This document shows positions 1 to 64,000 of a stretch of DNA of 64,000 nt, one piece after another. The DNA comes from Allobaculum mucilyticum (lineage in GTDB: Bacteria; Bacillota_I; Bacilli_A; Erysipelotrichales; Erysipelotrichaceae). The stretch lies in assembly GCF_022701195.1 (NCBI RefSeq), contig NZ_CP078089.1, forward strand, positions 1,612,001-1,676,000, read 5' to 3'. The position numbers and the translations under genes were made by a program. The notes under the pieces were generated by a model. The model made no database searches. It was not told the origin of the DNA and was given only the letters and a program-made list of their open reading frames with translations. The number at the start of each line of letters is the position of its first letter. The first letter of the stretch is position 1.

Positions 1-290
1 GTTTCACTCTGGTCGGTATCTGTAAAGACCCATTTGCGGTTGGTCACAAAGGCGACAAAGACCGCGATGATCCACGAAAGAATGTTGGCCAGATGCTCGT
101 CCATGTGAAAGCTCACATTGAACAGCGTAAAGGTGCCGATGCTGATCAGCATCGTGATCACGCCGAAAAACAGGTAAAGCAGAATTTCTTTGTATTTCTT
201 ATAGAACGGCCATGCCCAGGAGAAAATCTTCCAGGACATGATCCGGTCGAAAATGTCTTTGTTTTGCGTATCTGGTGTGTTCTTGTTCAT
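1..290 (-). CDS. GtrA-like membrane protein (partial, cut by window edge)
   Basis: The start codon (288-290, minus) and 96 codons are present; the 3' end lies outside the window. The visible protein has a short hydrophilic N-terminus, then two hydrophobic helices. Between and after them come IGTFTLFN and the hallmark AFVTNRKWVF, which mark the GtrA-like family (PF04138). Members are small four-helix membrane proteins tied to polyprenyl-linked sugar transfer and surface polysaccharide or teichoic acid glycosylation. That role is family knowledge. In this window only the N-terminal half can be inspected. It has its own start downstream of the DUF1146 gene's terminator, so it is probably a separate unit. 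Confidence 0.75.
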   Translation of the reverse strand, partial: MNKNTPDTQNKDIFDRIMSWKIFSWAWPFYKKYKEILLYLFFGVITMLISIGTFTLFNVSFHMDEHLANILSWIIAVFVAFVTNRKWVFTDTDQSE

Positions 291-311
291 AGAGTACCCG
301 CTCTTTCTGGA

Positions 312-338
312 CGTAAGAAAACAGGCCGTATGGCCTGT
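312..338 (-). terminator. Rho-independent terminator after DUF1146
   Basis: A near-perfect palindrome at 321-338 (ACAGGCC, short loop, GGCCTGT) is followed on the minus strand by GTTTTCTTAC. It lies between the DUF1146 stop and the GtrA-like start and closes the rnmV-rsmA-ispE-DUF1146 transcript. Confidence 0.7.
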
Positions 339-422
339 ATCTTTCCGGTGTGATGAGTGTATCACGAAGAACATCCTTCGTACGCTTTTTCCGGTTCTGC
401 GCAAAGATCAGCCAGATACCGG

Positions 423-632
423 CTAGAATCCCTGACGGATTGTCAGAGTCATGACAGCTTCGGTGACCATCCAGGCCAGCGAGAGCGAAAGAAGGAAAAT
501 CAGCAGATAGATCTTCTGTGTACTGTTTTTGAGCGTAAAGCGGGAAAAGTCGATGCAGCTGAGCGCATAGAACGAAGCCGCGAAAAAAAGAACAAAAACG
601 CAGATGTACACAATCCAGTCAACGGAGATCAA
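423..632 (-). CDS. DUF1146 family small membrane protein
   Basis: This 69-residue protein has two predicted membrane helices (about 5-25 and 42-62) separated by a short basic segment. Length, two-helix layout and the central 'IDFSRF' segment match the DUF1146/YwzB family, which has no known function. Its ATG overlaps the ispE stop by 4 bp (ATGA), so it is translationally coupled as the last gene of the rnmV-rsmA-ispE operon. A terminator follows at 312-338. Confidence 0.7.
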   Translation of the reverse strand: MISVDWIVYICVFVLFFAASFYALSCIDFSRFTLKNSTQKIYLLIFLLSLSLAWMVTEAVMTLTIRQGF

Positions 633-1486
633 AGACCGATTTCTCCCTTCCAGACAAACGGATATTTCCCGCTGAGGATTTCATACGCTTCATCCATGAT
701 GTCGTCATCCACGCAGAAGCCCATCAGGCAGGATCCGGAGCCGGTCATCATGACGCGGACCAGTCCGGCATCGCGCATGTCCTCACGCAGTTCGGCGAGT
801 TCATCAAGATGTTCCATGGCCTGCGGTTCAAACGCATTGGTCATGGTCTGATAGAGCAGACCGAGATCTTTCTTGCGGACAGCATCCTGAACGATATCGA
901 TATCGAGTTCAGCAGGCGAGTCTTTCTCGTAGCGGTCAAATGCATCCCGGGTGGAAATGCCTTTGACGCCCTGAGCAAGAAGAACCGGAATTTTCCAGGT
1001 GCTGTGCAGCTCAGTCACCTTTTCGCCGGCTCCTTTTACACGGCAGAAATCCGAGTGCAGGCAGAACGGTACATCGGCACCGATCTGAAAGCCGATTTCT
1101 TCGAGCTGTTTTTCATCCAGACCGAGATTTTCAAGCGTATTGATCGCTTTGAGCAGAGCCGCTGCATCAGCGGATCCGCCGCCAAGGCCGGCCTGGTCGG
1201 GAATGTTTTTAATCAGACGGATGCGATAGCGGTTGGCAAGAGAAAACCGCTCGCGCAGAAGTTTCATTGTCTTATGAAGAGTACTGTTGTCCGGCAGACG
1301 GAAAGTGTCGCAGATGATTTCATCTGCAGCGCCGTCAGCGGACGATGAATCGCCGATCGGTTCAATGTCGAGTTCGTCATAGAGATTGACTGGAGCATTG
1401 ATCATATCCATTTCGTGCAGACCGTCTTCACGGGTACGAAGGATATCGAGGGCGAGATTCACTTTTGCATGCGCTTTAACTTTCAT
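629..1486 (-). CDS. ispE: 4-diphosphocytidyl-2-C-methyl-D-erythritol kinase
   Basis: This 285-residue GHMP kinase performs the ATP-dependent phosphorylation step of the non-mevalonate (MEP) isoprenoid pathway in the cytoplasm. The N-terminus (KAHAKVNLALDI) is typical of the family. The GHMP ATP loop is PDQAGLGGGSADAAAL at about residues 90-105, and the C-terminal MTGSGS motif is present. The start at 1486 is chosen because AAGGAG lies about 6 bp upstream and the family begins here; the same frame runs on upstream without support. It overlaps the end of rsmA by 11 bp. The product feeds undecaprenyl-phosphate, the carrier needed by the envelope genes elsewhere in the window. Confidence 0.93.
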   Translation of the reverse strand: MKVKAHAKVNLALDILRTREDGLHEMDMINAPVNLYDELDIEPIGDSSSADGAADEIICDTFRLPDNSTLHKTMKLLRERFSLANRYRIRLIKNIPDQAGLGGGSADAAALLKAINTLENLGLDEKQLEEIGFQIGADVPFCLHSDFCRVKGAGEKVTELHSTWKIPVLLAQGVKGISTRDAFDRYEKDSPAELDIDIVQDAVRKKDLGLLYQTMTNAFEPQAMEHLDELAELREDMRDAGLVRVMMTGSGSCLMGFCVDDDIMDEAYEILSGKYPFVWKGEIGL

Positions 1487-2330
1487 AATTCTCCTTGAAG
1501 AGCCGGATAAAGTCTGCGCAGCTGAGCTGCTGCGCTCTGGTCGACGGTTCAATTCCGGCGTGTTCGAGCAGAGCGAGGGCCTGCTGCTTGTCGCCAAGCC
1601 AGCCCTGCAGATTGTTGAGCAGCGTTTTGCGACGCTGGGTAAAGCAGGCTTTGACCATGGAGAAGAATTTTGCTTCGTCTTTGATCGGATGTTCATCCCG
1701 GAAGGTGAACTGCAGCACCGTGCTGCCCACATTTGGCGAAGGCCAGAATACGTTGCGGTTGACGTCCATGATCCGCCGGATTGTGCAGCGGTACTGGGTA
1801 ATGACCGACAGGGCATTGTATTCTTTCGTGTTCGGAGCAGCTTCAAAGCGGTCAGCAACTTCTTTTTGCATCATGACCGTGATAGCTTCGATCGGCTCTT
1901 CGGCTTCAAAAAGCTTGAAGAGGATCGGGGTTGTTACGTAGTAAGGCAGGTTGGATGCAAAGCGCACCGGGATATGTTTCTCGGCATATGGCTTAAGCAG
2001 CGCATTGACATCCACATCAAGAAAATCAGTGAGGACCACGTGCAGGTTGTCTTTGCCGATTTCTTCCTGAAGAATCGGCGGAAAGCGCGGGTCGATTTCA
2101 TAGGCGATGACTTCTTCGTTGTCTTCGCACAGATACTGCGTCAGAGCACCGATGCCAGGACCGATTTCGATCATGACGCCTTTTCCGTCGCCGCTTGCAG
2201 CGCGGGCGATTTTTTCTACAACGCCAGGTTCGACGATGAAGTTCTGGCCGAAGCTTTTCTTCGTCTGTGCACCCCATTTTTCCTGAATTTCACGGGTGCG
2301 GCTTTTGGTCGCAATCGGACGGTCGATCAT
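1476..2330 (-). CDS. rsmA: 16S rRNA dimethyladenosine transferase
   Basis: This 284-residue KsgA/RsmA protein dimethylates two adjacent adenosines in the 3' terminal helix of 16S rRNA using SAM. Visible signatures are KKSFGQNFI near the N-terminus, the SAM loop GPGIGALT, the catalytic NLPYYVTTP motif, and a C-terminal FTQRRKTLLNNL segment. The start at 2330 follows AGGAAG and overlaps the rnmV stop by 4 bp, which fixes it over the longer in-frame extension. The rnmV-rsmA pairing is conserved in Bacillota. Confidence 0.95.
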   Translation of the reverse strand: MIDRPIATKSRTREIQEKWGAQTKKSFGQNFIVEPGVVEKIARAASGDGKGVMIEIGPGIGALTQYLCEDNEEVIAYEIDPRFPPILQEEIGKDNLHVVLTDFLDVDVNALLKPYAEKHIPVRFASNLPYYVTTPILFKLFEAEEPIEAITVMMQKEVADRFEAAPNTKEYNALSVITQYRCTIRRIMDVNRNVFWPSPNVGSTVLQFTFRDEHPIKDEAKFFSMVKACFTQRRKTLLNNLQGWLGDKQQALALLEHAGIEPSTRAQQLSCADFIRLFKENYES

Positions 2331-2839
2331 AGGACTTCCTCGATTCTGTTCTTTGTAACGCCCATCTGGTTCAGGCGCTTGAAGCAGGTTTTGGCATTGC
2401 ATTTGCCGATGTGAAACGCATCACAGACCTGTTTGCGTCTGGATGCATCGCCGATCAGACCAAGGTCGATGAACTCATCCCATTCAAGGGTATGCAGGCG
2501 TTCATCGTAGGTGATCAGATGGGCAAGACTATCCTCCAGGTCAGCCTTTGCTGCGTGTTCAACGCCGACTTTTCTGGGTGTCTTTGCTTTTTCGCGGTCG
2601 ATATAGGCATGCTTTACGCCCGGAATGCGTCTGGAGATGATCGAACGGATATGTTCGCCCGAAGCATCCGGATCAGTAAAGACGATGACGCCGCGTTCGC
2701 GCTGTGCAGCTGCAATTCTCTCAAGAATTTCGCCGGTTACATGCGAACCTCTCGTTTCGATGGTGTCGCAGTCAAAAAACTGTTTCAGCCGCTGGGTATC
2801 GCTTCTGCCTTCGACCACAACCACTTCATGAATGTGCAT
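2327..2839 (-). CDS. rnmV: Ribonuclease M5
   Basis: This 170-residue Toprim-domain RNase matures 5S rRNA precursors in Bacillota. The Toprim acidic motifs are visible: VVVEGRSDT with the conserved Glu near residue 10, and TDPDASGEHIR near residues 56-66 with the DxD pair. A DUF4093-like C-terminal half follows. AAAGGAAG lies 7 bp upstream of the ATG. A perfect 7-bp inverted repeat (CTGATCC 2858-2864, GGATCAG 2870-2876) sits just before the ribosome binding site and may affect expression of the rnmV-rsmA-ispE operon. Confidence 0.93.
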   Translation of the reverse strand: MHIHEVVVVEGRSDTQRLKQFFDCDTIETRGSHVTGEILERIAAAQRERGVIVFTDPDASGEHIRSIISRRIPGVKHAYIDREKAKTPRKVGVEHAAKADLEDSLAHLITYDERLHTLEWDEFIDLGLIGDASRRKQVCDAFHIGKCNAKTCFKRLNQMGVTKNRIEEVL

Positions 2840-2937
2840 CGGCCCACTTCCTTTCTTCTGATCCGTAATGGATCAGGAATATTCAAAAATATACAGTCGG
2901 CAGCAGGAAATTCCTGCATGCCTCTATTTTACGTCAG

Positions 2938-3912
2938 TCAGTTTTTGTTCGCCGTTTCTTCCGGTTCTGCAGCCTGCGATGCAGCGGCAGCTGTCTTTGC
3001 AGGACTGTTTCTGGAACTGTCAGTATGAGGAACGACATACGGTTCATCATAGATTGTGAAACCTTGACCGCGAACTTCATGGACGCTGTTGGCGATGATG
3101 AAGGCTTTCGGATCAATTTTAGCGACTTCACGCAGAATGCGGCCATATTCCCGCTTGCGTACAACGCACATCAGAACGGGACGGCTTTCATTGCTCCATG
3201 CACCGCGGCCGTCAAGCAGCGTAACGCCGCGGTCAAACTGATGAAGCAGGGTATCTTCAATCTCCGGCCACTTTTCAGAAATGATCATGACGTTCTGCGC
3301 TTCTTCGCCTCCGTATGTGGAAATATAGTTGATCGCAAACGAGGAAGCCATAACCGCAACAAGACCAGTCAGAATGGATGAAACGCCGTAGACCCACAGA
3401 CCGGAAAGAATCGTGAGCGCATCGACGAACATGACAGCGCGGCTTGTCGGAATCCCTGCGTATTTATGCAGAAGAAGAGCCGGAATATCCATGCCTCCGG
3501 TACTTGCGTTGACACGGAAGACAAGACCCAGACCGGAACCGGTAATCAGACCGGCATACAGAGCGGAAAGAATCGGATCGATCTTGCCAAAAGGAGCCGT
3601 ATCGAGCATGGAAAGCAGCGATACGAACAGCGGATAGAGAATGGTCGAGAGAATCGAACTGATTGCGAAACTCTTGCCAAGGAAAATCGCGCCGATGATA
3701 AAAAGGGAAACGTTTAGAATGAAAATCAGTGCAACACGGCTGATCGGAATAAAGTGGTTCAGCAGAATCGAAACCGTCGTTACGCCGCCGGACAGAATGT
3801 TGCCCGGCAGAATAAAGAAGACGGAAGCAAAAGCAACCAGCAGGTTGCCAATGATGATGAACAGAATATGGCGGGGCTGCCATACGGATTTAAGGGACTG
3901 AGAAAGCTGCAT
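2938..3912 (-). CDS. YitT family membrane protein (DUF161 + DUF2179)
   Basis: This 324-residue protein has five or six membrane helices in the first 200 residues (LLVAFASVFFILPGNILSGG is the typical opening). The C-terminal cytoplasmic DUF2179 domain contains 'RGVTLLDGRGAWSNESRPVLMCVV' type sequence. The YitT family is common in Bacillota and its function is unknown. The start at 3912 follows AGGAGG with 5-bp spacing. An in-frame extension to about 4104 lacks support. A 15-bp palindrome (2903-2917) and a 7-bp inverted repeat lie between it and rnmV, so the two are probably transcribed separately. Confidence 0.85.
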   Translation of the reverse strand: MQLSQSLKSVWQPRHILFIIIGNLLVAFASVFFILPGNILSGGVTTVSILLNHFIPISRVALIFILNVSLFIIGAIFLGKSFAISSILSTILYPLFVSLLSMLDTAPFGKIDPILSALYAGLITGSGLGLVFRVNASTGGMDIPALLLHKYAGIPTSRAVMFVDALTILSGLWVYGVSSILTGLVAVMASSFAINYISTYGGEEAQNVMIISEKWPEIEDTLLHQFDRGVTLLDGRGAWSNESRPVLMCVVRKREYGRILREVAKIDPKAFIIANSVHEVRGQGFTIYDEPYVVPHTDSSRNSPAKTAAAASQAAEPEETANKN

Positions 3913-4500
3913 ACATACCTCCTGCGCTGCATGCAAAGCAGGCCAAAATGAATAAGAAAAATGAAAAAATAAAACGGAAATAAAACGGGAAGAAAAAATT
4001 GTAAAGACAGAGCGTTCAGACGACGCCAGATTCTCATTCTCTGCAGCTGACTCTGATTCAAAGTCTGGGTTTGCAGGAGAGTATGGCGGGCAGTGCAGAC
4101 GCACTCATCTATAGAATGACCCGAACGGACGATTTGTCTTCGCTCAATGCCCGCTCAAGGGTGCCTGAACCATCTTACAGGACAGAATGCATTCCCAAGG
4201 ATCTGACCGTTCGCAGCTGTCGGTCCTCCTCATAAAGAGGAGATGACGGATTGCAGAGCAGACCAGAGGCAGAAAACTGCCGGATTGTCCGACAAAACTT
4301 CACTTTCAGGCGTAAATCCTCCTGGTTTGCTTAAAGTCTGGCGTAAGAAAAAGGCAGAACCGACAAATATAAAGAAAAGCGACAGGCGTCAGAAATCAGG
4401 CAGCCTGTAAAACGAAAAGAAACGGCAGGTCCTCTGCATCAAACAGAGAACTGCCGCATGGACCGGGCAGGCCGGTCCGGAACAGAAAGCAGGTGTGCAC
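3913..4500. other. Gap of about 590 bp with clustered hairpins; possible structured RNA
   Basis: No convincing gene is present. Several strong inverted repeats cluster. GCGGGCA (4086-4092) pairs with TGCCCGC (4148-4154) and encloses a GTGC/GCAC hairpin and a second weaker one. CTCCTC-ATAAA-GAGGAG spans 4226-4242. GGCAG-AAAA-CTGCC spans 4268-4281 and runs straight into CGGA-TTG-TCCG (4281-4291). CGGCAG (4423-4428) pairs with CTGCCG (4451-4456), with an inner CTCTG/CAGAG. GGACCGG (4460-4466) pairs with CCGGTCC (4472-4478). On the minus strand the 4423-4456 hairpin is followed by a T-rich stretch. I looked for RNase P, tmRNA, SRP RNA and T-box landmarks and found none. It could be a non-coding RNA, a leader of addB, or the YitT upstream region. 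Confidence 0.4.
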
Positions 4501-6945
4501 ATGGAAATTGAAGCCAACACAACCATCATCGCCCCCGGAGCCCTTCACCTGGGCATCTACCGGGAAATTATCCGGCAGAAAGGCGGATGCCTGAATATCA
4601 GCGTTCTGTCTCTGGAGACTTACCTGGCGCAGAATCTGACGCGTTCAAGAAGTCCGAAGATTGTCCTTCTCTATCAGTATGCCAGAGCTCTGGAATCTCT
4701 GAATCCGGACAATCTGTTTTACGGATCCAGAAACGACTACGACTTTCTCAATGACTGTCTGAATTTCATGATCCTCTGTCAGCTCTATGATTTTCAGAGC
4801 TTTCCAAAACGGACAAAGCGCGAGCAGGATCTTGCGGAAGTCATTGAAAAAATTCTGCCCATTGAACTCTGGGTCAAAGAAGCAAAGTCGCTGCCCTATC
4901 CGGATGCATCGCGTCTGCGGATTCTGAACACCGAGAACAGTTTTGTCCGTCAGTACTGGGTCGATCTGCTGGTCTCTCGAGGCGCAAAGCTTGTCGAGCT
5001 CAAAAACCACAAGCGTACGTATTACTGGTCCTGTTCCAATGCCCGAAAGGAAATGGAAGCCTGTGCGGATGCGATCGTCGCCAACCAGCTGAATGCCGAT
5101 GACGTCATGATCGCTCTGGCCGATTCCTCGCAGAAATATGTACTTGCGCAGGCCCTTGAGTCGCGCGGCATTCCATACACGATGACTGAATCGGATTCAT
5201 CCAGAAAGATCATCGAACAGTGGAAAAGCGCGCTGACGTATCTGATGGACCGTTCAGATGAAAATCTGATGGATCTGCTCGAAACCCTCTTTGCACAGAG
5301 CGCCTACAGTCTGCGCCGCTATATCCGTCTGTTTGGCAGTGCCGATGTGTCCATTCAGAACATGACCTGGGAAGACAATGCCCTCATTCCGGAAGAAACG
5401 TTTGCGGAGCTGCAGGCGCTTGAAGTCGAAGTCTCCCCATGGCGTCCAGTCCTTGAACAGATCCGGGGATGGGCGCTCGATTCCATCGACCAGATCGGTC
5501 GGGTCATCATGGACCAGACGCCCTCGCCTGAACCCGATGACGTCAACGCCTTTGAAGGTGTCATGTCGGCCATTACATCCGTTCTGCCGATGATGAATTC
5601 CGAAAAAGATCTGGAACTGCTCATCCGCTCCCTCGATACCCTTCGCCCTTCCCGGGCGCTTTCTTCACTGAAAGGCGTTCTGGTCGGTTCCAGAGAGCAG
5701 ATCAGCGGTTTGTATGACAACGTGTTCTATATCGGTGCCGATGCCCATACTTTCCCGGGAAGCCAGGCCTTTACCGGCATCTTTGACGAAGACTACATGC
5801 AGCAGCTTCCGTTTCCTTCCCTTGAAGAGCGCACGCAGAAAAGCTTTGACCAGCTGACCGGCGTTCTGATGGAACCGGAAAGTCTGTTTATCCTTACGCC
5901 GCAGTCGGACTACATGGGCAAGGCAATCGAAAACAGCCATGAGCTCAATACATGGCTTGGCATGCTGCCTAAATTCCGCAAAGCGGCTGAACCATCCTCA
6001 AACCCGCGTCCGTCTTTCCGTCTGCAGGGCATGCCAGGTTCCCATCTGTTCCGGCAGTCTGATGGCGTTCTGCAGACTGGCGTGAATTCGCTGAATACAT
6101 TTGAAAAATGCGCGCTGCGAAACCTGCTCCAGTACGGTCTGTGCCTGCGCAGTCCCATTAAAGCAAGAGATCTTCTCCATGTCGGCGGCGATCTGATCGA
6201 GCGGACGATGCAGCGCGGCTACGAAAAATACCGTGTGACCTTTGATCAGCTCAGTGATGCGCAGATTGAAGAACTCATCAAAGAAGATTTCGCCTTTGCC
6301 AAAAAGCTTTTTGAGGCAAGAGCGGAAGAAATCGATGCGCTGGCTGAAAAAACAGTGCAGCAGCTGATCCGCATTTTTGCATCGCTGCGTCCGGTCCGTC
6401 AGGAGATGCACCTTGGCCTTGCTGCGTCGGATTACCGCATCGATATGCAGGAAAACTTTGAAGGTCTGCCGATGCACGTAGAAGGATCCATCGCCCGGAC
6501 GACAAGAAACCGGGCTGCGTTCAATCTGGTCGATACCGGCGAAGACAGCTTCATGCCTGATGCTCTGCCTAGAGCCACGATTGATCTGCGCATGCAGCCA
6601 AAAGCCAGAGAGCGCAATGCCTTTGTTCTGCGCTATGGAGCAGGCGGAACGCCTGCCAGCGCGAATCCTGTGAGCGAACAGCAGGCGATCGAACAGTCGC
6701 GGGTCGATTTTTTCAAGGACACGCTTGTAGCGCAGAACTTTTCCGGCAGGAGCGGTCCGCTTGAAGAGACCCTCAAAAAAAAGGTCCCGACCTATGGCGA
6801 CCGGGAAGAAAAGATCAGCGAACAGGCGGATGGACTTGCCCGCAGTCTGAACAACAACGACTTCCGTCCGGTCCACAAACCCAATGCCTGTGCGACCTGC
6901 CATTTTAAATCCATCTGCCGCAACGCGGCGACAGAAAAGGAGTGA
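4501..6945 (+). CDS. AddB/RexB-like subunit of the ATP-dependent exonuclease, short form
   Basis: This 814-residue protein sits directly upstream of addA. AddAB/RexAB processes double-strand breaks for RecA loading. Identification rests on gene order and on the C-terminal iron-sulphur pattern: Cys537 (EKCALRN) plus Cys797, Cys800 and Cys806 (CATCHFKSIC), as in AddB. It is much shorter than typical AddB (about 1150 residues), and no Walker A motif is visible at the N-terminus. In the nuclease region the usual GxIDR reads GSIAR (Ala665) and the usual DYK reads DTG (Gly680), so the AddB nuclease looks inactive. The start at 4501 is preferred over GTG 4495 because AGGTG lies about 7 bp upstream. 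The stop is 6 bp before the addA start. Confidence 0.8.
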   Translation: MEIEANTTIIAPGALHLGIYREIIRQKGGCLNISVLSLETYLAQNLTRSRSPKIVLLYQYARALESLNPDNLFYGSRNDYDFLNDCLNFMILCQLYDFQSFPKRTKREQDLAEVIEKILPIELWVKEAKSLPYPDASRLRILNTENSFVRQYWVDLLVSRGAKLVELKNHKRTYYWSCSNARKEMEACADAIVANQLNADDVMIALADSSQKYVLAQALESRGIPYTMTESDSSRKIIEQWKSALTYLMDRSDENLMDLLETLFAQSAYSLRRYIRLFGSADVSIQNMTWEDNALIPEETFAELQALEVEVSPWRPVLEQIRGWALDSIDQIGRVIMDQTPSPEPDDVNAFEGVMSAITSVLPMMNSEKDLELLIRSLDTLRPSRALSSLKGVLVGSREQISGLYDNVFYIGADAHTFPGSQAFTGIFDEDYMQQLPFPSLEERTQKSFDQLTGVLMEPESLFILTPQSDYMGKAIENSHELNTWLGMLPKFRKAAEPSSNPRPSFRLQGMPGSHLFRQSDGVLQTGVNSLNTFEKCALRNLLQYGLCLRSPIKARDLLHVGGDLIERTMQRGYEKYRVTFDQLSDAQIEELIKEDFAFAKKLFEARAEEIDALAEKTVQQLIRIFASLRPVRQEMHLGLAASDYRIDMQENFEGLPMHVEGSIARTTRNRAAFNLVDTGEDSFMPDALPRATIDLRMQPKARERNAFVLRYGAGGTPASANPVSEQQAIEQSRVDFFKDTLVAQNFSGRSGPLEETLKKKVPTYGDREEKISEQADGLARSLNNNDFRPVHKPNACATCHFKSICRNAATEKE

Positions 6946-6951
6946 TTGCTC

Positions 6952-9900
6952 ATGTTCGATCAGATCAAGACCCCGCCTGTTCTAATCAATCCAGATCCTG
7001 AAGAAAAAGAGGCAGGATCCGCCCTGCCAGATCTTAACGAAGAGGGCCATATCTATACCGACGAGCCGCTTGTCGGCCCGACGGAGTCCACTGTATTTGT
7101 ACCCGCATTTGAAGAGGCGGCCAGTCTGCCTCATGAAGCGGACGGCATCGACCCCGACAGCCTTGGCGAAGAAGATGAAGCCGCTCTGGAAGCCGATTCT
7201 GAAGATGGCGACAGTCCGGAAAAAGAGGAGGCTGACCAGAGTGCTGCCAAAGGCACAGGAAATGAAGAGCAGAAAACAGACCCGGATGCTGAAAATGTCG
7301 AAAAAGAGTCGAAGCCGAAAATGAAATTTTCGCCCTCCCAGCAGAAAGTCATTGATTCGCGCGGCAAAAACCTGCTTGTTTCCGCAAGTGCGGGCGCAGG
7401 AAAAACGGCAGTTCTGGTTGAACGTCTTTGCCGCCTTGTCGTCGATGATCATGTCCCGATCTCTTCGATTCTGGCGATGACCTTTACCGAAGATGCCGCA
7501 AGAGAGATGAAAACCCGTCTGCGTATGCGACTGATGGAAGCCGCAAAAACAGACCCGTGGCTCAATACGCAGGTCAGTGCTCTGGAAACCGCAAGCATCA
7601 GCACCATTCACAGTTTCTGCCTCGACCTGGTGCAGAAGTACTACTACATGGCAGGCCTGAGCTATTCGACCGCTTCGCATGTCGATAACGATCTGGCCGA
7701 CAGCCAGGCGCTTGAAAAAGCGTTTAATCAGGCCATGCTCGCTCTCGATCCCAAAAAGAGCGCCGAACTGCTTCTGTATATGGAAGCATTCTCCAAAGAT
7801 GAGAAGCATCTGCGCGAGCGGCTTCTGAAATTTCTTGAACTTGCCCGAAGCAAGCCCGATCCAGTTGGATGGATGAACAGCTGCCGCACACAGAATGAAG
7901 CGCTCGATGACTGGTTCTTCCTGTTTTATAAAAACCGCATTCAGGCGCTGATGGACATCTTTGAAACAATGGTGGATGCCGTTTCGGAACTGGAGTTCAA
8001 GAAAATCGAAAAGCAGCAGGAATACACTGTCCTGTTCGACAACAAGATCCGTGCGCTCGAAGAATGCCGGGATCTGCTTGACCGCAAGAAATACAGCGAA
8101 TTCGCCAATGCGTTTGTTTCCTACATCGAAACAACCGGCAAGTTTACCCCGACCATCAATAAAGTCTCCTTTAAAACCATCCAGGCTGATTCCCGCCGTC
8201 TGGAAAAGGAGATCGCGGAAGTCCTGTTTACAGAGGACCAGTTTACGACCGCCTCTCTACAGACAAAGTCAGTTCGAAATACCTTCCTGGATCTTGCGAT
8301 TGATGTTTCGCAGCGCTTTGCAGCGATCAAGCGCGAAGAAGGCTTCATCGATTTTGCGGATATGGAATCGTATGCCTGGCAGATTCTGCAGAATCCGGCA
8401 GCAGCCGATGAGATCCGCAGACAGTATGAAGTCATCCTGATCGACGAATACCAGGACACCAACGATCTGCAGGAGTCGATTGTTCAGGCGATCTGCCGCG
8501 ACAACAACGTTTTCCGCGTCGGCGACGTCAAGCAGTCGATTTACGGCTTCCGTCAGGCACGCGTTCAGCTGATGAAAGGTCTGCTTGAACACCCGGGCAA
8601 GAACGACGAAATCATCGCCATGCAGGAAAACTACCGTTCAACAGCCCGACTGATTCGCTTTAACAATGACTTTTTCTCCCGTCTGATGAATGTCGACGGT
8701 CTTCCGCCGCAGTTTGAAGCCATTGACCTGGCTAAACCGGGAACTCCGGCGCAGAGCGAAGGGCCCCAGAAACCGGTCCGCTTCCTGTTTACGGACTACA
8801 CGAAGACCGGCGTTCCGGGCGCAGATGAAGAAGATGGCAAAAAGGTCAGTGCCCGCAGCATTCATCGGCATCACCGGTGCGATCTGATTGCCCATGACAT
8901 CGAACAGAAAGTCAAAGCCGGAGAAATCACGCTCCGTGATGTAGCAATTCTGACCCGCAGTTCGACGCCCCATGATGAACTCAAACAGGCTCTTGAAGCC
9001 TGGGGAATCCGGGCGATCAACCACGTGCGCAAAGGCTTCTATACAAACAAAGCCATTCAGGTCGTTCTTTCCGCGATGCGCGTCATTGAAGATGAGAAAA
9101 ACGACATCGCACTGATGGCCGTTCTTGCCTCGCCGCTGACCGGCTTTACTCAGCAGGATATTCTGCCGATCATTCAGGGAACCGATCCTTCGATTTCTCT
9201 GTACCGCAGACTGCAGCAGTCTTCACGCGGTCAGTCCATGCTTTCCATTGTCCGCCGGCTGAAAGAGCTGAAGTCTCTGCCTCTGCCCCAGATGGTTGTG
9301 GGAATTTTCCAGATCCGCGGCTTCTATGACTACCAGACCAGCTCGCAGGACAAGACCAACCTGGATGTGCTTCTTGAAAAAGCAGTCGAAGCAGACCGGC
9401 TGATGGATCTTGAAGGCTTCCTGGAATCCGCGACGCTTGAAGAAGACCTCGACAAGACCAGTGAAGCGACGCCGTTTGGCCGTGAAGAAGATGCCGTTCG
9501 CATTTCGACCATCCACGCTTCAAAAGGTCTGCAGTACAAGCTTGTCTACATTCTGAGCGAGCAGATCAGCCGCGATTTTGAGGGCATGAGTCCGATTCAG
9601 TTCGATGCCGATCTCGGTCTGGCTCTTGAAAGCCTGGATCCGAAAACAATGCTCCGTCAGGCAAGTGCAGAAACGATTGCCTTAGGCAGCAAGCGGTTTG
9701 TCGAAGAGCAGCAGGAAAAGATGCGCGTACTCTATGTTGCCTGCACGCGTGCGGAAAAAGAGCTCGTCTTTGTCGATTCGCTCAAGGATGAAGATGAATA
9801 CAGCTGGGATTTTGATCTGCGCGCTCTGCTCAACAACCGCGGATTTACAAGCTGGTTTTTCCACATGTATCACCAGAACCCGGGCAAGGATGTCGTGTTT

Positions 9901-10515
9901 GAGCGGGTCGATACGCTCTATGAACGTCCCGCCAGAACCCTGGATCCAAACCGCCGCATGAGAATCCGCCGTTATGCAGGTCCGGTTGAAGAAATCCGAT
10001 CCCAGACAGCAAGTGCTGCCAAAGCGGGAGTCAGCTGGCCAAAAGTCGGCTATGGCAAAGGGCGGGAGAGCGGTCTGGCTAAAGAGCGCGGAACGCTGTT
10101 TCACGAGATCGTGGAGAGAGTGCCCTACCCATACGAAAAAGAAGCGGTCGCCGCTTATGCAAAAGAAGCCGGACTGCCGCTTTCTGTAACAGATATCGAT
10201 GAAATCACGCATTTAGGTACGATTGAGACGTATGCGCGCTGGATGAAAGAGCCGCATGAATTTGAATGCCCGTACTGCGTCATGGAAGAGGGTGCCATTA
10301 CACACGGCTATATGGACCTTGTCGTGCGCGAGGGAAATACGATTCATATTCTCGACTTCAAAACCGACAGGGCATTCGATGAACAGTCGCTCGCATCACG
10401 TTACAGAGCGCAGCTTGAAACGTACCGCCGGGCGATGAAGAGCATTGAACCGCAGGCTACGGTCCGTGCCTGGATTTATTCTTTTGCACTTGGCTCGCTT
10501 TTTGAACTTTCTTAG
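6952..10515 (+). CDS. addA: ATP-dependent helicase/nuclease subunit A
   Basis: This 1187-residue UvrD-like helicase and nuclease is the motor of AddAB break processing. Walker A is SASAGAGKT at residues 144-152, followed by AVLVERL. Helicase signatures include the Walker B-type LIDEYQDTN, GDVKQSIYGFRQA and the motif VI region VLYVACTRAEKEL. The C-terminal RecB-type nuclease keeps its residues: GYMDLVV (Asp1122) and LDFKTD (Asp1135, Lys1137). The first roughly 120 residues are an unusual acidic, low-complexity extension before the normal family start (MKFSPSQQKVID at 124). ATG 6952 is chosen over TTG 6946 because AAGGAG (6937-6942) then has 9-bp spacing. Confidence 0.93.
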   Translation: MFDQIKTPPVLINPDPEEKEAGSALPDLNEEGHIYTDEPLVGPTESTVFVPAFEEAASLPHEADGIDPDSLGEEDEAALEADSEDGDSPEKEEADQSAAKGTGNEEQKTDPDAENVEKESKPKMKFSPSQQKVIDSRGKNLLVSASAGAGKTAVLVERLCRLVVDDHVPISSILAMTFTEDAAREMKTRLRMRLMEAAKTDPWLNTQVSALETASISTIHSFCLDLVQKYYYMAGLSYSTASHVDNDLADSQALEKAFNQAMLALDPKKSAELLLYMEAFSKDEKHLRERLLKFLELARSKPDPVGWMNSCRTQNEALDDWFFLFYKNRIQALMDIFETMVDAVSELEFKKIEKQQEYTVLFDNKIRALEECRDLLDRKKYSEFANAFVSYIETTGKFTPTINKVSFKTIQADSRRLEKEIAEVLFTEDQFTTASLQTKSVRNTFLDLAIDVSQRFAAIKREEGFIDFADMESYAWQILQNPAAADEIRRQYEVILIDEYQDTNDLQESIVQAICRDNNVFRVGDVKQSIYGFRQARVQLMKGLLEHPGKNDEIIAMQENYRSTARLIRFNNDFFSRLMNVDGLPPQFEAIDLAKPGTPAQSEGPQKPVRFLFTDYTKTGVPGADEEDGKKVSARSIHRHHRCDLIAHDIEQKVKAGEITLRDVAILTRSSTPHDELKQALEAWGIRAINHVRKGFYTNKAIQVVLSAMRVIEDEKNDIALMAVLASPLTGFTQQDILPIIQGTDPSISLYRRLQQSSRGQSMLSIVRRLKELKSLPLPQMVVGIFQIRGFYDYQTSSQDKTNLDVLLEKAVEADRLMDLEGFLESATLEEDLDKTSEATPFGREEDAVRISTIHASKGLQYKLVYILSEQISRDFEGMSPIQFDADLGLALESLDPKTMLRQASAETIALGSKRFVEEQQEKMRVLYVACTRAEKELVFVDSLKDEDEYSWDFDLRALLNNRGFTSWFFHMYHQNPGKDVVFERVDTLYERPARTLDPNRRMRIRRYAGPVEEIRSQTASAAKAGVSWPKVGYGKGRESGLAKERGTLFHEIVERVPYPYEKEAVAAYAKEAGLPLSVTDIDEITHLGTIETYARWMKEPHEFECPYCVMEEGAITHGYMDLVVREGNTIHILDFKTDRAFDEQSLASRYRAQLETYRRAMKSIEPQATVRAWIYSFALGSLFELS

Positions 10516-10596
10516 TTCATTGTTGTACGCAGGAAATTGATTTCTGGCACAAAGAAAGCGGATTCAAATCGAATTCAGACTGTTTAATCGTCCTTT

Positions 10597-10622
10597 AACC
10601 CGTTCGTTGAACGGGTTTTTCT
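10597..10622 (+). terminator. Terminator after addA
   Basis: AACCCGTTC (10597-10605), a 3-base loop and GAACGGGTT (10609-10617) are followed by TTTCT. It is a strong rho-independent signal about 80 bp after the addA stop. Confidence 0.85.
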
Positions 10623-10804
10623 GTGGCTGATTTCATTCACATTTAAATCAGAACCTTTTTTAGAAACTTTACCCGGGTTAAAGTATGAAACCGGTGAAAA
10701 TTCTTTTATTTAAAGCATATTTGCCGGATTTAGACAGGCGCGTTTGGAAAAAGTACAAAAACCTGTCATTTCCCTGCGATGATTTGACCATAAATTTCCG
10801 AAAA

Positions 10805-10832
10805 TTGAAATCCGGGATTTCTTCTTTATACT
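10805..10832 (+). promoter_or_regulatory. Promoter of the purine permease
   Basis: TTGAAA (10805-10810), a 16-bp spacer and TATACT (10827-10832). Transcription would begin close to 10840, at the first base of the leader hairpin. Confidence 0.6.
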
Positions 10833-10840
10833 TTGTGGTG

Positions 10841-10890
10841 TCCGCAATGCCTGGCTGGCTCCAGACCTGCGGAGTAAAAAGGAGGACTCC
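10841..10890 (+). promoter_or_regulatory. Structured 5' leader of the purine permease
   Basis: TCCGCA (10841-10846) pairs with TGCGGA (10868-10873). An inner CTGG/CCAG stem sits inside an asymmetric internal loop. Immediately after, GGAG and CTCC (10887-10890) flank the Shine-Dalgarno AAGGAGGA (10879-10886), so an alternative pairing could hide the ribosome binding site. The sequence does not match the classical guanine/adenine riboswitch core as I know it. It may be a small uncharacterised regulatory leader or simply a stabilising 5' stem-loop. Confidence 0.4.
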
Positions 10891-10895
10891 AAAAC

Positions 10896-12224
10896 ATGGA
10901 GAAGTTTTTCCATCTGAAGGAAAAAGGCACTGATGTCAAAACCGAGATCATTGCCGGTATTACCACATTTCTGGCGATGGCTTACATTCTTGCCGTCAAC
11001 CCGATGATCCTGGGCGACGCCGGCATGAAACCGGAAGCTGTATTTATGGCCACCGCTCTTTCATCGGCTGCAGCATCTCTGCTCATGGGCATTCTCGCCA
11101 ACTACCCGGTTGCTCTGTCGGCCGGTATGGGTGTTAACGCACTCTTCTCTTACACCGTCGTTCTGACGATGGGCTATTCCTGGCAGGCTGCTCTGGCTGC
11201 TGTATTCATTTCCGGTCTCGTATTCGTTCTGATTTCTGTTACCGGAATCCGTAAAAAAATCATTGATTCCATCCCTGTACAGCTCAAGCTGTCCATTGGT
11301 GCCGGTATCGGCTTCTTCATCGCATTTGTCGGTCTGAAGAACGCTGGCATCGTTGTTGCAAACGAATCCACATTCGTAGGACTTGGCTCCTTCACAGACC
11401 CGCAGGTGCTCCTTGCCCTGTTCGGCGTCATCGTGACCATCGTCTGCGTTGTCCGCAAAGTTCCTGCCGGCGTATTTGTCGGTCTGGTCATCACCGCTCT
11501 TGTCGGTGTTGTTCTTGGTCTTTGCGGCGTTGAAGGCATGCCTGCTTTCGGCGGCCTGCTCACAACTGAATTTGATTTGAGCGCAGCCGGCGCGTTTGCT
11601 TCGGGATTTGGCGAACTGTTCTCCCATCCGTTCAACGCTCTCGTTGTAATCTTCTCGTTCCTGTTCGTTGACTTCTTTGATACAGCCGGAACTCTCGTTG
11701 CAGTCGGCAATGAAGTCGGTCTGATCAACAAGAACGGCGAACTCGAAAACGCAGAACAGGCTCTGCTTGCAGACTCCCTTGGAACCTGCATCGGTGCTGC
11801 TCTTGGTACTTCTACGATCACCAGTTTTGTTGAGTCTTCTTCTGGTGTCGGCGTAGGCGGACGTACAGGTCTGACTGCCATCACAACTGGCGTTATGTTC
11901 CTGCTCTCCATTTTCATTTCACCGCTGATCCTTGGTCTGGTTACAAATGCGGTAACTGCTCCTGCTCTGATCGTTGTCGGTGTCATGATGGCTCAGCAGC
12001 TCAAAGGCATCTCCTGGGAGGATCTGACAATCGCAATCCCAGCCTTCATCACCATCATCTCCATGATCCTGATGTATTCCATCTCTAACGGTATTGCATT
12101 CGGCTTCATTGCTTATGCAGTCTGCATGATCGCCGCCGGAAAAATTAAAGAAATTCATCCGACAGTATGGGTACTGATGATCATCTTCGTAATCTACTTT
12201 GCTTCTCCTTACCTGATGGCTTAA
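10896..12224 (+). CDS. NCS2/AzgA-type purine (hypoxanthine/guanine or adenine) permease
   Basis: This 442-residue integral membrane protein has about 12-14 helices. The opening (FLAMAYILAVNPMILG, about residues 28-43), GLGGF-like loops and FVDFFDTAGTLVAVG near residue 250 are typical of the AzgA/PbuG/PbuO branch of the nucleobase:cation symporters. It should import a purine base with protons; the exact base cannot be told. The gene stands alone, with its own promoter, a folded leader and a following terminator. Purine-linked control would be expected for the family, but no known riboswitch or PurR site was recognised. Confidence 0.88.
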   Translation: MEKFFHLKEKGTDVKTEIIAGITTFLAMAYILAVNPMILGDAGMKPEAVFMATALSSAAASLLMGILANYPVALSAGMGVNALFSYTVVLTMGYSWQAALAAVFISGLVFVLISVTGIRKKIIDSIPVQLKLSIGAGIGFFIAFVGLKNAGIVVANESTFVGLGSFTDPQVLLALFGVIVTIVCVVRKVPAGVFVGLVITALVGVVLGLCGVEGMPAFGGLLTTEFDLSAAGAFASGFGELFSHPFNALVVIFSFLFVDFFDTAGTLVAVGNEVGLINKNGELENAEQALLADSLGTCIGAALGTSTITSFVESSSGVGVGGRTGLTAITTGVMFLLSIFISPLILGLVTNAVTAPALIVVGVMMAQQLKGISWEDLTIAIPAFITIISMILMYSISNGIAFGFIAYAVCMIAAGKIKEIHPTVWVLMIIFVIYFASPYLMA

Positions 12225-12247
12225 TCGGAACAGTTTCCGTTCTCACA

Positions 12248-12281
12248 CGGCCCGGTGCATAACGCGCCGGGCCGTTTTTTT
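12248..12281 (+). terminator. Terminator after purine permease
   Basis: CGGCCCGG and CCGGGCCG arms (12248-12255 and 12267-12274) are followed by seven T residues. Confidence 0.9.
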
Positions 12282-12365
12282 ACAGTCTGCCTGTCTGGCA
12301 TGTCCTTTTGTTTTCTCTGTCCTTTTCTGTCGGCAAAACGTGTGCGTAAAAAAGCAGAGGAGACA

Positions 12366-12394
12366 TTGGAAAACGAAAAGTCCTCCCCTATAAT
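12366..12394 (+). promoter_or_regulatory. Promoter of the acyltransferase locus
   Basis: TTGGAA (12366-12371), a 17-bp spacer and TATAAT (12389-12394). The start point would be near 12401, giving an untranslated leader of about 200 bases before the GTG at 12599. That leader contains short repeats (TGTAC-GAAAA-TGTACA near 12529) but no recognised riboswitch. Confidence 0.65.
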
Positions 12395-12598
12395 TGCTAT
12401 GCTTCAGTCTCCGTATTCACTCTGATCAGATTGGACAGCCTTTTCAGACAGATCAGACAGGGAAGATATCCGTTTCTCTGAAGAATCAGGTATCCTGTAC
12501 AGGGACAATCCAGACTGCATTGAAGATGTACGAAAATGTACACAATGTGAAAAACAAAAAACAGAAGAGAGAAAAGAAGAAAGAAGGAGGGAAGCACA

Positions 12599-13498
12599 GT
12601 GAGCCAGAACAGAACAAATCCATCAGCTTCAAAAAAAGAATCTGAGCAGGGATCTGAAAAAAAGCAGAGCCAGAAAGCTTCTGTAAAAAAGTCTTCGGGC
12701 GATTCCGGCCTTCTTTCAAAAGCAGCCGCCGCTCTGTCACGGATTAACCGGACAGGATGGGCTGTGATTGCGCTTGTTGTGGTTGCAGCGATTGCGGTGG
12801 GTCTTGCCCTGCATCATGAACCTGACTTTTCTGCAGGCATGGCGGCGCTTGAAGAACTAGAAAACCGCGATGTGAATGATATGCATGCAAAAGTCACGAA
12901 CCGCCGCAAGGAAGAAATGAATGAGATGCTCGAATCCGGTACGTTTAACGTCAGTGCCGCGATGTCGGATGCCGTCATTATCGGCGACTCGCGTGCAGAA
13001 GGTTTCGGTTCCTACCAGATCATCGATCCGACAAGAGTTCTTGCAACAATCGGCGAGCGTGCGGACAAGATCAGCACCTGGAAAGATCAGGTTGCAGCCC
13101 TTCAGCCCTCGACGATTTACATCTCTTATGGCGGAAACGACCTTTCCTACAACACCGGACATGAACTTGACCCGGACGGCTATGCAAAGCTGTATGAAAA
13201 GCAGATCGATGAGCTGCTTGAGGTCGATCCCAATGCGCGAATTGCCATCAATTCCATCATTGAACCCACGCCTGCCGTTGCAGCAGCAGAACCCTGGTGG
13301 AGCAAACGGGATGATTTCAACCGGCAGCTTAAGGAACTCTGCGAGCGCAGAGGCTGGGTGTACATCGATAACTCATCGCTGAGCGATGGCGGAAATGCGC
13401 CGATTTATGATGCTGACGGCATGCATTTTCTGGCCAGTTTCTATGCCCCATGGGCTGCAAACATGACCATGACAGTCCTGGAAAGCGAGATCCAGTAA
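12599..13498 (+). CDS. Membrane-anchored SGNH/GDSL hydrolase
   Basis: This 299-residue protein has a Lys/Ser-rich cytoplasmic N-terminus, one membrane helix (about 54-71) and an extracytoplasmic SGNH domain. The blocks are visible: IIGDSRAEG with Ser131 as nucleophile, GGNDLS near 180, and the C-terminal DGMHF carrying the catalytic Asp and His. Such enzymes cleave or transfer O-acyl groups. It begins with GTG behind GGAGG at about 9 bp. The three following genes (DUF4358, MBOAT, DHHW) make surface polymer O-acylation or deacylation its likely setting. The polymer is unknown. Confidence 0.85.
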   Translation: MSQNRTNPSASKKESEQGSEKKQSQKASVKKSSGDSGLLSKAAAALSRINRTGWAVIALVVVAAIAVGLALHHEPDFSAGMAALEELENRDVNDMHAKVTNRRKEEMNEMLESGTFNVSAAMSDAVIIGDSRAEGFGSYQIIDPTRVLATIGERADKISTWKDQVAALQPSTIYISYGGNDLSYNTGHELDPDGYAKLYEKQIDELLEVDPNARIAINSIIEPTPAVAAAEPWWSKRDDFNRQLKELCERRGWVYIDNSSLSDGGNAPIYDADGMHFLASFYAPWAANMTMTVLESEIQ

Positions 13499-13651
13499 CG
13501 GATTACAGTCTGTTCAGTCTGTCGGTCCAGATCTGTCTGATTTATAAAATCGAATAATAAAAACCGACTTAAAAAGTCTGCAGTATCCAGTATAAAATCT
13601 GCTTCTGTCACTCTGATTCAGATGCAGAGAAATGGTGAAAGGAGAATGACA

Positions 13652-14191
13652 ATGGCCCAGCCAAATCCTGAAGTCGAACCTTCCAGACGTCCTCAGTTTT
13701 CCCTGTTCAGCTATCCGGTTGTGCTGGGAATCCTTGGCGCTCTTGCAATCGTTCTTGCGGTGTTCTGGGGAAGCACCCTGTTTTCCGGCCGGATTACAAG
13801 CCTGAATTCCTTTGACAGCGTGCAGGGACCAGTTGTTACCCATGTCAGCAGCGATGCCTATCCCAAGCAGGATACCCTTGCTCTGCGCCGCTATTACGGA
13901 CTTGATCCCAATGAATTCCAGAACAGCGCTGTTTACCGGCTGAGCAATGCCATGAGTGCGCGCGAACTGGTCATCGTGCAGTTTGGCGACCGACAAGCCG
14001 CACAGGATTTTGAGTCGGCCATGAAAGAACGCGCAAAATCGCAGTCCGATATTTTTGCCGGTTATGCCCCGGAAGAAGCTCAGCTGGCTGAAAATGCCCT
14101 GCTCAACGTACAGGGCAACTATGCACTCTTTTATGTCGGCGACCACCCGGAACAGGTCAATGACACCTTTATGGAAAGTCTGAGGAACTGA
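13652..14191 (+). CDS. DUF4358 domain protein, membrane-anchored
   Basis: This 179-residue protein has one N-terminal membrane helix (about 22-42) and an extracellular domain with the DUF4358 pattern: LRRYYGLDP, then SAMSARELVIVQF, IFAGYAPEE and NYALFYVGD. The function of DUF4358 is unknown. It often neighbours MBOAT and SGNH/DHHW genes in Clostridia and relatives (from memory). Start 13652 is favoured over in-frame ATGs at 13622 and 13646 because AAGGAG then has 7-bp spacing. It ends 2 bp before the MBOAT start, indicating tight coupling. Confidence 0.8.
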   Translation: MAQPNPEVEPSRRPQFSLFSYPVVLGILGALAIVLAVFWGSTLFSGRITSLNSFDSVQGPVVTHVSSDAYPKQDTLALRRYYGLDPNEFQNSAVYRLSNAMSARELVIVQFGDRQAAQDFESAMKERAKSQSDIFAGYAPEEAQLAENALLNVQGNYALFYVGDHPEQVNDTFMESLRN

Positions 14192-14193
14192 GT

Positions 14194-15582
14194 ATGAACT
14201 TTACTGATCTTCTGTTTCTGTTCGGCTTTCTTCCGATCGTCTGGCTGCTTTATTCCAAGGTGAAGCTGGGCAAGTGGAGCAATCTGTTTCTTCTGATTGC
14301 TTCGCTGATTTTCTGTGCATGGGGATCCGGCTATGCGCTGCTGATTCTTCTTGTCGTTCTGTTTGCTACATGGATGGCAGTCAAAGGCATGGAAGCCGCG
14401 CCGTATGAGCAGGAGCGAAAGAATATCCTGTATGCCATTTCAGCTCTTCTTCTGCTGATCCTGTTTGTATACAAGTATCTGCCCGTCTGGTTTTCCTTCC
14501 TGCCTGTCTTCCACGACGGCACCCCGGCTTCGCTTCGCATGCCGGCTGGTCTGTCGTTTTACATGTTCAGCTGCTTTTCATGCATTTTTGATGTTTACTA
14601 CCGCAAAGCACCGGCTCCGCGCTCCTTTGTGGATCTCGGCTTTTTTGCAGCCTTCTTTGCCCGTCTGAACATGGGCCCAATCGGCCATTACGCCAGAGAA
14701 TACGATCAGCTGCTTTCTCATCCGCAGACTTCTGCGAAAAACCGCAAAGGCGTCAGCCTCTTTATGCAGGGTCTGTTCATGAAAGTGATCATCGCCGATC
14801 GTCTGTCGGTGATCCGCGTGATGCTTGAAGCGGACCGCAGCGCATTCGGTGCTCTTGTGCTGTTATTTGCGTATGCATTTGAGCTGTACTTTGACTTTGC
14901 CGGGTATTCCCGCATGGCAAGAGGCATCGGCTCGCTGTTTGGCTTTGAAATTCCGATGAACTTTGATCGTCCGTTCAGTTCCTTGAGTGTTTCCGAGTTC
15001 TGGAGACGCTGGCACATTTCTCTGACCGACTGGTTCCGTGATTACATCTATATTCCGCTTGGCGGAAACCGGGTCGACCAGAAACGCTGGATGCTCAATA
15101 TTTTCGCGGTCTGGGGGCTGACCGGACTGTGGCATGGTGCGACTTTGCATTACATCATCTGGGGACTGTATGAAGGTGCGCTGATCATTCTTGAGCGCAC
15201 GGTTTATGGCGAATCGATGAAAAAATGGCCGAACGCTCTGCGTCATGTCTATGTCGTGATTACCCAGCTCGTCGGTATCGCAATCATGTGCGCTCCGTCG
15301 ATGGGCAGTGCGCTTGGCGTGTTTGGACGTGTATTCATGATCGGTGCTTCTTCTTTTGTCAGCGATGCTTCGATGTTTGCGCTGTGGGGAGCTCCGATGA
15401 TCTGGATTATGGCTCTGCTTGGACTCACACTGTGGCCATCGAGAATTGCCGCATGGCTGAAATCAAAAACAAAACAGCAGTATGTCTATGTCCAGACAGC
15501 CGGCTATGGAGCAGCTTTCCTGCTCTGCCTGGCTTCACTGATGTCATCGAGCGCACAGGTCTTCCTGTATGCCGCATTCTAG
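14194..15582 (+). CDS. MBOAT family O-acyltransferase (AlgI/DltB-like)
   Basis: This 462-residue protein has about 11 membrane helices. The conserved MBOAT core FWRRWHISLTDWFRDYIYIPLGG precedes LWHGA, which holds the invariant active-site His314. Members pass acyl groups across the membrane to extracellular polymers: alginate, D-Ala of teichoic acids, peptidoglycan or cellulose. With SGNH and DHHW partners an acetyl donor is the most likely cargo; there is no dltA/dltC here. It is the central gene of a four-gene unit, and its 3' end overlaps the upstream region of the DHHW gene. Confidence 0.92.
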   Translation: MNFTDLLFLFGFLPIVWLLYSKVKLGKWSNLFLLIASLIFCAWGSGYALLILLVVLFATWMAVKGMEAAPYEQERKNILYAISALLLLILFVYKYLPVWFSFLPVFHDGTPASLRMPAGLSFYMFSCFSCIFDVYYRKAPAPRSFVDLGFFAAFFARLNMGPIGHYAREYDQLLSHPQTSAKNRKGVSLFMQGLFMKVIIADRLSVIRVMLEADRSAFGALVLLFAYAFELYFDFAGYSRMARGIGSLFGFEIPMNFDRPFSSLSVSEFWRRWHISLTDWFRDYIYIPLGGNRVDQKRWMLNIFAVWGLTGLWHGATLHYIIWGLYEGALIILERTVYGESMKKWPNALRHVYVVITQLVGIAIMCAPSMGSALGVFGRVFMIGASSFVSDASMFALWGAPMIWIMALLGLTLWPSRIAAWLKSKTKQQYVYVQTAGYGAAFLLCLASLMSSSAQVFLYAAF

Positions 15583-15598
15583 AAAGGGGGAGAAGCGG

Positions 15599-16864
15599 AT
15601 GGCAGATCATTCGAACAGAAAAACGAACTGGAAAAGAAAATCCTCGGATTTTCTGGTGCAGTGCTTCATGGGCGTTCTTGTGATCGGACTGCTGATCAGT
15701 CTGATCTGGCCGGACCGCGCGTTTTCTTCCCTGGAAAACCGGCCGCTGCAGGGCTTTCCATCCGTCAGCTTTTCGTCATTCATGGACGGAAGTGCCGGAA
15801 AGAAAATGAAGGACTGGTTTGAGGATCAGTTTGTCGGCCGCGATGCGCTGATTCATCTGAATTATCTTGCGGACAAGGCTTCCGGAAGCAAGGAAATCAA
15901 AGACGTATTCCTTGGCAGCCGCACCCTTGTCGGACAGAATAAAGAACCGCAGAAAGATGTCTGGAAGAAAAATCTCAAAGGCATGCAGCTGCTGGGCACC
16001 AAATCTCAGCTGCCTTCCTACGTGCTTGCGGTACCTGGAGCAGCGGATGTGCAGAAGCAGAAGCTGCCGGCTTTTGCTCCAGTCATTGCCGATCCGGATT
16101 ACCGCACCGCTTTGCAGGAGATTGATAACGAGTATGTAACAAACATCGATCTCTACTCTTTGCTTGGCGATCATTCCAATGAATACATTTTCTACAATAC
16201 CGACCATCACTGGACAAGCTATGGCGCCGGTCTGAGCGCGCAGCGATTCTTTGAAGTCCGCAAAGCCGTGGAAGATTCCATGCGCAGCGGCGATGATGAA
16301 GAACAGGAAGAAGAGCTGATGCGTCTGACCCAGTTCTCTGCGCTTCAGGTATCCGACTCCTTCCAGGGCACCTATGCCTCGAAGACAGGATCCGTCGGTA
16401 TTTCGGATGATGTCTATATCTATCGCAAAACTGAAGGCGAACCTGCCTATACGGTGCGCAGTGCAGATGGAACAAAGGCTTCGATTTACAACATGGCTGC
16501 ACTGAAGCAGAAGGATCAGTATGAGCTGTTTTTAGGAAAGAACCAGGCGCTCATTCAGATTGAAACCGATTCGCCTTACCTTGGACGGCATCTGCTTCTG
16601 CTCAAAGACTCCTATGCCAACTCGCTCGTGCAGTTTCTGCTGCCGTATTACCGGACGATCACAGTCGTTGACCCCCGTTACTTCTATGGGGATATCGACG
16701 TGCTTCTCTCGTCCTATTCAATCAGCGAAATCATGTATGTCTTTGGCGAAGATTCCCTGACGACAGACAACTCCCTTTCCAGTGTCCTCGATACATACGA
16801 GGGTGGTCTGTATCCGGCTGAGAATAATGAAGATGCTCCAGCGCAGACTTCCCAAACCGAATAG
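15599..16864 (+). CDS. DHHW family protein (AlgJ/AlgX/DltD-like acyl carrier or transferase)
   Basis: This 421-residue protein has an N-terminal membrane helix (about 18-40) followed by an extracellular SGNH-like domain. The family signature TDHHWTSYGA is present near residue 200. The second catalytic block LLLKDSYANS near residue 338 provides the Ser. This arrangement parallels AlgJ/AlgX, which take the acyl group from the MBOAT partner and put it on the polymer. Start 15599 sits 8 bp after GGGGGAG; an upstream in-frame ATG at 15569 overlaps the MBOAT coding end and lacks a ribosome site. Confidence 0.87.
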   Translation: MADHSNRKTNWKRKSSDFLVQCFMGVLVIGLLISLIWPDRAFSSLENRPLQGFPSVSFSSFMDGSAGKKMKDWFEDQFVGRDALIHLNYLADKASGSKEIKDVFLGSRTLVGQNKEPQKDVWKKNLKGMQLLGTKSQLPSYVLAVPGAADVQKQKLPAFAPVIADPDYRTALQEIDNEYVTNIDLYSLLGDHSNEYIFYNTDHHWTSYGAGLSAQRFFEVRKAVEDSMRSGDDEEQEEELMRLTQFSALQVSDSFQGTYASKTGSVGISDDVYIYRKTEGEPAYTVRSADGTKASIYNMAALKQKDQYELFLGKNQALIQIETDSPYLGRHLLLLKDSYANSLVQFLLPYYRTITVVDPRYFYGDIDVLLSSYSISEIMYVFGEDSLTTDNSLSSVLDTYEGGLYPAENNEDAPAQTSQTE

Positions 16865-16886
16865 CAGGAATGAATAACGAAATAAA

Positions 16887-16932
16887 AAAGCCCGCGGGCG
16901 ATGCTTGATGCATTCGTCTTCGGGCTATTTGT
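16887..16932. terminator. Bidirectional terminator between convergent loci
   Basis: AGCCCG (16889-16894) pairs with CGGGCT (16921-16926), with an inner GCGATGC/GCATTCGT stem. A T-run follows on the minus strand and ATTTGT on the plus strand. It serves both the acyltransferase operon and the carbohydrate-binding gene. Confidence 0.8.
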
Positions 16933-16956
16933 CGTTAGAAAAACTGGATTGCGGGA

Positions 16957-18687
16957 CTAGATGGTTTCCCGGCTGTTTGTAGCGGCGTTGTTCTTTGTAT
17001 TGGACGACTGCGATTTCTGCGTCGATCCGGTTGCGGCATCTTCGCCATCGTTCTGTGCGTTATTCTGATTGCCTTTCTGTCTGCCGCGCGGACCTCTCTG
17101 GCTGGGGTCAAAGTCTTCAGGCATATTGTCCGGGTCGAAATCCTCCGGCATGTTTTCCGGATCAAAGTCAGGACGTTCACCCGGGTTCATTTCACCTTCT
17201 GGGAAGTCAGGCATTTCGCCTTCTGGCATATCTTCGCCATTCATCATGCCGCGTCCAGGGCCGCCCATGCCACCCATACCGCCCATGGTGGAAATGTTTC
17301 CGACAGTTGTCAGACCTTCTTCAACCGTAAATGTTTCTGCAGTATTTCCATCCAGAACGAGTTCGGCTTCTTTGCCGGCTTCCAGTCCGGCGCAGGAAAG
17401 AGTCAGTGTAATCGAGTTTGTCTGACGCTGGCCGGAGGATTCGCTGGAAGGTGCAGTGAATGTGATCAGCGTTTTTCCGTTCTGTTTGATCTCAAGCTTT
17501 TCAAAACCCTGCGCTGCAATCATGACGGTATTCTGCGTCGCATCGGTTGGCATGGCTGCGGTTGCGGACTGACCGACAATGGTACCGCCGGAGATTTCAA
17601 AGGTGCCGCGGTCGATATCGAAGGCGCCTTCTGGATTCTGCAGAGCTGTGGCCTGAATGGTGCCGCCTTTGAAGTACATATCGCCATTGGAGTCAATGCA
17701 GTCATTGGTGCTCGAAACCAGGCTGAACGTTCCGCCCTCGATTGTGATAGAAGACGCTGCATTGATGCAGTCATCAAGAGTTTTCAGAGTATAGGTTCCG
17801 TTTTTGATCACAATTCCGGACTTCGACTCAATGCCCTCATCTTCAGCCTGCAGGTTATATGTACCGTTAGTCAGGGTGATGTCGCCTTCGGCACGGATGG
17901 CATTGCTTTGGGAATCAATGGTGAGCGTATCGCCGCTGATTTCGATTGTTTCGTTGACATCAATACCCTCATCGCCGGCGGTAATGTTCAGCGAACCGCT
18001 GTTCATGAAGAACGCATCGGATGCGTTGATGCCGTCTGTTCCGGCGCCGATTGTGAATTTTCCGTTTTCAATGGTGAGATCGTCTTTGGATTTGATGCCA
18101 TGACCAGTTTCATCATTCAGATTAAGGCTGCCTGTACCTTTGAAGACTGTTTCTGCACGGGAGTAAATTGCTGCAGAAAGAACCGAAGCTTCATCGGACT
18201 CATGGTGCGAAGCATTCAGCGAAGAAGTACCGGTCAGTTCGAAGGTCACTTTTTTCGCATTGCGTACATAAATAGCCGGCGTGCCGCTGGCGGAAACTGT
18301 GCAGGAATCGAGTTTGAGCGTTACGTCCTGATCGTCGGCATCGACTACAACCGGGCTGGTGCTTTTTCCTTTGATCGTATATGTTCCTGCTGTATCAATG
18401 CGCTGACCGCTAGAAACACTCGAAAGATCGATGGTTGAAGACGAGACTTTACTCAGGTTGTCGAGTTCAATGTCATCGCTGATTTTTTCTTCGCCTGAAC
18501 TGGTCTGATCTGTACCGGTCTGGTTCTGATTCTTCCGGTTATCTTTTGCGTTTTCTGCATCCTGCTGGATATTTTCCTCCGGACGCTCCTGACCTGAAGA
18601 TTTAGCGGCGCATCCGGCAAGCATCAGAGCCGGAATGCTCATCAGCAGCATCTTTCTGGATAATTTTCTGTACAGTGCTGGTTTCAT
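16957..18687 (-). CDS. Carbohydrate-binding beta-helix lipoprotein (Cthe_2159-like)
   Basis: This 576-residue protein has a signal peptide ending in the lipobox LAGC (Cys near residue 26), so it is probably a lipoprotein. Residues about 70-400 carry short repeating strands such as 'DDLTIENGKFTI', 'GTDGINASDAF' and 'GDEGIDVNE'. These fit the right-handed beta-helix carbohydrate-binding domain of the Cthe_2159 type (PF14262), which binds acidic polysaccharide with calcium. The tail is rich in Gly, Met, Asp and Pro, with near repeats of PEDFDP. AAGGAG precedes the start at 7 bp. It lies next to DUF4956 and VTC genes, a combination I recall from other Bacillota. Confidence 0.82.
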   Translation of the reverse strand: MKPALYRKLSRKMLLMSIPALMLAGCAAKSSGQERPEENIQQDAENAKDNRKNQNQTGTDQTSSGEEKISDDIELDNLSKVSSSTIDLSSVSSGQRIDTAGTYTIKGKSTSPVVVDADDQDVTLKLDSCTVSASGTPAIYVRNAKKVTFELTGTSSLNASHHESDEASVLSAAIYSRAETVFKGTGSLNLNDETGHGIKSKDDLTIENGKFTIGAGTDGINASDAFFMNSGSLNITAGDEGIDVNETIEISGDTLTIDSQSNAIRAEGDITLTNGTYNLQAEDEGIESKSGIVIKNGTYTLKTLDDCINAASSITIEGGTFSLVSSTNDCIDSNGDMYFKGGTIQATALQNPEGAFDIDRGTFEISGGTIVGQSATAAMPTDATQNTVMIAAQGFEKLEIKQNGKTLITFTAPSSESSGQRQTNSITLTLSCAGLEAGKEAELVLDGNTAETFTVEEGLTTVGNISTMGGMGGMGGPGRGMMNGEDMPEGEMPDFPEGEMNPGERPDFDPENMPEDFDPDNMPEDFDPSQRGPRGRQKGNQNNAQNDGEDAATGSTQKSQSSNTKNNAATNSRETI

Positions 18688-18934
18688 CGTATTCTCCTTA
18701 TTCCCGCAAACGGGATCTGTCTGTTATTCGTAGTTTCACTGAACCGGATCCGTATGCGATGACAGGAATCTGAATCATTCAATGCTGCCGTTTTCATTTT
18801 TACGGACGAGTGTACCGGTTCATCTGACAGAGTTACTGTATGGAGAAGCCTTAAAAACGAGATGAAATGAAAATAAAAGAAGTGTGAATCGATCGCCTGG
18901 CTATAGACTTTCCTGCATTCCGGTGCAAAAAGAA

Positions 18935-18969
18935 CGGGAAAAAGAAAAGGACCAGCTTTTTGCTGGTCC
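18935..18969 (-). terminator. Terminator after DUF4956 gene
   Basis: On the minus strand GGACCAGC, AAAAA loop, GCTGGTCC (18949-18969) is followed by TTTTCTTTTT. It separates the VTC/DUF4956 transcript from the downstream lipoprotein gene, which must therefore have its own promoter within 18688-18935. Confidence 0.88.
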
Positions 18970-18980
18970 AGACAAGCGGC

Positions 18981-19622
18981 CTAAAGCTGGTCTTCAAGAA
19001 CACTGGTATCAAGAAGGGTAACGGATAGATTGCCATTGCGGATGCGGATTTCATCGAGAAGATCGATACGTTTGAAATCGGCTTTAGGCCGGAAGGTATA
19101 GGTCAGTTCATAGAGGGTGCCCATGCCGGCAGTTTTCATCTTTTCAAGATGAACATGACTGCCGAATGTTCTGAGCAGTTCGGTATAGCTTTCTTCATCG
19201 GGCATGGATTCCGGAACAACGATCTGCACCTGCATCACCCCAGCTTTGGCAAAGAGAAAGCGTGAGCAAAGAAGAATGAGCAGGCCAAGGATCACGCAGA
19301 GCACCAGAGCAGCGACCCAGGCACCGCAGGCGCAGAGCAGACCGCTGACCATTGAGTAGATGATGCAGACCATGTCGGTTCCTTTTGCCGGAAGGGATCG
19401 AAAGCGGACAAGTCCAAAGACGCCAAGGACCGCAATCGAGGTGCCGACTGAGCCATTGACTGCAAGAAGAGCTGCACACACTAATGGCGGAAGCAGCGCA
19501 CAGGTCAGCAGCATCGACCGTCCCGGCCGGAAAGAAAGTGCACAGATGATGGCGCCAAGAATTCCAGTCACAAAGGCCGCCAGCGTCTGCAGATACAGAT
19601 TGGAGATTAAAAGTTCGGACAT
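18981..19622 (-). CDS. DUF4956 domain membrane protein
   Basis: This 213-residue protein has four membrane helices in the first 130 residues and a cytoplasmic C-terminal domain of about 80 residues. VLGVFGLVRFRSLP with the following KGTDMVCII segment is typical of DUF4956. Members are usually encoded beside VTC-domain polyphosphate-polymerase-like proteins, and their function is unproven. The start overlaps the end of the VTC gene by 16 bp, so the two are coupled. AAGGAAA lies upstream of the ATG. Confidence 0.85.
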   Translation of the reverse strand: MSELLISNLYLQTLAAFVTGILGAIICALSFRPGRSMLLTCALLPPLVCAALLAVNGSVGTSIAVLGVFGLVRFRSLPAKGTDMVCIIYSMVSGLLCACGAWVAALVLCVILGLLILLCSRFLFAKAGVMQVQIVVPESMPDEESYTELLRTFGSHVHLEKMKTAGMGTLYELTYTFRPKADFKRIDLLDEIRIRNGNLSVTLLDTSVLEDQL

Positions 19623-20404
19623 GATGGGAGTTTCCTTTCATTTTTGCGCAAATGCAGAGCGCGTAACGGTTCAGACTGCCGCTGTGGACAGTCCTGTGAA
19701 GCATTTAAACGATCAGCAGAATGGAAACGCTCTTCCATAACGGAGGCGTAAATGGATCCTGCTTTTGAAAAGGACGCCTGACGGATGTTCAGCTTGTCGA
19801 GCAGCCGGGAAAGTTTAAGCGGCAGGTTTCCGGCACATTTGATTTCAAGAATATTCATGCCCTCTTTAAGCATTGGCCTGTCTTCTTTCAGGCAGCGATG
19901 AAGGCCAGGAGAAGTGCTCCTGCCGGTGAGCGTGTCATCAATTGTGATGCGAAGAGTCGGATCGTCTTTCCAGACCCAGCTGAAGCGGTGAGCATAAAGA
20001 GAAAAGACGGGCTTCGGAGTATAGCGGTCCAGCACGCAGGCAATTTCCCGTCCGACTGGTTCTGCACTTTCATGCGTTCTGAAAAAGTCCTTCAGCGAAT
20101 CCAGTGTGAAGAGCTCCCGGCGCTTGCAGCTGACGCCTTCCACTTTTTTCTTCAGTTCAAAAAAGAGTGTGTCGTCGCTGTTCAGGACCGGAGCATAGGC
20201 ACGAAGTCTTGGCTTGAAACGGTAGTCGGGCTTTCCTTCGCAGATGCGCATCAGATCAAACTGGTCCGTATCGAGATACACGGAGTAGATGTCGGATTCG
20301 TAATACTCATCCGGCACCATCCACTCGAGAGCCTGCTTAAGAAATTTCGCCTTTATTGCATCGTCCATCATGAATTTCAGTTCTTTTCGAATGATCGTTT
20401 CCAT
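19607..20404 (-). CDS. VTC domain protein (polyphosphate polymerase-like)
   Basis: This 265-residue protein shows the VTC/triphosphate-tunnel features: an N-terminal RKELKF, YSVYLDT near 42, RLRAYAP near 68, a basic FELKKKVEG near 83, and ILEIKC plus SFSKAGSIYA near the C-terminus. In yeast Vtc4 this fold makes polyphosphate from ATP; bacterial members are only predicted to. It is coupled to the DUF4956 membrane protein, which could export or use the product at the membrane. The ribosome site is weak, and no better in-frame start keeps RKELKF. The last roughly 30 residues are not conserved. Confidence 0.85.
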   Translation of the reverse strand: METIIRKELKFMMDDAIKAKFLKQALEWMVPDEYYESDIYSVYLDTDQFDLMRICEGKPDYRFKPRLRAYAPVLNSDDTLFFELKKKVEGVSCKRRELFTLDSLKDFFRTHESAEPVGREIACVLDRYTPKPVFSLYAHRFSWVWKDDPTLRITIDDTLTGRSTSPGLHRCLKEDRPMLKEGMNILEIKCAGNLPLKLSRLLDKLNIRQASFSKAGSIYASVMEERFHSADRLNASQDCPQRQSEPLRALHLRKNERKLPSCPNF

Positions 20405-20582
20405 GGCGCCATCTTAGAAAAGCTCACTGAAATGAAAATTAAACAGTTCAGTTTTTTCACGAAGTGCCGCAGAGCAGGAAAAAATGCCGGAAAAAAGGCA
20501 GATCGGACAGTCTGCAGGATAGTTCCTGCTGAGTCAGGGACACAGAAAAGGACGATAAAATACTGCACAGGGGGAGCTGAAC

Positions 20583-21020
20583 ATGATCTATACACCACAG
20601 ACAAAAAAGGCGCTTCGCGTGGCATTCGAAGCGCATAAAGATCAGATGGATAAAAGCGGACTGCCGTATGTGTTTCATCCGTTTCATCTTGCTGAACAGA
20701 TGAAAGATGAACAGACGACTGCAGCGGCTTTGCTGCATGACGTTGTGGAAGACAGCGAATATACGTTTGCAGACTTAGAGAAGATGGGCTTTGACAAACA
20801 GGTTCTGGATGTACTGACTCTGCTGACACATCAGCCAGAAGAAGACTATTTTGATTACGTACGGAAAATCCGGACAAATCCGATTGCAGCTGCAGTAAAA
20901 AAGGCGGACTTAAAGCATAATTCGGATCTCAGCCGCCTGGATGAAGTAACAGAAAAGGATCTGGAGCGAGTGCAGAAATACCGGAAAGCTCTGCAGATTC
21001 TTGAAGGAAACGAAGAATGA
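20583..21020 (+). CDS. HD-domain (p)ppGpp hydrolase-like protein
   Basis: This 145-residue protein is a stand-alone HD domain like the hydrolase half of RelA/SpoT and MESH1-type small alarmone hydrolases. Motifs are PYVFHPFHLAEQ (His near 33), LLHDVVEDSEYT (HD near 53-54, ED near 57-58) and KKADLKHNSDLSR near 103. No synthetase or ACT domain is present. It may degrade (p)ppGpp, though some members act on other nucleotides. GGGGAG precedes the ATG at 7 bp. It is divergent from the VTC gene and monocistronic. Confidence 0.82.
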   Translation: MIYTPQTKKALRVAFEAHKDQMDKSGLPYVFHPFHLAEQMKDEQTTAAALLHDVVEDSEYTFADLEKMGFDKQVLDVLTLLTHQPEEDYFDYVRKIRTNPIAAAVKKADLKHNSDLSRLDEVTEKDLERVQKYRKALQILEGNEE

Positions 21021-21052
21021 AAAAAGCGCCCTGAATGTTCAAAGGCGCTTTG
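21020..21052. terminator. Bidirectional terminator
   Basis: AAAGCGCC (21023-21030) and GGCGCTTT (21044-21051). On the minus strand the hairpin is followed by TTTT, so it also ends the transcript of the small gene at 21142-21462. Confidence 0.75.
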
Positions 21053-21141
21053 AATCTGTGCTGCACGGGAATTTCATGAAAAATGATGAACATGGGACCG
21101 TGCTTTTTTGTTTTGTACTGCTTTACGCGTTTTTGCGGTTT

Positions 21142-21462
21142 TTACTTTGCAGCCAGGGCTTCGGCCTCTTCCTGAGCCTGCACCCATGTACGGCGCCATG
21201 GCGAAAGGTTGTCTACGTAGTAGCGAATGGTCAGCTTTCCGGCGATGCGGGAGCGGACTTTCGGTTCAACGACAAAGCCGTCGCCTTCAAGCATCACCGC
21301 AAGCATGGCTTTGCATGCAGCAGTGATATTCTTGGATCCCGGCTCGCATTCGTTCTGCAGATCCTTTGCGTTGACGTCAATGTACAGATTCAGAGCGTCG
21401 TGCGCCTGCTGCTTTTTCTGGCGCAGGTAATGCTCATACTGCTCCTGAGTCCATTTTTCCAT
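21142..21462 (-). CDS. Small protein of unknown function, 106 residues
   Basis: I do not recognise a family. The N-terminal 30 residues are charged and helical (WTQEQYEHYLRQKKQQ). The middle holds two Cys about 12 residues apart, and the end is again helical and Ala/Glu-rich. No signal peptide or membrane segment is visible. Support as a real gene comes from AAGGAG about 11 bp before the ATG, a good promoter (TTGACT-16-TATTAT at 21545-21518) and a terminator at the right place. Confidence 0.65.
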   Translation of the reverse strand: MEKWTQEQYEHYLRQKKQQAHDALNLYIDVNAKDLQNECEPGSKNITAACKAMLAVMLEGDGFVVEPKVRSRIAGKLTIRYYVDNLSPWRRTWVQAQEEAEALAAK

Positions 21463-21517
21463 TTCTTAAAATTCTCCTTTGGCGGATTTTCTTAAAAAGC
21501 TGAAAAATCCTTTACCT

Positions 21518-21545
21518 ATAATAGAAGAAACAGAATAGAAGTCAA
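21518..21545 (-). promoter_or_regulatory. Promoter of the 106-residue protein gene
   Basis: On the minus strand TTGACT (21545-21540), a 16-bp spacer and TATTAT (21523-21518), 56 bp before the start codon. Confidence 0.65.
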
Positions 21546-21611
21546 ATTGTGCACGATCATGGCAAAATGAAAGCGGCTTCTTTACGGACGTTCAGTCTGT
21601 GATAGATGCCA

Positions 21612-21657
21612 GAGAAAAAGGCCGGCCCTGCTTCGTTTAAAAAGCAGGACCGGCCTT
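21612..21657 (-). terminator. Terminator after DsrE gene
   Basis: A long hairpin with AAGGCCGG and CCGGCCTT outer arms and inner CCTGCTT/AAGCAGG arms is followed on the minus strand by TTTTCTC. Confidence 0.85.
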
Positions 21658-21689
21658 GTCTGTAAAAAGAATATCTGCAGGCAGAGTGA

Positions 21690-22037
21690 TTAAGGTTTAA
21701 GGATCAGATCGGCATGAAGCATGCGCTCAGTCATCGGTTTGAGCAGCTCGGATTTTCCGGCTTCAAGTGCCTCTTCAAGGGAGTAGAATTCGAGGCTTTC
21801 TGTATTGACGAGGATTTCGCATCCGCCTTCTTCAAGTGCTTTGAGCGTTTCAAGAACCGGCGAATCCTTGCAGGCAAGAGCAACGGCAGAGTTGTAAAGA
21901 AGGATTGCGGCGGGATGAGAATCGCCGACAAGAACGGAACGAAGGAATTCTTTCATCAGCGATTCGCCAAGGCGCGGATTGCCCTGACCAAAACGGCTCG
22001 AATTAAGTACAACAAGAACTTCACGGACTGTATTCAT
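21690..22037 (-). CDS. DsrE-family protein resembling the C-terminal domain of YedF
   Basis: This 115-residue protein follows the pattern of the DsrE domain of the selenium-metabolism protein YedF: VVLNSSRFGQGNPRLGESLMKEFL, then ILLYNSAVALACKDSPVLETL, and GCEIL. The usual Cys after 'EIL' is replaced (NTESLEFY) and the TusA-like N-terminal domain is absent, so sulphur or selenium relay activity is doubtful. The start at 22037 follows AGGAGG at 7 bp; the longer frame to 22085 has no support. It is monocistronic. Confidence 0.75.
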   Translation of the reverse strand: MNTVREVLVVLNSSRFGQGNPRLGESLMKEFLRSVLVGDSHPAAILLYNSAVALACKDSPVLETLKALEEGGCEILVNTESLEFYSLEEALEAGKSELLKPMTERMLHADLILKP

Positions 22038-22228
22038 GATTGGACCTCCTGATTCAGCCGGGTGTGCGGCTGTCTCTGAAATCATAGCGCATTTAAATCA
22101 AGCAGGCTACACAGTAAAACACCATGGCCGGCAAGTAAGACTGAGCAAACCAAAATGGAGAGATTTTCAGCATATATGGGTAGAGTTTCTCTGAAAATGA
22201 GATACCATAAGAAAACACACGAAAAGAA

Positions 22229-22247
22229 CCGGGCACAAGATGCCCGG
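22229..22247 (-). other. Second hairpin downstream of tRNA-Ser
   Basis: CCGGGCA (22229-22235) and TGCCCGG (22241-22247) form a 7-bp stem with a 5-base loop. On the minus strand it is followed by TTCTTTTC, so it could act as a back-up terminator after 22251-22283. Confidence 0.5.
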
Positions 22248-22250
22248 GAT

Positions 22251-22283
22251 GAAAAAAAGCGGCTCATCATGAAGATCAGCCGC
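22251..22283 (-). terminator. Terminator of tRNA-Ser
   Basis: GCGGCT and AGCCGC arms (22278-22283 and 22259-22264, minus orientation) are followed by seven T residues, directly after the tRNA 3' end. Confidence 0.85.
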
Positions 22284-22295
22284 GAACGTTTCAAA

Positions 22296-22384
22296 TGGCG
22301 GAGACGGTGGGATTCGAACCCACGAGCCCTTTCAGACTACCTGATTTCGAGTCAGGCCCGTTATGACCACTTCGATACGTCTCC
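22296..22384 (-). tRNA. tRNA-Ser (anticodon CGA)
   Basis: This is an 89-base class II tRNA with encoded CCA. The acceptor arms are GGAGACG and CGTCTCC plus discriminator G. The anticodon arm CCTGACTCGAAATCAGG carries CGA, which reads UCG. A long variable arm (GTCTGAAAGGGC region) and the T arm GTGGGTTCGAATCCCAC are present. A terminator follows at once. It is a single-gene unit. Confidence 0.96.
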
Positions 22385-22452
22385 GTACGTGAGAAATATT
22401 TTAGCATAGATTTCCGAAAAGGGAATCGTTTATCCGAAAGAAAGGGATATTC

Positions 22453-23622
22453 ATGATTACCTGGTTAGTTCAGACCCGGATGAAAAAAATCAAATCAGAT
22501 GATCCAACCACCCTGCGCTACGCGGTAGGCAGACTGCTTGGATGGGCTGGCATCGGCTTTAACTTTTTCCTGTTTCTGTCCAAGTACACGATCGGTGTTC
22601 TGGTCGGATCTGTCGCTATCAAGGGCGATGCGATCAACAACCTGACTGACTTCATGTCCAACATCGTTTCGATTCTCTCCTTCCGCTGGGCGGAAAAGCC
22701 TGCAGATAAGGAACACCCGTACGGCCATGAGCGTACGGAAACGATTGCGGCACTGTTCATGGGCATGCTCATTGTGTATCTGGGCATCGAAATGCTCAGA
22801 CAGTCTGTTGAAAAGATCCTCAGTCCAAGTCCAGTTCATTTTGAATGGGCAGCGGTCGTCGTTCTGCTGCTTTCGATTTCGGTCAAGCTGTATATGTACA
22901 GCTACAATAAGAAATTTGCCAGAATCTATAACAGCGACCTGCTGGAAGCCAATGCGGTCGACTCGAGAAATGACGTGTTCGGAACCACGCTTGTTCTGGT
23001 TTCCACGCTGGTCTCTCCGCTGATCGGATACGATCTGGACGGCTGGATGGGTGTCATTGTTTCTGTCATCATTTTCTATTCCGCCTGGGATCTTCTCAAA
23101 GATGTCATCAACGTTCTGCTTGGCGAAGCACCCTCGATGGATACGATCAATGAGATGGTCGACATCATCATGGCCAACCCGGTTGTCATCGATGTTCATG
23201 ACATTGCGATTCATTCCTACGGTCCCCGCTATACATACGCTACAGCGCATGTCGAAGTCGATGCAGCACTCAGCCTGCCCTTTGTTCATGCGGAAGTTGA
23301 CCGGATTGAGCGGCAGGTTATGCGCGATATGCGAATTGAACTGGTTACCCACGTCGACCCGGTTCTGCTTCATGATGAACAGACAAGCAACGCGGAAATG
23401 AGTCTGAAAAAAGCCATTGAGTCCTGTTCTGAAGACTGGACCATTCAGGATTTCCGGCTTGAAAACGACAAGTCGTCCGGCAAACAGGTACTCTTCTTTG
23501 ATCTGATCGTTCCATATAACGAAAAACGCTCTCTTTCTCAGCTGAAGGATCTGATTCTCAAAAAGATCGATCACCCGGAAAACTACAGCTTTGAAATGCG
23601 TATCGTTCATCCTTATTCATAA
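22453..23622 (+). CDS. Cation diffusion facilitator (CDF) family metal exporter
   Basis: This 389-residue protein has six membrane helices (about 30-225) and a cytoplasmic C-terminal domain. The metal-site helix reads GDAINNLTDF near residue 58 with two Asp and Asn. The loop HPYGHERTE near 96 and AVDSRNDV in helix V are typical of the MamB/FieF-like CDF branch, with Asp/Asn rather than His. Members export Zn, Mn or Fe against protons; the metal is not certain here. The C-terminus is longer than usual (about 180 residues). AAAGGG lies before the ATG and a terminator follows at 23678. Confidence 0.88.
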   Translation: MITWLVQTRMKKIKSDDPTTLRYAVGRLLGWAGIGFNFFLFLSKYTIGVLVGSVAIKGDAINNLTDFMSNIVSILSFRWAEKPADKEHPYGHERTETIAALFMGMLIVYLGIEMLRQSVEKILSPSPVHFEWAAVVVLLLSISVKLYMYSYNKKFARIYNSDLLEANAVDSRNDVFGTTLVLVSTLVSPLIGYDLDGWMGVIVSVIIFYSAWDLLKDVINVLLGEAPSMDTINEMVDIIMANPVVIDVHDIAIHSYGPRYTYATAHVEVDAALSLPFVHAEVDRIERQVMRDMRIELVTHVDPVLLHDEQTSNAEMSLKKAIESCSEDWTIQDFRLENDKSSGKQVLFFDLIVPYNEKRSLSQLKDLILKKIDHPENYSFEMRIVHPYS

Positions 23623-23677
23623 CTTCAGGTTCTGCCGGGGCAGACCGCCCTATACACACAGACATGTACATACAAAG

Positions 23678-23715
23678 AAGGCAGCCCGCTTCTGATCAGC
23701 AGGCTGCCTTTCTCC
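23678..23715. terminator. Bidirectional terminator between CDF and DUF368 genes
   Basis: AAGGCAGCC (23678-23686) and GGCTGCCTT (23702-23710) are followed by TCTCC on plus and CTTTGT on minus. Confidence 0.75.
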
Positions 23716-23747
23716 GTATGTATGGGATTTATATGATTTTTAATCAG

Positions 23748-24620
23748 CTAGCTCTGTTCTTTTCTTGCCAGCATGGCCGCACACCAGCAGCCCGCCCCAC
23801 AGGCAACAATGCCGATGACGAGCTGCAGGAAGGAGAAGGTCGACCAGTCGACTTTCATCAGAATCGCAACCGGGCTCGAAATGATCAGGCCAAGAATTGC
23901 CCAGTAGGTCTGCAGAGGCCATTTGTTCATGATCCATTCAATGAGCTTGGCAATGGCGAAGATACCGACCACAACGCCGATCGCAAACGGAACGCCAAGA
24001 ATGATGCAGTGACCAAGCATACCCATGTTGAACTTGAGCAGGGCGCTGATCGCATCGGATACCAGGTTGATGACTGGCTGATAGTAGCCAAGAAGCATCA
24101 GGACCATCGAACCGGAAACGCCAGGAATGACCATGGTTGCTGCAGTGATGACACCGACCAGGAATAACATCAGCAGCCCGCCAAATGTCGCTTTGAGCGT
24201 TACATCGGCAGAGCCGGTTCCGTCCAGCAGGGAAAGAACAATGATCAGAATGAAGAAAGCCGCAAAGCAGATTCCATAGGCAGTTTTCCAGCCTTTATGC
24301 TCCACGTGCTTGAAGATCGAGGGGACAGATCCGACGATCAGGCCGCAGAAGCCAAGATTCGTGGCAACCGGCCAGGCGGCCAGCAGATACGCAAACAGCT
24401 TGGCCAGAAGCGCGGCAGCCAGCAGGATGCCAATCAGAATCGGCAGCAGAAAGCGCATGGATTTTTTCGGATTGGAGAACAGGTGGGTTACCGAAGAGAT
24501 CAGCTCATCGTAAATTCCCATGGAAACCATCATGGTTCCGCCGGAAACGCCGGGAATAATATTGGCAATGCCGATCACCATACCCCGCAGAATGTTCATC
24601 CAGAAGGGAGAAATTTTCAT
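23748..24620 (-). CDS. DUF368 family protein, undecaprenyl-phosphate transporter-like
   Basis: This 290-residue membrane protein has about eight helices and the twin DUF368 signatures: IANIIPGVSGGTM near residue 20 and VIPGVSGSMVLMLLGYYQP near 170. DUF368 members (PopT) were shown by others to return undecaprenyl-phosphate to the cytoplasmic face; assignment here is by family. This lipid carrier is needed by the sugar transferase and flippase at 60-63 kb. Start 24620 follows AAGGAG at 7 bp; the longer frame to 24668 is unsupported. Confidence 0.87.
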   Translation of the reverse strand: MKISPFWMNILRGMVIGIANIIPGVSGGTMMVSMGIYDELISSVTHLFSNPKKSMRFLLPILIGILLAAALLAKLFAYLLAAWPVATNLGFCGLIVGSVPSIFKHVEHKGWKTAYGICFAAFFILIIVLSLLDGTGSADVTLKATFGGLLMLFLVGVITAATMVIPGVSGSMVLMLLGYYQPVINLVSDAISALLKFNMGMLGHCIILGVPFAIGVVVGIFAIAKLIEWIMNKWPLQTYWAILGLIISSPVAILMKVDWSTFSFLQLVIGIVACGAGCWCAAMLARKEQS

Positions 24621-24692
24621 CGTCAGACTCCTTTGACAGGCAGTTTTTCGGCCGGGAAAGGGGGCCAAAAACCGGTGTTCAAAAACGCATGT

Positions 24693-24721
24693 ATTTTACC
24701 CAATCCCTGACAGGGTGTCTA
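24693..24721 (-). promoter_or_regulatory. Promoter of DUF368 gene with internal palindrome
   Basis: On the minus strand TAGACA (24721-24716), a 17-bp spacer and TAAAAT (24698-24693). The spacer contains the palindrome CCCTGACAGGG (24705-24715), a plausible operator. Confidence 0.5.
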
Positions 24722-24777
24722 AAAACCGTGTTATGCCCGATAATTTCACATATTTTTTCAAATCAGGTATGTCCAGT

Positions 24778-24853
24778 TTGAAATGAGGGGCCTCATGCAT
24801 ATAATGAGCTTTGCGTTTATATAAAGAATATAGTTTGTTTAGTATTTCTAAAC
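24778..24853 (+). promoter_or_regulatory. Promoter and palindromes before the cupin regulator
   Basis: TTGAAA (24778-24783), a 16-bp spacer and TATAAT (24800-24805). The spacer starts with a 12-bp palindrome TGAGG-GG-CCTCA (24784-24795). A second inverted repeat GTTTAG-TATTT-CTAAAC lies at 24837-24853, downstream of the start point. Either could be the autoregulatory site of the adjacent HTH-cupin protein. Confidence 0.55.
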
Positions 24854-24898
24854 GAAACACCCGCTTAGACTGTTTTTGTGCCATTGGAGGTGAGGTTT

Positions 24899-25441
24899 AT
24901 GGAGACGGATCTTGGCGGTAAAATCCGCAAGCTGCGAAAGGCAAACTCCCTGACGCTTGAAGAACTCGCAAGCCGCTGTGAACTGTCGAAAGGTTTTCTT
25001 TCCCAGCTCGAGAGAAATCTGACTTCGCCCTCCATTTCCACACTTTCTGATATTCTTGAAGCCCTCGGCACCAATCTGCACGAGTTTTTCAGGGAAGAGC
25101 CGGAAAGCCAGATTGTGTTCCGGAAAGAGGATTTTTTTGTCGACGAGCGGGATGAATATTCCATCAGCTGGATTGTTCCCAATGCACAGAAAAATGAGAT
25201 GGAACCGATTCTCGTGCAGATCCCCCCAAAAGGCGAATCCATGAGCGTCGTCAACCACCAGGGAGAAGAATTCGGCTATGTTCTGCGGGGAACCGTTGTT
25301 CTTGCACTCGAAGACGGCAGAAGACAGAGCGTTCATGCCGGCGAAACGTTTTATCTGGACGGCAGCGTCGCCCACCGGCTGATCAACCCGTCCAAAGGGC
25401 CGGCACAGGTGCTCTGGATCTCAACACCGCCGGTGTTCTAG
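24899..25441 (+). CDS. HTH-XRE/cupin transcriptional regulator (PuuR-like)
   Basis: This 180-residue protein has a helix-turn-helix of XRE type at about 5-60 (TLEELASRCELSKGFLSQLERN). A C-terminal cupin follows at about 110-178 (GEEFGYVLRGTV then GETFYLDGSVAHRL). The architecture is that of PuuR-like regulators that sense small ligands. Its position 100 bp before potA and in the same direction suggests polyamine-responsive control of the importer and of itself. GGAGGTGA lies 6 bp before ATG 24899. The DNA targets may be the palindromes at 24784 and 24837. Confidence 0.88.
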   Translation: METDLGGKIRKLRKANSLTLEELASRCELSKGFLSQLERNLTSPSISTLSDILEALGTNLHEFFREEPESQIVFRKEDFFVDERDEYSISWIVPNAQKNEMEPILVQIPPKGESMSVVNHQGEEFGYVLRGTVVLALEDGRRQSVHAGETFYLDGSVAHRLINPSKGPAQVLWISTPPVF

Positions 25442-25540
25442 CCAGAAGAAAAAAAGAAATGAAATGAACTCAGTTAACCATCGGCTGCATAAAAGAGCGG
25501 GCGGTGGAATCCATACACAGCAGAAGAAAGAGGGATGAGG

Positions 25541-27127
25541 ATGGAAAACGAAAAAACACTGATCCAGTTCCGGAATATCCAGAAGAGCTTTGATGACCAG
25601 ATTATTCTCAAAGGCATCAACCTCGACATTAACCAGAACGAATTTGTCACGCTTCTCGGTCCGTCGGGATGCGGCAAGACCACCCTTCTTCGCATTCTTG
25701 GCGGATTTTTAAGCCAGGACGGCGGTGAAGTCTATATCGACGGAAAGGAGATTTCTTCTCTTCCGCCATACAAGCGCGAGCTGAATACCGTGTTTCAGAA
25801 GTACGCTCTTTTCCCGAACATGAACGTCTATGAAAATATCGCATTCGGTCTGCGTATCAAGAAAGTGTCCAACGACATCATTGAACAGAAAGTCATGCGA
25901 ATGCTCCGATTGATCGGTCTGGAAGGCTATGAAAAGCGTGAGATCACGCAGCTCTCCGGCGGTCAGCAGCAGCGTGTAGCGATTGCCCGCGCGCTGGTTA
26001 ACGAGCCGGATGTGCTTCTGCTCGATGAACCTCTGGGTGCTCTTGACCTCAAACTGCGCAAGGAAATGCAGTATGAGCTCAAGCGGATCCAGCAGGAAGT
26101 CGGCATTACCTTTATTTTTGTTACGCATGACCAGGAAGAAGCGCTGACCATGTCTGACAAGATCGTCGTCATGAAAGAGGGCGAAATCCAGCAGGTCGGT
26201 ACGCCGGTTGAAATCTACAACGAACCGGTCAATGCATACGTTGCCCGCTTCATCGGTGAAAGCAACATTCTGCCCGGCATCATGGTCGACGATGAACTTG
26301 TCCGCTTTGACGAGCAGGATTTCAAGTGCGTCGATAAAGGCTTTAAAAAAGACCAGCCGGTCGACATTGTCATCCGGCCGGAAGATATCGATATTGTCCC
26401 GGCAGGCAAGGGAAAGCTGAACGGAACAGTCGAAAGCGTGCTGTTCAAAGGCATGCTCTACGAAGTGATCGTCGAGACCGTGCCTGGTACACATGTAACG
26501 GTCAACATGCACATCACCAGCGAAACTGCCAACCAGAAGGATGACGGCCATATCCATATTTCGGGTAACAGCTTCTATCTGGACGTTGACGATATGGAAG
26601 GCATTCAGGACAAGGATCTGATTGCCCGTGCGGATGCGCAGGCGTGGAACGATGAGACAGATGAACAGCTGTCGATCGAAAGCGTTGAAACGAACCTGGA
26701 AAAGAAAATCGGAACCTACGAAATCACATTTACAACCGTTGGCGGTCTGTCGATCACCAAGACCATTCAGGTTATTGACCAGCAGACGGTACGCGATGAA
26801 AAGCGCAACGAGGGCGTTTCCGCCTTTAACTTCTTCAAGTCCAAAGACGAGATTCAGGAATCCGTGGCTCTGGATACGGATCTGAAAACCTGGGCGAATG
26901 CACAGGGCTGGCGTCTGAACAACGAAGATCAGGGCATCCCGCTCGATGTCACCTATGATTTCGATCCGGAAACGATTACTGAAGGCGTCTATCCGGTTAC
27001 GTTCTGGACAAAAGGCCGTGAATTCAAGATTCACACGACGGACTATGTCAAAGAAGGCAGCCGTGTCGGACTGGCATTCGGTCCGGAAGACATCCATGTT
27101 ATGGAGAAGGAAGGCTATACCTCATGA
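25541..27127 (+). CDS. potA: Spermidine/putrescine ABC transporter ATPase with inserted Ig-like modules
   Basis: This 528-residue ATPase energises polyamine import. Walker A is GPSGCGKTT (40-48), the signature is LSGGQQQR (near 138), Walker B is [11 protein letters not shown] (near 160), and the His switch is VTHDQEEA. The C-terminal TOBE region starts normally ([12 protein letters not shown]), but its end ([12 protein letters not shown]) is separated by about 155 extra residues (about 345-500). The insert holds two strand-rich segments, each with a 'GTYEITF' or 'GVYPVTF' type motif, like bacterial Ig/DUF5011 modules. PotA is usually about 360 residues. Start 25541 is preferred over 25535 by spacing from AGAGGG. 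It overlaps potB by 4 bp. Confidence 0.92.
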
Positions 27128-27960
27128 AGACCTGGCGCCGGCTTGCGATTCCTTATCTGATCTGGGGATCGTTCATGCTGCTGCTGCCGATGCTTCTGAT
27201 CGTCTTCTATTCGGTCATTCAGCCAGGCAACGATGTGGCGACTTTCCGCTTTTCACTTTCAAGCTATGTCCGCTTCTTTACCGACCGCGACTTTCTTCTG
27301 ATTCTGTGGCGTTCGCTGAAGATTGCGATTGAAACAACTGTACTGTGTCTGCTGATCGGCTATCCGGTAGCCTACTGGATCAGCCGCTGCTCGCAGAAAA
27401 CGCAGAATCTGATGGTTCTGATCATTACGCTGCCCATGTGGATCAACATGCTGGTACGTACTTATGCATGGATCGGCATCCTCTCTGAGGGCGGACCGCT
27501 CTCCATTGTTTTAGGGTGGTTTGGCTTCCATAATGTCGATCTGCTCTATACCGAAGCGGCGGTTCTGATCGGCATGGTCTACAACTTCCTGCCGTATATG
27601 ATTCTGCAGATTCACTCTTCGCTGACCAAAATGGATCCCTCGCTCATCGAGGCGGCCAGTGATCTGGGGGCTTCGCCGTTCCAGACCTTCTGGCGCGTCG
27701 TGTTCCCGCTTTCCATTCCGGGTGTTATTTCCGGAATTACACTGGTTTTCCTGCCCGCTATTTCCGCATTCTTCATTCCGAAACTGCTTGGCGGCGGCGG
27801 ATGGTTCCTGATCGGAAACGTCATTGAAAACCAGTTCATCACCGTTGGCGAATGGAACTTCGGTTCAGCCATTTCTGTCATCATGGCGATGGTCATGATG
27901 CTTCTCATGACCCTTGTGCGCAAAGCTGACCGCAAGGCATCGAAGGAGGAGAAGGCATGA
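27124..27960 (+). CDS. potB: Spermidine/putrescine ABC transporter permease PotB
   Basis: This 278-residue permease has six membrane helices. The EAA loop is [25 protein letters not shown] near residue 178, which contacts the PotA ATPase. It overlaps potA by 4 bp (ATGA) and potCD by 4 bp, so the operon is tightly coupled. Confidence 0.93.
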
Positions 27961-29864
27961 AAAAGAAACGGCCTGTCGGTGCGCTGATCACCACGCTGAT
28001 CATGATCTTCTTCTACGTACCGATTGTGTTCATGATCATCTTCTCGTTCAACAGTTCCAAATCGCTGACAAACTTTACCGGCTTCTCGCTGAAGTGGTAT
28101 GAACAGATGTTTGCCTCGCACGACATGATGAATTCGCTCTATGTCACCATTGTCGTTGCGGTTCTTGCGACTGTTATTTCCACCATTATCGGTACGATTA
28201 CTGCCATCGGCCTGCGCTATTCCAAAAAGCTCGTCCGGGCGTATGTGACGCAGATCAACGATCTGCCGATGATGAACCCGGATATCGTTACAGCGATCGG
28301 TCTGATGCTCCTGTTCATCACCTTCCGGATCGAGCGCGGCTTTGCGACTCTTCTGCTCGCTCACATCGCGTTCTGTATCCCGTATGTCATGCTTTCGGTT
28401 ATTCCAAAGCTGCGGCAGCTTGACCCGAACCTGGCCGATGCCGCGATGGACCTTGGCGCAACGCCGTTTCAGACGCTGACCAAAGTCATCGTTCCGGAAA
28501 TCATGCCGGGTATTGTCTCGGGTGCGCTGATCGCTTTTACGATGAGTTTTGATGACTTCATCATTTCCTACTTTGCGACCGGACAGGGTGTCAAAAACCT
28601 GTCGATCATGGTCTATACCATGGCCAAGCGTGTCAATCCGTCCATCAACGCGATTTCCACGCTGCTTGTCCTGCTGATTACGATCATTCTTCTGGTCGTT
28701 AACATCTGGCCGGTCATCCGGGAAAAGATCGAAAAGAAACGGCAGGCAGACCCGAACTATCTCCCGTCCCCGCACAAACATACAGCCCGCAACTGGTCGA
28801 TTTTTGCGGCTGCTGCTGTTGCGGTATCCTGCATTCTGTTCTTCCGTCCGGCCGCCGGTACGCAGGAATTTGCCGGACAGACGCTTCATCTCTATCTGCC
28901 TGGCGAATACATTTCGGATGAAATGTTAGCTGAATTCGAAAATAAGACCGGTTCCAAGGTTGTAGTCGACAACTTCGACTCCAATGAGCAGATGTACATC
29001 AAAATCGCAAACGGCGATTCCTTTGATGTGCTGATTCCTTCCGATTACATGATTCAGCGTCTGATTGGGGAAGATCTGCTAATGAAGCTTGATCCGGAGA
29101 AAGTGGATGAAGCGCTTGTGCAGATCGACGATCAGATTCTCGATCTTCCTTACGATCCGCAGAACCAGTATTCTGTTCCGTATTTCTGGGGAACTGTCGG
29201 CATTGTCTATGATAAAAACAAAGTCGATCTGGCTGATCTTGAAAAAGACGGCTGGGGCATCTTCGCCGATGAAAAATACAAAGGCGATATCTACCTGTAC
29301 GATTCCGAACGCGACCAGTTCATGGCTGCGCTGAAGAATCTTGGCTATTCGATGAATACATCCGATCCCAAAGAGCTCGCCGCTGCCTATGACTGGCTGG
29401 TCAATATTGTGCAGACCATGGAGCCGGAAATTGTTACGGATGAAATCATCGATAACATGGCCAACGGCCGCAAGGCGCTTGGCATGATCTACTCCGGCGA
29501 TGCGACCTATGTCATGCAGGAGAACGAAAATATGGGCTACTATCTGCCCAAAGAAGGAACAAACGTCTGGGTTGACGCGATGTGCATCCCGAAAAACGCA
29601 CAGAATGTCGATCTGGCTTATGCGTTCATCAACTATGTAGCCGGCTATGAAGCACAGATGATGAATTCTACGTATGTCGGCTATACAGCTGCCAACAAGG
29701 AAGTAGAAGACGAACTGGCTTCCACCGATTTTGAAGGCATCAATTCATACGTGCCAAGAACTGGCTATGACCTGGATGAAACCTTTGAATACAATCCGGA
29801 CAGCCGCAAGACGATTGCGGACTACTGGTCCCGTGTCAAAGTCGTCGCTTCCAACAGTCGCTAG
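27957..29864 (+). CDS. potCD: Fused PotC permease - PotD substrate-binding protein
   Basis: This 635-residue protein joins two functions. Residues 1-260 form a PotC-type permease with an EAA loop (DAAMDLGATPFQTLTKVIVPEIMPG, near 160). A further membrane helix (about 280-297) then anchors an extracellular PotD-like polyamine-binding domain (about 305-635; LHLYLPGEYISDEML, then VLIPSDYMIQRL, ALGMIYSGDATYVM). Such fusions occur in some Bacillota and remove the need for a lipoprotein PotD. A strong terminator follows. Confidence 0.93.
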   Translation: MKKKRPVGALITTLIMIFFYVPIVFMIIFSFNSSKSLTNFTGFSLKWYEQMFASHDMMNSLYVTIVVAVLATVISTIIGTITAIGLRYSKKLVRAYVTQINDLPMMNPDIVTAIGLMLLFITFRIERGFATLLLAHIAFCIPYVMLSVIPKLRQLDPNLADAAMDLGATPFQTLTKVIVPEIMPGIVSGALIAFTMSFDDFIISYFATGQGVKNLSIMVYTMAKRVNPSINAISTLLVLLITIILLVVNIWPVIREKIEKKRQADPNYLPSPHKHTARNWSIFAAAAVAVSCILFFRPAAGTQEFAGQTLHLYLPGEYISDEMLAEFENKTGSKVVVDNFDSNEQMYIKIANGDSFDVLIPSDYMIQRLIGEDLLMKLDPEKVDEALVQIDDQILDLPYDPQNQYSVPYFWGTVGIVYDKNKVDLADLEKDGWGIFADEKYKGDIYLYDSERDQFMAALKNLGYSMNTSDPKELAAAYDWLVNIVQTMEPEIVTDEIIDNMANGRKALGMIYSGDATYVMQENENMGYYLPKEGTNVWVDAMCIPKNAQNVDLAYAFINYVAGYEAQMMNSTYVGYTAANKEVEDELASTDFEGINSYVPRTGYDLDETFEYNPDSRKTIADYWSRVKVVASNSR

Positions 29865-29876
29865 AAATTCAGCCAG

Positions 29877-29911
29877 AAAAAAAGGGTCCGCAGTGCGCGG
29901 ACCTTTTTTTC
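29877..29911 (+). terminator. Terminator of pot operon
   Basis: GGTCCGC (29885-29891) and GCGGACC (29897-29903) have an A-run before and a run of seven T after, so it may work in both directions and serve the convergent M56 gene too. Confidence 0.9.
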
Positions 29912-29960
29912 TGGAAAAATGTGCATGGAACAGAGAATTCATGGCAGATCCAGATGCTGA

Positions 29961-30914
29961 CTAAATACTGTAGACGCTGATCAGGATCAGAGCCGACAGG
30001 AAGGTGATCAGCAGCAAAAGCAGGATCAGACCAGGATGCGTCTTCAAATTGTCCGATGAGCCGGGTTCGAGCAGATAGCGAACGCGCATTTCAAGCGGTT
30101 CGCGTTTTGCGGCGCCAAATGGCATGGCGATGGGCTGCGTGTCTGGGGAGAGCTGAATGAATGCAGAAGACGGCGCAGAAAATTTCAGCAGCGCTTTCGA
30201 GTAATCGAGGCGATGCTGCGGCGTGTAGTTTGCGTTGACCATCAGATCAACCCGGATTTCATAGAACAGATCAAAGACGGGCCGGAAGGTATAGATGGGC
30301 GGAAACCACCAGTACACGATTTTCAGCTTGTCGAGAAACCAGCAGTACATACCGTCATCGTTGGCCAGATGCATCACTTCATGGAGCAGGATGATTTCGT
30401 ATTCTTCAGGCGTCATCGGTGACTTTGGAAGGAAAATTCTCCGGCTTCTTCCCATAACAAAAGAAGACTGAAGGTTCGGGCAGAGGTACAGATCATAATC
30501 AGGACCAAGATAGTCAGGAATAAAATCTGAAATTTTCTTCTTTTCTGCACCATCAAGAATCAGGTCGACCAGCGCATCGCCGCGGGTACCTTTTGAATGA
30601 TCAAGCCACAGAGCCACACAGGCACCGGCAAGCCAGATCCAGGCAAGCCAGCCATAGCCGGTCATGTCAAGCAGGAATGTATCGTCGAGAATACGATCGA
30701 GATGTTCAAAAAAGTCATCCCACGGAAGATGGAAGCCAATGAGAAAACTGCAGGGAAAAAACAGGCGGAAAAAGCACATCCAGACAAGGAGCGTCAGAAA
30801 ATCCGGATGAAGCGTACGGGCAAATTTCGGGCGTCTGAAGATCGCACGCAGAAAACAGACCAGGCTCCAGGAAAACAGAGTTGCCATGCAGACGGAGTAA
30901 ACAGACAGGAGCAT
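29961..30914 (-). CDS. M56 family (BlaR1/MecR1-like) membrane metallopeptidase without sensor domain
   Basis: This 317-residue protein has membrane helices near the N-terminus (about 5-25, 38-60, 85-105) and one at the C-terminus (about 297-315). The zinc motif HEVMH is at 178-182 in LLHEVMHLAND. This matches the peptidase part of BlaR1/MecR1, but the extracellular penicillin-binding sensor domain of about 250 residues is absent. Such proteins usually cleave a BlaI-type repressor encoded next door. Here the nearest BlaI-like gene is about 10 kb away (40613). AAAGGTG precedes the ATG. Confidence 0.82.
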   Translation of the reverse strand: MLLSVYSVCMATLFSWSLVCFLRAIFRRPKFARTLHPDFLTLLVWMCFFRLFFPCSFLIGFHLPWDDFFEHLDRILDDTFLLDMTGYGWLAWIWLAGACVALWLDHSKGTRGDALVDLILDGAEKKKISDFIPDYLGPDYDLYLCPNLQSSFVMGRSRRIFLPKSPMTPEEYEIILLHEVMHLANDDGMYCWFLDKLKIVYWWFPPIYTFRPVFDLFYEIRVDLMVNANYTPQHRLDYSKALLKFSAPSSAFIQLSPDTQPIAMPFGAAKREPLEMRVRYLLEPGSSDNLKTHPGLILLLLLITFLSALILISVYSI

Positions 30915-31080
30915 GATTCACCTTTTTTCGGGAAGCGCATACGGGCTGCTTCCCAGGACAGAAACAGGAATTGTCTGACCAATATTGCTCTAATTCTAAC
31001 AAATCCCGAATGGCGTGAATGACAGGCGGTCAAATCGGCCGCAATTTTGGCAGGATATGACATTTTACAGACAAAGAACA

Positions 31081-31139
31081 GACATTTGTCGGTGCCGATC
31101 TATACAAATTGTTGGCTGAATCGCTCTTGTCGGTATAAA
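31081..31139 (+). promoter_or_regulatory. Probable copA promoter with cop-box-like sites
   Basis: TTGGCT (31112-31117), a 16-bp spacer and TATAAA (31134-31139). Two sites resemble the CopY/BlaI-class operator (ACAnnTGT core): GACATTTGTC at 31081-31090, and TACAAATTGT at 31104-31112, which abuts the -35. A leader of nearly 300 bp would follow before the TTG start of copA. Most of it has no obvious structure beyond a small AAGTG/CACTT hairpin near 31240. The gap 30915-31436 holds no convincing gene. Confidence 0.45.
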
Positions 31140-31436
31140 AAGACGTTAGATATAGAAAATAGTTATAAATGTATAAATACAATTTTAGATTGCCCTCTGA
31201 TGGCTATATGCAAGCAATCCGTACAGGAAACGAAAGTGCTTCAGGAGAACACTTCCAGCAAGAGATAAAAATGCAGCAGAGCAGTTCAGTGCAGAGCAGA
31301 AGGGGAAACGGACAGATTCTGCTAAAATAAGTCCGCACAAACTTTATCCGGATGGATGCACAATCAGGACTCAAAGGCGCATCCAGACCGGAAACTGAAA
31401 AAGAACGGTGTGCATAGAAAGAGGGAGGTGACGGGT

Positions 31437-34400
31437 TTGGAAAAACAGACCTTTAATGTAACCGGCATGACCTGCGCAGCCTGCCAGGCAGCGGTCGACC
31501 GGGCCGTCCGGAAACTGGACGGCGTGGAAAGCGCGGACGTATCCCTGCTTTCCGAAAGCATGAACGTTGAATACGATCCGAAGAAAGTCACAGCTGAGCA
31601 GATTGAAGAAGCAGTCAAGTCTGCCGGCTATGGAGCCACTCCGCAGCAGACACAGGAAAGCGGCAAGACTGAGAGCGCCGCGCAGATCTGGGAACAGCGG
31701 AGCGAGCGGATCCGTGCAGAGTCTGAGCAGAAGAAAAAGAAGCTGATCATTTCACTGATTCTTCTTTGCGTACTGCTCTGCTTCTCCATGCTTCCGATGC
31801 TTGGCGTCTTTACATTTCTGATGGATATGGAATGGATGATGGTTGATGGCGTCATTCAGCTGCTGCTGTCTACAATTATTCTTTTCGTACAGAGAGATTT
31901 CTTTACACATGGCTTTAAAACCCTGTTCCATGGCAGCCCGAATATGGACACCCTGGTCGCAGTCGGTTCATCCGTATCATTTGCTTACGGCTTCTATGGC
32001 CTGCTTTTGATGGCATATGGCTATGGAACGATGGATCATGCGCTGATTCATAGCGGCATGAACGCACTTTATTTTGAAAGTGCTTCGATGATCGTCACGC
32101 TGGTTTCTCTGGGCAAGTATCTGGAAGCCCGCTCAAAGTCGAAAACCGGCGATGCGATCGCCAAGCTTGTTTCGCTTGCACCGAAAACCGCAATGGTGGT
32201 GCGTAACGGCGAATTTGTTGAAATTCCAGCCGAAGATGTCCGGATCGGCGATAAGATCCGGATCGTTCCGGGTGCTTCGATTCCAGTAGACGGCGTGCTC
32301 GTTGAAGGCAACGGAACGCTTGACCAGTCGGCAATTACCGGCGAATCGATGCCTGTTGATAAAGTCAAAGGCGATCAGATCATGTCGGCTTCGACCAACC
32401 TGAACGGTTCGTTTGTCATGGAAGCAACTCGTGTCGGATCGAATACGACGCTGGCACAGATCATTACGCTCGTTGATGAGGCGGGCAACTCCAAGGCGCC
32501 GATCGCCCGTCTGGCTGACCGCGTCTCGGGTATCTTCGTACCGACGGTTCTGACCATTTCAGCCCTGACGTTTGTCGGCTGGCTGATTGCCGGACAGTCC
32601 ATCGGCTTTGCACTCAACTGCGCGATTTCTGTTCTTGTTATCTCGTGCCCGTGCGCGCTTGGACTGGCTACGCCGCTGGCCATCATGGTTGCTACAGGCA
32701 AAGCCGCCCAGTACGGCATTCTTGTTAAATCGGCAAGTGCGCTTGAAACGCTTGCCAAAGTCAATACTGTGGTTATCGATAAAACCGGAACCATTACCAA
32801 AGGTCAGCCTGCGGTTGTCTCTGTTGCACTGTTTAACCGCACACTGAGCGAAAGCGATTTTCTGAAAGTTGCAGCTGCTGCTGAATCCGGATCGGAGCAT
32901 CCACTGGCTAAAGCCGTTCTTGCCCGCGCAAAAGACGATCATCTGGTTCTGCCTGAAGCAAAAGACTTCCAGGCATTCGGCGGCAAAGGCATGCGTGCTG
33001 TGGTCAATGGCATCACCGTTCTTGCCGGCAACCAGACATTCATGAATGAGCAGCATATAACTCTGCCTGCTCAGGCTGACGAAGCTGCCGCAAAGATCGC
33101 CGATCAGGGCGGAACGCCGCTTTACTTTGCCTTTGACGGTATTCTGACTGGCATCATCGGTGCTGCGGATGAAGTCCGCACATCTTCGCGCGATGCGATT
33201 TCGCTGCTGCGCAAAGACGGCATTGAAGTCATCATGCTGACAGGCGATAACGCACGTACCGCAAAAGCCATTGCCAGCAAGCTTGATGTCAGCGATGTAA
33301 TTTCCGATGTTCTGCCTGCAGATAAGGAAAGCGTCATCCGCAAGCTGCAGGAGCAGGGCAAAATTACTGCGATGGTCGGCGACGGCATCAACGATGCCCC
33401 AGCTCTGACCCGTGCAGATGTCGGCTTTGCGATTAAATCCGGTACAGATATCGCGATTGATTCGGCTGACATTGTCCTGATGAAAAACAGTCTGCTCGAT
33501 GTTGTTACTGCCATTGAGCTCTCCAGATCCACAATTAAAAACATCAAGGAGAACCTCTTCTGGGCGTTCTTCTACAACCTGCTGGGCATCCCAGTTGCTA
33601 TGGGCCTGTTCTACCCGATCAACGGCTGGCTGCTCAACCCGATGATCGGTGCAGCCGCAATGTCCTTCTCGTCTGTCACCGTCTGCCTGAACGCGCTCCG
33701 TCTGCGTTTCTTCAAACCGGCAAGAGCTGTTCTTGAAGATGAAAAAGAATCCGAAACAGGATCCTCTTCCCCGGCAGTTCCGGCAGTTTACTACGATGTC
33801 GAAGATCAGCCAGCGGCAATCATTCTAGATAAAACAGCAGAAGCCTCTGCAAAACCTGCATCTTCTGCTCATCCGGATACGACTGGCTTAACCGGTACAA
33901 AACTGAGTCTGAAGATGGCCGGCTCGCCGACCCGCAAAAGTGCGGCAGCACCGGCAACACAGACTGAAAAAGCCGATCAGCCGGCAGCGCTGCAGACAAC
34001 ATTCTTCCTGGTTGATGGCATGAGCTGTGCACACTGCTCGGGCCGTGTAACCAAAGCACTTGAAGCAGTAGAAGGCGTAACAGGCGTTAAAGTTTCTCAT
34101 GAAGACGGAACGGCATGGATTACAGCCGACCGGAAGATTGACGATGACATACTTGCTCATGCGGTAACTGAAGCCGGCTATGAGGTACGCAGCGACGAGC
34201 CTTCCATGTGTGCAAACCTTGCCGCGTTTGATCCAAAGAATCAGTCCGCTGTCGATGACGCATTGAACCGTATCCATCAGCTGGATTTAAACCTTTCCTG
34301 GATCAGCTACTTCCCCGATGAAAAGATGCTCTGCATCCATGGCGATCCGCTGCCGGAAGAACAGAATATTCTCGGCCTGTTTGAAGCAGATCAGGCCGCT

Positions 34401-34628
34401 TCGAAAGATGGCAAAGGAGGTGAAAGCATGATTCTGAAAATTGACGGCATGTCCTGCAAACACTGCCAGGCACGTGTAGAAAAAGCGCTCAGCGAAGTTC
34501 CGGGCGTTGATTCCGTAACGGTCAGCCTTGAAAACGGCACAGCTGAAGTCAAAGGTGCAGATCTGAACCCTTCGGCTCTTGCAAAAGCAGTTACAGCAGC
34601 AGGCTACTCGGTCAGTGCGATCGACTAG
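31437..34628 (+). CDS. copA: Copper-translocating P1B-type ATPase with C-terminal HMA domains
   Basis: This 1063-residue copper exporter has an N-terminal heavy-metal domain (GMTCAAC, Cys13/Cys16), eight membrane helices and a TGES loop. The membrane metal site is CPC at 404-406, the phosphorylation site is DKTGT with Asp448, and the P1B HP motif is in GSEHPLAKAV. After the last helices comes a Pro/Ala/Ser linker, then two more HMA domains at the C-terminus: GMSCAHC (Cys864/867) and GMSCKHC (Cys1007/1010), with a degenerate stretch between. C-terminal HMA domains are unusual. Translation starts at TTG 31437, 6 bp after GGGAGGTG; the in-frame ATG at 31356 has no such site. See the nested start at 34428. 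Confidence 0.92.
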   Translation: MEKQTFNVTGMTCAACQAAVDRAVRKLDGVESADVSLLSESMNVEYDPKKVTAEQIEEAVKSAGYGATPQQTQESGKTESAAQIWEQRSERIRAESEQKKKKLIISLILLCVLLCFSMLPMLGVFTFLMDMEWMMVDGVIQLLLSTIILFVQRDFFTHGFKTLFHGSPNMDTLVAVGSSVSFAYGFYGLLLMAYGYGTMDHALIHSGMNALYFESASMIVTLVSLGKYLEARSKSKTGDAIAKLVSLAPKTAMVVRNGEFVEIPAEDVRIGDKIRIVPGASIPVDGVLVEGNGTLDQSAITGESMPVDKVKGDQIMSASTNLNGSFVMEATRVGSNTTLAQIITLVDEAGNSKAPIARLADRVSGIFVPTVLTISALTFVGWLIAGQSIGFALNCAISVLVISCPCALGLATPLAIMVATGKAAQYGILVKSASALETLAKVNTVVIDKTGTITKGQPAVVSVALFNRTLSESDFLKVAAAAESGSEHPLAKAVLARAKDDHLVLPEAKDFQAFGGKGMRAVVNGITVLAGNQTFMNEQHITLPAQADEAAAKIADQGGTPLYFAFDGILTGIIGAADEVRTSSRDAISLLRKDGIEVIMLTGDNARTAKAIASKLDVSDVISDVLPADKESVIRKLQEQGKITAMVGDGINDAPALTRADVGFAIKSGTDIAIDSADIVLMKNSLLDVVTAIELSRSTIKNIKENLFWAFFYNLLGIPVAMGLFYPINGWLLNPMIGAAAMSFSSVTVCLNALRLRFFKPARAVLEDEKESETGSSSPAVPAVYYDVEDQPAAIILDKTAEASAKPASSAHPDTTGLTGTKLSLKMAGSPTRKSAAAPATQTEKADQPAALQTTFFLVDGMSCAHCSGRVTKALEAVEGVTGVKVSHEDGTAWITADRKIDDDILAHAVTEAGYEVRSDEPSMCANLAAFDPKNQSAVDDALNRIHQLDLNLSWISYFPDEKMLCIHGDPLPEEQNILGLFEADQAASKDGKGGESMILKIDGMSCKHCQARVEKALSEVPGVDSVTVSLENGTAEVKGADLNPSALAKAVTAAGYSVSAID
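34428..34628 (+). CDS. Nested in-frame CopZ-like copper chaperone inside copA
   Basis: Within copA, an ATG in the copA frame is preceded by AAAGGAGGTGA (34413-34423), a perfect complement to the 16S rRNA tail, with 7-bp spacing. Translation from it gives a 66-residue protein with one HMA domain (GMSCKHC near residues 7-13), the usual size of CopZ. The same residues are the last domain of CopA (998-1063). It may therefore be made twice: fused to the pump, and as a free cytosolic chaperone. Expression of the short form is inferred from the ribosome site only. The alternative is a relic of a former separate copZ that became fused. Confidence 0.6.
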   Translation: MILKIDGMSCKHCQARVEKALSEVPGVDSVTVSLENGTAEVKGADLNPSALAKAVTAAGYSVSAID

Positions 34629-34657
34629 TCCGATCTCTTTAATCATTCATGCATAGA

Positions 34658-34719
34658 AAAGCAGTCCCTGTATCTGGGGTTCACCATGGCGTGAACGTCC
34701 GGACAGGGACTGCTTTTTT
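34658..34719 (+). terminator. Terminator of copA
   Basis: AGCAGTCCCTGT (34660-34671) and ACAGGGACTGCT (34703-34714) form a 12-bp stem followed by TTTTTG. The loop carries a small extra hairpin. Confidence 0.88.
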
Positions 34720-34736
34720 GATTGGATAACTGATCA

Positions 34737-35988
34737 TTACTGGTTTCGCATCATGGCCTGCAGACCTTTGCTTAAAGGCGTAACGGGAGGCGCAAATGCA
34801 GGTTCTGTTTCTGTATCCTGCGCAGAGGACGGCTTTTCGTTCTCTGCAGAACTTGGTTTGTCTTTGGACTCTTCTTTGACTGGCGAGCTGTAGCGGACAA
34901 CTTTTGCCTTTGCGGGAAGCGTGTTTTTTGTCATCCAGGAGTAGACGAGGCTGGAGAGTTCTTTCATTAAAGCAGAGGCCTTCTCAATGCTCTGTATGTC
35001 ATCGCACAGCAGCGTAATGACGTAGCAGCCGCTGCCTGTCTCTACAAACATCGTGTCGTTTTCCGTACCGGGTACCCAGCCAGGCTTATTGCCGGTATTG
35101 ACGGAAGTCGGCAGTCCCAGCAGCAGACGGCCCGGAACAGCCTGCGTTTCCAGCAGCTTTTTCATCTGCGAGGAATTGCGCAGCGTTCCATTGCAGATGT
35201 CATAGAGGAGCTTGGAGGCATCTTTTGCGGAGGTGTAGTTGCCATAAGGCACGTTCGACATGGTCGTATCTTTGTAGCCATGGGATTTGTTCCATGCATT
35301 GAGAACGGAGATGCCTTTGACATAGTCGCCGTTTCCCAGCACTTCGACCAGGTTGACCCAGGCGTTGTTATCGGAAATGGAGATCATAACGGACAGCTGT
35401 CCGTCGATATAGGATTTGCCAAAGCGCTTTGCGTAGTCTTCGTAATGGTCAAAAATAGCCCCCATGACAAAAGCCTTCATGACAGATGCAGACTGCTGTG
35501 CTTTGGAATTGAGCACAAATGATTCGCCAGTCTGCACATCCCGCAGGGCAAAGGCGATCTGTTCGCCCTTTTTCGCAGAACGGGAAATCCGCTGGCGGAC
35601 CTGAGTTTCCAGATCGCCAAGATCCAGAATCCAGGCGCCGGTGTCGGGATCAAAGGCATAGACGCGTCCATCCAGACAGATCGGATTGCGTACCATGACT
35701 CCTTCATCATCAAAGTAGCGGACTATGGAACCGGATGAATCCGCAACCCAGGTGTTTTTGAGCGTTTCGCCTGTTTTAGGATCGCAGAACAGCACCTTTT
35801 CTCCGGATTGTACGTAGCCGCTCTGTTCAGCGCCTGATGCATCGAGAAAGACGGTGCGGGCCGTGCCTTTTTCATCGGTTCTTGTCCAGAATCCGCCAGC
35901 TGTATCTGCCGCAGCACGCATCAGCGGCTGTTCTGCCAGCAGATCCTCCATGGTCAGAACGGATTCCGGCTTTGGATTCGTGGCGGCA
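34737..35988 (-). pseudogene. 3' part of IS-disrupted secreted serine hydrolase (beta-lactamase-like)
   Basis: This is the C-terminal half of a gene cut by the IS at 35989-37638. Domains in order are wall-binding-type repeats rich in Gly/Trp/Tyr (GGFWTRTD..., YFDDEG...) and a class A beta-lactamase-like serine hydrolase: SASVMK as SxxK, SDN in SISDNNAW, and KPG in place of KTG. The tail is Pro/Ser-rich. The fragment has an ATG at 35951 but no ribosome binding site before it. The reading frame joins exactly to the 37639-38648 fragment when the IS and one target copy are removed, giving about 750 residues. Such proteins are often secreted wall-associated hydrolases, not resistance enzymes. Confidence 0.85.
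35980..35988. repeat. Target site duplication, left copy
   Basis: GTGGCGGCA directly precedes the left IS end and is repeated at 37639-37647 after the right end. Confidence 0.9.
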
Positions 35989-36069
35989 CAATGTCATTAA
36001 GTTAAGGAGGGATAAAAATCGTATACCCTGTTCATGAGCGTTGTCATTTCTTATATTTTGCGTCTCAGG

Positions 36070-36112
36070 CATGACGAAAAGGATGATTTTCTACCTGTTG
36101 AAAAAATCATCC
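36070..36112 (-). terminator. Terminator downstream of transposase
   Basis: GGATGATTTT (36081-36090) and AAAATCATCC (36103-36112) are followed on the minus strand by TTTTCGTC. Confidence 0.75.
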
Positions 36113-36138
36113 TGATGACTTTTCGGTTTTCAAATCTG

Positions 36139-37449
36139 TCACTTCTTCTTTCTGGTATCAGCTCTTCCTTCTCTGATCGGAGATATCCTGGCCAGAAGAA
36201 GATCTTCCAGTGTACTCAAGCTGATTCTGGCTTTTTTGAACAGCCACTGTTGAATCGTTTTGATGATGAATCCGAAATCTGCCTTCTGCTTGTGCTTTTT
36301 GGCCTGAGCGATGCGCTTCTGGTGCTGACGAGATCTTTCTACCTTGTTGCGCAAACGGGAACAAAGATTGTAGAGAGTCATTTTGGCATAGATCTCTGCC
36401 TGGACCAGATCAAGCTTCCTTGAATGAGTCCATTCAAGATCGGTGTTTCGTTTCAGTCCCCTGAAGCCGACTTCAACCTGCCAGCGCAGACGGTAGATCT
36501 GCTTGATGTCCTCGGTCCCAAACTCAGCTTCCGACAGATTGGTGCAGACGGTAATGAATGATTCATTCCCTTCGCAGGCAGCTTTGAACCTCACAACCCT
36601 GATATTTAAAGGGAGTTCAGTCGTTTGACCGTCAAATTCAGGCTGCTTCCTGTACGAAGAGATGTACTTATAGACATCCCAATGGTCTTTGACATGCCTG
36701 TTGTTTTTACTGGTCAGAATCACATTGAAAGGAATGTCATACTCTTCTGACTCGGGAGTCTTATAGTACTTGAGAATGCTTGTAGATGATGTCTCGTCTT
36801 TGATACGTATGACAAAAGGGACATGTTCCTTCTGCAGGCGATAGAAAGACATAAGAGCTTCGTATCCCCGATCAGCGATGAAGATGGCTTTCTGAAATGA
36901 AGAACGCTGAGCGAGTTCAAGAAGAGCTGAATCTTCATTCTTCTCAGAGCCGGGTTGAAGCAGCGCGTCAGTAAAGACGGAGTTGAGGGCGTCGAATTCG
37001 GCATTCAAATGAACAAAGTGCCTCTTCTTGCCTTTTTTAGAAGCGCCATAGGTGATGTCATTGTCCTGTTCAGGAAGAACTTGAATCTCGCTTCCATCTA
37101 CAGCGAGGAGGCGATAACCCTTGAAGGTTTTAACATCAGAGCTGGAAGTTGCCTTGTTAAACCGATTGAAGACGTTTTTATAAAGTGAAGAGTTGATTTT
37201 GGAACGGGCCTGAGACACAGCAGAGGCTGAAACAGATGATCCGCCCTTAAACAGGATCCAGGGAAAGGAAGCAGCGAGGGATTCCTCTGTCAGCTGAAAC
37301 GGAAGAAGGACAAGCTCATGCAGGTCAATCTGCCGCTTACGGGTGAAGGCGGACTGAGAAGTAAAATTGGCAGGGTTCGCCGTTTCTGAGCTGATGATAT
37401 TGAGGAAGGTGTTTCTGAAGAAAGAACATTCTTTGGCGATAGCAGTCAT
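36139..37449 (-). CDS. IS4-family transposase (DDE)
   Basis: This 436-residue transposase has the first Asp in LLAVDGSEIQ (near 118), the second in FIADRGYEAL (near 200), and the catalytic Glu in YRLRWQVEVGFRGLK. That segment fits the IS4 Y-(2)-R-(3)-E-(6)-K signature. The gene is intact and nearly fills the element. The N-terminal 70 residues resemble the DNA-binding region of IS4-like enzymes. I cannot assign an ISfinder name. Confidence 0.92.
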   Translation of the reverse strand: MTAIAKECSFFRNTFLNIISSETANPANFTSQSAFTRKRQIDLHELVLLPFQLTEESLAASFPWILFKGGSSVSASAVSQARSKINSSLYKNVFNRFNKATSSSDVKTFKGYRLLAVDGSEIQVLPEQDNDITYGASKKGKKRHFVHLNAEFDALNSVFTDALLQPGSEKNEDSALLELAQRSSFQKAIFIADRGYEALMSFYRLQKEHVPFVIRIKDETSSTSILKYYKTPESEEYDIPFNVILTSKNNRHVKDHWDVYKYISSYRKQPEFDGQTTELPLNIRVVRFKAACEGNESFITVCTNLSEAEFGTEDIKQIYRLRWQVEVGFRGLKRNTDLEWTHSRKLDLVQAEIYAKMTLYNLCSRLRNKVERSRQHQKRIAQAKKHKQKADFGFIIKTIQQWLFKKARISLSTLEDLLLARISPIREGRADTRKKK

Positions 37450-37571
37450 AGGGAAAACTCCTTTAAGTTCTCCCCATCGGCTGCGAAGCAGCCGCGCGGC
37501 GGCAGAAATTTGTCAATAGATTTTTAGAAAAAAGTGAAAAAACTCGAATCATTCGAGATTTGACTTGAAGA

Positions 37572-37613
37572 GTAGAAAAAAGACCACATCACTGCTTAAC
37601 GCTGATGTGGTCT
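37572..37613 (-). terminator. Terminator inside right IS end, blocks incoming transcription
   Basis: AGACCACATCA (37581-37591) and TGATGTGGTCT (37603-37613) form a perfect 11-bp stem, followed on the minus strand by TTTTTTCTAC. It lies 8 bp inside the inverted repeat, upstream of the transposase, so transcripts entering from the disrupted host gene would stop here. Confidence 0.85.
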
Positions 37614-37638
37614 GAGAAATCTTAACTTAATGACATTG

Positions 37639-37647
37639 GTGGCGGCA
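37639..37647. repeat. Target site duplication, right copy
   Basis: GTGGCGGCA, identical to 35980-35988. Confidence 0.9.
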
Positions 37648-38648
37648 GGCTTGTTTTCTTCTGGCTGCTCTTTGGTCTGATCGTTTTTCTCTGAAACGGA
37701 AGAGTCCAGAGTCGGAAGCATGCGGGCATGTTTTCCTTTGAAGACGCTCAGAAGTGAATCTTCAGATTCTGGCGCTTCTTTCTTGGAGGCCTCTGCTTTT
37801 TCTGTTTTCACAGATTTATCGATCTTCGTCTCTTTTGAAGACGTCTGAGAACTCGCAGATTCGGTTTTGTTTTTATTGGAAGCACGAGCAGGCGCCACGG
37901 CAATCTGCCCATTCGAAAGATCGAATGTCTCTGTCTTCTGTGTCTTTTCTGTCTTCTCTGCTTTGGGGGCAGATGAAGCTGTTTTGTCCTTTTTTGCTGG
38001 CAGCTGCAGTTTTATTGTGCTGCCTGCTTTACGGAATTCCTGCTGCAGATCGAGCGGGGAAAGCGTCTGGCCGAGCACTGTCCAGCCCTCTTCAAGATAC
38101 TGGCTGAGAGCTTTGGAAGAAGAGAGAAACAGAACCTGCGATGTTCCAGGATGATAGAGACGGAACGGCGCACTGGCAGATGGCTGGATCTCTTCAGAAA
38201 CAAAGGAGACAGAGCGTACAGTCTGACCGGCTGAATCTGAGCCGCTGTTTTCCTTTTTGCAGGACTCGGCACAGGCTTTCTCAAAAGACTCGGCATTCTG
38301 AGGCGTTCCGGCAGACTGTGCTTTGTCTTTTGCTTTCTGTTCAGACTGGGGCGAATGAAAAGAGGAAAAGTATTCCGGTTTTTCATCCGTCCAGAAATTC
38401 TTTTCTTCTGTCTGTTTGTCAGAAGAGACAGAAGCCTGTTCGTCTTTGTCTTTCTTTTTGTTATCCTGTGAACTCTGCGAAGTCTTTGAACTTTCTGGAT
38501 CAGGCGTTTTCTTTGAATCTTTCTGGGATGATTCGCTCTTTGCCTGATCTTTTGCAAGGACAGGCAGAGAGATGGAGCTGATGCTGCAGACGGCGCAAAG
38601 ACTTGCGGCGAGCGTTCTCGACAGCAGATTTCGGGTGTGAGAGGGCAT
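37639..38648 (-). pseudogene. 5' part of IS-disrupted secreted serine hydrolase
   Basis: The start is ATG 38648 behind AAAGGAG. It has a signal peptide of about 33 residues (LSRTLAASLCAVCSISSISLP, then VLA-K). A long Lys/Ser/Glu-rich low-complexity region follows, holding one small folded segment (FRLYHPGTSQVLFL...EEGWTVLGQ) that resembles DUF5648-type repeats. Reading then passes into the IS, adds 13 foreign residues and stops at 37596. The natural continuation is at 35979 downward. The promoter and signal peptide are kept, so a truncated Lys-rich secreted peptide could still be made. Confidence 0.85.
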
Positions 38649-38820
38649 GACGGACTCCTTTCCTGCCTGGTTCAGACTGAACACAGTTTAACTGTTCCGG
38701 TGCGTGAGGGAACAGTCTTTCCTGTTAACGTCTGTGAAAAACGGGTTCTGAGAAGAATGAAAAAACGGAAGAAGTCCGGCTTCTTCCGTGCGGGGAATTG
38801 TTGGGGGATTGAAATGAAGC

Positions 38821-39369
38821 TTACTGTTCTTCGCCTTCTTTGAAGAAGGAAGGATCGTACAGAACGACTTCCTGCGCTTTCAGGGAAGCTGGAACGTCGA
38901 TCAGACGCTGGTTGGATGAGCCGCAGAACTGGAGGGACAGATCCTTGCGTGCTTCAACGAATGGTCCGTCGACCAGAACGTCGATGTTGTTCAGAATTGT
39001 ATCGGTCCATTCGGTGTGACGTCTTCCGCCATCGAGCAGATCCTGATCGAGAAGGTAGCCGGTATACATCCAGATGGTTTTGAGCGGCAGTTCTCTGCGA
39101 ACACGTGTAATCAGTTCAGCAACGTCTTTCTGGTTCGAGAGTTCGAACGGATCGCCGCCAAGAATAGTCAGACCGGAAATGAAGGAAGGAGCCATTGCTT
39201 TAATGATTTCGTCCTGAACGGCCTTTGTGTAAGGCTTGCCGTAATCGAAGTCCCATGTTTCCTTCTGGAAGCATCCGGGGCAGTGGTTCAGACAGCCGGA
39301 TACAAACAGGGAGACGCGAACGCCTGTCCCGTTTGCGATATCGAATTTTTTAATTTCTCCATAATTCAT
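38821..39369 (-). CDS. nrdG: Anaerobic ribonucleotide reductase activating protein
   Basis: This 182-residue radical-SAM activase has CLNHCPGC (CxxxCxxC, Cys near 26, 30, 33), followed by a glycine-rich ILGGDPF motif near 70. It installs the glycyl radical in NrdD, the class III reductase, under anaerobic conditions. nrdD is not adjacent, which is unusual since the two are often paired. Start 39369 follows GAGGAC; the longer frame to 39399 is unsupported. A good promoter lies at 39452-39424. It hints at an anaerobic lifestyle. Confidence 0.9.
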   Translation of the reverse strand: MNYGEIKKFDIANGTGVRVSLFVSGCLNHCPGCFQKETWDFDYGKPYTKAVQDEIIKAMAPSFISGLTILGGDPFELSNQKDVAELITRVRRELPLKTIWMYTGYLLDQDLLDGGRRHTEWTDTILNNIDVLVDGPFVEARKDLSLQFCGSSNQRLIDVPASLKAQEVVLYDPSFFKEGEEQ

Positions 39370-39423
39370 GATGATTGTCCTCAATAGATTAAAAAGCAAG
39401 GCGCTAAATGCGCTGCAATCCTC

Positions 39424-39452
39424 ATACTAGACGCATGAATATACTCTGTCAA
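39424..39452 (-). promoter_or_regulatory. nrdG promoter
   Basis: On the minus strand TTGACA (39452-39447), a 17-bp spacer and TAGTAT (39429-39424). A GCGC-TAAAT-GCGC inverted repeat (near 39401-39413) lies just downstream of the start point. Confidence 0.7.
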
Positions 39453-39566
39453 AAGCGTAAAGCGCTACCTCTTTTCGCCGGTACAGAAAATGAATAGACT
39501 GGAATTATCCATCAGCCAGCCTGTCTGCCTGGCGTCTTTTCAAACAGATCCAAAGGAGCAAACCCC

Positions 39567-40364
39567 ATGTATGAAATCTACAATCTGACCGCGACAGACA
39601 ATGTCGAGGTGATTGAAGCGGCAGGACCGTTTATCGTTCTTGCCCACCGCTACAACCTGAATGCGAAAAAGCAGGATGCCTCCAAGGCGTTTTACAATGC
39701 CCGTCTTGCCCATAAGACCAGACAGCTGATCTGTTCGCTTGAAAAAGATGATGTCATCATCGCTGAGGGCATGATGCAGTGGATGGTCGGCACTGTTGAA
39801 ATGGTCAGCGGCGCATCCAATGTCTTTTCGTATATGGGCAAGCTGTTCAAAGGAAAGATCACCGGACAGAAAGCCATCGCACCGCGCTATTCGGGTGTGG
39901 GCACGATCGCTCTTGAACCGGTCAATCAGGAGATTCTGCTGATTGATCTTGAACAGTGGCCGGAAGGTCTAGTTATTGAATCGGATATGTTCCTGGCTGC
40001 CTCGGGCGGCGTTGAGCGAAGCGTCATTGCGCGTTCCAACCTGTCATCAGCCATGTTTGGTAACGAGGGTATTTTCAACATGGTTCTCAAGGGAAAAGGC
40101 ATCGCAGCGATCCTTTCGCCGGCTGTCCGTGAACAGCTTCTGGTCATCCAGCTTGAAGATGATGTGCTGCAGATCGACGGCCATTTTGCGTTTGCCTGGT
40201 CAGCCGGACTCGACTTCCGCGTTGAGAATGCGGGCGACAGCGTCATGTCGGCTGTCATCTCCAAAGAGGGCATGGTCAATACGTACCGGGGTACGGGAAG
40301 AGTGCTCATGGTGCCCTTTGAGATGCGTCCATCCGCAAACCAGGGAGATGGGAAACAGGAATAA
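39567..40364 (+). CDS. AIM24 family protein
   Basis: This 265-residue protein has the repeated beta-strand pattern of the AIM24/TIGR00266 family: GMMQWMVGTVEM near 65, then SGVGTIALEP, MFLAASGGVE near 140, and FAFAWSAGLDF. The mitochondrial homologue aids inner-membrane organisation; the bacterial role is unknown. No signal peptide is visible, so it is cytosolic. AAAGGAG precedes the ATG at 9 bp. It is divergent from nrdG. Confidence 0.83.
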   Translation: MYEIYNLTATDNVEVIEAAGPFIVLAHRYNLNAKKQDASKAFYNARLAHKTRQLICSLEKDDVIIAEGMMQWMVGTVEMVSGASNVFSYMGKLFKGKITGQKAIAPRYSGVGTIALEPVNQEILLIDLEQWPEGLVIESDMFLAASGGVERSVIARSNLSSAMFGNEGIFNMVLKGKGIAAILSPAVREQLLVIQLEDDVLQIDGHFAFAWSAGLDFRVENAGDSVMSAVISKEGMVNTYRGTGRVLMVPFEMRPSANQGDGKQE

Positions 40365-40489
40365 TCGTTAATAAAATCCAACAGAAAATGTGTCAAAAGA
40401 ATATGGCGTGCCTATAAAAGTCAAGAGATGTGAACCTGATGTGTGGGAATAATTCGAAAAAACCTTGATAATAAATAGGATTTCGTTCG

Positions 40490-40579
40490 TTGACATTGTC
40501 GAAGGTGTCCGATTTTACTAAAATGAAGGCGGTGGAAAATGGATTCGATTCGTAAATATACCGTTATTATTGACGGTAT
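40490..40579 (+). promoter_or_regulatory. Promoter and operator candidates of the BlaI-type gene
   Basis: TTGACA (40490-40495), an 18-bp spacer and TTTACT (40514-40519; weak). GACATTGTC (40492-40500) overlaps the -35 and resembles GACATTTGTC upstream of copA. Further on, ATACCGT (40558-40564) and ACGGTAT (40573-40579) form a 7-bp inverted repeat in the leader. BlaI-type repressors normally bind ACAnnTGT-like dyads and control their own gene. Confidence 0.45.
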
Positions 40580-40612
40580 GTTTACGGTCGAATCTGAGAG
40601 GAGACATTTATT

Positions 40613-40987
40613 ATGCAACAGACAGGACTGACCAAGCGGGAAACGCAAATTATGAATATTCTGTGGAACAGCGATGAGCCGCTGTCGGCCCACGATATTC
40701 TGACCGCTTCTCCGGAACTGAGCCGTAATACGATTCAGATCGTTCTGAAGAAACTGCAGACTCTCGGGTTCATTGAGGTTGCCGGTTTCGGCTATCACAA
40801 AAATGCCCTTACCCGTACATTCAAGCCAGTAATTTCCCAGAGTGATTACATCGCCAGCTCTCTTGCTGATTCGACATCTTACGAAATTGCAATCAGCTTC
40901 ATTCAGCGTACGGATAACGAAGAGGTTCTTGAAAATCTCGAAAAGCTGATTCAGGAAAAGCAGAAAGAGCTGAAGAACGCCCGATAA
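40613..40987 (+). CDS. BlaI/MecI/CopY family transcriptional repressor
   Basis: This 124-residue winged-helix protein has LTKRETQIMNILWNSDEPLSAHDIL at the start and RNTIQIVLKKLQTLGFIEVAG as the recognition and wing region. A C-terminal dimerisation helix follows. The CxC metal motif of CopY is absent, so it is BlaI-like. BlaI repressors are usually destroyed by an M56 peptidase; the only candidate in the window is at 29961-30914. GAGAGGAG lies about 10 bp before the ATG. Confidence 0.88.
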   Translation: MQQTGLTKRETQIMNILWNSDEPLSAHDILTASPELSRNTIQIVLKKLQTLGFIEVAGFGYHKNALTRTFKPVISQSDYIASSLADSTSYEIAISFIQRTDNEEVLENLEKLIQEKQKELKNAR

Positions 40988-41041
40988 GAACAGCAGGCAT
41001 AAAACTGCCCGACTGTACCGGCATACATTGAAATAATCAGC

Positions 41042-41078
41042 AACGCGCAGACATGGATTTCATGCTGCGCGTTTTTTT
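41042..41078 (+). terminator. Terminator of BlaI-type gene
   Basis: AACGCGCAG (41042-41050) and CTGCGCGTT (41065-41073) have a CATG..CATG inner pairing and are followed by TTTTT. Confidence 0.88.
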
Positions 41079-41401
41079 ATGTCTGCAGCTGTCTTCGAAA
41101 ACAGCCGTCTGCTAACACAGAAAGTCCTCGCAAAAGGGAGGAAAAGCCCGGAAAAAATCGAAAAATCCGGAAAAAGATCCGGCAGTGAGAGTGCATCTTT
41201 GATCGTCTGCTGCCTGGAAAGACAGCCCGTGTCACGAATAGAAATGCTGTTTGTACGGAATTTAAAATCTGTTCCTTTTCTGTTCAGTTTTCTATAAACT
41301 TCTGTTGTAAAGGCTTACAGTGCAGGATTGCCGTCTGTCATCTGGCTACAGGACAGAATGGCCGATCTCCTGCAGACAGTTCTCAGAAAGGAACCGAAAA
41401 A
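41079..41401 (+). promoter_or_regulatory. Upstream region of the GH2 gene with an operator-like palindrome
   Basis: About 320 bp without a supported gene. A TATAAA box lies at 41293-41298 with only a weak -35. Just after it TGTAA-AGGC-TTACA (41306-41319) forms an inverted repeat placed where a repressor would block transcription. No known catabolite element was recognised with confidence. Confidence 0.35.
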
Positions 41402-44400
41402 ATGAGAAAGAGCAAAGCAATTCGTACTTTTGGATCCGCTTTTCTGACCGCAGCCATGCTGCTTTCCTCAGCCCCTTCTTTTTCACTGCCGATTGCAGCA
41501 GTTGAATCCGATGCGGCAAAAGAAAGCAATGGCGGTCAGCTGGATACCACCAGTTACGTCCATCCCGTACAGACGATCAGTGCGCTGGATGCAGAAGAAC
41601 GCAGCGTAAACTTCAACCAGAGCTGGAGCTTCCATTTTGGAGACTCTGCCGGTGCAGAACAGCCGCTTGCGGATGACTCAAGCTGGGAAATCGTCAATGT
41701 ACCGCATGACTATTCCATCAATCAGGATTACGACCGTAACTTAGAAGGTGAAAGTGCCTACAAACCCGGAGGTCTGGCCTGGTACCGCAAGTCCTTCACG
41801 CTGGATGACAGTATCAAGAATAAACAGATCCGTATTGATTTCGACGGCATCTATATGAACTCCACCGTTTATATCAACGGTCATAAACTCGGCGATCATC
41901 CTTACGGCTATACACCGTTCTCTTATGATCTGACCCCGTATCTCAACAAGGACGGCGAAAACGTCATCAGCGTACGCGTCAACCATCAGACACCGTCTTC
42001 CCGCTGGTATTCCGGAAGCGGTATCGGACGCAATGTCCATCTGACCGTTACCGAAGACGTTCATGTAGACCTCAGCGGAACGCAGATCACCACGCCAAAA
42101 CTGGAAGAGCAGAAAGACGGCGATGTTGATACCAGCGTAAAAACAACGATCGTCAACAACGGCGATGAAGCCAAAGAAGTCACTGTTCAGCAGTTCCTGT
42201 ATGAAAAGGGCAATGAAGACGGCGAACCTGTTGCATCTTCCGCAAAGAGCGCGCCGCAGACACTTGAAGCTGGCGCAAGCGCAGTCATCGATCAGACCTT
42301 CCAGGTCAACAGACCGAAGCTCTGGCATACAACAAACAATTTTGATGAAAAATCAGAGCTCTATACCGTTGTAACAAAAGTCTATGAAGGCGAAGAAGAA
42401 GTCGACAGCTACGACACCGAATTCGGCTTCCGATACTTCAAATTCGATAAAGACACCGGCTTCTGGCTTAATGGCGAAGCCATGAAACTGAACGGCGTCT
42501 GCATGCATCATGACCAGGGTGCATTAGGCTCTGTTGATACGTATCGTGCAGTTGAACGTCAGGTTGAAATCCTTAAAGGCATGGGCGTCAACTCCATCCG
42601 TACTTCGCACAACACGCCAAGCAAAGCGCTTGTTGATGTGTGCAACGAAAACGGCATCATCCTGATGGAAGAAGTTTTCGACGGATGGGATCAGCATAAA
42701 AACGGCAACACGGAAGACTATGCAAACTACTTCAGCGAGCCGATGCCTGAAGAAACTGAACTTCTCCATGCAGACCAGGCAGAAGTCTGGGCTCAGTATG
42801 ACCTGCAGGAATCCATCCGCCGCGACCGCAATGATCCGGCAGTTGTGATCTGGGATATCGGTAACGAAGTTGAGCACGGAAGCACTTCGCACTTCCCGAC
42901 AATCTGTCAGAACCTGCTCGACTGGACCAAAGCCATGGACGACCGTCCAGCTGTATTAGGCGATAACAAGACCCTTGGCAACGCTACAGGCGTATCCAAC
43001 CAGATGCGTGATTCCATTCATGCAGCAGGCGGTCTGATCGGATCCAACTACGGTCTTGCAGACGCGCTTCAGACGCGTTTCCGCGATTATCATCCTGACT
43101 GGCGATTCATTGGAACCGAAACTGTTTCCTCCGTCAACTCCCGCGGCATTTATGACCGCATTGCCAACCAGAACGATGCCGGCAAGAACGATAAGCAGCT
43201 GACAAGCTACGACTACTCTGCCGTAAGCTGGGGCCATCGTGCAGCTCAGTCTATGATCGGCAGTCTGGAAAATGACTGGTATGCCGGACAGTATGTCTGG
43301 ACAGGCTTTGACTATCTGGGCGAGCCGACTCCATGGAACGGCATTTCCAACACAGACCATGCCAACTACGGCTGGCCGGCTCCGAAAAACTCCTATTTTG
43401 GAATTATCGATACCGCTGGTATTCCAAAAGACACCTATTACTTCTACCGTTCGATGTGGAAACACGATGACACGACTCTGCACATGCTCCCTGCATGGAA
43501 GTCCGATGTTGTCTACACTGGCAACGCTAAAGGCGTACCGGTTGTTGTCTACACCAACGCACACAAAGTCAAACTCGAGTTCACCAATGCAAATGGCGTA
43601 ACAAGAGAAATCGGAACGAAGGAATTCACCGAAAAAACAACCGCAAACGGCTACAAGTGGCGGATTTATGAAGGTGCAGATAAAGAGGGCGCCAGATACA
43701 TGAACCTCTACTTCACCTGGTACGTTCCTTATGAAGACGGAACTCTGACCGCTACTGCCTATGACGTCAACGGAGATGTCATCGAGAAGACCGTCGGCCG
43801 CAATACCGTTTCCACATTCGGCGATGCCGCTGCTCTGGATGCCGTGGCTGACCGCACGGAAATCAAAGCAGACGGAAATGATCTGTCCTACATCACCGTC
43901 GATATCAAAGATGCGGACGGCAACGAAGTCGACAATGCGAACAACCGCGTGACCTTCAGCGTTGAAGGACCTGGCGAAGTCATCGGCTGCGATAACGGAA
44001 ACAGCGTTGATTTCCAGCCGTATGAAGAGAACAACCGTGCTGCCTTCTCCGGCAAGATGATTGCGATCGTACGTTCTACTGGCGAAGACGGCGAAATCCG
44101 CGTAACCGCATCTGCTGATGGTCTGACTTCGGATACCGTAGTCATCAACGCTTCCGGTGCCGAAACACCGCAGGCAAATGATCTGATCAGTGCTGAATAC
44201 TCCAAAGGCTGCTATCTGCGCAGCGGTGCAGTGCCGACTCTGCCGGCAACCGCAAAACTGACCTACGCAGATGGAACCGTCAAAGAGGATGTTCCAATCG
44301 TCTGGGAAGACTTCTCCATCGATAACCTGACCTTCGACAAGCCGACTGTTGTCAACGGCGTTGCAGACGGTCAGAAACTTTCCTACTACATCAACCTCGT

Positions 44401-46417
44401 TGCGGATCAGGGCGCTGTTGCCAACTATTCCGCAGTGATTAAAGCCAATGTAAAACCGGAACTTCCGTCAACCCGTCCGTTCCTGAATGAAACGGGTGAC
44501 GTTCTGCCTTTCCAGGCACCAGTAACCTGGAAAGATGTACCGGAAAACGGCTGGGCTGAAGAAGGCACATATGTCATCAACGGTACAGCTGATGTTCTCG
44601 GCAGAGAGTATCCGGTAACCGCAAGCATCCGTGTCGGCGGCGAAACCGTAACCCAGGGCGAGAACGTTGTTCCAAGCCTTGGCTATAAGATCGAGCAGAA
44701 CATCCCGGCTGCCCTGCAGTCCGATACGCTGCTGGCAATTAAAGACGGAAATGTCGTACCAAGTGCCCAGGGCGGAACCAACAAGACTATCTGGACCAAC
44801 TTCAGTGCGACCAACGCCACCGGCGAGAATAAGCTGCTCGATGCAGAAATCAAGATTTACCTTGATACGGCTCAGCTGATTAACCAGACCAGCATCTACT
44901 TCATCAAAGATACCTGGTCGGCTGTTTATCCGAACGCCGGAGCGGTTAAACTCTATGCTTCCGCAACTGGCGAAGATGGAACCTGGACAGAAATCGATGC
45001 CACAGAAACCATCGGCGATGAAAAGGGCGATGAAGCTCCGTTCTATAAGGAATACAAATACACCTTCGATCCAATGTCGATTACGGTTCTGAAGGTTGCC
45101 TTCACTACACCGGAAGGACAGGGTCTTGGCGGTGCGAATGTCCATGTCTGCCACGGTATTTCTGAAATCGAAATGTATCCTGTAACGACCGCTCTTGAAA
45201 CAGGAACCAGCACAGATCTGGAAACCCTGATCATCAACGGCAAAGATGAAGACCTGACAGCTACACAGGCAAATCTGCTCAAATCGGTTGCTCACCTTGT
45301 TGATACTCTTGAAGTCAAAGGTGCCGACAATGCAGCAGTCACTGTTGTCAGCCAGGATGACTCCCATATGCTGCTTTATGTAGAATCTGAAGACCACAGC
45401 ACGACCCGTCTGGTTACTGTAAAACTTCAGACTCCATACCAGCGCGAACCGGAAAGCGAAGAGTACGATCTCGGCCGTACGAAGATGACTGCTTCCGCTT
45501 CCAGTGTCTACCCCGGAAGCAATGAAGGACCGGCCGCAAACGTTCTCGATAACAGCACCAGCACCTGGTATCACACCAACTGGAATACACAAGAAGGTTC
45601 AAACGTTGCACACCGTCATATTGATCTGACCTTTGATGAGCCGCAGGAAGTTGCAGCTCTGCGCTATCTGCCAAGAAACAGCTCTGGAGACGGCGGACGC
45701 AATGGACAGGTTGTCAGCTACAAAGTGCAGTACAAAGCAACTGATGATGGCAACTGGATCGATATTTCCGAAGGCGAATGGCCATACACCACCGGCTGGA
45801 AGGTCGCAGAATTTGACCGTCCGGTAACGGCGAAAGCTGTACGCTTCATCGGTGTTGAAACGATGACAAACGGAAACAAAGCCAACTCGGATATGTCCGC
45901 AGCTGAGGTCCGTGTTGCCAGAAAATTCCCGAAGGAAGATGTGACTGAAGCTGAAGACTTTAACGTAACCTGGCCTGATTCCATCGGCGATGAATTCGTT
46001 CTTGGCCAGACTGACCTGCATAATGAAATCAAAGTCAGCTCCGTAGATCCTCTCCATTACGGAACGGATTACTACTTCGAATATGAAGCCAATCCGGAAA
46101 CAAACGAAGTCACCGTTACCCTCAAAGGAAACGGCTACTTTGACGGAGAAGTATCGAAGACCTATAAAGTCAAAGCGATCATCTCCATCGATACAACTCT
46201 GCTCGAACTTGCTATCTCTGAAGCAGACGATCTTCTTGCAAGCGCAGCTGATTACAAGACCGTTGCTCCTGTAACCGCAGCTCTGCCAGAAGCAAGAACC
46301 GCTCTGCAGAAGAAAGAAAGCCAGCAGGCCGTCAACGAAGCAGCCCTTGCACTCAACCAGGCACTCCTTGAAGTCCGTCTGAAACCATCGGCTGATGCTC
46401 TTGACGCTCTGAAGTAG
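41402..46417 (+). CDS. Secreted multidomain GH2 beta-galactosidase-like enzyme
   Basis: This 1671-residue protein opens with a signal peptide (about 1-32). Then follow the GH2 sugar-binding domain (about 60-240), Ig-like domain (to about 345) and TIM barrel (350-650), with acid/base Glu489 in GNEVE and nucleophile Glu573 in GTETVS. Next are a DUF4982-like and a GH2 C-terminal Ig domain (690-920), a Big_4-like domain (about 925-1030), a discoidin-like domain, a CBM32 (about 1355-1510) and a FIVAR-like helical end. It probably removes beta-galactose from host glycans. No LPxTG or membrane anchor ends the protein. AAAGGA precedes the ATG. Confidence 0.92.
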   Translation: MRKSKAIRTFGSAFLTAAMLLSSAPSFSLPIAAVESDAAKESNGGQLDTTSYVHPVQTISALDAEERSVNFNQSWSFHFGDSAGAEQPLADDSSWEIVNVPHDYSINQDYDRNLEGESAYKPGGLAWYRKSFTLDDSIKNKQIRIDFDGIYMNSTVYINGHKLGDHPYGYTPFSYDLTPYLNKDGENVISVRVNHQTPSSRWYSGSGIGRNVHLTVTEDVHVDLSGTQITTPKLEEQKDGDVDTSVKTTIVNNGDEAKEVTVQQFLYEKGNEDGEPVASSAKSAPQTLEAGASAVIDQTFQVNRPKLWHTTNNFDEKSELYTVVTKVYEGEEEVDSYDTEFGFRYFKFDKDTGFWLNGEAMKLNGVCMHHDQGALGSVDTYRAVERQVEILKGMGVNSIRTSHNTPSKALVDVCNENGIILMEEVFDGWDQHKNGNTEDYANYFSEPMPEETELLHADQAEVWAQYDLQESIRRDRNDPAVVIWDIGNEVEHGSTSHFPTICQNLLDWTKAMDDRPAVLGDNKTLGNATGVSNQMRDSIHAAGGLIGSNYGLADALQTRFRDYHPDWRFIGTETVSSVNSRGIYDRIANQNDAGKNDKQLTSYDYSAVSWGHRAAQSMIGSLENDWYAGQYVWTGFDYLGEPTPWNGISNTDHANYGWPAPKNSYFGIIDTAGIPKDTYYFYRSMWKHDDTTLHMLPAWKSDVVYTGNAKGVPVVVYTNAHKVKLEFTNANGVTREIGTKEFTEKTTANGYKWRIYEGADKEGARYMNLYFTWYVPYEDGTLTATAYDVNGDVIEKTVGRNTVSTFGDAAALDAVADRTEIKADGNDLSYITVDIKDADGNEVDNANNRVTFSVEGPGEVIGCDNGNSVDFQPYEENNRAAFSGKMIAIVRSTGEDGEIRVTASADGLTSDTVVINASGAETPQANDLISAEYSKGCYLRSGAVPTLPATAKLTYADGTVKEDVPIVWEDFSIDNLTFDKPTVVNGVADGQKLSYYINLVADQGAVANYSAVIKANVKPELPSTRPFLNETGDVLPFQAPVTWKDVPENGWAEEGTYVINGTADVLGREYPVTASIRVGGETVTQGENVVPSLGYKIEQNIPAALQSDTLLAIKDGNVVPSAQGGTNKTIWTNFSATNATGENKLLDAEIKIYLDTAQLINQTSIYFIKDTWSAVYPNAGAVKLYASATGEDGTWTEIDATETIGDEKGDEAPFYKEYKYTFDPMSITVLKVAFTTPEGQGLGGANVHVCHGISEIEMYPVTTALETGTSTDLETLIINGKDEDLTATQANLLKSVAHLVDTLEVKGADNAAVTVVSQDDSHMLLYVESEDHSTTRLVTVKLQTPYQREPESEEYDLGRTKMTASASSVYPGSNEGPAANVLDNSTSTWYHTNWNTQEGSNVAHRHIDLTFDEPQEVAALRYLPRNSSGDGGRNGQVVSYKVQYKATDDGNWIDISEGEWPYTTGWKVAEFDRPVTAKAVRFIGVETMTNGNKANSDMSAAEVRVARKFPKEDVTEAEDFNVTWPDSIGDEFVLGQTDLHNEIKVSSVDPLHYGTDYYFEYEANPETNEVTVTLKGNGYFDGEVSKTYKVKAIISIDTTLLELAISEADDLLASAADYKTVAPVTAALPEARTALQKKESQQAVNEAALALNQALLEVRLKPSADALDALK

Positions 46418-46496
46418 TCTTTCATTTTGAACGGATGTAAAGTCCGTCCGGACTGAGTCTGAAGCAGTCTGAAACTGAGTCTGCATACCGAACAGA

Positions 46497-46542
46497 CAAA
46501 AGCTCCCCATGTCCTGTTTACACAGGGCAGGGGAGCTTTTCT
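46497..46542 (+). terminator. Terminator after GH2 gene
   Basis: AGCTCCCC (46501-46508) and GGGGAGCT (46530-46537) are followed by TTTCT. The rest of the gap to 46768 is AT-rich and holds no gene I can support. Confidence 0.85.
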
Positions 46543-46768
46543 GCGTTGAAAGCAGCGGTCTGAAAGGTGATTGGAGCGCAGGGGAGGAATCGTTTTGAAA
46601 GCGTTTGACTCAGTGCGTATTAAAGTGAACGGTTTGCATAATTTCACATAATTAAATGGTCAGATTCTGGTTGGTATTTAAATCGACAGGCGATATGATT
46701 GTGAGGTTTGTTGTCAATATAAAGATGATTTCCCGTCATTTTTGTATAGAAAATTGAAAGGAAAAGAG

Positions 46769-49700
46769 ATGAAAAACACGAAACAGACTCTGATGAGAAG
46801 AGCGCTTTCGCTGACTCTTGCAGCCGGCTGTGCCCTCTCGCTCATCGAAGTACCGATTCAGGCTGCTATGCCTGAAAAGCTGGAAAACGCTGCTTCACGT
46901 TTTGAAATCACTGTCCCCTCTGAGGAGTACAGCAAGGGCAAAGAACTGCTGGTCGACGGTGATGACAATACGCTGTGGGTAGCAGGCGACGGTACATGGC
47001 CTGCAAAGATCAATTTTCATACGCCTCTCGACAACCCGACGATTTATAAAGTTGTCGTACGCTTTGAAAAAGGCTGGCCAAACCGGTCCATGGACGTAAA
47101 GCTCAGCCACGTTGTGAACTCCGTCATGGATGCGCCTGTGCCTGATCGCACGGCAGATGACTTTGCATTTGATGGCGTATTCGAATACGCATGGCCCGAA
47201 GGCATCAATGCGACGGATCTGGTCCTGGAGCTTTCCGACCCGAAAACAGACGGAAATGCCGGACAGTTCTGGCCAGGACTTGCGGAAGTAGAAATCTACA
47301 CCGAACAGAAAGCCGCAGATGATGAAGAACAGCTCGTCAACATCGCACCGGAAGGTCAGATTTCTTCCATTAACCCGAGTGAGGGAAATCCTGCACACCT
47401 GATCGATGGAGACTACAGCACCCTGTATGTCTTTTCGCAGGGCCTGTCATCGACAGGCGGAAGTGCCTGGACACAGGTTGATTTTGATCAGCCAAAAAAG
47501 ATCAGCGCTGTCGAAACAGCATTTGAAAACCTCGGCTCGTCCGATCCAAGCCAGTTCCGCTTTACTTACGATATCCTTGGCCGAAGCGACGCAGCCGGTG
47601 AATGGCGCGTTCTTGCGGCAGATCAGAAAGCTACCCGTCTGGATGGCGACTGCATCAAGACCAGCAGGTTTGATGCAGAACAGACTGTTCAGGCTGTCCG
47701 CATTCTGATCAAGTCGATCGAATCGACCGGCGGCGATCCATGGCCTGCACTGGCCGAGCTGAAAATCTTCGCAAAAGAAGAAATCAGCGCCGATATCCCG
47801 GAAGGGACAAACATTGCGGAAGGCAAACCGATTCACACCAATACTTCGCAGAAAACCGTCAGCCGCATCACTGACGGTTCGCTCAGTACAGTCTGGAGCG
47901 GAGAAATGTATCCGGCATACATCGACATCGATCTCGAAGAAAACTACGCACTCGATGACGCTGTGGTGTATACGCCCGAGAGCGGATACAGCCAGTATTC
48001 AATTTATACCTCGATGGATGGCGTAGACTTTGAGCGCGTCGCACGCAAGACATCTGAAGCTGCCTGCACGCGGGATGGCGAAACATGGGATCTTGCCGGC
48101 AAGGAAGCCCGCGTTGTGCGTCTGTACATGGAGTACAACTCCGCAAATGCCAGCAGTCAGGTCCGTGAATTCGTTCTTCACGGAACCAAAACTGATTCTG
48201 CTGTCATCGAAACTCCGGAAGTTTCGGTAGAAGACTTCAGTGATACCGACTATGTACAGCCAATTACGAATCAGGAAACCATTGAAGAAGTTCAGGGCAT
48301 TATCCGCCGTCGTCTTGGTGCAGACTATGTCAGCTGGTTCACCTTTGAACTCAAAGACGCTGCTTCCGGCTATGACTACTACGATGTGGAAACCAGAGAC
48401 GGAAAAATCCACATCACCGGCAACAACGGCGTTTCGCTGGCAACCGGTCTGAATGCCTATCTGGAAAATGTCATCAACGTTCATATTTCTCAGGTCGGCG
48501 ATCAGATCACGATGCCGGATTCGATCGTTCTGCCAGAAGAAAAAATGCACAAGGAAACAAAATTCCCTGTGCGCTATTCCTACAACTACTGCACGCTTTC
48601 CTATTCCATGGCCTTCTGGGGCGAACAGGAATGGAGAAATGAGCTTGACTGGCTTGCCCTGAATGGCGTCAACGTCGTTCTGGATGCAACCGGCATGGAA
48701 GAAGTCTGGAGAAGATTCTTAACGGAATGCGGCTATTCCCATCAGGAAATCAAGGATTTCATCGCAGGACCGGCTTACTACGCCTGGTTCTACATGGCGA
48801 ATCTGTCGGGCATGGGCGGCCCGATTCCGGATTCCTGGTTTGCAGAGCGGACTGAGCTGGCCCGCAAAAACCACCGCATCATGCAGCGCCTTGGCATGCA
48901 GCCGGTTCTGCAGGGCTACTGCGGCATGGTTCCGGTTGATTTCAAAGAGAAACAGCCCAATGCATCCATTATTGAGCAGGGAAAATGGTGCAACTTCCAG
49001 CGCCCGTACATGCTCAAAACCGATGATCCTGCCACATTCGACAAATATGCCGACATGTTCTACAAAGCGCAGAAAGATGTCTTTGGCGACATCACCGATT
49101 TCTATGCGACCGACCCCTTCCATGAAGGCGGAAACACAGGAGGCATGAACATCACTACGATCGCCAGAAAGACACTCGATCTGATGATTAAAAACGATGA
49201 GGATGCCGTCTGGATCATTCAGTCCTGGCAGGGCAACCCGTCGCGTGAACTGCTCAACGGTCTGGAAGGCCGCAGAGAGCATGCGCTGGTTCTTGACCTG
49301 TATGCAGAACGTGAACCGCACTGGAACAGCCCGTCCTATGGCGCTGACGAATTTGGCAGCACCCCATGGGTCTACTGCATGCTCAACAACTTCGGTGGCC
49401 GTCTGGGTCTGTACGGCCACCTTGAATCGCTCAACAAAAGCATTCCGGCTGCTGCCAATCAGGCCAGCCACATGAAAGGCATCGGCATTGCGCCAGAAGC
49501 CAGCCAGAACAACCCGCTGCTCTATGAGTTCATCTTCGATACGATCTGGACCGAAGATGCCAGTCAGCCTCTTGAAGAGATTGATCTGAAGCAGTGGACA
49601 GAAGACTACGCCAGAAGACGCTATGGCGCCGACAGCGAAAGTGCCGTAAAAGCGCTCGTGATCATGGAAGAGACTGTTTATGACGGTCTTGAACATGAAC

Positions 49701-51175
49701 GCAAAGGCGGAAACTTCATCGGCCAGGGTGCACCGGAAAACGTCGTCAACTCCCGTCCAGCGCTGAGCATCGGAGCAGCTTCGACATGGGGCTGGTCTTC
49801 GATTCTCTACTCCAAAGCAGAACTTGAGCGTGCGCTTGAGCTTCTGCTGGAAGACTACGACACGCTGAGCAGTTCAGAAGCTTACATGTATGATCTGGTG
49901 ACTCTGGCTCAGCAGGTTCTGTCTAACTATGCACAGACGCTTCTTGCACAGATGAATGCCGCAGCTTCCAGAAAGAACCTTGCAGAATTCACTGCATGGT
50001 CGGATCAGTTCCTGGATCTCATCCGCACATCCAATGATCTGCTTTCTACCCGCAAGATTTATACCCTGGGGAACTGGACACAGGCTGCCAGCCGTCTGGT
50101 TTCCAACCCGGATGATTTCACATCCGATCTGTTCGACCTCAATGCCAAAGCACTTGTTTCTACATGGGGTTCGATCAACCAGTGCAACGCCGGCGGTCTG
50201 AAAGACTACTCCAACCGCCAGTGGTCCGGTCTGACAGAAGATCTGTACCTCAGACGCTGGGAGCTCTTCATTGCAGAAAAGAAAAAAGAGCTCGCCGGTG
50301 AAGATTTCCGCACATTCAGCGGAGCTGACTGGTTCGCTCTTGAGTGGGCATGGGCCCGTGATAATGAAACGGAATACACCGAGGTTCCGTCCGATCTCGA
50401 TGTACAGGAACTGACAGAGAAAGTCCTCGAGACATTCTCTGTACGCGTTCTTGATCCGGAAGTTTCTCTGGACGGTATCCTTGATCCGACAAAGATGAGT
50501 GCAGCTGCAGGAAGTGCCAGCAGCAGCGATCCGGCTTCAAATGTTCTTGATGACAACATAAATACCATCTGGCATACAGACTGGAATGGTGCAAACGGAA
50601 CAGACCGCGAAAAATGCTGGATTGAACTGGCATTTGATCAGCCGGCTAAAGTCACGTCTCTGGTGTATAAGCCAAGAAATGGCGGCGGAAACGGTACGAT
50701 CATACAATACCGCGTGGAACTCATCGACGAATCCAAAGACGGAGACAGCACATGGAAAACTGTCTCTTCAGGAACATGGATTGAGAGCGACAGCTGGAAA
50801 GAAGCAATTTTCGATCGGACCTGGCAGGCAACGAAGGTCCGTCTGATTGCGGAAGAATCCGTCAACCAGGAAGCCAATACGAAAAACTTCGCTTCGGCTT
50901 CTGAAATCCGTGTAAAAGGCACCTTTGATCTCTCGCTTGACGTAACGCTGATCAAAGCTGTTTCGGAACTTTCCGAAGGCCTGAATCTCGATCACTTTGA
51001 TCAGAATCAGCCAGGCTTCAAAGAACTCGCCAATGCGTTCAAAGAAGCTGAAGAACTGTTCTCCGGAGCAGTCCTGCAGGAAGAAGCAGATGCATGCGCA
51101 ATGAAAATTAACCGTGCGCTGCTTGAACTGCGCAAAACACCGGATGCCAGTCTGCTGAATTCTCCTGGCAGATAA
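46769..51175 (+). CDS. Secreted GH89 alpha-N-acetylglucosaminidase with CBM32 domains
   Basis: This 1468-residue protein has a signal peptide to about residue 32. Three CBM32/discoidin-like domains (about 35-480) and the GH89 catalytic region (about 495-1230) follow. GH89 motifs are YSYNYCTLSYSMAFWGEQEW, YATDPFHEGG with catalytic Glu786, and GIGIAPEASQN with catalytic Glu910. The 124-residue spacing fits NAGLU-like enzymes. A fourth CBM32 (about 1240-1395) and a FIVAR-like helical end close it. GH89 releases terminal alpha-GlcNAc from gastric-type mucin or heparan sulfate. ATG 46769 follows AAAGGA; a TTG at 46742 has no such site. Confidence 0.94.
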   Translation: MKNTKQTLMRRALSLTLAAGCALSLIEVPIQAAMPEKLENAASRFEITVPSEEYSKGKELLVDGDDNTLWVAGDGTWPAKINFHTPLDNPTIYKVVVRFEKGWPNRSMDVKLSHVVNSVMDAPVPDRTADDFAFDGVFEYAWPEGINATDLVLELSDPKTDGNAGQFWPGLAEVEIYTEQKAADDEEQLVNIAPEGQISSINPSEGNPAHLIDGDYSTLYVFSQGLSSTGGSAWTQVDFDQPKKISAVETAFENLGSSDPSQFRFTYDILGRSDAAGEWRVLAADQKATRLDGDCIKTSRFDAEQTVQAVRILIKSIESTGGDPWPALAELKIFAKEEISADIPEGTNIAEGKPIHTNTSQKTVSRITDGSLSTVWSGEMYPAYIDIDLEENYALDDAVVYTPESGYSQYSIYTSMDGVDFERVARKTSEAACTRDGETWDLAGKEARVVRLYMEYNSANASSQVREFVLHGTKTDSAVIETPEVSVEDFSDTDYVQPITNQETIEEVQGIIRRRLGADYVSWFTFELKDAASGYDYYDVETRDGKIHITGNNGVSLATGLNAYLENVINVHISQVGDQITMPDSIVLPEEKMHKETKFPVRYSYNYCTLSYSMAFWGEQEWRNELDWLALNGVNVVLDATGMEEVWRRFLTECGYSHQEIKDFIAGPAYYAWFYMANLSGMGGPIPDSWFAERTELARKNHRIMQRLGMQPVLQGYCGMVPVDFKEKQPNASIIEQGKWCNFQRPYMLKTDDPATFDKYADMFYKAQKDVFGDITDFYATDPFHEGGNTGGMNITTIARKTLDLMIKNDEDAVWIIQSWQGNPSRELLNGLEGRREHALVLDLYAEREPHWNSPSYGADEFGSTPWVYCMLNNFGGRLGLYGHLESLNKSIPAAANQASHMKGIGIAPEASQNNPLLYEFIFDTIWTEDASQPLEEIDLKQWTEDYARRRYGADSESAVKALVIMEETVYDGLEHERKGGNFIGQGAPENVVNSRPALSIGAASTWGWSSILYSKAELERALELLLEDYDTLSSSEAYMYDLVTLAQQVLSNYAQTLLAQMNAAASRKNLAEFTAWSDQFLDLIRTSNDLLSTRKIYTLGNWTQAASRLVSNPDDFTSDLFDLNAKALVSTWGSINQCNAGGLKDYSNRQWSGLTEDLYLRRWELFIAEKKKELAGEDFRTFSGADWFALEWAWARDNETEYTEVPSDLDVQELTEKVLETFSVRVLDPEVSLDGILDPTKMSAAAGSASSSDPASNVLDDNINTIWHTDWNGANGTDREKCWIELAFDQPAKVTSLVYKPRNGGGNGTIIQYRVELIDESKDGDSTWKTVSSGTWIESDSWKEAIFDRTWQATKVRLIAEESVNQEANTKNFASASEIRVKGTFDLSLDVTLIKAVSELSEGLNLDHFDQNQPGFKELANAFKEAEELFSGAVLQEEADACAMKINRALLELRKTPDASLLNSPGR

Positions 51176-51193
51176 AGCATTCCTTTCCACACG

Positions 51194-51248
51194 AGCGGAC
51201 CTTTTTGGTCCGCTGCAGTCCGGGTCAGTCGATCCGGGCTGTTTTTTT
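51194..51248 (+). terminator. Double hairpin terminator after GH89 gene
   Basis: AGCGGACC-TTTTT-GGTCCGCT (51194-51214) is followed by a second hairpin with CAGTCCGG and CCGGGCTG arms and seven T residues. Confidence 0.88.
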
Positions 51249-51370
51249 ATCCCTGGCGGCAGAATTCTTATCTCTGACACATATTTTCCGTTTCTGGAAT
51301 AAGACGGGAATACTGTCGGATTCAGATTGTGGTATTCGTTTGTTAAATCAAAGAGTCTACGTTTCTCAGT

Positions 51371-51398
51371 TTGTAGATTCACAAAAGTCAGGTACTAT
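51371..51398 (+). promoter_or_regulatory. Promoter of the YgjP-like gene
   Basis: TTGTAG (51371-51376), a 16-bp spacer and TACTAT (51393-51398), 67 bp before the ATG. Confidence 0.5.
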
Positions 51399-51465
51399 TT
51401 CAGCTGTACCCTGAACGCATTAAGACTTAAAACGAAAGAATCACAGCAGAAAGAGAGGACCGAGG

Positions 51466-52281
51466 ATGACTTCAAAATCATTCATGGACGCTCCGGAAAC
51501 CGAAATGGAATCCGGAAAATACGATGTCGGCGATGAGCTTGACATGACGCTTGACCTCGAGGGAATGCCTATTGAGACCCACGTCAGATGGGAGGATACA
51601 CAATACGCATCGATTCAGTTTGATTCACCGATTCACATCACCGCAACTCTGCCGCTGTCGATGACTCCGGAAGAGCTGCAGGAACATTTCCGGCTGTTTC
51701 CCCAGCAGCTTCAGGCCGGCATTGAACGGGTGCTTGGCGCCGGAAGAGATGAGCTGTTTGAAGAGGGACGCCCAAACTCTCATCAGAGAAGCGTTATTCA
51801 GATTTTTGGACGGGACCGCCGGGTGGTTTATGTCCGGGGCGATGACAAACCGGTTCTCAATGAAGACGAATACATCGTTTCCGTTCCGCGCGGCGATGAC
51901 TGGATGAGCGCAGAGATCTCTATTCTTGATGATCTGACCCGCCGTCTGCGCACTGAGCTCGAACTGGAAAAAGAACGCGTTCTCCGTGAATCAGGACTGA
52001 GCCCGATTCATGAACCGATGTTCTACTTTGACAGCTCGCTCGACTGTCCGGCTCTGACCAGTCTGCAGACCGGGTTTGTCACCTTCAGCCCTGCGCTGGT
52101 TTATTACGATCTGTCCTATGTCCGCTTTGTTGGAGCAAGCGTGACTGTCCGCCTGCTGGTTGGCGAAGATCAGGCCGGCTATGAGGCTCTGATGGACCGT
52201 CTGATGCCTGACTGGCGCGATATTGAGATGGATACGGAAGAAGATCCTTCCTCAACGATCGATATTCGAATGCTCAGCTGA
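51466..52281 (+). CDS. Unknown protein resembling a YgjP-type (DUF45) metallopeptidase without its zinc site
   Basis: This 271-residue cytosolic protein has no membrane segment. The opening strand region (VRWEDTQYASIQFDSPIHITATLPLSMTPEELQEHF) has the rhythm of the YgjP-like N-terminus. The C-terminal part (VTFSPALVYYDLSYV, then YEALMDRLMPDW) parallels the 'LNWRLI...FW..V...LPDY' end of that family. Where YgjP has HELxH plus a third His, this protein reads GASVTV and GEDQ, so all zinc ligands appear lost. This is my alignment by eye and needs a profile search. AGAGG lies before the ATG. It is monocistronic with its own promoter and terminator. Confidence 0.5.
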   Translation: MTSKSFMDAPETEMESGKYDVGDELDMTLDLEGMPIETHVRWEDTQYASIQFDSPIHITATLPLSMTPEELQEHFRLFPQQLQAGIERVLGAGRDELFEEGRPNSHQRSVIQIFGRDRRVVYVRGDDKPVLNEDEYIVSVPRGDDWMSAEISILDDLTRRLRTELELEKERVLRESGLSPIHEPMFYFDSSLDCPALTSLQTGFVTFSPALVYYDLSYVRFVGASVTVRLLVGEDQAGYEALMDRLMPDWRDIEMDTEEDPSSTIDIRMLS

Positions 52282-52297
52282 TTCCATCTCCATGAAA

Positions 52298-52357
52298 CAA
52301 AAAAGCGAAAGCCCGTAAACTCTGTATGATACAGAGTCTGCAGCTTTCGCTTTTTTC
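52298..52357. terminator. Bidirectional terminator
   Basis: AGCGAAAGC (52304-52312) and GCTTTCGCT (52343-52351), with inner ACTCTGT/ACAGAGT arms, A-run before and T-run after. It serves both convergent genes. Confidence 0.9.
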
Positions 52358-52424
52358 TGCTGTCGGGTTTCAGCCGGACATCCGGTCTGAACTGGACCTG
52401 TGCAGGTTTAAATCGTTAAAACAG

Positions 52425-53516
52425 TCAGGCATTCGCCTTTTTGAGAACTTTCTTTTCAAAGTCGTTTCTGGCAATCGACTTGATCTGCTTTTTGCTCAGA
52501 TGCAGACCAGCCTGCCGCATGGACAGAGGCATTCCCATCTTTTCAAAGAGAGATGTCAGGAGGACCTGTGCGCCGGGATCATTGCCATTAACCGTCTGTG
52601 CATTGTTTTCATTCTGCGGAAGAATGTCGATCAGCTCTTCAAAGACATCAGGCTTTCCATGATTCAGCTCATTGATCCAGCAGAAGAAAAGTGCAGATTC
52701 TGCGGAACCGTTTGGCATGGAAAACGCAAAAGCAAGATTCTCTGCTAGAGAAGAAAGCTGGCTTTTTGGTTTTGGCAGATGGAGATGTGCTTCAAGAGAA
52801 ATGCGGTAGAGCGAGTCGCGGGCATTCAGGTCGAGAATGTTTGCATCGAGCGCACTGGCGCAGTCGATCAGCTGTTTAAGCAGTTCTTTGGCATGAATCT
52901 TATCTTCGCCGGTGCTTTCCATCCAGGAGAAGAACAGGCGGGTGAAGATCACAAAGACCTGATTCATGGTCGGATAGTGCGGATAGAGAGAAAGCTCTGG
53001 ATCCAGAATGGTCAGAGAGCTGCTTAGCTTCTCAAAGCTGACAGTCTTCTGCTTTCCATCGCGGACAATCGTGCAGCTTGAAGAGAGTTCGTCGCCGCTA
53101 GCCGGGTTGGTCAGAATCGAAGCAATCGGATAGATCTTCTTTGGTTTCTTTTTTCCGGTCCAGAAGTCCCAGACATCGCCTTTTGAGCCCATGCCAAGGG
53201 CAATCGCTTTGGCGCACTGCAGCGTCGATCCGCCGCCTAAGGCCATGATGATGTCGCAGCCTTCTTTGCGGGCAACTTCAATGCCGCGCTTTACAGAACC
53301 ATATTTTGGGTTGGGCAGAATCTGTCCCATATTCGCAAACGGGAAATCCGCTTTGGCAAGCAGTGTCCGGACTTTGACAAGCAGGCCGTCCTCAACCGGG
53401 CGGTGTCCGTGAACCAGCAGAACTTTATGTCCGAGGGGTTTTAACAGTTCGGGCAGTTTTTCAACAGAACCTGCTCCAATGGTGATGGAGGAGGGAATAG
53501 AAAGATTTGTGTTCAT
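52425..53516 (-). CDS. Iron-containing alcohol dehydrogenase-like protein lacking metal ligands
   Basis: This 363-residue protein has the two-domain Fe-ADH fold closest to the butanol-dehydrogenase (BdhA/YugJ) branch. The nucleotide loop GGGSTLQCAKA is near 94 and VWDFWTGKKKPKK near 115. The four metal-binding residues are not where expected: the D..xH helix reads NQVFVIFTRLFF, the HA(x)GAxxxIPHG region reads AENLAFAFSMPNG. It may bind NAD(P) but should not be a normal Fe/Zn-dependent dehydrogenase. It shares a terminator with the preceding convergent gene. Confidence 0.78.
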   Translation of the reverse strand: MNTNLSIPSSITIGAGSVEKLPELLKPLGHKVLLVHGHRPVEDGLLVKVRTLLAKADFPFANMGQILPNPKYGSVKRGIEVARKEGCDIIMALGGGSTLQCAKAIALGMGSKGDVWDFWTGKKKPKKIYPIASILTNPASGDELSSSCTIVRDGKQKTVSFEKLSSSLTILDPELSLYPHYPTMNQVFVIFTRLFFSWMESTGEDKIHAKELLKQLIDCASALDANILDLNARDSLYRISLEAHLHLPKPKSQLSSLAENLAFAFSMPNGSAESALFFCWINELNHGKPDVFEELIDILPQNENNAQTVNGNDPGAQVLLTSLFEKMGMPLSMRQAGLHLSKKQIKSIARNDFEKKVLKKANA

Positions 53517-53685
53517 ACTCTGACCATAACATCGCCGTCTGTTTTTTGATTCTGTAATGCGCCGATTTTTTTCAGCGCTCCAGAACGCTGGAAGCGCCGT
53601 ACACGATCCGGTTATCTCTTTTGGAAATGAAGTTAGAAAACGTCACAATAAAGACGATAAAACTGATGAACAGGAGGTGTTCCTC

Positions 53686-54582
53686 ATGTATGACATGATC
53701 GTTATCGGTGCTGGTCCAGCAGGAATTGCCAGCGCCATTTACGGAAAAAGCAGAGGAAAAGACGTTCTCGTCATTGAGAAAAACAAAGTCGGCGGACTGA
53801 TCGGTTCAGTCTCCACCGTTACCCATTACCCGGGAATTATCGAAGGAGAAACCGGTCAGACATTCGCGGAGCGTCTGAAAGCACAGGCTGAAGGTGCCGG
53901 CATTCCGATTGTCTATGAAGAAGTAAAAGAAACGATTCTCGACGGCGATACAAAGACCGTTATCACCGATAAGAACCGCTACGAAACAAAAACAGTCGTT
54001 GCCGCAAACGGTGGAAGCGGCAGAATGCTGGGCATTCCGGGTGAAGGCCTTGGCGGCATGCGTCTGAACGCGCCGCGCGATGGCAAGAATTACGCCGGCA
54101 AAGATGTCTTTGTGATCGGCGGAGCTGATGGTGCAGTCAAAGAAGCACTGTACCTGGCTGGTCTGGCAAAGAATGTCACGATTGTCTGTGTTGAAGATGA
54201 TCTGATCTGCATTCCGGAATTTAAAGAGAAAGCCGCAAAGACGCCAAATCTGCACGTCATGCCTCATTCCTCGCTCAAAGAAGCAAAAGGTACGGATCAT
54301 ATTGAAGAACTGGTCTTTGTCGATAACACAACCGGCAAAGAAACTGTTATTGATGATCTTGAAGCCGGTGTCTTCGTCTATGCAGGCATCGTACCAAATA
54401 CCGCAGTCTATCCGGCACTCGACAAGGATGCAGCCGGCTATCTGATCACGGATGAAAAGATGGAAACAAATATCCCGGGTGTTTATGCAGCCGGTGATAT
54501 CCGCTCCAAGGCTGTCCGTCAGGTTGCAACAGCTGCCGCCGATGGTGCGATTTCCGGCATCAGCGCAGCTGCAAAAGCCTGA
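53686..54582 (+). CDS. Thioredoxin reductase-like FAD/NAD(P)-binding oxidoreductase without CxxC
   Basis: This 298-residue flavoprotein has GAGPAGIASA at residues 9-18 for FAD, VIGGADGAVKEAL near 139 for NAD(P), and the closing GVYAAGDIRSKAVRQVATAAADG typical of low-molecular-weight thioredoxin reductases. The redox pair usually in 'CATCDG' is replaced by NAPRDG, so disulphide reduction through that pair is impossible. It could be a ferredoxin/flavodoxin-type reductase or another TrxR-like disulphide-less enzyme. Start 53686 follows AGGAGG at 8 bp; the longer frame to 53557 is unsupported. No thioredoxin gene is near. Confidence 0.82.
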   Translation: MYDMIVIGAGPAGIASAIYGKSRGKDVLVIEKNKVGGLIGSVSTVTHYPGIIEGETGQTFAERLKAQAEGAGIPIVYEEVKETILDGDTKTVITDKNRYETKTVVAANGGSGRMLGIPGEGLGGMRLNAPRDGKNYAGKDVFVIGGADGAVKEALYLAGLAKNVTIVCVEDDLICIPEFKEKAAKTPNLHVMPHSSLKEAKGTDHIEELVFVDNTTGKETVIDDLEAGVFVYAGIVPNTAVYPALDKDAAGYLITDEKMETNIPGVYAAGDIRSKAVRQVATAAADGAISGISAAAKA

Positions 54583-54629
54583 GTCTTTCTTCATAACTAG
54601 CTGAAATGAGAATTTGCTGAAAAAGCAGA

Positions 54630-54677
54630 ACCAGCAGGATGGAATCCCTGAACAGGTGATCCCGTCCTGCTTTTTTC
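54630..54677 (+). terminator. Terminator after TrxR-like gene
   Basis: AGCAGGA (54633-54639) and TCCTGCT (54665-54671) are followed by TTTTTC, with a smaller inner stem. Confidence 0.8.
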
Positions 54678-54713
54678 ATGGATGGAAAGCGACCAACAGC
54701 ACAAAGATAGAGA

Positions 54714-54748
54714 ACAGAAAACGGCTTCACCTTAAACAGGTGAAGCCG
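54714..54748 (-). terminator. Terminator after Ser-rich surface protein
   Basis: CGGCTTCACC (54722-54731) and GGTGAAGCCG (54739-54748) are followed on the minus strand by TTTTCTGTTC. Confidence 0.85.
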
Positions 54749-54799
54749 CGCTGTGTTTAATGCAATGAGTTAAAGCGTGAATCTGAATCTGAAATCAGA

Positions 54800-56623
54800 T
54801 TAGCTTTTCTTTTTCTTTTTCGAAGCGAAGAAGAAGCATGCAAATGCGATCAGAGCAGCTGCGAATACGCCGATGGCCCAGTAGAGACCAGTTTCAGCTG
54901 CAGTTTTTGCACCGCCGGTTGTTGTGGAGTTCGAACCGCTGGATGCCTTCTGAACGGTGAAGGAAGCCGATTTTGTCAGTGTGTTGTTTCCGTCTTTGTA
55001 GGTCAGGTTGATCTTTTCGCTTGTAGATCCTGTGGAAGGAGGAGTCAGACCGAATTCAACAGAGATCTTCGAATCGAAGTTCATCTTTTCAACATCAGCT
55101 TTCGAGAACTCAAGGACATAAGCTTTATGACCGTTGATGGTCTCTTCTTTGATGTTCGGTTTAACTTCTGCATTGTCGAGAGTGACTTTCTTGCAGGAAC
55201 CGAGTGCGTTGCCGCTGGCCTGTTCGAATGTCAGTGTCAGATCCTGAGGTTTAGCCTGGAGAGTCAGGTTGGCTTTCCAGTAATCATTCAGGGTGTTGTT
55301 GGAATTGTTTGGCTCCCATTTCATGATCGGCTCAGCACCGATGGTGAATTCAGAAGCAGTGTAAGTAACAGGATGGATACCGTTGTCGATGTCGGCATCT
55401 ACGGTTGCTTTGGAGTTCAGAGCCACTTTCTTTGCGGTGTCAGAATCGTCGGTGTTGACTTTCAGATCGATGGAGATTTTGGAGCTGTCGGTCATGGATT
55501 CTACAGCGCTCTCCGGCAGAGTAACGCGCAGGGTACGACGGTTCGAACCAGTTTTGTCTTCCGAGTTGTCCTCGCTTGAGGAAGTCTGTTTCTGTGCATC
55601 GGATTCAACATCTTCTGCTTTGACATCTGCAACGGACTTGCCGTCAACTTTGACTGCAACGCCGTCTTTCTTGAACAGATAGGTCGGGGAAGTTTCGAAG
55701 AGAACGGACAGGCTGGTCGGTTTTGTCGAAGCTTCTAAGGACAGCGTCCATGTTTCAGAGATGTAGTTGTAATTGAATTCAACGGATTTCCATTCGGAAT
55801 TCAGCGTGAAGTCGCATGTCTGCTGACCGTTGTATTTGTAGGTATCAGCTTTGTCGCCCTTCTGAACCATAACCCAGCCGGTTGTGCTGACGTTGTTATT
55901 AGAGAAGCCTGGATAGGCCTGGAAAACAAATACAACTTCAGATCCTTCCTTAAGCGCAGCGAGCTGTTCAGAAGAGAACTTGTAGATGACCTGGTTGGCA
56001 TCGTCTTCTTTTTCTTTTTTCAGTTCTTCCGGTTTGATGGTGACTTCGGTGGAGTCAATCTTGACGGCAACAGGGGTGCTGTCGATGGTCGCATCGGAAG
56101 AAGGATTCCAGTTGAGCTGGAAAGCAAGAGCATCCGGGACTTCTTTGATCTTGAACGAATAGTGAAGCTGGTTGTCGCTCGAGCTGAAGCTTGGCGTATC
56201 GATCGTTACATAATCGGAAATGTTTCCTTCGTCTTCACCCTCGGAGCTGCTGTCGGAAGTGCTTTCCGAAGAGCTGGAAGAAGACGAATCAGAAGACTGT
56301 TCCGAAGAGGTCTTCGAAGAGGAAGAACTTGCGGAACTGCTGGACGAGTCGCCTGTATCGATCTGCGTGTCAGAAGTCGATGGTTTGCGCGGTACAGTCG
56401 GCAGCTCGACTGCAGATGGTTCAGAGGAAGTTTCGCTGGACTCCTCAGAGACGGTTTCGGAAATTTCGTTTGTGCCGTCAGACTGGGCGCTGATTTCTGC
56501 CTCAGGATTGGACTGGGCGGAAGGCTGGCTGGAGGCAGATTCATTTGCACAGACAGGAAGCGCGCCAAACGTGAGCGCTGCGGAAAGAAGAGCAGCCGCA
56601 ATGGATCTTACGTTTGATTTCAT
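54800..56623 (-). CDS. Ser-rich surface protein with C-terminal membrane anchor
   Basis: This 607-residue protein has a signal peptide (about 1-27, ending VCA-N). A very Ser-rich, acidic stretch (about 30-135) looks like a flexible stalk or glycosylation region. Then come three or so repeated beta-sandwich-like units of about 120 residues; 'DFTLNSEWKSVEF' and 'PIMKWEPNN...KANLTLQAKP' are cognate. The end has one helix followed by KKKKK. No LPxTG is visible before the helix (AAETG occurs instead), so sortase anchoring is unlikely or non-canonical. No family was recognised. It neighbours the LCP ligase gene. Confidence 0.75.
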   Translation of the reverse strand: MKSNVRSIAAALLSAALTFGALPVCANESASSQPSAQSNPEAEISAQSDGTNEISETVSEESSETSSEPSAVELPTVPRKPSTSDTQIDTGDSSSSSASSSSSKTSSEQSSDSSSSSSSESTSDSSSEGEDEGNISDYVTIDTPSFSSSDNQLHYSFKIKEVPDALAFQLNWNPSSDATIDSTPVAVKIDSTEVTIKPEELKKEKEDDANQVIYKFSSEQLAALKEGSEVVFVFQAYPGFSNNNVSTTGWVMVQKGDKADTYKYNGQQTCDFTLNSEWKSVEFNYNYISETWTLSLEASTKPTSLSVLFETSPTYLFKKDGVAVKVDGKSVADVKAEDVESDAQKQTSSSEDNSEDKTGSNRRTLRVTLPESAVESMTDSSKISIDLKVNTDDSDTAKKVALNSKATVDADIDNGIHPVTYTASEFTIGAEPIMKWEPNNSNNTLNDYWKANLTLQAKPQDLTLTFEQASGNALGSCKKVTLDNAEVKPNIKEETINGHKAYVLEFSKADVEKMNFDSKISVEFGLTPPSTGSTSEKINLTYKDGNNTLTKSASFTVQKASSGSNSTTTGGAKTAAETGLYWAIGVFAAALIAFACFFFASKKKKKS

Positions 56624-56885
56624 AGAAAAAAGATTCCTTTCTTTTAGACAGATTCAGCAGGTGCAATGAAAGCGAAGAAGGTGGCTCTGGGAACGCTTTC
56701 TCTTACGCCTGGCAGGTCAGTATTCAGGATCATGCAGATTTCATTTTACTAGCTGTGCAATATGAAAACAAACTCAACTCGAACGGTTGTCGCCTTTCCT
56801 GCATGATAAAAAAGAATCTTGTCAGATTATTCAACTCGTAGACCTGTTTTTGACCGAAAGTCTGCCTTGACTAGCAGCTCAGAAC

Positions 56886-56918
56886 AGAAAAAAACCGGGA
56901 AAGCCGAAGCTTTCCCGG
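56886..56918 (-). terminator. Terminator after LCP gene
   Basis: CCGGGAAAGC (56895-56904), CGAA loop and GCTTTCCCGG (56909-56918) are followed on the minus strand by TTTTTTTCTG. Confidence 0.92.
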
Positions 56919-56942
56919 AAGGGAATTTCAGAAGTGCGGTTC

Positions 56943-58775
56943 TTAAACAACCGGTACGCCGGGCGTATCTGGTGCCGGAACTGGTTCAGGATCTGGTGTT
57001 GGAACAGGTACTGGATCGTTGCTGACAGGCGGAACTGGATCGGTATATCCAGGATCCGTGTAGCCCGGGTCAGTGTAGCCGGGATCTGTTGTACCTGGAT
57101 CGTCATAGCCCGGGTCTGTATATCCGGGATCCGGATCGGTGTATCCAGGATCTGTGGTTCCCGGATCCTCAGCCGGAGTTTCTTCCTGCGGCTGCTGCTG
57201 GCCGGCGTTTTCGGTCTGGTTTTCAACAGAAGATGCATCGCCGTAGGTCGAATCGATTTCTTCTGCCGATTTGCCTTCGATGACGCCTTCAATGCGGTCT
57301 TTCGCAGTTGCTACTGTTTCGTAGTTTGGAATCATGACATAAGCCTTGTTGCCAAGCTCAGCACAGTATTCGGTAGAACCGGAACCATCGAGCGAGTATG
57401 TCAGGAAGTCCCAGTCTTTTCCGTCAGAAATCTGAGCCTGAATCAGGGCTTTGATTTCTGTTTCGCTCATGTCGGTCTGGAATGCGCCGCTCAGAGCGTC
57501 CATCAGGCTTGGGTAGCTGGTGATGATCGAAGGAGACAGAGCTTTTTTTGCAACAGCCATCAGAACCTGCTGCTGGTTTTTAACACGCTGACGGTCACCT
57601 TCCTGGTAAGCGTAGCGCTCACGGGAGAAGGCAAGTGCCTGTTCGCCATTGAGGTGGTTGACACCTTCTGTTACGCCGTAGCGTTCATCGGTATAGAACG
57701 CAGGAACAGCATAGCCGGGAGCAACAGTAACATCGATGCCGCCAAGAGCATCAACGAGGTTGATAACGGAAGAGAAGTTGACTTTCATCGTGTAGTTGAT
57801 GTTGATGCCAAGCAGTTTCTCAAGGGTTGCTTTAGTTGTTTCTGTTCCGTGCAGACCAGTATGAGTCAGCTTGTCGAGCTGACCGGCAGCACAGCCGAGT
57901 TCTGCTGGACATGCGGTTTCAACATAGTAGTCACGCGGAATGGAAGTGAGCAGAACGACGTGCGTTTTGGGATTGACGGTCGCGATCATGTTGACGTCGG
58001 AACGGGCAATCTCGCCAAAGCCGTTTCTCGAGTCAGTTCCGGAAATCAGAACGTTGAACGGCGTAGTGAGAATGTCGTTAACCGCGTTGGTTGTGTTGAC
58101 GTTTTTCTTGGCGAAGGTAGCCGAGAAGATGACTTTGGTATCGTCGTAGAAGTTTTTGAAGCGTTCATCGTCAAGGTCGGCGATCTGTCCGCGGTAAGCA
58201 GCGGGCAGAATGATCGCATCGACTTTCTTGTCATAGAAAGCAGTGACCAGATCGAGGATGCCGTCGTACTCTTCCGAGGTGAACGAAATGTTATTGGATG
58301 TGAGAACGCCGATCAGCTGATCAGTATCGTTACGGGCAACACTTTTCAGGATGCCGACTTTCTTGCCTTCCAGACTCTTTTCATCGGTAAGGGGCGAATC
58401 TTTGAGGGCGATGGCTTCAACAAGGGTCTGTGATGTTTCGTCCATTTTTGTGACAGTCTCCAGCAGGCCGGTGGCCTTGGAAACATAGAAGCCGCCGACG
58501 CCCATGCATGCGATGACAGCAACGGTAAGAATCGAAATCCAGATTTTTCCTGCCTGCCGTTTTGTTAAGAAGAACAGCATGGAAATCAGAAGAATGTCGA
58601 GCACGACGAGGATTGCGCAGATGCTGTAGGTGATCTGGCTTACGAAGATGTTCAGCGTGAGCAGTTCGTAAATCGCAAATAAGCTCAGTGCGACAAGAAG
58701 AATCGATAGGATGATGGCAAATACACGAAATCCGGTGCTTTTTGCCTGGCTGGTATTCCGCCTGACTTGTCTCAT
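56943..58775 (-). CDS. LytR-CpsA-Psr (LCP) family wall-polymer ligase with extra domain and repeats
   Basis: This 610-residue protein has three N-terminal membrane helices (about 18-105). An extracellular region (about 130-225, KKVGILKS...YDKKVDAIILP) looks like a piece of a periplasmic-binding-protein fold. The LCP catalytic domain follows (about 240-400; SGTDSRNGFGEIARSDVNMIA, then LTSIPRDYYV and SRERYAYQEGDRQR with the conserved Arg residues). The tail (about 535-610) is a Pro/Asp/Gly repeat of DPGYTDPG type. LCP enzymes attach teichoic acids or capsule to peptidoglycan. It sits beside the polysaccharide genes at 59-63 kb, whose product it may attach. Confidence 0.92.
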   Translation of the reverse strand: MRQVRRNTSQAKSTGFRVFAIILSILLVALSLFAIYELLTLNIFVSQITYSICAILVVLDILLISMLFFLTKRQAGKIWISILTVAVIACMGVGGFYVSKATGLLETVTKMDETSQTLVEAIALKDSPLTDEKSLEGKKVGILKSVARNDTDQLIGVLTSNNISFTSEEYDGILDLVTAFYDKKVDAIILPAAYRGQIADLDDERFKNFYDDTKVIFSATFAKKNVNTTNAVNDILTTPFNVLISGTDSRNGFGEIARSDVNMIATVNPKTHVVLLTSIPRDYYVETACPAELGCAAGQLDKLTHTGLHGTETTKATLEKLLGININYTMKVNFSSVINLVDALGGIDVTVAPGYAVPAFYTDERYGVTEGVNHLNGEQALAFSRERYAYQEGDRQRVKNQQQVLMAVAKKALSPSIITSYPSLMDALSGAFQTDMSETEIKALIQAQISDGKDWDFLTYSLDGSGSTEYCAELGNKAYVMIPNYETVATAKDRIEGVIEGKSAEEIDSTYGDASSVENQTENAGQQQPQEETPAEDPGTTDPGYTDPDPGYTDPGYDDPGTTDPGYTDPGYTDPGYTDPVPPVSNDPVPVPTPDPEPVPAPDTPGVPVV

Positions 58776-59182
58776 AGGTTATCCCTGCCTTTCTTTGTTG
58801 GATGGGTTCAGTTTCTGTTTCTAAAATTCAGTTTTCTGTTTTTCCGGGAGCTTTATCATCTGGAATTCGTCCGGAACGAAAGGAAAGCAGTCCGTCTGCC
58901 AAAGACAGAAGAACTGAATACGCTCATGAAAAAACAGGATACTCATCGACTATCTTAGCAGACCATCAGAACGGAAAGATACGTTCAGGACGAGAAAGTA
59001 AGAAAGAGCGACGAGAGTAAAACCAGAATGAAAGTATCATTTCAGCCGGATGGTTAAAAGCAATCATATCTGGCTTTTCGCTTTGTAAGAAGAAAAACAA
59101 CGATTTCTAAAGGATCATCGTAAAAATTTAACCTCAGTGTCTCCAGTTGATGGAGAACCGGGAGCGGGCTGGATTCATGCGC
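58776..59182. other. Gap of about 400 bp between LCP and DUF4422 genes
   Basis: No supported gene. It should hold the LCP promoter and ribosome site (minus, near 58785) and the 3' end of the DUF4422/flippase transcript. An inverted repeat AGCCGGAT..ATATCTGGCT (about 59043-59075) is followed by TTTTCGCTTT on plus and could be a weak terminator. Nothing else was recognised. Confidence 0.4.
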
Positions 59183-59965
59183 TCAGAACGATGCATCGTA
59201 TTTCCTGGAGAAGAACTTGGCCTTCAGAAAAGCGCTGCCTTTTTTGAACCAGTTGACTGGCTGCGTATCGACAACCGGAACTTCCAGAACGGAAATCCCA
59301 TTCTTTTCAATCCAGATATCCAGCAGAAATTCCGCAAGACGTCCGGGCATCCGGCGCAGAAACGGCTCAGTATCATCGAGATCAGCTCTTTTGCAGATTT
59401 CGATTGCGATCGGAAAGAGAAAGGAACAGAAGGCATCGCCTTTTTCCCTGCTCATCAGAAAGATATTGAACATATGTCCCGAACGTTTCTGCAGATGGGC
59501 ATTCAGCGTATCCAGATACTCCGGCGCCAGATCTTTTACGACGTCGCGAAGCAGGTCGAGATCCTTCGGGTTATGCGTATGGCTGTAATGCGATTCAAGA
59601 GTTTCGATGTAGTAGCTGCGGCGCTTTGGAACAATGACATCGCACCGGCTAAGCAGATCTTTTGCCTCCTGCTCGGAGAGGACTTTTACTTTTGAACCTT
59701 CAAGCGGGGCACTGCCTTTGAAGTAGCGCCGGTAATGCACCAGCCCAAAGGCATCTTTATCTGCAGGAAGATTTTTCCAGATCCAGTAGAGAACAGTCAG
59801 TTCGCTGAGCATGGGATTGAGCTGCGAGATGTTCTGATTCGAATCATCGCGAACAAAGCCGATGGATTCTTTACCGGCAGCCCCGGCCTGAATGGGGAGA
59901 TAGAGCGGATCCTGCGGGACATCCACTTTTTTATGGGCCGCTATGGCCAGAACAGGGTGAGTCAT
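59183..59965 (-). CDS. DUF4422 glycosyltransferase-like protein
   Basis: This 260-residue protein begins with the DUF4422 pattern: IAAHKKVDVPQDPLYLPIQAGAAG, then DDSNQNISQLNPMLSELTVLYWIWKN, FGLVHYRRYF and DVIVPKRRSYY. Members are found in exopolysaccharide and capsule clusters and are treated as glycosyltransferases; the sugar is unknown. Start 59965 follows AAAGGAG at 8 bp and overlaps the flippase stop by 4 bp, so the two are coupled. An upstream in-frame extension to 60052 lies inside the flippase and is rejected. Confidence 0.87.
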   Translation of the reverse strand: MTHPVLAIAAHKKVDVPQDPLYLPIQAGAAGKESIGFVRDDSNQNISQLNPMLSELTVLYWIWKNLPADKDAFGLVHYRRYFKGSAPLEGSKVKVLSEQEAKDLLSRCDVIVPKRRSYYIETLESHYSHTHNPKDLDLLRDVVKDLAPEYLDTLNAHLQKRSGHMFNIFLMSREKGDAFCSFLFPIAIEICKRADLDDTEPFLRRMPGRLAEFLLDIWIEKNGISVLEVPVVDTQPVNWFKKGSAFLKAKFFSRKYDASF

Positions 59966-61416
59966 GAAAGAGACTCCTTTCTGTGAAGAATACGGGAGAG
60001 AACAGAGGTTACAATCGGCTCTTTTGTCAGCAGCAGGATCAGTCCGTAGCATCCAAAGAAGCAGAGCGCTCCGACGACAAGGCGTAAAAACGGTGCCAGG
60101 TTGACGAAAAGAGCACAGACGACAAGAACCGCAAGCGAAGGAAGAAGGGCTTTAATCAGCCATGGCCATTCAACCTTGCGCATTAAAGAAGGAATATGTT
60201 TTTTCAGCGCATAGAACTGAACGATCAGAACGACGATTTCCGCACACAGCGTGCCGATTGCAGCGCCTGAAGCATCAAGGAACGGAATCAGGATCAGGTT
60301 GAGGATAAAGTCTGTGATCGCACCGGCTGTAACGGAAATCAGCACCGCTACCTCCCGCTTTTCCGGAACCAGAACCTGCATGCCGGTAATGTTGGTCAGA
60401 CCGATCAGCAGAATGGTCGGCATCAGGATGATCATCGGGATGATGGACGGAAGGAACTGATCGCCGGAAAGAATAAGGATGACATCCTTCGCAAAGACAG
60501 AGAAGAACAGGCAGCACGGTACAGCGAACAGGAACACAAAGGAGAATGTCCGGGTAACGAGCGACCAGAACAGGCTGATTTCATGGTTCTCATAATAATA
60601 GGAAAGCCTGGGCAGAAGAACCGTGCCAAGCGAGGTGACAAGAGAGACAAGAATTGTCTTGATCTTGACTGCTGCATTGTAATAACCGACGACTGTGTTG
60701 TTCTTCATGAAGCCCAGCATGACGACATCCAGGCTGGTGTAGACCGTAGTCGCGACCGACATCGCAAAGAAATGCAGAATCGGACGGAAATGACGCCGGA
60801 AGTTCCAGGGACCTTTTCCAGTAAAACGTACGAGCTTTCGCAGATGGATGAAGTTGATCAGGCCGGCACCAAAGCTGCTCAGAACTGTTACAGCCGCATA
60901 GGCCAGAGTGGATTCGGCATTGCGGACGGTCAGAAACATGGCGATCAGGCCAAGAAACTTGAACAGGATGGAGATCCCGGTGATGTAACTGTACTGTTCA
61001 AGTGCCTGATAGACCCAGTTCATGCCAAGGATATTGAGCAGAATGGCTGCCGAGCAGATCGCATACAGCGTATGGCTCTCTCTTAAAGAAGGGACGAGCG
61101 CAAGAGATAAAAAGAAAGCGGTATAGGCAACGGCGCCCATGACCAGATTGATGATCAGAAGCTCCTGAATGGTCCGGGCCAGCTTTTTCGGATCATCTCT
61201 TACAGCAGCACAGGCACGGATTCCATAGACTGGAACACCAAGCATGGCGATCATTGTAAAATAGGAAACATAATTGGTGCCCATCGCGACCGCTCCGGTT
61301 CCCTCCGGTCCGAGAATGCGTGATGCATACGGGAAAGTGATCAGCGGAAAAAGGAACTGGGAAATGGTCAGGATGAAGTTCATAAAGAAGTTGATAACGA
61401 TGGATGTCTTTTTCAT
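59962..61416 (-). CDS. Wzx-type polysaccharide flippase
   Basis: This 484-residue membrane protein has 14 predicted helices and belongs to the MATE/MOP polysaccharide transporter family (FLFPLITFPYASRILGPEGTGAVAMG at residues 20-45 is typical). It should flip lipid-linked repeat units to the outer face. AGGAGG lies 5 bp before ATG 61416. It is coupled to the DUF4422 gene by a 4-bp overlap. The sugar transferase gene 61940-63301 diverges from it. No Wzy polymerase is in the window. Confidence 0.92.
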   Translation of the reverse strand: MKKTSIVINFFMNFILTISQFLFPLITFPYASRILGPEGTGAVAMGTNYVSYFTMIAMLGVPVYGIRACAAVRDDPKKLARTIQELLIINLVMGAVAYTAFFLSLALVPSLRESHTLYAICSAAILLNILGMNWVYQALEQYSYITGISILFKFLGLIAMFLTVRNAESTLAYAAVTVLSSFGAGLINFIHLRKLVRFTGKGPWNFRRHFRPILHFFAMSVATTVYTSLDVVMLGFMKNNTVVGYYNAAVKIKTILVSLVTSLGTVLLPRLSYYYENHEISLFWSLVTRTFSFVFLFAVPCCLFFSVFAKDVILILSGDQFLPSIIPMIILMPTILLIGLTNITGMQVLVPEKREVAVLISVTAGAITDFILNLILIPFLDASGAAIGTLCAEIVVLIVQFYALKKHIPSLMRKVEWPWLIKALLPSLAVLVVCALFVNLAPFLRLVVGALCFFGCYGLILLLTKEPIVTSVLSRILHRKESLS

Positions 61417-61939
61417 ACAATCCTCCTGACGAAGCAAGCAGTATAGACAGAAAGCCGCACTGCGGCCTTCTGCATGCATTCAGAATAAGAAGACATGCAA
61501 GAAGAAATCCGCAGCTGCCTGTAAAAAAGGGCTTAGTTTGCGGATCAGTCCAAAATTATACAGGAGCACCCGGTTCCATGGAATTTATTGAACCCCCTCA
61601 CCTAGGGCAGCGGATCTGATCCGGCACAGTCAAAATGAGGCAGGCGCCAGAACCAGTACACCTGAAAAATAATATCCTTGCTTTTTTAATCGGTTGCGGC
61701 AAGGATGTATAAGTCCGAAAAAAGCGTACCTCTCCCGCGGCCATCTGCACAGCCAGAAAACGGGGAAACCATATACCGGAAAACGGTCATCAAAGTCCAT
61801 TCAGAAGAAAGAATGATGGATAGTAAGGCGACAGAGCCGCTCATACCCCAAAAAGAAGATGAATCTTTGCGGCAGAACAGATCTGTGACGCAGAGTACAA
61901 AAGCCGATAGACTGAAACAGAAAAGAAAGGAGAAAGCAC
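61417..61939. promoter_or_regulatory. Divergent region between flippase and sugar transferase
   Basis: About 520 bp without a supported gene. A minus-strand TATAAT (61560-61555) could drive the flippase; its -35 is weak. GGTTCCATGGAATTTATTGAACC-type symmetry lies near 61570-61592. An inverted repeat ATCCTTGC (61674-61681) / GCAAGGAT (61699-61706) with a T-rich loop lies about 230 bp before the sugar transferase and may be an operator or attenuator. Confidence 0.4.
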
Positions 61940-63301
61940 ATGACCAGACTTGGAAAAATTAAACTTGTTCTTGAACTGCTCTGGAATGCGCTCCTGCTCC
62001 TGCTGTTTCCATTTTCACAGTCGCTTCGCCTGAAATTCCTGCTTGTCTGCCTTTTCATCAACCTGCTGTGCGGACGTTACCGCCATAAAGCCCTGCTGAT
62101 CTGGGATGAGGTCCGCTATCTGGTTCAGGCATGGCTGGGAATTTTCTTTGTGGATCTGCTCTTCCTGCCTTTTCCGCCGATTGCCTGGGTACAGGTCGGC
62201 TGGCTGGTTCTTTATGTCGTCAGCAGCTTTCTTGGCGTGCTGCTCATCAACCGCTACGCCCATCTGGTGTTCTGGAAGTTTGTCCGTCAGAAGGTTCTGA
62301 TTGTCGGAACCGGAGCGGCGGCTGAAGAAGTATACGACGTCTGCAAGCACAACCGCTTTTCCCTGCTCGAGGTTCGCGGTTTTGTCCAGTACCGCAAAGG
62401 TGACGAAGATGTAATCCCCGAAAGCGTCCGGGCAAAAATCCCGGTCTATCCGCTCTCAAGTCTGGAGAGCGTAATTGATCAGAAAAAAATCGATACCGTC
62501 CTGGTTGCAGTCAGCGGGATCGGCCAGAAAGAAATGCGCCGGCTTCTCTCCCGCGTTTCCAGGAAAGTCGACAACGTCCGCTATATTCCTCTGCTCGAAG
62601 AGCAGATCAACTTCTCGTCCAAAATCGAAGACTTCGACGGTCAGCTGCTGATTTCTACATCAACCGGCAAGATGACCGGTATGGAAAAAGTCTTCAAGCG
62701 CGCTGTAGACATTCTTGCGGCGATTCCGGGCATGCTGATCCTTGGACCGCTGACCGTATACGTCTGGTGCATCAATAAGAAATATGGAAATGAAGGTCCT
62801 CTGTTCTTCAAGCAGAAGCGAATCGGACTTCATGGAAAAGAATTTGAGATTTACAAATTCCGCTCCATGGTCGTCAACGCTGATCAGATTCTCGAAGAGC
62901 TGATGGAAAAGGACCCGGCAATCCGGGAAGAATATACAAAAAACAAGAAACTCGAACATGATCCGCGCATCATCCCGGCATGGGATCGTCTGCGCCGCAA
63001 AAGCATTGACGAGTTTCCGCAGTTTATCAATGTTCTCAAAGGCGACATGTCTCTGATTGGTCCAAGACCGTACCTGCCCCGTGAAAAGGCAGATATGGGC
63101 GAGATCTATGAAGAGGTCATTCAGAGCAAGCCGGGTATTACCGGCATGTGGCAGACTCACGGCCGTTCGGCTGTTGATTTTGAGCGCCGTCTTGAACTTG
63201 ATTCCTACTACTATCACAACTGGAGCACCTGGCTCGATTTGACTCTGCTTGTCCGGACTCTCAAGGAACTGATTTCTAAAGAAGATAACAACGCGGTTTA
63301 A
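61940..63301 (+). CDS. Polyprenyl-phosphate sugar-1-phosphate transferase (WbaP/WcaJ-type)
   Basis: This 453-residue protein has four N-terminal membrane helices. A CoA-binding-like/Rossmann region follows (LIVGTGAAAEEVYDV near 118). The C-terminal catalytic domain opens with a membrane-dipping helix (FKRAVDILAAIPGML near 256), then GPLFFKQKRIGLHGKEFEIYKFRSM and SIDEFPQFINVLKGDMSLIGPRP, both hallmarks of the bacterial sugar transferase family. It starts lipid-linked polysaccharide assembly on undecaprenyl-phosphate. AAAGGAG precedes the ATG. The matching flippase diverges upstream. Confidence 0.94.
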   Translation: MTRLGKIKLVLELLWNALLLLLFPFSQSLRLKFLLVCLFINLLCGRYRHKALLIWDEVRYLVQAWLGIFFVDLLFLPFPPIAWVQVGWLVLYVVSSFLGVLLINRYAHLVFWKFVRQKVLIVGTGAAAEEVYDVCKHNRFSLLEVRGFVQYRKGDEDVIPESVRAKIPVYPLSSLESVIDQKKIDTVLVAVSGIGQKEMRRLLSRVSRKVDNVRYIPLLEEQINFSSKIEDFDGQLLISTSTGKMTGMEKVFKRAVDILAAIPGMLILGPLTVYVWCINKKYGNEGPLFFKQKRIGLHGKEFEIYKFRSMVVNADQILEELMEKDPAIREEYTKNKKLEHDPRIIPAWDRLRRKSIDEFPQFINVLKGDMSLIGPRPYLPREKADMGEIYEEVIQSKPGITGMWQTHGRSAVDFERRLELDSYYYHNWSTWLDLTLLVRTLKELISKEDNNAV

Positions 63302-63328
63302 CCCGGCTTGGGGCAGGCCGCGTTTTTC
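63290..63328 (+). terminator. Terminator overlapping the sugar transferase stop
   Basis: AACGCGG (63290-63296) and CCGCGTT (63318-63324) are followed by TTTC; an inner GGC/GCC stem adds stability. Confidence 0.7.
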
Positions 63329-63509
63329 TGTTGGCGAGCCTGCTTTACTGACTGCAGAATGTCTGCTTTTGAAAGGCAGAAGGAACAGAGAAAAGGCAGC
63401 CGGTCAACGCAAACGCTTTTGTGTCCCATTCGCGAAATAATGAAGACAGGAAAACATCCGGAACAGATTCCGGATGCATCAGGAAAGTGAAGAAAGAGAG
63501 GACAGATTT

Positions 63510-63875
63510 ATGTCTGACGAAATCAAAAAGATTCACGAAGAAATTCTGGAAAAGGAAATTGCCCACGATCGCAATGAAGTAAAAAAAGAAGATGCACGCA
63601 TCGAAGCTCATCAGAAAGAGGAGAAGAACGAAAAAGACGCTCTTCTCAAAGATCTGCGCAAAGCAGAAATCCATCACGATGAGCAGGAAGTTTTCCGTGC
63701 TTCCCATAAGCTTGATGAGCATGAAGCCAAGCTGCAGAGCGTAAAGCTTGGTCATCCGGGAACTGAAGAAGACTGCGAAAAAGCCTACGAGTTCAAAAAG
63801 CTCGCCGATCAGGCAAAATCCGAGCGGATTCTTGATGAGGATCTGTTTGAAACACCGATTCAGCCTTTGAAATAA
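63510..63875 (+). CDS. Small highly charged helical protein of unknown function
   Basis: This 121-residue protein is almost entirely Glu/Lys/Asp/His with heptad-like spacing (EIKKIHEEILEKEIAHDRNEVKKEDARI and on), so it is probably a long helix or coiled coil. No signal or membrane segment is visible. The C-terminus (DLFETPIQPLK) is non-helical. I recognise no family. Start 63510 follows AGAGGA; the in-frame ATG at 63474 is less well placed. A hairpin follows. Confidence 0.7.
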   Translation: MSDEIKKIHEEILEKEIAHDRNEVKKEDARIEAHQKEEKNEKDALLKDLRKAEIHHDEQEVFRASHKLDEHEAKLQSVKLGHPGTEEDCEKAYEFKKLADQAKSERILDEDLFETPIQPLK

Positions 63876-63917
63876 GAATAAGAAGTAAAACAGGTCCAGT
63901 CAGACCAGAAAACAAAA

Positions 63918-63966
63918 CAGCCGTCTGCTGCCCAGAAGTGTGGGCGCAGGCGGCTGCTGACGTTTT
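63918..63966 (+). terminator. Probable terminator after charged protein gene
   Basis: CAGCCGTCTGC (63918-63928) pairs imperfectly with GCAGGCGGCTG (63946-63956), with an inner GCCC/GGGC stem. The T-tract is short (GTTTT after a few bases), so efficiency is uncertain. Confidence 0.55.
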
Positions 63967-64000
63967 ACAACAAGAAAAATGAATCAGTTCTTTTCAGAAT

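Follow-up and report, generated by a model that had tools for sequence, protein, structure and literature searches.

A candidate CopZ chaperone nested in frame at the 3' end of copA, with an internal start conserved among Bacillota

In E. coli, the copper chaperone CopA(Z) is the N-terminal domain of the pump CopA, released by a -1 frameshift and an early stop. That E. coli copA yields a chaperone by frameshifting is attributed to Meydan 2017 and Drees 2017 in PMC9548414. The locus described here is comparable in that one copA gene would provide both a pump and a free HMA copper chaperone; however, the E. coli chaperone is N-terminal and made by frameshifting, whereas here it would be the C-terminal domain, made from an internal Shine-Dalgarno (SD) sequence in the same frame and contained in the long product as well. 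As the site lies in frame at the 3' end of the gene, the mechanism proposed for it is not frameshifting of the E. coli type. A second parallel is Cas11b, which is made from cas8b by internal in-frame initiation, as proven with a Met-to-Ala mutant (PMC11899642), and which is likewise the C-terminal part of a large protein separately made from an internal in-frame ATG. Cas11b belongs to a CRISPR effector, whereas the candidate nested CopZ belongs to metal transport and rests on sequence conservation. An internal in-frame start is also described for a type III secretion component (PMC8553256). The tandem copA-copZ genes of Bacilli encode the same two proteins in the same order, but have a stop between the genes; in the window (the whole 64 kb stretch of DNA analysed here) that stop is gone and copZ lies wholly inside copA. 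We found no report in the open-licence literature of a CopZ produced by internal initiation within copA, an absence that is not proof.

The features of copA in the window are as follows.

31437..34628, (+) strand: copA, encoding a Cu+ P1B-type ATPase (open frame, Pfam and NCBIfam matches)
31443..31640, (+) strand: N-terminal HMA domain, GMTCAAC (domain search; residues 30-95 of the 1090-aa frame)
34005..34184, (+) strand: first C-terminal HMA domain, GMSCAHC (domain search)
34203..34406, (+) strand: putative degenerate HMA-like domain without CxxC (from a single-sequence model)
34413..34423, (+) strand: internal Shine-Dalgarno AAAGGAGGTGA, encoding K-G-G-E in the copA frame (sequence)
34428..34628, (+) strand: candidate nested copZ with in-frame ATG, 66 aa, sharing its stop with copA (sequence, Pfam/NCBIfam, start conservation)
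34434..34607, (+) strand: last HMA domain, GMSCKHC, forming the body of the candidate CopZ (domain search)

The open frame of copA (1090 aa) runs from ATG 31356 to the stop codon at 34626-34628, and its true start is most likely TTG 31437 rather than that ATG; a GGGAGGTGA SD with a dG of -16.2 is found at 31423, before the TTG. With TTG 31437 as the start, the 27 leading codons of the full-length ORF (31356-31437) are likely untranslated. Three HMA domains of the window's CopA exceed the Pfam cut-off, one N-terminal and two intact C-terminal, and the first C-terminal one lacks an ATG and SD of its own. The single-sequence model of 34203..34406 has a beta-alpha-beta-beta-alpha order (block pLDDT about 54-72), which suggests that this stretch is likely a decayed HMA domain; a Pfam search of it returned nothing at E values up to 1. 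Stretches that look alike on visual inspection also stand ahead of the site in the genus's other species (L002-L004, L008).

Among the four HMA matches of the genome, the last HMA domain of CopA (34434-34607) scores highest. The first-pass annotation had proposed an SD and ATG ahead of this domain, and both are present, although the SD begins at 34413, two bases after the 34411 it gave. ATG 34428-34430 is in the copA frame, four bases after AAAGGAGGTGA, and from there to the stop the sequence encodes 66 aa, the length it had predicted for CopZ; a start codon with a ribosome site thus stands within the frame of a longer gene at 34428. The arrangement AAAGGAGGTGA-N4-ATG occurs a single time in the 64 kb with zero mismatches, and 4 times with up to two mismatches, against 0.45 expected from shuffles; among the other three of these matches, that at 27942 marks the start of an ORF at 27957. 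The 66-aa product scores 69.9 bits against Pfam HMA (cut-off 24.8) and consists of a single HMA domain with CxxC (GMSCKHC), in keeping with a CopZ defined as one such domain of about 65-70 aa. It reaches 84.9 bits against the NCBIfam CopZ model NF047957, whose cut-off is 85, and scores under the cut-offs of the remaining CopZ models. The SD energy of -16.1 kcal/mol has a p of 0.015 among 1000 synonymous recodings with the amino acids fixed; this is only modestly above chance by itself, and so it is the comparative evidence that carries the case. With that evidence, we consider it very likely that a single copA frame yields both a CopA-CopZ fusion and free CopZ, the latter through an internal start kept after copA and copZ were fused.

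In the window's order, pump matches were obtained in 58 of 59 genomes, the window's own included, some of them being other P-type ATPases. Sixty stretches were hand-chosen from the matches, mostly one or few per genus, four of which (L082, L109, L113, L119) had no readable tail. The copA 3' ends of the order, read from the matches themselves and from these stretches, amount to 103 tails from 64 genera, 87 fused (with one to three HMA domains) and 16 not, shares that do not give prevalence because the rows are the best matches to the window's CopA. Setting aside L008, whose frame is broken, and one tail whose locus contains no stop leaves 85 fused tails from 50 genera. An in-frame ATG lies 4-20 codons before a C-terminal HMA motif in 83 of these 85 (48/50 genera), and each of the 83 starts has an SD of dG <= -5.8 kcal/mol (mean -9.6; <= -8 in 64/83). 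The start of multi-HMA tails is mostly found before the last HMA domain; in L023, L025, L027 and L062 it stands ahead of the final two, for predicted products of 145-156 aa. A frame break ahead of the site in G001 (L008, L031) was discounted as a likely sequencing error, given that this single-contig genome is 58% complete and has another copA break. A phylum-wide search returned genomes of the same class or nearer only, with little gained.

A second set of named genomes was scanned with seven fused CopA segments, yielding 80 loci, from which six unreadable tails and L208 (a duplicate of a counted genome) were removed to leave 73. Fused tails make up 48 of these 73, which makes no statement on prevalence since the set was picked by likeness to fused CopA, and the start is present in 47 of the 48. 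The set includes Acetobacterium tundrae (L202), Schaedlerella arabinosiphila, Acetatifactor muris, Butyrivibrio sp. FCS014, Megasphaera massiliensis, Hornefia butyriciproducens and Aedoeadaptatus ivorii. Over the 130 starts of both sets, the product would be 60-85 aa long in 125. Relatives with the same protein and no ribosome site, which the first-pass annotation thought would speak against internal initiation, do exist but are few: in the order these are L034 and L077 (2/85), which have no ATG in that range, and L203 is the sole fused tail of the named set without the site (1/48). The site is also missing from L194, which represents another species of the genus of L077 and was not included in either count. 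It is present in the remainder, recurring in many related bacteria of gut and soil.

The SD-like stretch and the Met could instead be features of a protein linker, or a translational pause site, with the long CopA alone being made. We regard this as very unlikely, yet it has some footing in that Lys, Glu and Gly, whose codons are SD-like, abound in the linkers. For this reason single-locus tests are often weak (p <= 0.05 in 29/83 loci of the order and 8/47 of the named set), and synonymous nulls, for which codons were resampled from each gene, themselves average -5.0 and -6.6 kcal/mol. Against these nulls, the genus-level mean SD of the order is -9.44 versus -4.97 (sd 0.29; z -15), with 47/48 genera stronger than their own null, and the mean of the named set is -9.68 versus -6.56 (z -7.8), with 45/47 starts stronger than their own null; related sequences are not independent, a caveat on all of these statistics. 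Codon choice shifts at the SD itself and leaves neighbouring codons unaffected, which speaks against a linker or pause site. Across the 130 starts, Glu is written as GAG in 82/96 cases at codon -4 and in 8/54 at codon -3 (Fisher 6e-18), compared with 645/1901 in the core; Lys is AAG at codon -5 in 56/76 and at codon -6 in 8/42 (Fisher 9e-9). The neighbouring codons of the same genes act as a control, so base composition does not explain the shift, and weighting by genus leaves the picture unchanged (in the order, GAG at -4 in 29.6/36 genera and at -3 in 4.7/24). The SD also occupies several codon phases (phase 2 in 65/83, phase 0 in 16/83 and phase 1 in 2/83 of the order; 34, 12 and 1 of 47 in the named set), meaning that different residues spell it (K-E-E, K-G-G, Q-E-V, Q-G-E). 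The site is therefore conserved past amino-acid constraint, as judged by synonymous nulls and codon choice, which bears out what the first-pass annotation had suggested looking for.

Position and strength of the site likewise argue against a linker feature. The Met stands 8 residues before the motif in 87/130 starts. Under a rule of position only (Met 6-9 residues before the last motif), for which the tail without a stop was kept, a Met is present in 76/86 fused tails of the order, all 76 with an SD <= -5.8 (mean -9.6), and in 45/48 of the named set, 44 of the 45 with such an SD. In contrast, Met occurs at 6-9 residues in 1/30 non-last HMAs of the same tails of the order, and its SD is not <= -5.8. 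A looser rule (ATG with SD <= -6) finds a site before 66/85 last versus 3/30 non-last domains (Fisher-tested). Elsewhere in the genes, in-frame core ATGs of the order (n=1556, including true starts of full-length loci) average -2.5, and 1.7% of them reach -8, against 64/83 tail starts; in the named set 3.5% of 1935 core ATGs do so against 42/47 starts, while 17% of these core ATGs reach -5.8. A 17-codon core stretch holds an ATG with SD <= -5.8 at 5.3% of 50538 positions. SD strength resembles that of true starts, with tandem copZ starts averaging -9.1 (n=26) and copA N-terminal starts -9.15 (n=100); in 74 paired genes, the internal start is stronger than the copA start in 40 and equal in 2. 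In the null and energy comparisons, the scored start was the strongest-SD ATG among candidates, for the true-start controls also. Chance SDs arising from Lys/Glu-rich linkers are rejected on the basis of the synonymous null, codon choice and the non-last HMA control.

The start might also be a relic of the fusion that has no function in the window's species. The few fused tails without a site (L034, L077, L194, L203) lend this some weight, as they imply that the fusion can live without it. Against it, the site is kept in 48/50 genera while the surrounding linker residues vary, and the SD of the window is very strong (-16.1). Furthermore, the only HMA match in the window's genome outside copA is a small protein near a second P-type ATPase at 2379491, whose VDCPNCA motif we take to be CadA-like. 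We therefore hold a functionless start to be very unlikely. An intact free-standing HMA frame of <=160 aa, in a count made by hand with the limit set while reading the tables, is absent from 7/20 fused and 0/20 non-fused genomes (Fisher p 0.008), a difference in favour of a working internal start; against it, some small HMA frame is also present in 13/20 fused genomes.

The preferred reading, internal initiation from a retained copZ start, is consistent with the distribution of gene states among relatives. In a tree of 96 CopA cores, a branch with full SH-aLRT support sets all fused rows of the order apart from 39 rows, among which L141, from outside the order, is the single fused one; two rows that group on the fused side are not in-frame fusions (L168, with no tail, and L198, overlapping). 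Four state changes suffice for this tree, and 7 for a tree of 168 rows with L198 left out, in which the non-fused rows on the fused side are L168, L204, L213, L216, L245 (cut near a contig end) and L276; both are quick trees with the root not fixed, so the direction of change from tandem to fused is one we infer. L141, with an SD of -5.8, is placed among tandem relatives and is an independent fusion. A recent or species-specific fusion is rejected by the trees, and their best reading is an old copA-copZ fusion common to the clade. Thus, comparison supports the earlier idea of a fusion with its copZ start retained, though not that it was caught in the act.

Separate copZ genes, which the first-pass annotation had suggested looking for in relatives, are indeed found in tandem; beyond the order, 15/23 non-fused loci have a frame carrying an HMA motif within 420 nt after copA. 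Among rows on the tree's fused side, L213 has copA and copZ parted by a single in-frame TAG, L204 is split too, and the copZ of L198 begins 20 nt ahead of the copA stop, in the +1 frame, behind an SD of -11.7. A chaperone of L198 could only arise by initiation within copA, and natural variants such as these three speak for a working start at the site. With tandem, overlapping, one-stop and nested states all present among relatives, intermediates of the fusion would be visible.

We propose that ribosomes from the copA start, probably TTG 31437, would translate as far as the stop at 34628, yielding a CopA that carries a C-terminally tethered CopZ domain, while others would bind the SD at 34413 and initiate at ATG 34428, letting free 66-aa CopZ accumulate. 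Delivery of Cu(I) by CopZ to such ATPases is stated in PMC11970713. Free CopZ would carry Cu(I) through the cytosol to CopA, and perhaps also to a copper sensor, and the tethered copy may serve as an additional metal-binding domain. Such a gene probably originated when copA and a downstream copZ were joined in frame by loss of the copA stop, with the copZ start then selected for. More broadly, though with less assurance, we favour the view that copA is generally a two-product gene in a large Bacillota clade, with a nested in-frame CopZ whose site is maintained and which is the sole CopZ in some species, and that a pump-plus-chaperone gene was reached independently by Enterobacteria (frameshifting) and Bacillota (internal initiation). 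If so, this would be a second, independent way to obtain copper pump and chaperone from one gene, kept across many genera, and CopZ could be overlooked in Bacillota annotation wherever the long CopA alone is listed.

Least probable of all is that free CopZ comes by another route, an internal promoter or linker cleavage: the title of Drees et al. 2017 (in the reference list of PMC9548414) does name differential transcript formation besides frameshifting for E. coli copA, but a scan of 33600-34760, a weak test, found no sigma-70-like promoter, and cleavage needs neither an SD nor an ATG.

At the level of RNA, we found no unusual structure at the internal start; its surroundings are not unusually open (z 0.13 and -0.52), which speaks against the preferred reading. 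In the minimum-energy fold, a portion of the SD is paired with nucleotides immediately 3' of it, and translating ribosomes could open this pairing; as the fold is no stronger than shuffles, we offer such opening as an idea. Downstream of copA lies one further feature.

34656..34719, strand not assigned: strong T-tract hairpin (folding energy -45.2 kcal/mol, z -7.8)

This hairpin is probably the terminator after copA; a consensus terminator scan gave a weaker hairpin at 34619-34635 and did not include 34656-34719 among its results. Small frames were also seen downstream of copA in relatives. In the Bacillota loci L203 and L276 there is an extra small HMA-like frame (GMMCGMCE), of a type other than CopZ. 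In several of L012-L030, the start of a frame beginning MKAD or MQAD coincides with the copA stop or comes directly behind it, frequently as TAATG; these frames resemble a CsoR-type sensor.
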